From: a virus
Strand: one strand, 5' to 3'
DNA length: 32,844 bases
Virus record (IMG/VR): IMGVR_UViG_3300030943_000108
Span: 1-32,844 of that record
A program made the position numbers and the translations under genes. The notes beneath the pieces were generated by a model. The model did not search any database. It saw only the letters and a program-made list of their open reading frames with translations, and was not told the origin of the DNA. Shown piece by piece: positions 1 to 32,844 of the stretch (positions are counted from its first letter, which is position 1; every line of letters begins with the position of its first letter).

Positions 1-1
1 C

Positions 2-2098
2 GGTAATTGGATAACAGGCATTAGTAGTGGAATGGTAACTACCGCATTAGGTTATACGCCCTATAATTCAACTAATCCATCAGGTTATATTAATTCTCTT
101 TTAGGTGCAGTATTAACAGATCAATCCACCCAACAAATAATAGGGTCAAGTGCAAGTCGATTGGGTAAATTGTGGGGTAGTGATGTTGATGTATCGGGAA
201 ATATAAAGATAAATGCTTCCGCTCCATTTATAAATATGTACTCGACTTTATGGAGTACGTCAACATTTATTCAAACAGGGGTTAATGTAGGAGCTACTGA
301 TGGTGGTGATTATTTTAATATCTATAATCCAGCAGGAAAGGGATTTTCATATACGAGAGGTGGAGTAGTTGACTTATCTATTAGCCCATCAGGAATAGTA
401 AACTTTTTAAATACCCCAACTATTGCAGGAGTGTCTTTAGATTCTAAGTATATCCAAAACAACCCATCATCTGTTCAAAGTGGTAGTGTGTGGGTGGATG
501 GAAGGATAATAGGCAATCGAATAGATAATTACGACCCCACCTTAACAGCTGGCGATGATATAGCATATTCAATAGGCAAACAATTCGGGAGTGGAACTTC
601 TGGGTTTCTTGGTTGGAGAAACAACTCAGGAGTACCTTATATGTATATTGAGACATACGGAGGAGTAACTCCAATCAGTATTTTTGGTAGCAATTTTAAT
701 GTCAACGCATTAGGAGCAGCAGTCTTTACATCAACAGTTACAGCAACTCAATTTAATGCCAATAATTTTATTGTTGCAGCTTCATATCTTGGTGATTCAA
801 AATTATATTTAGGAGGAATTCCAGATATTTCTTGGGGTTATACTATAGATACTTTATCAAGTGGTTTAAATTTTAAATCAACAAACGGTGCATCTAAATC
901 AATTAAATTTGATGATAGTGGGAATATAAACACAGATGGAACAGTTACAGCAACTCAATTTAATGGTAGTGGTGCTGGTTTAACAGGAACTGCTAGTAGT
1001 TTATCAGTTAATTATGCTAATAGTGCAGGAAGTATTTCAAATTTCACTGTAAGAATTGATAGGTCAGATAGTAATGTTTATAACTTAGCTGGTAGAGGAA
1101 CTGGTATATATGCAATTTCAGATTATGGTGGTGATGGTCCTGGTGCAATGTATTTAAATTTGTTACATATGACAAATGGTGGTGATGTTGCATTTCAGAT
1201 TGCTGGTGGATACACAAGTGATAATATGTATTTTAGAGGTACAAGTAATTTAGCTGGTGGGGATAGTTATACACCATGGAGAACTGTAATACATAGTGGA
1301 AATATTGGTAGTCAGTCAGTAAACAACGCTAGTTACTCCAATAACGTTATTATGCATGCTAATAGAACAGATGGAGCATTTTATCAGGTACTATGGGGTA
1401 CCGATAGTAATGTAAGTTCAATGTATTCTTGTGCAGGTGTTCAAATTCAATCTAGCACTGGAACAATCAAAGCAACAGCTTTTTCAACAGGTTATATTCA
1501 AATTGTTGAAAAGCAAATTAATGAACCCGCTACGAATGCCACCTCTGCTATTGCCTACAACTACACTGGTTATGCAGGCGGGACTACCCAGTTCAGAAAC
1601 TTTGACGTATTTAATGGTAAAATGGAACACATAGTAACTTTCAGAGGAGAAGATTTAGCTACAATTTATTATGGTCCTGGATATTTTAATCAAGGTGATG
1701 ATAGTACTGGTGGTAGTTCAGGAGCACTTCAAGTATCTGGAGGTATTTATGCATCTGGTAAATGTTGGATTGATTCCACTCTTCATGTTGATGCTGATAC
1801 ATTTATAGCTGGCATTATAACAGCAACTAATTTTATAATGCCATCTGATATTAAACTTAAAACTAACATAACACCTATCACTAAAGATTATTCTAATATT
1901 CAATTTAAAGAATATGAATTCAAAAATAAACTTGGTGAAAAAAGATATGGTGCTATTGCACAAGAGTTATTAGAATCAGGTAATGATGAATTCGTATCAG
2001 GTAATGAAGAAATAGGATATTCTGTAAAGTATATAGATTTACTTATTGCAAAAATATCTAATCTAGAAACTAGAATTAAACAATTAGAAAATAATTAA
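2..2098 (+). CDS. Tail fibre / receptor-binding protein with C-terminal S74 chaperone (5' end outside window)
   Basis: The frame is open to the left edge, so the start lies outside the window; 698 residues are visible. Near the start is the phage-fibre motif ALGYTPYN. The middle holds beta-helix-like repeats (TVTATQFN twice, ITATNF once) and a WRTVIHSGNIGSQSV stretch typical of fibre tips. The last 84 residues look like a peptidase S74 intramolecular chaperone: SDIKLK places Ser (codon 1844-1846) five residues before Lys (codon 1859-1861), the spacing of the Ser-Lys dyad in endosialidase-type fibres, and the protein ends in a short coiled coil (ISNLETRIKQLENN). In that family the fibre trimerises and then cuts itself before the Ser. 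The probable role is receptor or glycan binding. All Trp codons I read are TGG, unlike most downstream genes, and composition is patchy. Family call is firm; receptor unknown. Confidence 0.88.
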   Translation, partial: GNWITGISSGMVTTALGYTPYNSTNPSGYINSLLGAVLTDQSTQQIIGSSASRLGKLWGSDVDVSGNIKINASAPFINMYSTLWSTSTFIQTGVNVGATDGGDYFNIYNPAGKGFSYTRGGVVDLSISPSGIVNFLNTPTIAGVSLDSKYIQNNPSSVQSGSVWVDGRIIGNRIDNYDPTLTAGDDIAYSIGKQFGSGTSGFLGWRNNSGVPYMYIETYGGVTPISIFGSNFNVNALGAAVFTSTVTATQFNANNFIVAASYLGDSKLYLGGIPDISWGYTIDTLSSGLNFKSTNGASKSIKFDDSGNINTDGTVTATQFNGSGAGLTGTASSLSVNYANSAGSISNFTVRIDRSDSNVYNLAGRGTGIYAISDYGGDGPGAMYLNLLHMTNGGDVAFQIAGGYTSDNMYFRGTSNLAGGDSYTPWRTVIHSGNIGSQSVNNASYSNNVIMHANRTDGAFYQVLWGTDSNVSSMYSCAGVQIQSSTGTIKATAFSTGYIQIVEKQINEPATNATSAIAYNYTGYAGGTTQFRNFDVFNGKMEHIVTFRGEDLATIYYGPGYFNQGDDSTGGSSGALQVSGGIYASGKCWIDSTLHVDADTFIAGIITATNFIMPSDIKLKTNITPITKDYSNIQFKEYEFKNKLGEKRYGAIAQELLESGNDEFVSGNEEIGYSVKYIDLLIAKISNLETRIKQLENN
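734..965 (+). repeat. 25-bp perfect direct repeat inside the tail-fibre gene
   Basis: The two copies, at 734-758 and 941-965, encode TVTATQFN in the same frame. A diverged third copy near 1816 encodes IITATNF just before the S74 domain. This fits a repeated shaft or beta-helix unit and could serve for recombination between fibre genes. Confidence 0.75.
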
Positions 2099-2099
2099 T

Positions 2100-2630
2100 A
2101 TGTCAGTACCAAATACAATAACTTTCAGTTTACAAGATGTTACTAAAGAAGTTTTTGGTAGTACAGTTGTCACTGGAGATTTACAATCATGTTTTACTAA
2201 TGCTACTGGTATATTTGATTCTAATTATGTAGGTAATAAAAATAGTCTATTAAATTTCAGAAATTATAATCGAAATGCACTAACTTATTTTTCTTATGCA
2301 ATAGTAGATCATACTAATAATACAGATGCAAGTGGTGATTTAAGTTGCATGATTAATTATACTGATAGTAGTGTTTGGAATTATTTATGAAAGTTTTATA
2401 CAACTTATTTATCTGCTAATGGATCAATGTACCTAGGAGGTATTGTAATATACATAGTATGTAGACCAGTAGTAGGATATACTGGTACTTTAGTAATCAA
2501 AGATAATGGTACTATTATATACAATACAACAACTTCAGGTTCTGTATATACAAACATACTTGGTACTAACTACTACAAACTTACCATACAATCTGGTCAT
2601 ACTTATGACATGACATTTACTTATTCATAA
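2100..2630 (+). CDS. Small tail-fibre-associated protein, TGA-containing
   Basis: Encodes 176 residues if the TGA at 2388-2390 is read as Trp (NYL-W-KFYTTYL); otherwise it splits into two meaningless pieces. It starts one base after the fibre stop codon, so the two genes are probably co-translated. The N-terminal ~55 residues (TITFSLQDVTKEV... to ...NSLLNFRNY) resemble a short anchoring domain I associate with adhesins of Bacteroidota phages. The rest is Thr/Ser/Tyr-rich and beta-predicted (LVIKDNGTIIYNTTTSG), like a small Ig-like or lectin-like fold. It is probably a minor fibre or adhesin decorating the tail apparatus. Specific function unknown. Confidence 0.8.
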
Positions 2631-2661
2631 ATAATACAAATAACAATTTAAATTAAAAATT

Positions 2662-2985
2662 ATGGCATTAACTAAAAAAATTGACTTCGGAAATGGAGTT
2701 GTAACAAATGAAGCTTATATTATTATAAGCAATATAAACATAAATTTTGAGAATGAAACAGTAAATTTTACTGTAAAAACATATCTTAATAAAACAGTAA
2801 AAGACTCTAAATTGAGTACTATAATTTCAGATAAACAATTTGGCATTAATACTTATCCTAATATAGGAAATACTAATGTTACTGAAAATTTATTTGAAAA
2901 ATACATTTTAACTGGCAATATTTTACAAAATCTTGAATTATATCTAATTACTTTAGATGATTATAAAGATGCAACAATAATTTAG
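2662..2985 (+). CDS. Small beta-rich tail-locus protein of unknown function
   Basis: Encodes 107 residues, starting after an A-rich leader (AATTAAAAATT then ATG) with no Shine-Dalgarno sequence, a context shared by several genes here. The opening MALTKKIDFGNGVVTNEAYI pattern resembles small proteins found in tail-fibre loci of gut phages, with a beta-sandwich-like alternation of residues. It has no Trp, signal peptide or membrane segment. It is the last gene of the fibre group, before the only sizeable non-coding gap in this part (2986-3135). A structural or fibre-accessory role is inferred from position only. Confidence 0.7.
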   Translation: MALTKKIDFGNGVVTNEAYIIISNININFENETVNFTVKTYLNKTVKDSKLSTIISDKQFGINTYPNIGNTNVTENLFEKYILTGNILQNLELYLITLDDYKDATII

Positions 2986-3022
2986 ATTTTACTTATCTAT
3001 ATTATATAAATATTTATTGTAT

Positions 3023-3093
3023 AAATTAATACATTTTAAATTTAAAATAAATCTAATTTCATTTATTTTTTACTCAAAAATGTATTAATTTTG
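3023..3093 (+). promoter_or_regulatory. Bacteroidota-type promoter element overlapped by a 15-bp inverted repeat
   Basis: TAATTTTG at 3086-3093 fits the TAnnTTTG -7 element of Bacteroidota promoters. The matching upstream TTTG is poor (T-rich tract around 3062-3070). A perfect 15-bp inverted repeat, 3023-3037 (AAATTAATACATTTT) and 3077-3091, has its right arm over the -7 element. A separate AT palindrome lies between the arms (3034-3049). The repeat could be an operator, or a long hairpin ending the fibre transcript. The promoter would serve the acidic protein and MCP genes. Confidence 0.55.
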
Positions 3094-3135
3094 TACATAA
3101 ATAAAAATATGAACTAATATGAAAAAATAAAAATT

Positions 3136-4161
3136 ATGGCAGTAGATACTAATGATTACGATATTAATTTAGATAATTATCCAGTAGTAGAAAATAATGA
3201 TGATATTGATGATCCTTTTTTATCAGAAATAGATAAACAAGATGATACAATACCATCAGAAACAACTACTGATACTTTTTTAGATACAGAAACAGAAAAA
3301 GAAAGCAATAATGTAATTGCATCTTTACTTAGTCAAAAAGGAATTGTAGATTCTTCTAAGATTCAATTTCAAAATGAAGAAGGGGAATTAGAAGAGATAA
3401 ATTTTAATGATTTATCTTTAGAAGAACAATTAGCAATTCTTTCAGAAGAAACATCAACACCTGAAATATCAGAACATGAAATGGATGTTTTAAATTTTAT
3501 GCGTGAAAATAATGTTACTTTTGACGAAGTAATGCAATATGAAAAAGAAAAAGCAATTGCAGAATATATTGAACAAAATAAAGAAACTAATTATACAGTA
3601 GATGATTTAAGTAATGAGGAATTATATAGATATGATTTACAATCTAGATATCCAAATTTATCAGATGAAGAATTAGATGCAAAAATAGCACAAGAAATAC
3701 TTCAACCTGATACTTTTACTAAAATGACTGATGCTTTAAGAACAGAATACAAAGGTTTAGAAGATGCACAACAACAAGAATTAGTTGAACAAAAAACACA
3801 AGAAAGTGAAAAAACTTATGATGCATTAGTAGAAACTATGGTAAAAGTAGCAGAAAATACTAATGATTTATATAGTTTAGATTTAGAAGATAATGATAAA
3901 GAAGAAGTATTATCATTTTTATTAGATAGAGATATTAATGGACAAAGTGAATTTGCTAAATTACTTGATAATCCAGAAGACTTATTTAAGTTAGCTTGGT
4001 TTGCAATTAAAGGTGCAGAGGCATTTGATGTAACACATGAATATTATAAAAAAGAAATAGATACGGTTAGAAAGCAGGGTTCTACCAAACCTCCAAGGAC
4101 AGTGATAGTAAAGTCAGAGGAAAATACAGAAGATACTTATGGTATCTGGGATAAAAAATAA
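3136..4161 (+). CDS. Acidic protein upstream of MCP, candidate capsid scaffold
   Basis: Encodes 341 residues, very rich in Asp and Glu, with an apparently disordered N-terminus (VENNDDIDDPFLSEIDKQDD) and long helical, coiled-coil-like stretches. The C-terminus turns basic (KKEIDTVRKQGSTKPPRTVIVK) before ending GIWDKK. An acidic helical protein directly upstream of an HK97-fold capsid gene is a common layout for a scaffolding protein that is absent from mature particles. Here the gap to the MCP gene is only 23 bases, with no terminator seen, so both probably share the promoter near 3090. Both Trp codons are TGG. The scaffold role is inferred from composition and position; no catalytic motif is seen. 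Confidence 0.8.
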   Translation: MAVDTNDYDINLDNYPVVENNDDIDDPFLSEIDKQDDTIPSETTTDTFLDTETEKESNNVIASLLSQKGIVDSSKIQFQNEEGELEEINFNDLSLEEQLAILSEETSTPEISEHEMDVLNFMRENNVTFDEVMQYEKEKAIAEYIEQNKETNYTVDDLSNEELYRYDLQSRYPNLSDEELDAKIAQEILQPDTFTKMTDALRTEYKGLEDAQQQELVEQKTQESEKTYDALVETMVKVAENTNDLYSLDLEDNDKEEVLSFLLDRDINGQSEFAKLLDNPEDLFKLAWFAIKGAEAFDVTHEYYKKEIDTVRKQGSTKPPRTVIVKSEENTEDTYGIWDKK

Positions 4162-4184
4162 ATCAATTAAAAAATTAATTAATT

Positions 4185-5603
4185 ATGGCAATAATTGCTG
4201 AATTTACAACAGTAAAACCTGAATTAGCTCACTCTAAAACGTATGAAGATTTTTATAAATTTCTTGGTGCTCGTCCAACTCGTTTGGGTATCGTGTCTAA
4301 AATGTATGAACATTTAACTGCTTCATATTTAACAGAAGGACTAGGAAACATTATGTACAATAGTCAAAAAACAGGTTCTAAATTTCAAAAAATCAATTCT
4401 CTTATGTTTGAGTGAGAAATTGATGTTAACTTTATCAAACGTATAGAATTTGCAGCTGTTCCAACTGGAAATGGTGCTAATGGTTCTGATATTACCATGC
4501 AATTTACAGAACGTTATTTTGAACGTAATGATACTTTCATTATTGAAGAATCAAAACAACAATGTATTGTTATGGAAGCCCCAATTCGTAAATCAGATAA
4601 TTTCTGGGAATATTCAGTAAGATTAATCGATTCAACTTATAAAGAAACTTTAGATTTTACATCATGTCAAATTGGTATGACTACTCGTTTCGTATCTAAT
4701 ATTCAACCAGAATATCATGAAGAAGGTTTTGCTAAATTCCAATCAAATATTGAAAAACATCGTAATTGGATTACTGAACATAGAGTTGATGTTAATTACT
4801 CTTCTCGTTATGCTTTAACCGAAGATGTATTCTTGAAAATCTCTAATGGAGAAGATGGTGGAGCTTACAAAGAAGCAATCTTTAAAATGCCTAAAGCAAA
4901 AGAACAAGCATTAGCTAGTTTCATGGAAGCTCGTAACAATGCTTTACTTTTACAAAAAGGTACTATGGATGTGAATGGTAAGTCTTCAATCATTGACAAA
5001 TTAGGTCGTCCATTGATTGCTGGTGATGGAGCAATCCCTCAAATTAACCGTTTTGCAGGTAAATATAATTACTCTAAATTAAGTGTAGCTGTATTTAATA
5101 AAGCCATTACTACAATGACTCAAAAAGCTTCTTCTCCAGGTGGAAATACATTTGTATTTGTATGTAATGAGGTAGCTTATGCTGATGTTCAAACTACATT
5201 AGCTGAATACTTAAACAACTTCAAAGTATTAAATTCTTACATCTACTCACAAGCAGAAGGGAAAACTATTAAAGTTGGTGCTACTTATAGTTCTTATGAA
5301 TTCTTAAATAACACAATCGTATTCAAAGTAGATCGTGCTTTATCTCGTGAATATCCAAATAAAGGTTATGCAATCTTAGTAGATTTAACTGCTGATAAAG
5401 CAAGTGGTCAACCAGCATTACAATTATTCTCTTTAAAAGGCGCTGAATTTACAAGTAATACTTTAGCTGGTGTTGGTGGTCTTGATGGTGCAACTTCAGG
5501 TGTAGTTTCTACTCCAGTTGCAGGTAGCAAATTAATCAATAGTGGATTTGCAGGTATTGGGGTATTTACACCGTATAGAGCGTTCGTACTTTGTCAATCA
5601 TAA
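4185..5603 (+). CDS. Major capsid protein (MCP), crAss-like; exon 1 ends at 5574
   Basis: One reading frame covers this span once the TGA at 4413-4415 is read as Trp (LMFE-W-EIDVNFIKRIEF), a segment I recognise from crAss-like MCPs. HK97-fold capsid subunit forming the shell. It uses CGT, ATC and TTC codons more than its neighbours, as expected for very high expression. The unspliced frame stops at 5601-5603 and gives 472 residues ending PYRAFVLCQS. A group I intron most likely begins after base 5574; joining to 6656-6684 also gives exactly 472 residues, ending PYRSFVLMQN. Both messages therefore encode an almost identical protein. Trp codons: one TGA and two TGG. Confidence 0.92.
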
Positions 5604-5667
5604 TCAATATAGAAATATTTGATTAAATATCTGATTATAGTAATATTTAAAATATATTCTAAATCAT

Positions 5668-5698
5668 TTTGTTTTACCACATAAGTTTCGTAACTTTG
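5668..5698 (+). promoter_or_regulatory. Promoter inside the intron, upstream of the endonuclease
   Basis: TTTG (5668-5671), 19 bases, then TAACTTTG (5691-5698) is a very good match to the Bacteroidota TTTG/TAnnTTTG promoter. The endonuclease start codon follows at 5717, 19 bases beyond the element, so a short leader is expected. It is the best promoter match I found in the window and would let the endonuclease be made independently of late capsid transcription. Confidence 0.7.
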
Positions 5699-5716
5699 CA
5701 TATTATTAAAATAAAT

Positions 5717-6448
5717 ATGGAGAAATACAAAATTAAAAATAATCACTATTTATATAAAATTACCAATGTAATAACTAAAGAATATTATTTAGGTGTAAGA
5801 AGTTGTGATTGTGAAGTAAAAAAAGATAGATATATGGGTTCAAGTCAAGTTTGGACTAAGGAATATATTAAAGATAATAAACAAAATCTTAAGAAGGAGA
5901 TTCTAAATGAATTTCCTTCGAGAGAAGAAGCAGATATTAATGAAGTTATATTATTAAAAGAGAATGAACATAATTCTTTATGTATCAATATTTTATATGA
6001 TTCAATTCCTAGTTGGTTGGGTAAAAAACAATCTGAGGAACATATAAATAAACGGAAATTATGTGGTGAAAGAAATGGTATGTTTGGTAAACATCATACA
6101 GATGAAGTTAAATTTCAAATTTCTGAATCACTTAAAGGACGTACTATTACAGAAGAAACTAGAGAAAAGATGTGTAAAGCTCAAAAAGGTAGAGTAATAA
6201 CAGATGAAACTAAAGAAAAACTTAGAATTGCTAAAGAAGTTAAGAAATTAATTATAGATACAATTACTAATGAACAATGGGTTATGGGTTTAAAGTCATT
6301 TGCCGCTGAACATAATTTAGTTTATACAAGTTTACGTTATGCTGAAAAAAATAAAACTTTATATAAAAAACGATACAAAGTAGAATGCATTAATGATGCG
6401 GCCTTCATTGGTAACAATGATTGCAAATTGGGTGAAAACGGGGAATAA
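5717..6448 (+). CDS. Intron-encoded GIY-YIG homing endonuclease with NUMOD3 repeats
   Basis: Encodes 243 residues. The N-terminal GIY-YIG nuclease domain shows YLY (11-13), YLG (24-26), a conserved Arg in DRYMGSS (38) and acidic candidates for catalysis at E71/E76 (EEADINE). Residues 101-173 hold NUMOD3-type DNA-binding repeats (GKKQSEEHINKRK, GMFGKHHTDE, SLKGRTITEETREKM, QKGRVITDETKEKL). A NUMOD1-like helix-turn-helix follows at about 189-225. Such enzymes cut intron-free alleles so that the intron is copied in. I chose ATG 5717 because it follows the promoter at a normal distance; an upstream in-frame ATG at 5669 lies within the promoter. All Trp codons are TGG. The last ~18 codons overlap the ribozyme core. 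Confidence 0.9.
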   Translation: MEKYKIKNNHYLYKITNVITKEYYLGVRSCDCEVKKDRYMGSSQVWTKEYIKDNKQNLKKEILNEFPSREEADINEVILLKENEHNSLCINILYDSIPSWLGKKQSEEHINKRKLCGERNGMFGKHHTDEVKFQISESLKGRTITEETREKMCKAQKGRVITDETKEKLRIAKEVKKLIIDTITNEQWVMGLKSFAAEHNLVYTSLRYAEKNKTLYKKRYKVECINDAAFIGNNDCKLGENGE

Positions 6449-6655
6449 CCAGAAGTGGTCAATCCCGTCGGAAGTTTGGGAAAACTAATTAAAGTACCAA
6501 AAACCGCTAACGACTAATAGGTGAGTATAGTAAACAATAATCCTAACACGAGTGCCCGACCTCTTTATTTAGAGAGGATGATATAGTCTGAGCAATGGTA
6601 TAACAAAAGAAGCCATTGAATTAAGGGATAAAGAGCCTTTAAGATAACAACACTG

Positions 6656-6684
6656 ACAGAAGCTTCGTACTTATGCAAAACTAG
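6656..6684 (+). CDS. MCP exon 2 (C-terminal nine residues)
   Basis: After splicing, T5574 joins AC (6656-6657) to make TAC, and the frame continues RSFVLMQN to a TAG at 6682-6684. The joined C-terminus PYRSFVLMQN closely matches PYRAFVLCQS, which is encoded by the start of the intron. This match strongly supports both the splice site and the frame. Confidence 0.75.
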
Positions 6685-6716
6685 GATTAAGTTTAAATAA
6701 TCCAAAATTAAAATAT

Positions 6717-6750
6717 AACTGCTACATAAATCGTGTAGCAGTTATATTTA
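6717..6750 (+). terminator. Terminator after the MCP gene
   Basis: A perfect 10-bp stem, AACTGCTACA (6717-6726) and TGTAGCAGTT (6734-6743), with a 7-base loop, is followed by the T-rich ATATTTATT. It sits 33 bases after the MCP stop. Together with the rest of 6685-6816, which contains no gene, it separates the capsid transcript from downstream genes. Confidence 0.75.
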
Positions 6751-6816
6751 TTAGATAATAAAATATAAAAAATAGATATGTAGTTTAACTACTACTTAAA
6801 TTAAAAATGAATTAAT

Positions 6817-7632
6817 ATGAATGATAATATTATTATTATAAGAAGTGTATTTGGAAAAGTTGAACAATCATTCTTTATCCAACCATGTCCTAATCCAAAA
6901 ACTGGTCAATTACCTGCACATGTAAAACCAATAAATTCAAATGGGGATATGATTTTATCTGAAAAAGATAGAACTGAGATGAGTCAAGGTGCAATATTTA
7001 TTGCCGCTGATGAAGCAATTGAAATAGTTGATGGAACTATGTTCGATTTAGACAATGATTATCAAAAAGCAAGATGGGAAGCTATTCAATATTCTAAACT
7101 GATTGCAAAAGAGAGAACCGCTACTAATGAACAAGGTGAATTCCTTATTGATGGTGGTCAAAAAAGATATGGAATTGCAGATTTATATATACAACGTCCA
7201 GGAGAAGATACTAAGATTAAAAATACTAAAAAACGTTTAGTTATTAAAGCTCAAAATTTTGTTTTAGAAGATTCACAAGAAGGTAGAGTTACAAAATGTA
7301 AATTACTTGGTAAAGAAATGGGTAGTGCACATTACAGTGATGTTGAAGATTACTTATTAAGTATTGCAGAAAAAACCCCAAATAAAATTATTGATTTGTA
7401 TACAGGTACAGATACAGAAATTCGTATGTTATTAATTGATGCTTTAAAAGCAGGAGTTATATTAATTAAATCAGGTATTTATACCTATGGTGATTATGTA
7501 AATCTTGGTGTAACTGAAAATGCAGCTATTGCATGGTTAAAACAACAAGGAAATGCTAAATTAGTTGCAGAAATTAACTCTGAAACATACCCAAATTATA
7601 ATAAAGTAGAGAAACCAATCTCTAAAAAATAA
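6817..7632 (+). CDS. Conserved virion-locus protein downstream of MCP, function unknown
   Basis: Encodes 271 residues, soluble, with no signal peptide or membrane segment. It opens MNDNIIIIRSVFGKVEQSF and contains QPCPNPKTGQLPAHVKPINSN, an acidic central part (AADEAIEIVDGTMFDLDNDYQKARW), a basic block (KIKNTKKRLVIKAQ) and a helical C-terminal half. Directly downstream of the MCP in crAss-like phages lies a conserved gene of uncertain role, and this fits that position. The start is preceded by an A/T-rich leader without Shine-Dalgarno. Both Trp codons are TGG. It could act in head completion or DNA packaging; I see no catalytic motif and do not assign a function. Confidence 0.78.
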   Translation: MNDNIIIIRSVFGKVEQSFFIQPCPNPKTGQLPAHVKPINSNGDMILSEKDRTEMSQGAIFIAADEAIEIVDGTMFDLDNDYQKARWEAIQYSKLIAKERTATNEQGEFLIDGGQKRYGIADLYIQRPGEDTKIKNTKKRLVIKAQNFVLEDSQEGRVTKCKLLGKEMGSAHYSDVEDYLLSIAEKTPNKIIDLYTGTDTEIRMLLIDALKAGVILIKSGIYTYGDYVNLGVTENAAIAWLKQQGNAKLVAEINSETYPNYNKVEKPISKK

Positions 7633-7657
7633 TATCATTCATTAACCTAATTAACCA

Positions 7658-8929
7658 ATGACAGCAAACCAAGTATTCGAAGCAGCTTTAACAGAGGTAA
7701 ATAAAACTGGTGCTCCAAGTTTATTATTAGAGGATTATAATTATTTTATCAATAAAGCTATTAATGTTTTTATTAATAAAGGTTATAATGCTTATGATAT
7801 AAATCAGCAGAAATCAGATGATTTAAGAGTGTTAAAAAGTACTGCTGTTTTAACTCCAAAATTACAAAATGTATATCCTACTATTTCTGGTTCGGGGTCA
7901 ACAGCAGTATCAAATTCTCAATTATTTAAAGCAACATATGAGGTAAATCTGCCAGATGATTATTTTCATATTTTAAATTGTTTAGTTGAATATAATGTTA
8001 AAAAACGATTTAAATGTTATAATGAAGGAACGTATATACAATTTGGGGCTAAACGATTAACAGGGGATATGTGATCACAAGTTATAAATAATTATTATAT
8101 GAGACCTACATATAATAACCCCTATTTCTATATTCATAATGTAAATATACAAAATACATTTCCTACACAAGATACTCAAAAACCTTTAGTAGTAGATAAT
8201 TTTACTGATATTTCAAATATAGGGCCTTTAACATTGAAAGGATATTATAAAATAAATACTGTAGGAAAAACAAATCAAACTACATATTATTATACTTCTG
8301 AACCAATTACGAGAAAAATTATTACTGGAACTTTTACAGTAGGAGGACAAGATGTATTATTAAAAACTCCTACTACATATACAAGAACTACAGGAAATTT
8401 TATTACTGATGGTTTACAAATTAATGATTTGGTATATATAGCAACTGGTGGTCCAGCTTTAACAGCAAGAATACTTGAAGTTACAGAACTTGTAATTACA
8501 TTAGATACTTATTCAAATTCGCAAACTACTTTTATAGGTGATATATATGCTTATTTAAATTTAAATAAAGTTGATCCAGATTTTAATATGAATTTAGTAG
8601 AAAAAGAAGAAGAAATGAGATATGGAAACACTAATGCTGTAAGAATGGAACTTCGTTTTGGAAAAGATGATACTGTTTTTAAACCAACAAGTGTTTATGT
8701 AGATTATTTAAAAACTCCTCAATATATAAGATTAACACCAGATCAAGTTGATGCAGTAGAAGATACTTCTCAAATATTAGAATTTCCTGATTATGTAGTT
8801 CAAGAAATTGTAAATGAATTAGTTGTTTTATTAATGGAAAATGCCGGTGATCAAAGATTACAAACGACTATTCCTATAAACCAATCAATAGCTAATCCTG
8901 CACAACAACAACCTCAAGGAAAAAGATAA
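7658..8929 (+). CDS. crAss-like structural protein, probable head-tail ring component
   Basis: Encodes 423 residues when the TGA at 8072-8074 is Trp (GDM-W-SQVINNYYMRP). The helical N-terminus (MTANQVFEAALTEVNKTG, then LLLEDYNYFINKAINVFINK and YDINQQKSDDLRVL) is a pattern I recognise as conserved among crAss-like structural proteins of the capsid-tail interface. A beta-rich insertion lies around residues 200-300, followed by EEEMRYGNTNAVRMELRFG, DYLKTPQYIRLTPDQVD and a helical segment ending in a Gln/Pro-rich tail (NPAQQQPQGKR). It lies 25 bases after the previous gene. A portal-proximal ring role is inferred from gene order; the exact ring position is not determined. Confidence 0.82.
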
Positions 8930-8934
8930 GATTC

Positions 8935-8975
8935 GTACTATTATTTAGTACATTAAAAGATTAAGAGGAAACTCT
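8935..8975 (+). other. Two small hairpins in the leader of the auxiliary capsid gene
   Basis: GTACTA/TAGTAC (8935-8951) and AGAG-GAAA-CTCT (8964-8975) form two short adjacent stems in the 71-base gap before the gene at 9001. Neither is followed by a T tract, so I do not call a terminator. They may influence mRNA stability or processing upstream of a gene that looks highly expressed. Confidence 0.35.
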
Positions 8976-9000
8976 ATTAACAAAAATAAAAAAAAACAAT

Positions 9001-10110
9001 ATGTTTCAATTCACAACAGAAACCATTATTAATTCAAATGTAGATTCAAGTGGTGCTACTAAATTTTTCGCAAATGGTAACACTTTTAGTGTACTACGTG
9101 CAGGTAATTATAAATCTTCAGAAGTAGTAAGTGTATTTAAAAATCCTTATTCAGCTGCTGTTAAAGAAACTTTAGTAACTACTATTACGGGTAATCCTGT
9201 AGTTGGTCAAATCTATCGTTTAGCTTTAGATATTAAATTATCTGGTTCAGCTAATTCAGAATATGCAAATGATTTTGTAGTTCGTTCAAAAAGATTCTTC
9301 TATGAAGTTAAAGCAGCTACAACAGTAGCAGCAGACTTAGCAACTTTATTTACAACAGCTGTATTAAAAGAAGCAACTGTAACTGGTTTCTCTTTATTTA
9401 CTGTTAGTAATGCAGGTGCAGTTATAACAATAACTTCAGGTACAGAATATCAACGTTTCAAAAAAGCAGAAATTCAAACTTTACTTGATGGAACAGTAGT
9501 TAACGGAGCAGTTCTTACTGGTTATGATAACTATAATGTTTATCAAGATTTAATTGCAACTGGTGCAGTAACAGCTGGAAAACAAGGATTTGGTACAACT
9601 ACATGGTTGACTAAAAACTTACGTTTACCAACTATTGATCGTACTAATTGGACTGCAATTGGTCAAGAAGAACTTCCTACTGCAGGTGGACAATATACAC
9701 AATATTCTATTCGTAGTGCTATCAAACGTAGTGTTACAGGAATGGGAGCAGTAGGTCAAGAAATGACATCTATTGTAACTGCTATTTTCTATGTATTATC
9801 AACTGTAACTACAGCTTTTGAATCAGCTATGACAACTGCTGGATTAACTATACTTAATGCACAACCTGCTACTGGTAATGAATTCATTGTAACTACTCCT
9901 GATACAACTATTGCTGTAGGAGACTTTACTACTTTAACACCTCAAGGTGCAGTTGGTGCAGTAACTTATGCAGTGTCTGATGCAACTAAATTTGCTTCTG
10001 TAAATGCTAATGGTGTAACTAGTGTTGCTTTAGCACCAGGCGCAAACATTGTTACAGTTACTGATTCACTTGGAAATACAGGAACTATTACAATCAATGT
10101 AATTGCCTAA
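9001..10110 (+). CDS. Auxiliary capsid / head decoration protein with C-terminal Ig-like domain
   Basis: Encodes 369 residues, rich in Ala, Thr, Val and Gly and low in charge, with beta-strand patterning throughout. The last ~75 residues (from about 293: TTPDTTIAVGDFTTLTPQG ... VTYAVSDATKF ... NIVTVTDSLGNTGTITINV) look like a bacterial Ig-like (BIG-type) domain, often displayed on phage heads and tails to bind cell-surface glycans. Like the MCP gene, it favours CGT, ATC and TTC codons, suggesting high copy number. A strong terminator follows immediately. By position and type it fits the auxiliary capsid protein of crAss-like phages. A major tail protein is a less likely alternative, since these phages have short tails. 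Confidence 0.75.
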   Translation: MFQFTTETIINSNVDSSGATKFFANGNTFSVLRAGNYKSSEVVSVFKNPYSAAVKETLVTTITGNPVVGQIYRLALDIKLSGSANSEYANDFVVRSKRFFYEVKAATTVAADLATLFTTAVLKEATVTGFSLFTVSNAGAVITITSGTEYQRFKKAEIQTLLDGTVVNGAVLTGYDNYNVYQDLIATGAVTAGKQGFGTTTWLTKNLRLPTIDRTNWTAIGQEELPTAGGQYTQYSIRSAIKRSVTGMGAVGQEMTSIVTAIFYVLSTVTTAFESAMTTAGLTILNAQPATGNEFIVTTPDTTIAVGDFTTLTPQGAVGAVTYAVSDATKFASVNANGVTSVALAPGANIVTVTDSLGNTGTITINVIA

Positions 10111-10134
10111 TATTAACATTTTCTAATCACCACT

Positions 10135-10171
10135 AAATTGCGGGCAGGGAACTTCCTGTTCGCAATTTTTT
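10135..10171 (+). terminator. Rho-independent terminator after the auxiliary capsid gene
   Basis: The outer stem AAATTGCG (10135-10142) pairs with CGCAATTTT, with an inner stem CAGG-GAACTT-CCTG, followed by a run of six Ts. It is the most GC-rich hairpin in the window and lies 25 bases after the stop codon. The next gene starts only 15 bases later with no clear promoter match, so downstream genes probably depend on read-through or an unrecognised promoter. Confidence 0.88.
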
Positions 10172-10185
10172 ATTTAAATTAAACT

Positions 10186-10854
10186 ATGATTATACAAAAA
10201 CAAGCATCTGCAATCTGAAATGATGTAGTAGGTGGATTAGAAGGTTTAAGATCTACTCCTGCAATATCTATGGATCAATTAGAAGATGATGTAGTAGATA
10301 CACGTTTACAAGTTATAAAAGAATATTCTACTAAAAATCTTTTACCTATTAGAGATTTAATGGATTCAATAAATTGCATACAAGTCGATTGTATGAGTTT
10401 AGATAAATGCTGTATTGCAATCAATAATCACAGCAAACCTATCTCTCATTTTGAAATACCACAATTAGTTAATGATTTTGGAGAACAAGCAATTGGATTT
10501 TTAGGAAGTACAGATAAAATGATACATTTTAAGGCTTATACTAATAGAATGTTTAAATATCATAAAACCAAATTTAGAGGTGCGGATAAACCTTATGTTT
10601 ATATTGAAACTACTCCAAATAAAAATAATTTATATGATTGTTGAATTTTTAATGCTCCTTTATTAAAACAATTAACTATTATAGGTATTTTTAAAGATCC
10701 TAGGCAAGTAGAACAATATTCATGTTGTACAGAAGATTCTGATAATATGACATTTATAAATAAAGAAGTAAGAAAAAGACTTACGCAAGAAAAATTATAC
10801 TACTACCGACAAATGGTAGCTCAACCTCAACCGAATACTCAAGTAGCACATTAA
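10186..10854 (+). CDS. crAss-like structural protein, probable tail/ring component
   Basis: Encodes 222 residues, reading TGA as Trp near the start (SAI-W-NDVVGGLEG) and at 10642-10644 (YDC-W-IFNAP). The ATG at 10186 follows TTTAAATTAAACT. The N-terminus (MIIQKQASAIWNDVVGGLEG ... ISMDQLEDDVVDTRLQVIKEY) has the pattern of a conserved crAss-like structural protein near the head-tail junction. It is Cys-rich for a phage protein of this size (CIQVDC, CMSLDKCC, CCTED), but Cys spacing does not match a standard zinc finger. The next ATG starts one base after the stop, so co-translation is likely. Ring or connector function is inferred from context. Confidence 0.8.
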
Positions 10855-10855
10855 A

Positions 10856-11563
10856 ATGGATAATACACTAAACTTTTATACTGCATATTCACATTTATAT
10901 GATGTATATGGAGTCGAAATAAATGAAGATTTATTTGAGACACTAGGTATGGTGGCTTGAAATAAAATAGGAAATAGGCAATCTAGAATATACAGTATTC
11001 AATTAAAACCAGAACCTAATACAATTGGAGGATGATCTATTGAATTACCTTGTAATGTAGATTCTATAGAAACAGTTACTGCTAATTATGAAGATTATCA
11101 AAAAACTAGTCCAACTCAAAATTTTCCAGGAATATTAAGTATGCCTACAGAAAATCATATTGAATTTGAAAAATATGGAACAAATGATCTTTATATATCA
11201 GGAAAATTTTTAAAATATAGACAAGTTGGAAATACTTTAACATTCACAGAACCATATAATGTAGTTAATATATTATATAAAGGAACTTATGCAGATGAAG
11301 ATGGATTACCTTATTTAAATATTAAAGAAGTAGATGCAATTGCTTTATATATTGTATATACTGATGGTTTTAAAAAGGCTAGACAAACTCATGATCAAGC
11401 TACTCAACAAATGGCTATGCTTGATAAACAGTTATGGGATAAAGCTTGTAGTGCTGCAAGAGTTCCAATGACTATTTCACAAAATGAAATGAATGAAATT
11501 TTAGATGCTAATACATCTTGGAATAGAAAAATGTACGGAAAAAGTTTCAAACCAATTCAGTAG
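10856..11563 (+). CDS. Probable tail tubular / adaptor protein
   Basis: Encodes 235 residues with two TGA-Trp codons (MVA-W-NKIGNRQSRIYSI and IGG-W-SIELPCNVDSIE) and two TGG-Trp. The arrangement, an N-terminal helix, a beta core around LPCNVDSIETVTANYEDYQ and a C-terminal helical bundle (YTDGFKKARQTHDQATQQ, DKQLWDKACSAARVP), fits crAss-like proteins compared with P22 gp4 / T7 gp11 tail adaptors, which join portal to tail. It ends in tandem TAG codons (CAG TAG TAG). Part of a tight gene run (10186-12619). Confidence in a structural tail role is good; the adaptor assignment is moderate. Confidence 0.78.
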
Positions 11564-11874
11564 TAGTATTAAATGATGAAAATTATATTGAACTTTAATT
11601 AAAGAATAAAAAATTATGAATTATGCAACAGGATATGGAATATCTCCTAAAGAATTATATACTACTTTTAAATTAGAAAATATAACTACTCCACAATCTC
11701 AATTATGAGATAAAAGTAAGAAAAAAGTCTGTGGTAAGATATTTACATATTGTATGTTGCAAATTCTTAATGATATTATAGATAATAATGTTATTTTTCA
11801 ATTACCAGTTAATACTGAAGCATATATTGAAATGACAAGTATTACAGGAGATGATTTTAAAAAGGCTAGACAAA
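11368..11874 (+). repeat. 20-bp perfect repeat shared by two adjacent tail genes
   Basis: The copies at 11368-11387 and 11855-11874 both encode FKKARQ in the same relative frame, one in the adaptor-like gene and one in the next gene. The surrounding sequence is not clearly similar, so this is either a common interaction motif kept at the nucleotide level or a trace of local duplication. Confidence 0.65.
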
Positions 11875-12041
11875 ATGGAGCATTTGAAGATATAAATTTA
11901 ACTACATCTCATTTTACAGGAAATCAACTTGTCTATAGAGCAAAACGTACTGGTTATTGAAAATTAAAACCTATTAAAGTTAGTAAGGTTTTAAAAAATA
12001 GAATAACTGAGCACACAAATAATGGAAAAAACTATAACTAA
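11616..12041 (+). CDS. Small conserved tail-locus protein
   Basis: Encodes 141 residues if TGA is Trp at two places (SQL-W-DKSKKK and TGY-W-KLKPIKV). It starts at ATG 11616 after AAAGAATAAAAAATT and ends with a TAA whose last base is the A of the next gene's ATG, a TAATG overlap that implies translational coupling. The N-terminus (MNYATGYGISPKELYTTFKL) is followed by a basic patch (DKSKKKVCGKIFTY), a helix, the FKKARQ repeat and a basic C-terminus (KPIKVSKVLKNRIT). No enzyme motif is seen. Probably a minor structural or tail-assembly protein, judged from position only. Confidence 0.75.
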
Positions 12042-12619
12042 TGGTAAAAACAATTGAAGATTATATACAAATAGTTCATAATCAATTTCCACAGTTAACA
12101 GAGAAAGAAATTAAAAAGATCATTACATTTGGATTTAGAATGTATCACTTTGTAAATAAAATGGGTTGTGATGTTCTAATTAAAGATGATATGACAACAA
12201 AATATACTATGTTTACTGGGCAATTAGGATATTGCCCTTTAAAACATTATAATAGAGGACTTTTCAAATGAAGAATGAAGGAAAGGATGTTATATAGATT
12301 AAAGAAGATTGAATGAGATGGTTATTACTATTTTGGGGTTAATGAGGAAAAATATCAGGATATTAATAAACAATTATTGAATAAAAAGATAAAAAATATA
12401 AAAATTGGTAGAACATTTTTCTATAAAGTTTTTAAAGAAATAGAACATGATCATGCAATAAAGCATGTATTTAAAATTAAATACCCAATAGATTGTGGTT
12501 ATAAATTTATAATTAATAATTTTATAACTAAAGAATTAGAGTATATTGGGATAAACGAAATAAAAATATGGGACAAGAAACAATCTCAAGTTTCACTGGT
12601 GGACTTATCAGTGACTTAA
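12041..12619 (+). CDS. Conserved crAss-like tail-locus protein, function unknown
   Basis: Encodes 192 residues when TGA codons at 12269-12271 (GLFK-W-RMKERMLYR) and about 12311 (KIE-W-DGYYYFG) are read as Trp. The start MVKTIEDYIQIVHNQFPQLT and the following KIITFGFRMYHFVNKMGCDV are a pattern I recognise from crAss-like phages in the gene before the large tail proteins. It is basic and helical in the first half and beta-rich at the end. Its 3' end overlaps the next gene by 52 bases in another frame, so the C-terminal residues (KKQSQVSLVDLSVT) share DNA with the start of the following protein. Role unknown, probably structural or in assembly. Confidence 0.78.
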
Positions 12620-14508
12620 ATCCAATAACTACACCTAAAACAGTACTCACAGATTGTCTTAATGGATCACTTTTAACAATGAATGGTAATGAACTTATAT
12701 TACAAAATGATATGGGCAATACTACAATTGGTGATGCTAAATTATCAAATGGATTTATCCCATTAGGTGTTAAAGAATCTGGAGGTATTGTTTATATAGT
12801 ATCATATAGTCCTTCACAAGGTAAAACTGAAATTGGTAGTTTTCCTAGTCCAAATTATTTGGATGCAACTATAATATCAACTACACCAGATCCATCAAAT
12901 ATAATTACAAAACAAGTAATTATTCCAGGAGAATTTATACCTAGTACAGATATTAATAATACTGGAAAAACTATTTATCTATCAGATCATGAACTTTCTG
13001 TTGGAGAACCTTTTATGGTTATATTAAATTTAGATGAAACAACTGAAAAACCATTAATAAGTAATTTAATTGGTAATAGAAATTACTACATTCCAAAACT
13101 TATAAGTATTACTGCTTCAGGTGAAATAGATATAACTGATAAAGTTTCAATTCAAAAATACTATGATAATAAATCTACAGATAATTTCTGGTTTTTATCA
13201 AAACCTATATCTAATACATTTCAAGAATATATTACAGCAAATTTAACTCAAAGGTATAAAAATATTAAATCTGGAATATTAGGTATTAGATTTGATTTAG
13301 AAAGTATTGATAAATTTCATATTAAATCAGACAATAATGGAAATTATTTTCCAATTTTAAAATATGTAAATGTAGATCAAAGTTATACAGTAAATTTTGA
13401 TGGATTTTATATAGAACATCCTAGTTTATTTAAATGTAATAAAATTAGTATGATTTATCATATATATGATAATATAACTGGAGCCTTAGATTCATCTAAT
13501 GTATCTAATCCTTTTATAATAGAAAATACAACAACAACTATAGGACATCGATTACTTACTGATAGTAATTCAATTGTTGCAACTAATATTGTATCTGATA
13601 TTAATAATGTAATTCCAAGAAAATTTGAAATAGCTATTCCAAATAAGAATAAAACTATGGAATATACAATAATACCATCTAATTCTTATTATGATTATGA
13701 ATTTACAAAATTTATAATAAGTGATAGAATAGATTTATCAAAAGATGCATTAACTTGGGGATTAAAACCTTATTTAGCTCTTATAACTGTACCTGATCCT
13801 AGTTATGCTGAACTAATTGATGATACCAAACTTAGTACATATTTATTTTTATATAATTTAACACACCCATCTGTAGTTAATAGTACTGGATCTACAATTA
13901 GTTTAGTAACAGATGCATTTACAATAACAACAATATCTAATATTGAAAAAACTATTACAATTCCTAATTTAGCATTAAATATGATAGCACCCGATTCAGG
14001 TGATTTTACTGGGAGTGTAACTTATTCTTTATTTATAAATAATGATGCACGTTTAATTTTAGCAATGAACACATTTACAGGAGTTCATAATGCTAATTAT
14101 TATAATTTCGGAACCTCCTTTGCATTTCAGGATGATGGAAAAAAAGATAATAGTTATGTTCTACAAATAGATGTAAACTATGATGATATTGATTCTACAA
14201 ATGTAACATCAGAAATGACTCTATCAACTCCTATAAATTTAACTTATGGTAATACATCTGGTTATAAAATACATCCATTAATTGGAAGTTTTGGTTACTT
14301 AAATAACCTAGTTATAAAATTAGATAAAAATAATGTATCTATCATAAATAGTGGGTTAAAACAAGCTATTTATAAATATATTAATTATACAGGTGATATA
14401 AGTAACTATGAACAAATAGGGACTTTTACAATAAATGATAATAATATTGCTGTATTAACACCACATGAATCTGATTTAATAACAGTGAGAACTCTAAATA
14501 TAGTTTAA
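12568..14508 (+). CDS. Tail stabilisation protein (crAss-like, P22 gp10-type)
   Basis: Encodes 646 residues. The N-terminus (SSFTGGLISDLNPITTPKTVLTDCLNG, then LQNDMGN and GFIPLGVKESGGIVYIVSY) is a strongly recognisable pattern of crAss-like stabilisation proteins. These have been compared with P22 gp10 and T7 gp12 nozzle proteins, which form a six-fold tail barrel. The rest is long, beta-rich and Asn/Ser/Thr/Ile-heavy. The gene starts inside the previous one (52-base overlap) and stops two bases before the next start, so expression of the three is probably coupled. Both Trp codons I saw are TGG. The barrel role is taken from the family and from gene order. Confidence 0.85.
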   Translation: MGQETISSFTGGLISDLNPITTPKTVLTDCLNGSLLTMNGNELILQNDMGNTTIGDAKLSNGFIPLGVKESGGIVYIVSYSPSQGKTEIGSFPSPNYLDATIISTTPDPSNIITKQVIIPGEFIPSTDINNTGKTIYLSDHELSVGEPFMVILNLDETTEKPLISNLIGNRNYYIPKLISITASGEIDITDKVSIQKYYDNKSTDNFWFLSKPISNTFQEYITANLTQRYKNIKSGILGIRFDLESIDKFHIKSDNNGNYFPILKYVNVDQSYTVNFDGFYIEHPSLFKCNKISMIYHIYDNITGALDSSNVSNPFIIENTTTTIGHRLLTDSNSIVATNIVSDINNVIPRKFEIAIPNKNKTMEYTIIPSNSYYDYEFTKFIISDRIDLSKDALTWGLKPYLALITVPDPSYAELIDDTKLSTYLFLYNLTHPSVVNSTGSTISLVTDAFTITTISNIEKTITIPNLALNMIAPDSGDFTGSVTYSLFINNDARLILAMNTFTGVHNANYYNFGTSFAFQDDGKKDNSYVLQIDVNYDDIDSTNVTSEMTLSTPINLTYGNTSGYKIHPLIGSFGYLNNLVIKLDKNNVSIINSGLKQAIYKYINYTGDISNYEQIGTFTINDNNIAVLTPHESDLITVRTLNIV

Positions 14509-14510
14509 TT

Positions 14511-17500
14511 ATGAAAAATCTACCAAATTTATCTATAGAAAAACAACTATATTTATCTTATATTCCAAAAGAAGGTACATTATCAAATGTTTATAATCCT
14601 TTAAGAAATTTATTAACTAATGATGGAGTTATAAATAACTTTACAACTTCAAATTTAGATTTAGATTTAAATTCACCTATTAATATAGAAATTCAACCTT
14701 CTTTTGATGGGAGTGTTAATTTAATAATAAATAATGATAAGATAAAACCTAAATTAATTAATTCTAGATTTTCAGTTCAAGAAAATAATACATATACAAT
14801 TATAGATCATAAAGGTAATAAAGATACTAATTTATATGAAGATTTGCAATTAGATCTTGATACTAGATTATATAAAACTATTAATCAAATTCCTTCATTA
14901 GAATTTGAAGGTTTAACTATTAATGGTAAAATGAAATGTGGTGGTTATCATTTTTATTTTAAATTTACTGATAATGATGGAAATGAAACTGATTTTATAT
15001 CAGAATCTGGTCTAGTAACTTGTCATATTGGTAATCTTAATGATCCATTCTCTATACGAATGGGAATGCAAAATGAAGATTCTAAAAAAGCAATTAAATT
15101 TAAACTTACTAATTTAGATACTTCTTTTGATTTTATTAAAGTGTATTATACAAGAACAACATCTGATAGTAGTCAACAAGATGTAACAACAGCACATTTA
15201 ATTGATAATAAATATGTAATTAATGGTAATATCGCTGAAATACTAATAAGTGGATTTGAAAATGTTATAGATATATCATTAACTGATATAAATCCTTTAT
15301 ATGAAATTGCAAATTCTGTTAAAGCACAAGCTCAATGTCAGAATATGTTATTTTTTGGAAATATATTTAAACCTGAAATACCTTATCAAGAACTAGAAGA
15401 TTTAAGTTTACAATTTATACCTAAATTAGCTAATAAAGAATCTATTGGTAATTTAGATGGTAGTTATAATGATAAATCAGGACAAAAATTATTTGAATAT
15501 TATAATACAAAAAATATTTATTACAATTTAGGATTATGACCTGAAGAATATTATAGATTAGGTATTGTATATTTATTAAATGATTATACATTATCACCAG
15601 TTTTTAATACTAGAGGTTTAGATTTTACTAATTATAATTATCAAAATTATTCTGTATTTACAGATGAAACTAAATTAATACGTAATTATATAAATGTGGA
15701 TGAATCAAATTATTTAGTAAATAAATTAAATACTTTTGAAAATTCAAAAGGAGTTATTAAATTAAATAAAGAACAAGTGATATTTTCTGATGGTGTAAAA
15801 CCAATTGGATTAAGTTTTAATATATCTTCTGAAACTATAACAGAATTAAAAAAATATACTAAAGGATTTTTTATTGTTAGACAAGAACGTATTCCTACTA
15901 TATATGCGCAAGGATTAAATATTAGTAAAACAGAAAAAGATTATGGAAATATTCCAGTATTAAGAATAGATGGAAAAGGTATTACTCAATCATTTCTTAC
16001 CCCAAAATTATTACTAGGGACAACACAATTAACAACTACTAATATTTCAAATAAAGCAGCTATAGTTCCTGAAGCTGAAATAAGAGAATCATTATTTAGT
16101 CAATTATTTACATCTTCTGAATATAAATTAACAAGTGCTTTTGAACAGAGTGAATTACTAACACAAGTAAATAATAATTTTATAATAGATAGAAATGTAA
16201 CTTTATCAAATGATAATATAAGATCATCATTATTAACTATGGTTAAAGATGGTTTAAAATTAACTACAAATGGTACTGATTATTTTTCAGCAAAATCAGG
16301 AGAAGCAGAGGAAGCTTGATTAACAAATGATTTAACTAATCAATGAACTACTAAAGATGATCCAAGTGATTTAAATGAAACTGCTGCAAAAGTAAATGAT
16401 CCATTGACAACAAGTTCTAATTTAATTAGAGGAATGTATGGATCATATGTTGGATTATCTAATGGATCATTAGAATTTGGGACTATTTTCAATGTAGGGG
16501 TTATATTTAATGTAAGACCTATAGATTTTAGTAATTCTGATGACTATAAATTAAATATGTTTAAAGTAAGAATGGATTCATCTGAACCATATTCTGCAGT
16601 TAGTGATAGACTTTCTTGAGATACTTTTATTAGTAATGGTTTAAATGTATATAGAGGTGATTGTTTTGTCTGTAATTTTACACATAGAATGAATCGTAAT
16701 TTTATTGATCCAGATTTACCAACAAATACTAAAATAATAGATGTAAATACTTGAAAAAAGAATTATACTGTTTATCAAGATGGTGTTGCAGATAATTTAG
16801 CTGCTAATAGAGTTTTAATTAGTTATAAACAAAAAGGAACTGATACACCTATTGAACCTTCAGATGCTAGTTATGCAAATAAAGGATCTGGTGTAAGTTC
16901 TTTATTGGGTGGTGGTGATGATTCCTATAAAATTAAAGGTGCTGATAAAATAAATAGAGCAGATGTAAATAGTGTTCAATTAGGTCAATGAGTTACTTTT
17001 AAAGTTATGTCTAATATAAATTTATCTATGCGAGATATAGATTATAGTAATACTGCAGAAGAAGCTATATTTGGACATAAACGTAGTTTTTACCCATTAC
17101 AACCAATGTCTTCAGAAGGTCCATTTAAATTACCAGATTCTTCTGTAATAAACGGAGCTGCTAATTTAACATTATCAGAACGTAAAAACTTTATTATACC
17201 TGATGTGCCATTTATTAAAAATAAATTTGATACAAGAATTTTATATTCTGATATACATGTAACAGATGCATTTAAAAATGGTTATAGAGTATTTGAAGGA
17301 GGGCATTATCAAGATTATACTAAAACATATGGATCTATAGTAGATTTAAAAGAATGGTATGGAAGTTTATTTTGTACTATGGAACATGGTTGTTTATTAA
17401 TACCTGTAAATGAAAGGGCTATAGCTGCAGAAGGTGCAGGTGGAAATGCTTATATTAATACTTCAAATGTATTACCTGAAAATCCAAGAGTTATATCTGA

Positions 17501-18758
17501 TTTATTTGGAAGTACATGACAAGAATCAATTATTAAAACAAAAACAGGTATCTATGGTTTAGATACAGTAGCTAAAAAAATCTGATGTGCTACTTCTGGT
17601 GGAGATGGGAATATACAATTAGAAACTATATCTGATTTAAAAGTTCAAAAATTTTTAAATGATAATATAAATTTAAAAGAAGCTGATAAAATTCCTACAA
17701 TGGGATTAAAAAATGTAAAAACTCATTATAATAAAAATAAAGGAGATATATTATTTACATTTTATAATGGAATTAAAGAATGAAATTTATGTTATAATGA
17801 AAATCTTAAGAAATTTATTACATTCTATTCATGAACTCCAAGTCATTCTGCTAATATTGATAATATATTTTTTACTTTTGATAAAAAATCAAGTAAGAAT
17901 AATCTAAAATTAGATGCAAATAATAATATCTTAAAAAGTACCAATGGTTTAATGAGTCCAATTACTGGAGTTGTTGATAATAAAATTTGAAAACATGGTC
18001 AATCTGGTATATATGATAATCAAGGATTAATAATGCCTACAAATTGGTATGGCGAATTACACCCATTTGAATTTGAATTTGTAGTAGCAGATATACCAAT
18101 TGCACAAAAGATTTTTAATAATTTAAAATTAATTAGTAATAAAGTTGAACCTGAATCATTTGAATTTGAAATTGTTGGGGAAAGTTATGATTGATTTGAA
18201 ATTAAAGATTTAATTATCTGAATAAATAATCAAGTAAAATCTTATTCAACTACAAATTCTCATTTTGTTGACTTACCAACGGCATATAAATACATTCTAG
18301 GATTAAATTTATCAGAAATTGAACAAATATATCCTAATTTTATTAGACCTTTCTCAAAAGAAGATACTTTATATGATCTATATAAATTTCCTAAATTACC
18401 ATACTTAAATAGAATTAGAAAATCTAATGGTTTATGAGAAGCTAATTCTGCAAATGTAGAATTAAGAGTAGATGATCTATTAAATGAAGACAGAATTCAT
18501 ACTCAACAAAATGCTAATAATATGAAAAAATATGGCAGAGTAAAAGGTAATATGCAATATAAAGAAGATGTCTGAGATGTAGAAATTAGACCAATAACTT
18601 TTAAATATGCTTATTTAAAAAATGGCATTTTAAACTATACAGTAGGTAAAGAATTAAGAATTAGAGATAAATATGTAAAAATTAGAGTTAAATATACAGG
18701 AAAAGATTTAACTATTATACAAGCAATTAAAACAAATTTTACAATAAGTTATGCATAA
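14511..18758 (+). CDS. Giant tail-barrel (muzzle-type) protein rich in TGA-Trp
   Basis: Encodes 1415 residues only if TGA is Trp; I count 15 in-frame TGA codons (first 15537, last 18573) against about two TGG. The N-terminus (NLSIEKQLYLSYIPKEGTLSNVYNPL and INIEIQPSFDGSVNLIIND) and the segment GGYHFYFKFTDNDGNETDF match a large conserved protein that follows the stabilisation gene in crAss-like phages. In the known crAssvirus structure the protein at this place forms the large barrel, or muzzle, at the tail end. The C-terminus has beta-rich baseplate-like sequence (VWDVEIRPITFKYAYLKNG). It overlaps the next gene by 8 bases (ATGCATAA). All recoded sites lie beyond residue 340. The structural role is well supported; the name is moderate. 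Confidence 0.85.
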
Positions 18759-20115
18759 CATTAAAAAATATCAATGAGGTGGAACCCCATATAAAGATAA
18801 CCAACAAACTAGTAATGTTTGGGATTCTGCACAAGATAATATTGGAAGTATCTTAGGTAATAATTATAAAAGTTTAATTAGTGCTGTACAACCTAAAAAA
18901 TTATCAATAGATTTATCAGGATTTAAAACATCTTTACCAGAAATTAAACCTATTAATTCTGCATTAACAGAAGATACAGCAAGACAAACTCGTCTTGCTG
19001 GTAATAAAAATTCATTTTTAAGTAGTGTATCTAAATATGGAAATCTTGCTGGAGACTTATCTGCATCTATGCCAAATGCTAATAATAATCAAGGTACAAA
19101 TGCTTTAAATACAGCAACAGATGCAATATCTGATACTATGATGACAGTTAATCCCGTAATTGGTGGGGCTATGAAAGTTGCTGGATTTGCAAATAAAGGT
19201 CTTTCTGCTATAACTGGCGGGGCAACAACTATTAATGATGCTAGTAATGTGGGAGATCAATTATTAAGTAGTGATGTAATGGCATTAACTCCTGTTGGAT
19301 TAGTAAATTCATTGACTAAAAAGAAAGTTGCAGGTTCAAGTTCAGCATTAGCACAAAGTGCAGCAAGTTCTGCTTATGGTGCAAGTGATGTATCTAAAAA
19401 AACTGAAATTGGTGGAGTATCTAATTTCTTTAGTAAATTATTTGGCGGTAAAGATTTAGTGAAAAGTAAACAAAAAGAAACAGCTAGAATTAATAGTGAA
19501 AATGCACAGAAAGCAACTAATCTTAGAACAAATGCATTTCAAGATCAAGCTAGAACACAAACAATACAAAATACAGGAGTTAATAATCAATCTGTTTTAA
19601 ATAATTTTGATCCATCAAAAGTATTATTATCAAAAAGAGGTTCTAAATTAGAAAAACTTAAAGAACTTAAAAATAAATCAAAAAATATTAAAAGCAGTCA
19701 ACATGGTTCTGCACTAGATGTAATTGAATTAGATAAAAAAGGTGGAGATGTAAATGTTATTCCAAGTGGTGCATTACATGCTAGAATAAATAATCTAGAA
19801 GATACTAATGATGAAATGACTAAAAAAGGTATTCCTGTTATTAATATAGCTAAAAAAGGAGATGTTTTAGAATTTGAAAAAGATGGTAAAACTCCTAAAG
19901 TATTAGCAGTAGGTGGTGAAGTTATTCAACATGCAGAAATTGAACGTGATGAAGTTATTCTTCATTTATCATTAACAAATCAACTTGAAAAACTTAAAAA
20001 AAATAATACACTAGAATCTGCAATAGAAGCTGGTAAATTACTTTCAAAAGAATTAATGGAGAATATAGAAGATAATACTGGTTTAATTGATAAAGTAACA
20101 GAAAATGAAAATTAA
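18751..20115 (+). CDS. Virion cargo-type protein with N-terminal KKYQxGG motif
   Basis: Encodes 454 residues. It starts MHNIKKYQ-W(TGA)-GG, so the true N-terminus is hidden under the standard code. The first 250 residues are Ser/Ala/Asn-rich and probably flexible, with a hydrophobic Gly-rich stretch (NPVIGGAMKVAGFANKGLSAITGG). The C-terminal ~140 residues form a compact-looking domain: DVNVIPSGALHARINNLEDT, TKKGIPVIN, GGEVIQHAEIERDEVILHL, EAGKLLSKELMENI. I recognise this as recurrent in gut-phage structural loci. By position it matches the first cargo protein of crAss-like phages, stored in the head or tail and ejected with DNA. It overlaps both neighbouring genes. Confidence 0.78.
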
Positions 20116-20680
20116 AATTGGAGAACAAGAATATAATGTTCAAATAGCAGAAACAGAAGAAGAAAAAGAAAATGGATTACAACATACTAGGTATCTTCCA
20201 AATAATGAAGGAATGTTATTTGTATATGATGAACCTGATGAAGTTAGTTTTTGAATGAAAGATACTCCTTTAGCATTAGATATAATTTTTATTAATGATG
20301 ATTATGAAGTTACATCTATACATAAAGGAGAACCTAATTCTGAAACTCCTATGACAGGTCAAGATGTTAAATTTGTTTTAGAATTAAATGTAAATTCTGA
20401 AGTTAAAATTGGAGATGAATTAGAATTTCCAGATGATAAACAATCCATTAGTAAAATGTTAGTATTAAATGAAAAAGGAGATACTCAAATGGAATTAGAT
20501 GGAGGAGAAAGAATTTTTAGTAGACCAAATACTAAAACTCTTATTAAAATGGCTAATAAAGCATATTTATCAAAAAAAGATTCAGATTATAAAGCATTAG
20601 GACTTAAAGTTTTTAAATTTTTAGAAATACAAGATAATAACAAAGCGGAATTCGTAGAACCGCCAACTAAAAAAGAATAA
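20105..20680 (+). CDS. DUF192 domain protein fused to a GGERIFS-type C-terminal domain
   Basis: Encodes 191 residues from ATG 20105, overlapping the previous gene by 11 bases. Residues 1-112 are DUF192 (UPF0127): VQIAETEEEKENGLQHTRYLP, EGMLFVYDEPDEVSFWMKDT (W50 is TGA), PLALDIIFINDDYEV and VLELN. The fold is a small beta-barrel of unknown biochemical role, usually in exported bacterial proteins; here there is no signal peptide. Residues ~129-175 (MELDGGERIFSRPNTKTLIKMA ... YKALGLKVFKFLE) are an extra domain I associate with gut-phage virion proteins. It lies between the cargo protein and the M15 peptidase, so a virion or lysis role is possible. DUF192 is certain from sequence; function is not known. 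Confidence 0.88.
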
Positions 20681-20681
20681 T

Positions 20682-21161
20682 ATGGATTTAAAAGAAAAAT
20701 TATCAGAACATTTTACAGTAGAAGAAGTTGTTTCATCCCCTACTGCTGAAAAGTATAAAATTAATAATGAACCTTCTATCTCACAGTGAGTTAGAATTAA
20801 ATCATTAATTACAAATTTGTTAGAACCATCTAGAGTTGCATTAGGACATCCATTCATAGTAAATTCTATATTTAGATCTACAAAATTAAATGAAAGAGTG
20901 AAAGGTTCAGGAACTTCACAACATTGTGCAAATAATGGTGCAGCTGCTGATATTGAATGCCCTGAATTAGGTAATGACGTATTATTTACTTATTTACTTG
21001 AACATACTGATTTTGATCAATTAATTTGAGAATATGGAACAACAAAATCTCCTGATTGAGTGCATGTTAGTTATGATTCACATAGATTAAATAGAAAACA
21101 AGCATTAAGATGTACAAAAGATAAGAATGGTAATCCTAAATATATTTCCTATAAAAAATAG
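20682..21161 (+). CDS. M15-family peptidase (D-Ala-D-Ala carboxypeptidase / endolysin type)
   Basis: Encodes 159 residues, starting one base after the DUF192 gene. Peptidase M15A signature: VNSIFRSTKLNERVKGSGTS (60-79), SQH (H81), GAAAD (D90) and WVHVS (H128), giving the His-Asp-His zinc set. Family members cut peptide cross-links of peptidoglycan. H81 and the G-x-A-A-D block are two residues farther apart than the usual HxxGxAAD. No signal peptide or membrane segment, so it needs a holin for lysis or is carried in the particle for entry. All three Trp (36, 116, 126) are TGA; under the standard code the enzyme is cut into four pieces. Endolysin is the likeliest role. Confidence 0.9.
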
Positions 21162-21169
21162 TTAATATC

Positions 21170-21200
21170 TTTTTTATTACAAAAAATATGAGTAAATTTG
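21170..21200 (+). promoter_or_regulatory. Bacteroidota-type promoter for the small Ala/Gln-rich gene
   Basis: TAAATTTG (21193-21200) matches the -7 element TAnnTTTG. A T-rich TTTT (21170-21173) lies 19 bases upstream, where TTTG is expected. It sits in the 80-base gap 21162-21241, and the start codon follows 41 bases later. Confidence 0.6.
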
Positions 21201-21241
21201 CAACAATATATATCAATAAATCTTTAAAGAAAAATTAAATT

Positions 21242-21562
21242 ATGAATTTCAAAGTTAAAAAATACCAAGAAGGTGGAGCTGCTCCTGCAGCAGACGATCA
21301 AGCTGCTGCTCCTGCACAAGGTGCTCAAGATCAAGGTGGGGCTCCTGCAGAACAAGGGCAAGATCCTATGATGCAAATTGTACAAGCTGCTGCACAAGCA
21401 GTTCAAGCTAAAGATCCTAATATGGCATTACAAGTTTGTCAAGCTTTAGTGCAATTAGTACAACAAGCCCAAGGTGGTGGAGCTAATGGTGCAGGTGGGG
21501 AACAACCACAACCAGCACCTACTTACCAAAGAAAAGGTGGTGTTATTAGTAGAATAAAATAA
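21242..21562 (+). CDS. Small Ala/Gln/Gly-rich protein with KKYQEGG N-terminus
   Basis: Encodes 106 residues: MNFKVKKYQEGG, then a low-complexity Ala/Gln/Pro/Gly region, a helical core (MMQIVQAAAQAVQAKDPNMALQVCQALVQLVQQAQ), another Gly/Gln/Pro linker, and a C-terminal YQRKGGVISRIK that echoes the N-terminal motif. Its codons (GCT, CCT, CAA) and higher GC set it apart from its neighbours. It has its own promoter-like element and a strong terminator, so it may be made in large amounts as a single-gene transcript. The shared K-x-Q-x-G-G start links it to cargo-type proteins at 18751, 22026 and 25994. No enzymatic motif; a small virion component or cargo linker is inferred. Confidence 0.75.
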   Translation: MNFKVKKYQEGGAAPAADDQAAAPAQGAQDQGGAPAEQGQDPMMQIVQAAAQAVQAKDPNMALQVCQALVQLVQQAQGGGANGAGGEQPQPAPTYQRKGGVISRIK

Positions 21563-21563
21563 G

Positions 21564-21590
21564 AAAAAAGGGAGAAATCCCTTTTTTTTA
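21564..21590 (+). terminator. Rho-independent terminator
   Basis: AAAAAAGGG, a six-base loop (AGAAAT) and CCCTTTTTTTT lie directly after the TAA at 21560-21562. The A/T flanks extend the GC stem and leave a T run, a classic intrinsic terminator. Confidence 0.88.
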
Positions 21591-21622
21591 TTATTCAACT
21601 GAGAACCAATTTAAAAAATAGT

Positions 21623-22039
21623 ATGAATGAATTACAAATAACACATGAAGATATTACTGGAAAAATGTCAAAACCGGTAAGACAATTAAAAAATAATCAA
21701 TTAATTAAACTCTGAAAATCTTCTAAAGAAGCTGAAAAAGAAGGAGGATTTAACCCATCATCTATAAGAGATGTTTGTTCTGGAAGACGAAAAGTACATA
21801 AAGGATTTGAATGGGAATATGATAATGAAGAAGATATTTTTTCACAAAAAAATGGAAATGTGGGTATAAAAAAACCTATACAATGTATTTACCCTAATGG
21901 AGATATAGAAATCTTTGAATCTAAAAAAGATGTTTCTGTAAAATTAAATTTAAAAGAAACAACTGTACAAAATATAGTATTAAACAAAACCAAACAAAAA
22001 CAACTTTTCACATTAAGTTATAAACATGGCACAAATTAA
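21623..22039 (+). CDS. NUMOD1-only DNA-binding protein, homing-endonuclease remnant or adaptor
   Basis: Encodes 138 residues, with one TGA-Trp (IKL-W-KSSKEAE). Residues ~18-67 (KPVRQLKNNQLIKLWKSSKEAE ... SSIRDVCSGRRKVHKGFEWEY) match the NUMOD1 helix-turn-helix module that HNH and GIY-YIG homing endonucleases use to bind DNA. Residues ~83-125 (KPIQCIYPNGDIEIFESKKD ... KLNLKETTVQNIVLNK) look like a second copy. No HNH, GIY-YIG or LAGLIDADG nuclease residues are present, so it may be a decayed endonuclease or a site-specific DNA-binding protein. It follows the terminator at 21590, and its end overlaps the next gene by 14 bases. Its TGA-Trp suggests longer residence in this recoded genome than the MCP-intron enzyme. 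Confidence 0.78.
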
Positions 22040-25000
22040 AAAATTACAAAAAGGAGGGGGTATTTCAAATACTACACCAACACCACCTATAGATACTAAT
22101 AGTATTACATATAAAGGAGTTAATTTTGATAAAAATTCATTAATAAATAGTTATAAAGATTATCTAAAAACAACTGCTCAAAATAATGTAACTGGTTTTG
22201 GACAAGCTGATCAATATAAAGATATTGATGAACATTTAAATAAAAGAATAGGTGATTTACAAAACTCTACAGTTATAAATGAAAATCCAAATTTTACTAC
22301 AGCTCCTGTACAAGTTAATGGAATTACAGGGTTAAATAAATTTTTAGATAGTGGTGATAAATCAAAATCGCAACAATTTGAAAATGAAGCATTTTATAAT
22401 TTTCTTAATAAATCTGTTGAATTAAATAAACAATCACCTACATCTACAACTACTACAGGAGATGATAAATATCATCGTTTTAATTCAATTATTGGGAGTA
22501 TTATTCATAATGATTATGGAAATAAAGAAGAAGGATTTAAAACTGGGTGAAGTACTATAGACCCAACTGCAAAAAAAGCTAGAGTAAAACAAGCAATAGT
22601 TACAGAATTAACAAATCTTAAAAATTCTGGAGATAAAAAAGTTTTAGGATTAGATGAAGAAACTGCAACAAAATTAAAAAATGGAGATGCAGATAAATAT
22701 ATTACTGAAATACCAGGAGCTACTGATAAACGCTTAGCTGAAATAGCTGGACATTTAGGATTAAATACTGAGTTATCTGATTTATTACAACCTACAACAA
22801 CAGAAGTAGAAAATAAACGATTAGCAGATGCAACAGCACAGGCTACAGCAGATGCAAATGCATTGACTGCTACTAATACTGCTTTAGCACATCAAACTTT
22901 ACTTGATAAAATTAATGCTCGTAAAGCCTATAATATAAAAGTAAAAGCATTTAATGCTGCAAATCAAGCAAATGCAGATAAATATAATTTACAAAAGAAT
23001 AAAGCATTTAATATAACACATACACCAGAATCTGGTACTGGTACAGTAAATGAGTTACTTGATCCGAATAAATGAACAGGTGCTGGTGCATTAGATACAT
23101 TATCTTTAGCTGGTGATGCTGCTAGTTTTATACCAGGAGTTGGGGCAATAGGGGGATTAGTAGCTACTGGTGCTACTTTAGGTTCTGATTTAATGAGGGG
23201 TAAAGATACAGGAGAAATTGTAAAGAATTTAGGTATGAATTTAGGATTTACAGCTTTATCTTTATTACCTGGAATTGGTGGAGCTACTAAATTAGCTAGT
23301 AAAGCAGCATTAGAATCTGCAAAAGTGGCACATGGTATAAAAACTGTAGAAGAGTTAGCTAAAATTGAAAAAGCAGCTAATGCAGTTATTACATCAGAAA
23401 AAGCTGTATCAGGTGGAATTAAGACTGCTAAAGTACTTGAAGCTGAAAAAGCTTTAGAAGGTGTAGAAAAAATGAGAGAAGCTAGTACAATAGCTGAAAA
23501 AGTTGTAAATACTGGATCTACATTAGCTGAGAAACATGGAATGCCTACAATAATAAAAGCTGCTAATAAAGTAGCTTCTATTGCAAATCCAAATGCATTA
23601 GGTTTATTAGGGACTGTTGGTAGAACTGGATTAGTAGGTACAGGTTTATATGGTGGATATCAAGCAGGTAAACAAACTATTCAAGATATTACAACTGGAT
23701 ATAATCAATCTGATAAAGAGGGAAATGATGTTTTAGAAAATATTAAAGGAGGTTTAGGAAATATTTCTGCAAATGATGCAAAAGGATTACTTTATGGAGT
23801 AATGGCTGGAAAAGGTCTATATAATAGAGCATTAAGAGGTGCAGGTACAAATATTGCAAAAGGAGAGATAAATAATGCATCTGAAGTTGGATCAAAAGTT
23901 AATTTAAAAGGATTACCTGAAGGAGTTAATAAAGAAGTATTAATTAAAGATATGAAAAATCCTAAAGTGGATATTGATGCACATCTAGATTTACAAAAAG
24001 TTCCAAAACTATCTGAAATTGAAACTTTAAAAACTCAACCTTCACCAGAAAATGAAATTAAAATTGCTGAATTAACTAAACAAGTAGATGCTTTAGAAGC
24101 TGCTAAAAATACAGCAACTGTAGATAGGACATCTTCTATAAAAAGTAAATTAGGTGTTAATACTACTAAAGAACAATATGATCCTAATGAAAGAGTTCTT
24201 AAAACAGAAGTAGATCCTAGATCTTGGTATACTCAAAAATTTCAACAAAAAGCAATAAATAAAATTAATGCTCGTGAAAATACATATAAATTAGGTATGG
24301 ATGAATCTGATGCAAAATTAAAAAAATTACGAGATTTAGTAGAAACAAAAGAAACACCTGTTACAACAAAACCTATAGTAATTGAAAAACCAATTGAAGT
24401 AAAACCTGAAAGTATAGAAACAAAAAAAGTATCACAACCACAAGAAGATACAATTAGAAAAGAAAGAAAACCTTTACCAGAAGTTAGTGCTTCTCAAAAG
24501 AAAATTAATAAGACTAAAGCTAAAGAAGCAATGACTAGATTAAAAGATACAGGAAAAATTAAACCTAGTTTAAAACAAGGTGGTTTAATACCAATGTTTC
24601 AAAATTCTGGAATATTAAAATTTCAAAGAACTCCAACAAATGATTATAATCCTTGGGAATCTCCACTATATAAAGATGATATAAATAAAAGTAATAAAGC
24701 TAACTGGATAGCAGGTAATGCATCAAATGCAACTTCATTTACTTATAAAGCACCTGCATTAGTACCTGGGAAAGTTTTACCAGAAGTAACTGTTGTTGGA
24801 AAAAAATCTTTGATCACTACTAAAAATCCATTAGTTAATACATTTATAAAACCAACTGCAATAACTCCAGTAAGTAATAATTTAACTATACCAAATATTG
24901 CAGAACCTATAAAATATTTAGCAGGGCAAGCAACTAATAAACAAAATTTACAAACAGCTATAGAACATCTTACTCCAGTATTAGATACTCCATTTCAAAA

Positions 25001-25994
25001 AGCTACTGTAGATAAAAATTGGTTACCTATTCAAGAACAAACTAATAGAACTGCAGTAGAAACACAAAGAATAGCTTCAAAACCAATGACTTCAAATGCT
25101 AGTTTACAAGCAGCATCTAATTTAGAAGGTGCAACTAAAGCAAATGAAATTAGAACACAAGGTACTGAAAAAGCATGAGGAGTTCAAGAAGAAAATAAAC
25201 AAAATGCCAATGCTGTTGCAAATGAAAATGCACAATTAAGAAATGCAACTGCTAATAAAAATCTTGCTACAATGTCAGCATACAGAGGTGTTATTGGTAA
25301 TTTAGTTGCTGGAAAAAGGATGCAAGATTATGCTAATCTTACTAAATTTATTGATGCTACATCTAAAAGAATTACTGATAGAAATATAGTTAAATATGAG
25401 TATGATATAAATGCACAAAAACAAGGTTTAATAGATACATATAAAACTAGTTTAAAACCATTACAAGATAAATTTGATTTTGAATATGGAACATCTGGAG
25501 AAAATGTAGTTAATACACCAGAATATAAAACTTGGCAAGAACAACAACAAGGTTTAAAACCTGGAGATTATGGATATTATTCATGAGAATCTAATAAAAA
25601 TGCAGTAAATAGAGATGCATATACTAATAGAATGACTGAATTAAACAGAAATCTATCTAATACACAAAAAAGAGCTATGGAAACTTATGATATAAGTTCA
25701 CAAGGTCTTAATAAATATTATGATCCTACTGGGTATACAATTAAAAAACCTAATTGATTTCCTACATTTGGAAATACACCTGCAAAATTTAAAAAAGGTG
25801 GTTCAGTAGATACTATAACTCCAGGACAAAAATATGAAATTGAAATTTTGAAATTAAAACAAAAAGATAAAGAACACGGAGATAAAAATTTTCAAACAAC
25901 ATTAGATAGAACTGATAAAAATACTTCTAAAGTATTGGATGGTTTATCTAAAGAAAAATTAATGTTATTAAAAACAGTATTAGGAACTAAATAA
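22026..25994 (+). CDS. Large cargo/ejection-type protein with KKLQKGGG N-terminus and glycine-rich hydrophobic segments
   Basis: Encodes 1322 residues, with five TGA-Trp codons (22548, 23073, 25176, 25584, 25755) joined in one frame. The order is: MAQIKKLQKGGG; a soluble N-terminal part; an Ala-rich helix near 265-330; Gly/Ala-rich hydrophobic segments at about 351-430 (AGDAASFIPGVGAIGGLVAT, FTALSLLPGIGGATKL) and 520-555 (ALGLLGTVGRTGLVGTGLYG), which look able to enter a membrane; a Lys/Glu-rich helical region; an internal LKQGGLIPMFQ...GILKFQ motif near 848-870; and KFKKGGS near 1254. This is typical of proteins ejected with phage DNA to form a channel. In crAss-like phages, genes here encode capsid cargo. 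The function is inferred; no catalytic motif seen. Confidence 0.75.
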
Positions 25995-27856
25995 TGAAAT
26001 TCAATATACAAAAATTACAACAAGGGGGAGGTATGCCATTCGTGTCATACCAACCTTTTGACTATAATCCACAAACTCAGACTGCACCTAAACAAAGTGC
26101 TCCAGCAAAAACTGAAGAAAAAAGTGGTACAGATTTACTTTCAAAAGAAGTAATAAATGAAATTATTAAAACTGGTATGCCTAATGAAGTTGAAACATTT
26201 TTAAAACAATTGAAACAAGTTGAAAATAGTGGGCCTTTTACATCTAGTTTTGATACTAATAAATTATATGATTTAGCAGCAAAAGGTAATCAAATAATTA
26301 CTAATTCTAAATTAATGGGTGAAGCTACTACTAAAGCATATGAAAATGGAGGTTTAGATGAATTAGCAGTTACTTCTACTGGAGGATTATATGTTAGAGA
26401 TTCAGAAGGTTCTTTATCAACTGTTAGTATGGGGGATTTTGCTAAAAATAGAGATAAATACCAAGCTTTAAGTGTTAATGATTTAAGTCAAGCAAGACGG
26501 TATGATACTAAATTATCGTTTGATAAAACTATCATATCTACTGTACAAAATGCAATTGGTATTGATAAAGTTTCTGATCATATTGTAGAAGTACTTAAAA
26601 AATTAGGATCAGAAACTACTGAATCTAATAGGTATCAAAGTGGTAGTGATTATTATAAAAATGCTTTTCAAAAAGGAGTAACATCTTTAGGTGGGAAACA
26701 ACCTACAGAATCACAAACAGAGGGTCTTAAACAATTAAGTACAATGTATAATAAAATGGGTAATGAAGGAATCCTAAATATTAAAACTGAAAATGAAACT
26801 CAAAGAAATCATATAAAAGATGCTTCAGCTTATATTTTAGCAACTATGTCCCCTAATGCAGTTAATTTATTAAAAGCTAGGGCTATTGTTAATGGTACAA
26901 GTGCTTCTCCAGAAAACCTTATTGCAGTTGCATTTGAATCCTTTACTAATGATAAACATACTTCTAATATAGGTTATGAAGCAGATATATCAAAATTAGG
27001 AACTGGAGTTAAAGGAACTGCAGAAAAAACTTATAATCAAACTCCAATGGAACAAATTATTAATGGGGATTTGAACACTACTACAATGAGTTTAATAAAT
27101 CCTGATAAATCTAATTATGGTATGATTTTAAAAGGATCTATGATTGGTAAATTACCAGATATAAATGGTAAACCATTACCAATGGCTCCTTTAGGTAGAG
27201 TTTTAGATAGTGGTTTAGGGGTAGCTGTTGATCAAAATAATATGTTTTTTGGAGATAAAGGAATTAAACCGTATGAAAAAGATCAAATTATATATGGTGG
27301 AGGTGAAGCAATTAAAACTATGGTTCCAGTAGATGTAAATGGACATCCTAATTTAAAAGCATTAGAACAATTTGAATCTGCTGAAAAATCTATTGCTTCA
27401 AAAGGATTAACAACTCCAGAACAAAAAAATGCTGAATATGCTAAATATGGTTTACAAGGGATTCAATTAGGTACAGATGGTAAATTAACAACTATGTCTA
27501 CTAAATATTTAAAACCTTTTATTGTAACTCATGGTTATAGTACAAATGGAGTAGCATCCGCATTAAATAATGATTATACACATACAGTAGATTCATCTGA
27601 ACAAAAAGGAGTAACAACAATGTTGCAAGGAATTTATAATAAATATAAATTAACTTTTCCAGCAGCACCTACATTTACATCAAATAAAATAGTACAAGCA
27701 CCAATATTTATGCCTATTTTACAAGGAGCACAAAATACAGTATCTGCTTATGAAGGACATGGAAGTGTTGTTCATGCAAATACATTATTCGAAGATATAC
27801 AACGACAACCAAGTTCTGCTACAGGTAGAACAGGTGCAGACATTTTACACCAATAA
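25994..27856 (+). CDS. Cargo-type virion protein with KLQQGGG N-terminus
   Basis: Encodes 620 residues, starting MKFNIQKLQQGGGMPFVSYQ; the ATG overlaps the previous TAA (TAATG). I see no Trp, hence no TGA interruption. The sequence is soluble and mixed in structure, with an N-terminal helical part (VINEIIKTGMPNEVETFLKQLKQ), a region resembling a small beta domain (NGGLDELAVTSTGGLYVRDSEG) and a C-terminal part rich in Pro/Gly/Thr. It lies between the large Gly-rich protein and the giant helicase-containing protein and shares their transcription direction, so it probably belongs to the same ejected cargo set. I recognise the general type from crAss-like phages but no specific domain; the function is unknown. 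Confidence 0.75.
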   Translation: MKFNIQKLQQGGGMPFVSYQPFDYNPQTQTAPKQSAPAKTEEKSGTDLLSKEVINEIIKTGMPNEVETFLKQLKQVENSGPFTSSFDTNKLYDLAAKGNQIITNSKLMGEATTKAYENGGLDELAVTSTGGLYVRDSEGSLSTVSMGDFAKNRDKYQALSVNDLSQARRYDTKLSFDKTIISTVQNAIGIDKVSDHIVEVLKKLGSETTESNRYQSGSDYYKNAFQKGVTSLGGKQPTESQTEGLKQLSTMYNKMGNEGILNIKTENETQRNHIKDASAYILATMSPNAVNLLKARAIVNGTSASPENLIAVAFESFTNDKHTSNIGYEADISKLGTGVKGTAEKTYNQTPMEQIINGDLNTTTMSLINPDKSNYGMILKGSMIGKLPDINGKPLPMAPLGRVLDSGLGVAVDQNNMFFGDKGIKPYEKDQIIYGGGEAIKTMVPVDVNGHPNLKALEQFESAEKSIASKGLTTPEQKNAEYAKYGLQGIQLGTDGKLTTMSTKYLKPFIVTHGYSTNGVASALNNDYTHTVDSSEQKGVTTMLQGIYNKYKLTFPAAPTFTSNKIVQAPIFMPILQGAQNTVSAYEGHGSVVHANTLFEDIQRQPSSATGRTGADILHQ

Positions 27857-27857
27857 T

Positions 27858-30800
27858 ATGAATGAAATACAAAAACCGAACGATATGTTCGTTTCTACAG
27901 TTTTAAATCCACAAGCAAATTTATTAGAGTTATCCCAAGCTGGGGTAACTCCAGATAATACAGCTTTATTACCAATGGATGAATATAAAGAGACAAGTTT
28001 TGCAAAGAAAACTTTTACAGATGATAAAGGTAATTTTAATAATGCCGCTTTTCAAAATGCTTATGTAACTGCTGCAAATAACTTTAAATCATTAACTGAT
28101 ACAAGTTATATACAAAATTTACAAAAAGATGCAGAATATGCACCTGATAGTAGATTTAAACCAGTGGGAGCTAAAGAACAAGATTTATCAGTAGGTTTAC
28201 AATTAATTAAAAATCCATATCATACACAACAGGGTATTACTTCTATGTATGGTACTACAGAATCTAATTGAAGTGTTAGAGAACTTGCTCAAAATAGTAA
28301 AATATTTGATACAGAAACTGGTAAATTTACAGATAAATCAGCAAATGATTTAGGATTATTAGGAAGTATATTTAATAAAGATACTTTAGTATATGCACAG
28401 TATGATGAAGATGGTAAACATATGGATACTGATACAGGCAGACAAGTATCTCATAAAAAAGGTGAATATAAAATTGATCCTACAGGTAATTTTTACACAG
28501 AAACTTTAGGTAATAGAGAAATCTATGGAAAAGAAACTGTTAATTCATTAGATTTATTAACTAAAGATGGTGAATTTTTAAATAGTGTAGATTTTTTTGA
28601 CTCTGATGGTAAAAATAAAAGTGCTTGGGGAACTACATTTAAAATTGCTGCAAAAATTGCTCCATTTTTAATATCTTATAAAGGTTTTAATAATATATAT
28701 GGTGGTCTTTCTGCTGCTGTAGGATTAGCATCTGCTATGCCAGTATTATATAAATCAATTGAAGGTATTCTTACAGGTGAAGATGATATTAATAAACAAT
28801 CAGGAGCTTGGAATTTAGCTAATAAAACTGAAAGTTTTATGGGTAAATTTGGTACTAGCACTTCTGATGAAGGATCTCAAGGTATGTTTAATTATGAACA
28901 AATTGGGGGAATGGTATCAAGTGTATTTGGTCAAATTTATGAACAAAGAGCTATGGCAGGTTTATCTAATTTATTTAAATCAACAAGTTTAAGTAAAACA
29001 GAAGCAGAAGAAATGGCAAGATTTCAAGGAGCATTTGTTGGTAAATTACAATCATTAGAAGCAGAGGGCAAAACTGTAGATGCTGTTAAATTATATAAAG
29101 ATGCTGTAAATTTAAATCCAGCAATGAAAGCAATGGGGGAAAAACAATCTGAAATTGCTAAAGCATTATCTTTAGGATATATGGCATTAACAACCTCAAC
29201 TGATGTCTATTCTGATGCTATTAAAGGTGGGTATGATAGACGTACAGCAGGTACTGCATTTTGATTAGCTGCTGCTGGACAATATGGAATTATGATGAAT
29301 AATAAAATGTCTACTTGGTTTTTAGATAAAACTGTTGGTTTTTCTGAAGAAACTAATAGATCTTTAGTTAAAAAAGCTTTAATGCCAGTAATGGATAAAA
29401 TTGCTGAAGGAACTAATTTATTAGAATCTAATCCAATATTAGGTCAAAATGTACTTAAAAAAGCAATTACATCTGGTAAAAATGCTTTATATAATGTATT
29501 TAATGAAGCATCAAATGGTGGTTTAAGAGGATATTGGGAAGTATCTATGATTGAAGGTGTAGAAGAAGTAACTGAACAAATGGTTATGGATGCTACAAAA
29601 GGAGCTATAGATGTTGCTAGTTCATTAGGATTAACTAAAAAACAAGGTTCATTTGGTGGGTGGGATACTGTATTCTCAAAAGCAGGATTAGAAAATTATG
29701 TTTCTAACTTAGTTGGAGGTATGATTGGAGGACCTATGTTTAAAATGAATGAAAAATTAATTGAACCAATGTTTAAAGGTGGTATTGCACAACCTGAAGA
29801 TGAATATTCAATGTATTCAATGATAGCTAATGGTAAAACTGATGAAGCACTTACTATGGCTGAAAATATGAGAGGGTATGTAGGTAATAAATTTTTAGCA
29901 ACTGGTACTACTACAATAGATGGTAAACAAATTTTTAATGCAGCAGGTGATGCTAAAACTCATGCAGATTTAATTGTAGATGGTACAAAAGAATATATAA
30001 GAACTTTAGATAGTATTTTTAATCAAGAAGGATTAAAAGTAGATGATACATCTTTATTTAATAAGGCATTATTAAATCAATATATGATTCCAGAATTAGA
30101 AAAATCTGGTGTTGATAAATTAATTATTAGTGATTTTAATAAAACAGCTGGTCAAATAGTACAACTTAGATCTGAACTTAAAGATTTAGAAAGTGCACCA
30201 GTTACTGCAGAAGGTGCTACTGGAATTGCATTAAAAAAAGCTGAATTAGATGAAAAAAGATTATCAATTCAAGAAATAACAAATGGTGATAAATCAGATG
30301 ATTATTTAATGAAATCTTTATTGTATTTAATTCCAGATATGCATAAACCTTTTATTGCACTTAATAAAGAGCAATATACTCAAGCTAATTATGATAAAAG
30401 TTATTTTGATTTACCTGACAGTGGTGTTGGAGTTACAAAAAAATCTGTAACAACTAATTTTGATGAATATATTAAAAATCCAGATATTGTTTCTAATTTA
30501 GATACTATTTTAGGAGCATATAAAAATGCACAAGGTATATTTTCAAATACAATTAAAGAATATGCAGAAAGTAAATATAAAGATGTTCGCTCTGCTGCAT
30601 TTAAAAATTTATATAATTTAACTGGTCAATTTGATTTAGTAGAAAATTTTAAAGCAAATAATGGGGCATTTAGAGAAATTTCTAAATCTGCTGCTAATAA
30701 TAACTTGAAAAACTTCTCAGTAAATGATATGTTTGATTATGATATTAATGAATATTTAGGTAAAGAAGGATTAATTGATAATAGTATAGTAATTGATCCT

Positions 30801-32844
30801 GCAAATGATCCTATAGCAGAAAAATATAAAACTTTTGTACAACAAATACCAATGCAAGAGATGAATGTGAAATTTTTACAAGATACTGTTAAAGATTTCT
30901 TTGCAAATATTATTAGTGAAGGTAATAATAAAGAATATTTATTAGAAACTACTCCTGAAAATATTGCTACTGCTTCACCAGAAGCTATTGCATTTAGAAC
31001 TAATTTTAATGCTTTACAAGATAAATATTATAAACCATTACAAAATTACAATAAACCATTACAAAAATTTGATTTTCAATTAAAAATGTTAGTGAATGCT
31101 TTATCTGAAAGTAAAGTTAGTACAATTGATAATGAAGTTTTAATAGGTATTAATAAAAAATTAACAGCATCTTTTAATGAAAGTAAAAAATCATTAAATA
31201 ATGAATTGAAATCTCCAACTATACAAACTAATATTGGAGATATGAGTTTAGATAATATTTTAGGTATTATATCTGAAGCTACTATTCCAGATCCTACTTC
31301 TACTGATTTTCAATTTAATGATAGTAGTGCAATAAATGTAAGATTACAAGAAAAAATTGATGCAGGACAAACTCATTCAGAAGCTGTGGCAGAAGTTAAA
31401 GGTGAACTTAAACAATTTATAAAAAATAAATTTAAAAGTGAAATAAATCCACTAAGTGAAAATGATTACTTATTAGGTGAATTAACTAATAGTCAAAAAA
31501 CTATTGATAACTATATAGATGATCAATTTAAATTAAATGATACTTTTGATAAGTTTGATAAATATGTTTCAAAGAAAACTGCTATTGCTAATCCATTATA
31601 TGATTTTCTAAGAAAATTACAATTAAAATTAGATAAAGGAACTTCAAAAACTGTATTTAATATATTAGAGGATGAAGATAATTTGTTATCTATGTCTATT
31701 ATAGATGATTATTTAAAATCAGATTTTACTTTAGGACAAATTAATAGTGCAATAACTACTATTGAAATGGCTAAATCTATATTAACTGGTATGTATACTA
31801 AACAAGGAGCATTAATAGATGGTAAAGAAACTATGTATGGTTTTAATTATGCTATGCAAAATTATCTTAAAAAATATAAAGAATCTACAGGTTTAGACAA
31901 TTATGCAATAATAAAATCAGAAGATGCTTCTTTAATTAATACAGATTTAAATAATTTATTATCTAAATTAGTATTCTTAAAAGATTTATCTAATTCTAAT
32001 ACTGAATCTAAAGCAAAAGAACACATACTTTCTAGAGAAAATATGGATAAATTATTTTTAGATTTATTAGATAAGCAAGATTTTCAATACAAAGGTAAAC
32101 CATTAATTGCAGATAAAGATACTATTTTAAATCTTCCGATAAGTCAAGAAGCTAAATTACTTAAATGTCAAGATAGTATTTTTGAAAATTTCAAAGACAC
32201 TCTTCCAGAAAATTATGCTGCTGGATTAGAAGAAATTTTTAAAGATTTTGATTTTAATGCAGTATTTAATGGGGATAGTAATGGAATTTCTTCTACTACA
32301 CAAGTTCTATCACAATATGATATATTCATAAATATGTTAACAAATCTTTCTTTACGTTCTACAGAAGTACAAGAAAGAAATAAACGTATTATAGAATCTC
32401 CTGAATTTAATTATGCTCCTTTTTATGGACAAGAATATGCAGCAAAAATAGCTTTAGCATTAGTTAAAAATCCTAAATTATTTTATGAAGCTCAAGAATT
32501 AATTTATAGAAAAGTTAATGGAGAACAATCACAACTTAAACCTGGTGCATTTAATCTTATGTCAATTACAGGTGTTGCTGGATCAGGTAAAACTTCAGTA
32601 GTAGGGCAATTTATTTTAAAATACATGTTACAAGATGATGCAAAATCAAACATTATTATAAGTTCACCAACTGCAACGCAAACTAAAGGATTACAAAATT
32701 CTTTATTATCTACTTTTTCAGAGGATGAAGTTAAAAAATTAAATCAAACAACTAAAACAACAGAAGAAATCTTTAATAAATTTTTACAATTTAATTATGC
32801 AGATTTTAAAAATGAGATTAAAACTGTATCATTTGGTAATAAGA
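27858..32844 (+). CDS. Giant virion protein with SF1-helicase-like P-loop (3' end outside window)
   Basis: Starts one base after the previous stop and stays open to the window end: 1662 codons, with two TGA-Trp codons (28269-28271 and 29262-29264). The N-terminus (PNDMFVSTVLNPQANLLELS, AGVTPDNTALLP) and SNWSVRELAQNSKIFD are patterns of giant crAss-like virion proteins. A hydrophobic segment lies around 259-300 (FKIAAKIAPFLISYKGF, GGLSAAVGLASAMPVLY), followed by about 1200 mostly helical residues. At 1572-1580, GVAGSGKTS is a Walker A motif, followed by NIIISSPTATQTKGL, like motif Ia of superfamily 1 helicases (RecD/UvrD-like). The remaining motifs and any RNA-polymerase domain would lie downstream. 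Probably carried in the particle and ejected; the helicase call is good, the role inferred. Confidence 0.8.

Follow-up and report, generated by a model that had tools for sequence, protein, structure and literature searches.

An exon look-alike at the start of a group I intron in the capsid gene of crAss-like phages, a likely replacement exon for unspliced mRNA

The major capsid protein (MCP) gene of a crAss-like phage is split close to its 3′ end by a group I intron, and this intron begins with an in-frame look-alike of the very coding end that it displaces. The arrangement was studied in the window, i.e. the whole stretch of 32,844 nucleotides analysed here (IMG/VR virus record IMGVR_UViG_3300030943_000108), and it recurs at the same site in six other lineages. 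The look-alike is likely a selected, translated replacement exon that provides a built-in rescue for unspliced mRNA, with its translation being inferred from sequence alone.

The window is part of a crAss-like phage whose MCP matches the Pfam family PF23898 (Crass_capsid, E=3e-11); a sequence search against the PDB gave no match to E=0.01. Reading TGA as Trp opens up the MCP frame and several late ORFs. The 5′ exon of the MCP gene (4185–5574, plus strand) comprises 463 codons and the first base of the Tyr464 codon, and contains one in-frame TGA, read as W77. The unspliced ORF (4185–5603) encodes 472 residues with the C-terminal end PYRAFVLCQS. Joining CCGT (up to 5574) to ACAGAAGC (from 6656) also yields 472 residues, this time ending in PYRSFVLMQN. 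The intron splits the gene within codon 464 of 472, and the second coding end begins 1052 nt beyond the stop of the unspliced ORF. The look-alike exon (5575–5603, plus strand) supplies the alternative tail AFVLCQS and the stop TAA, and the native 3′ exon (6656–6684, plus strand) supplies SFVLMQN and the stop TAG. Over their last 30 bases, the two ends agree at 19 positions and differ at 11. A preceding sequence-only reading of the window had claimed both the equal length of 472 residues and the agreement at 19 of 30 bases, and these claims held with TGA read as Trp.

Only four of the 32,734 29-mers on the plus strand of the window, the look-alike included, match the exon at 18 or more positions, and none does so on the minus strand; TTCGTACTT occurs in the window only in the look-alike and the exon. 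Three other IMG/VR contigs (L001, L002 and L004) carry the same arrangement with 99.98–100% identity over the 4–5 kb compared, and it is therefore not an assembly quirk of a single record. An AlphaFold model of the MCP places the last strand at residues 466–471, beyond the splice point, with a mean pLDDT of 53.8 and a pTM of 0.42, which is too weak to build on.

The insert (5575–6655, plus strand, 1081 nt) is identified as a group I intron by its P1 helix, its junction and the covariation of its core. This anatomy is shown; splicing is inferred from sequence alone, without RNA data. The junction obeys group I rules, with a U before the 5′ site and G6655 as the last intron base. In P1, CCGU and the first two intron bases, AU, pair with the internal guide sequence AUGCGG (6396–6401, plus strand), which forms the P1 3′ strand and places a U.G pair at the cut. 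The sequence-only reading had proposed this 6-bp helix, which held and now has the support of covariation over seven lineages: P1 measures 6–8 bp with U.G at the cut in all seven, and compensatory changes occur. It should be noted that the search for lineages required the U.G at the 5′ site and left the remaining P1 pairs free. P1 covaries with the 5′ exon (CCGU/GCGG, CCUU/GAGG and CCAU/GUGG), and the third base of the Tyr codon is also tracked. Further, the terminal G is present and the reading frame is restored on intron removal in 7/7 lineages.

Downstream of the guide lie the P2 hairpin CATTGGTAACAATG (6406–6419, plus strand), drawn from the fold and the covariation helices, and the P3-P4-P5-P6-P7-P8 core (about 6429–6588, plus strand), defined by covariation over the seven lineages. 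With P7 included as a pseudoknot, 96.5% of the 317 cells of the P2–P9 structure are paired across these lineages and both sides have changed in 23 of 47 pairs, 13 of which fall in P3–P8; neither value was reached in any of 500 shuffles. P7 is invariant, hence silent on covariation, and one pair in P3 covaries. No group I match was returned by Rfam at the gathering threshold for the window, nor to E=10 for 5400–6850, a miss that is taken as limited model sensitivity, an Rfam match being no defining biological feature. The single-sequence MFE of the 3′ part of the intron (z −1.54) is not informative.

An intron-core pattern scan of IMG/VR returned 78 loci. The core subtype of the window was present on 11 contigs, and in 10 of them an MCP tail with a look-alike upstream of it was found. 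The locus on the eleventh, L116, begins inside the intron with its upstream part unreadable, and shares a contig with L004, which has the MCP end. Three further pattern scans of IMG/VR revealed no additional contig with this intron subtype. The loci represent seven lineages, namely the window (L001, L002, L004), L052, L054 (L099, L125), L120 (L101), L065 (L169), L072 (L140) and L091 (L103); for statistics, L099 and L101 were merged into their near-identical lineages. In all seven, the intron follows the CCNT of Pro-Tyr codons, ends in G and is succeeded by the exon, and it starts with an in-frame duplicate, equal in length, of the coding end downstream. The unspliced and spliced tails read RAFVLCQS and RSFVLMQN in the window, KSFILEQV and KSFILEEV in L052 (where the same Ser is written AGT and TCA in the two copies) and, not labelled by lineage, RSFILRQS and RSFILREA (two lineages), RSFVLKQS and RSFILREA, RSYVLRQI and KSYVLREI, and KSYIARQI and RSYIAREI.

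All seven look-alikes are open to the equivalent stop, given that TAG is read as Gln in three lineages and TGA as stop in two. The TAG in question encodes the look-alike Gln of L054, L120 and L065, and on these contigs long neighbouring genes appear only if TAG stands for Gln. The MCP exons contain no TAG in L054 (287 codons) and L120 (274 codons read back), so that the reading in these two rests on the neighbouring genes, and one in L065. The look-alikes of L065 and L091 end in TGA, which is taken as a stop. The proposal of the sequence-only reading that the look-alike keeps the MCP whole when the mRNA is unspliced is supported, and it is the best explanation because the same-site intron recurs in six other lineages.

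The differences between each look-alike and its own exon are mostly synonymous. Across the seven lineages, 55 of 210 bases differ, changing the meaning of only 16 of 70 codons. Random placement of the same number of changes gave 36.1 residue changes (sd 2.5), with none of 20,000 draws as low as the 16 observed, and six settings of a neutral null predicted 29.5–36.0, with 0/2000 as low in each. Even the setting with the lowest expectation, in which the exon branch was allowed synonymous changes only and the transition bias was set to 6, predicted 29.5 (sd 2.7; 0/2000). The test covers nine codons only and its null models are simple. Taken singly, L052 and the window stand out clearly, neutrality is not rejected by L120 and L091, and L054 and L140 fail to reject it in some null settings. 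Mean identity among lineages is 0.60 for the look-alike; it drops to 0.32 in the 29 nt that follow and is 0.35 in the 29 nt after those, where L120 is left out. For the true exon it is 0.62, falling to 0.31 in the following 29 nt. As identity drops right after each stop, both copies are conserved up to the stop and not past it.

Introns at other sites of the capsid gene served as controls. From 70 introns called between MCP profile hits, with no call made where the flanking hits lay more than 14 positions apart, 17 were dropped for a junction score below 100, leaving 53, and the removal of 9 duplicates left 44. The first 30 bases of these 44 distinct introns match their own 3′ exon at 5–12 positions (mean 8.1, sd 1.7); the same comparison gives 18 for the window and 17–25 for the seven same-site lineages. 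A look-alike was absent from all 44 distinct, reliably called junctions at other MCP sites, and the printed unspliced frames of the controls would give a truncated or altered protein. Related crAss-like MCP genes (L005, L006, L044, L055, L077, L085, L091 and others) harbour introns at many other sites, and the L091 gene gives six profile hits. In other intron-bearing MCPs, overlaps between MCP profile hits were considered as candidate look-alikes, and at the ten loci inspected they look like profile over-extension. Similarly, a suspected C-terminal intron in the L046 MCP was not seen, the gene merely having a different tail; this tail (PYRSVILISEETRTLWF, L046:5360–5422) is unusual and longer.

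Outside the capsid gene, the cr50_1 dUTPase intron (L012) and the Fpv1 intron (L013) share parts of the window's core, and no look-alike was apparent when the cr50_1 intron was read by eye. At L012:1472–2911, the cr50_1 dUTPase gene is split by this related group I intron, which has an HNH endonuclease gene upstream of the core; the cr50_1 record lists the split dUTPase as two separate genes. The core loci were also scanned with the stop codon as anchor, and at seven of them the MCP look-alike came out on top (17–23 of 27 bases). The scan is insensitive, as it missed the look-alike at L144 and L169, and mismatched controls scored mostly 12–18, with three at 21–26. Other high pairs in its top 30 appeared to be chance matches or recurring intron core sequence.

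Comparison with intron-free relatives bears on which of the two ends is native. Ser follows PY or PW and the subsequent Arg or Lys in all 23 listed full-length intron-free MCPs (21 chosen from the relatives' search, some of them near-identical, plus L009 and L010), as in the spliced frame, and the look-alike of the window has Ala at this position. Intron-free L038 ends in PYKSFILSQN, again like the spliced frame. Further, the 3′ exons of L120 and intron-free L039 share 29 of 30 bases, and the L120 look-alike differs from its own exon at five. Collectively, the intron-free relatives and the agreement of L120 with L039 make the downstream exon most simply the native one and the look-alike an added copy. 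Intron-free relatives whose MCP continued differently past the tail would have refuted the sequence-only reading; they were looked at and did not refute it. Relatives of the phage MCP also occur in genome bins labelled Erysipelotrichaceae and Clostridium (L180, L181 and L182), possibly phage contigs binned with bacteria.

As for the origin of the copy, two possibilities had been raised from the start, namely capture of a related MCP end and duplication of the target. The look-alikes are closest to the exon of their own host, an assignment equalled in only 12 of 5040 permutations by residues and 3 of 5040 by bases. This resemblance speaks for duplication of the local exon and joint evolution, or for repeated renewal, rather than for a single capture from a distant relative, without settling the matter. 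The one consistent difference between the copies is the penultimate residue, which is Gln in 7/7 look-alikes and Glu in 6/7 own exons and 21/23 of the listed intron-free relatives; the first base of this codon is exon base 21, which differs in six of the seven lineages. The change to Gln may reflect endonuclease immunity, a functional tail or history.

The intron carries a GIY-YIG/NUMOD3-type homing endonuclease ORF (5717–6448, plus strand, 243 aa) that matches PHROG 314 (E=6.6e-28) and Pfam NUMOD3. The Pfam search of this ORF gave no GIY-YIG match, and the protein is taken to be a GIY-YIG endonuclease from its motif YLYKITN...YYLGVRS. The ORF lies mostly within the P1 loop, and its 3′ end overlaps the internal guide sequence, P2 and the start of P3. 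Homologous ORFs are present in five of the six other lineages; with identities of only 45–67% over all pairs, the intron lineages have therefore long been separate. L065 has a 372-nt intron without an endonuclease ORF of at least 60 codons and has kept the look-alike. With its homing endonuclease gene inside the P1 loop, the intron is of the mobile type; mobility itself and cleavage of the intron-free allele are inferences. Weak relatives of the endonuclease (29–39% identity) are found on other viral contigs (L097, L177, L178 and L179).

In the proposed mechanism, translation would enter the intron whenever the mRNA is unspliced, or when the intron is still being transcribed as the ribosome reaches the 5′ site. 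The ribosome would then read the look-alike and stop, producing a full-length MCP instead of a truncated subunit; the early stop would be positioned so that the early product is complete. Once the ribozyme folds, with P1 formed with the distant guide and the P3–P8 core in place, the intron would be removed and the native exon joined, giving a similar MCP tail. The anatomy, the covariation of P1 and the core, the recurrence in seven lineages, the selection on the look-alike frame and the conservation of the native exon are shown. Splicing in cells, translation of both forms, mobility and the benefit of avoiding truncated capsid subunits are inferred, as no RNA or protein data exist. The same lack of RNA or protein evidence applies to the claim of the sequence-only reading that the intron is nearly cost-free. 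Other points weigh against the replacement-exon reading, namely the Rfam miss, the lineages that singly fail to reject neutrality, the Ala of the window's look-alike in place of the Ser of all 23 listed intron-free relatives, the reliance of three look-alikes on TAG as Gln for their full length, and the TGA taken as a stop in two.

Three rival explanations deserve consideration. Under gene replacement, the element would splice hardly or no longer, the look-alike would be the real MCP tail and the downstream exon a relic. A fungal precedent exists, as the native C-terminus of Glomus atp6 was not found in mRNA (PMC3630166). However, the downstream exon is intact in 7/7 lineages, its conservation equals that of the look-alike and identity declines at its stop; in addition, the core covaries and P1 tracks the 5′ exon, all of which makes this rival unlikely. 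Less likely still is that the look-alike is a recent neutral by-product, a fresh local exon duplication made during homing that has not yet decayed and has no function. In its favour, look-alikes are most like the exon of their own host, and that of L091 differs from it at only 4 of 30 bases. Against it stand the synonymous excess over the seven lineages in each of seven null settings, the frames of the window and L065, which are still open at 11 and 13 base differences from their own exons, and the Gln in all seven look-alikes.

The least probable rival assigns the resemblance to RNA structure, whereby the intron start (as an extended P1) and the 3′ exon (as P10) would pair with one guide strand, without any coding role. 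The first ~20 nt of the window intron can indeed pair just upstream of the guide (dimer −27.2 kcal/mol against −17.9, sd 2.6, in shuffles; 0/500 as good). With the guide region included, shuffles were as good in 4 (window), 7 (L052), 9 (L054) and 6 (L065) of 300, which is partly due to P1 itself, and in 5/7 lineages P10 pairing is possible for the first 3–4 nt of the 3′ exon. However, the 3′ exon of the window pairs with that strand no better than shuffles (469/2000), and the intron-start pairing is no better than shuffles in L120 (161/300) and L140 (201/300) and weak in L091 (46/300). An extended P1 over the look-alike was thus rejected as the main cause, since it beats most shuffles in four lineages and fails in three. 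Moreover, pairing does not predict synonymous differences, equal length or conservation that ends at the stop. In our reading, RNA pairing accounts for the first 3–4 nt of the resemblance.

Two extensions of the replacement-exon reading may be entertained more tentatively. The intron may be a home-and-rescue element, in which a recoded 3′ coding end of the target rescues unspliced mRNA and also confers immunity to the element's own endonuclease, the immunity arising from base changes, for instance at exon base 21, where C or T takes the place of G (6/7 lineages). It is also possible that the two tails, mostly Glu versus Gln, mark distinct capsid isoforms set by splicing efficiency.

The closest known systems are found in fungal mitochondria. 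In Tremella fuciformis, introns occur whose 5′ end duplicates the following exon (PMC7315562): as here, the first stretch of the insert is close to that exon in size, highly similar to it and joined to the upstream exon. Of six such inserts, one behaved as a real intron by cDNA (PMC7315562). Unlike the present case, in which a phage capsid gene is interrupted at one conserved site in seven lineages and a selection test is available, the Tremella inserts were read as gene-fragment exchange. Mobile ORFs that bring a replacement C-terminus are described for Glomus atp6, atp9, cox2 and nad3 and, cited there, Allomyces atp6 (PMC3630166); in these, too, an endonuclease element supplies a new 3′ coding end that displaces the native one, and the atp6 copies share 63.5% nucleotide and 91% protein identity (PMC3630166). 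However, just one of the four Glomus genes is listed there with a group I intron, whereas here the covariation of core and P1 implies that the native end is used as well. The sequence-only reading had named such fungal mobile ORFs as precedents, which held.

Among phages, group I introns are known in the MCP genes of Delta and Zeta crAss-like phages (Yutin et al. 2021, PMC7886860), the same kind of gene, phage order and intron class. No exon look-alike is mentioned in the relevant sections of that paper, however, and other MCP introns surveyed here lack one. In mycobacteriophage LittleE, splicing of a capsid intron was shown by RT-PCR and protein sequence (PMC3706429). There, too, an intron with an endonuclease gene resides in the major capsid gene, but the endonuclease gene is on the opposite strand and the relevant sections mention no look-alike. 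The T4 td intron is a phage group I intron whose I-TevI ORF overlaps the core (PMC3073962), as does the ORF of the window. I-TevI is a GIY-YIG endonuclease. The td ORF, however, is in the P6 loop rather than P1, and no exon copy is mentioned in the relevant sections. A 2025 preprint on Jug phages reports metatranscriptome reads that support the splicing of 37 of 76 predicted introns (PMC12363816), and a 2025 paper on Zeta crAss-like phages refers to introns only in general terms in the relevant sections (PMC12386605). The open-access PMC literature searched yielded no description of a phage intron with an exon look-alike; exon-duplicating introns have been published for fungal mitochondria.

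The persistence of introns in essential, highly expressed genes is usually put down to efficient splicing. The replacement exon suggests an alternative, in which the intron brings a selected spare exon, so that little should be lost when splicing fails or is late. The arrangement is relevant to the question of how kilobase introns in the structural genes of phages are tolerated where transcription and translation are coupled, and recalls engineered home-and-rescue drives that carry recoded target sequence. The two tails offer short peptide signatures, one for spliced and one for unspliced mRNA.

Two minor observations concern other parts of the window. Just 3′ of the native MCP exon, at 6711–6749, lies a near-palindromic inverted repeat with an 87% match to its own reverse complement, perhaps a terminator. 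Farther downstream, a structural ORF of 1415 aa (14511–18758) contains 15 in-frame TGA codons.
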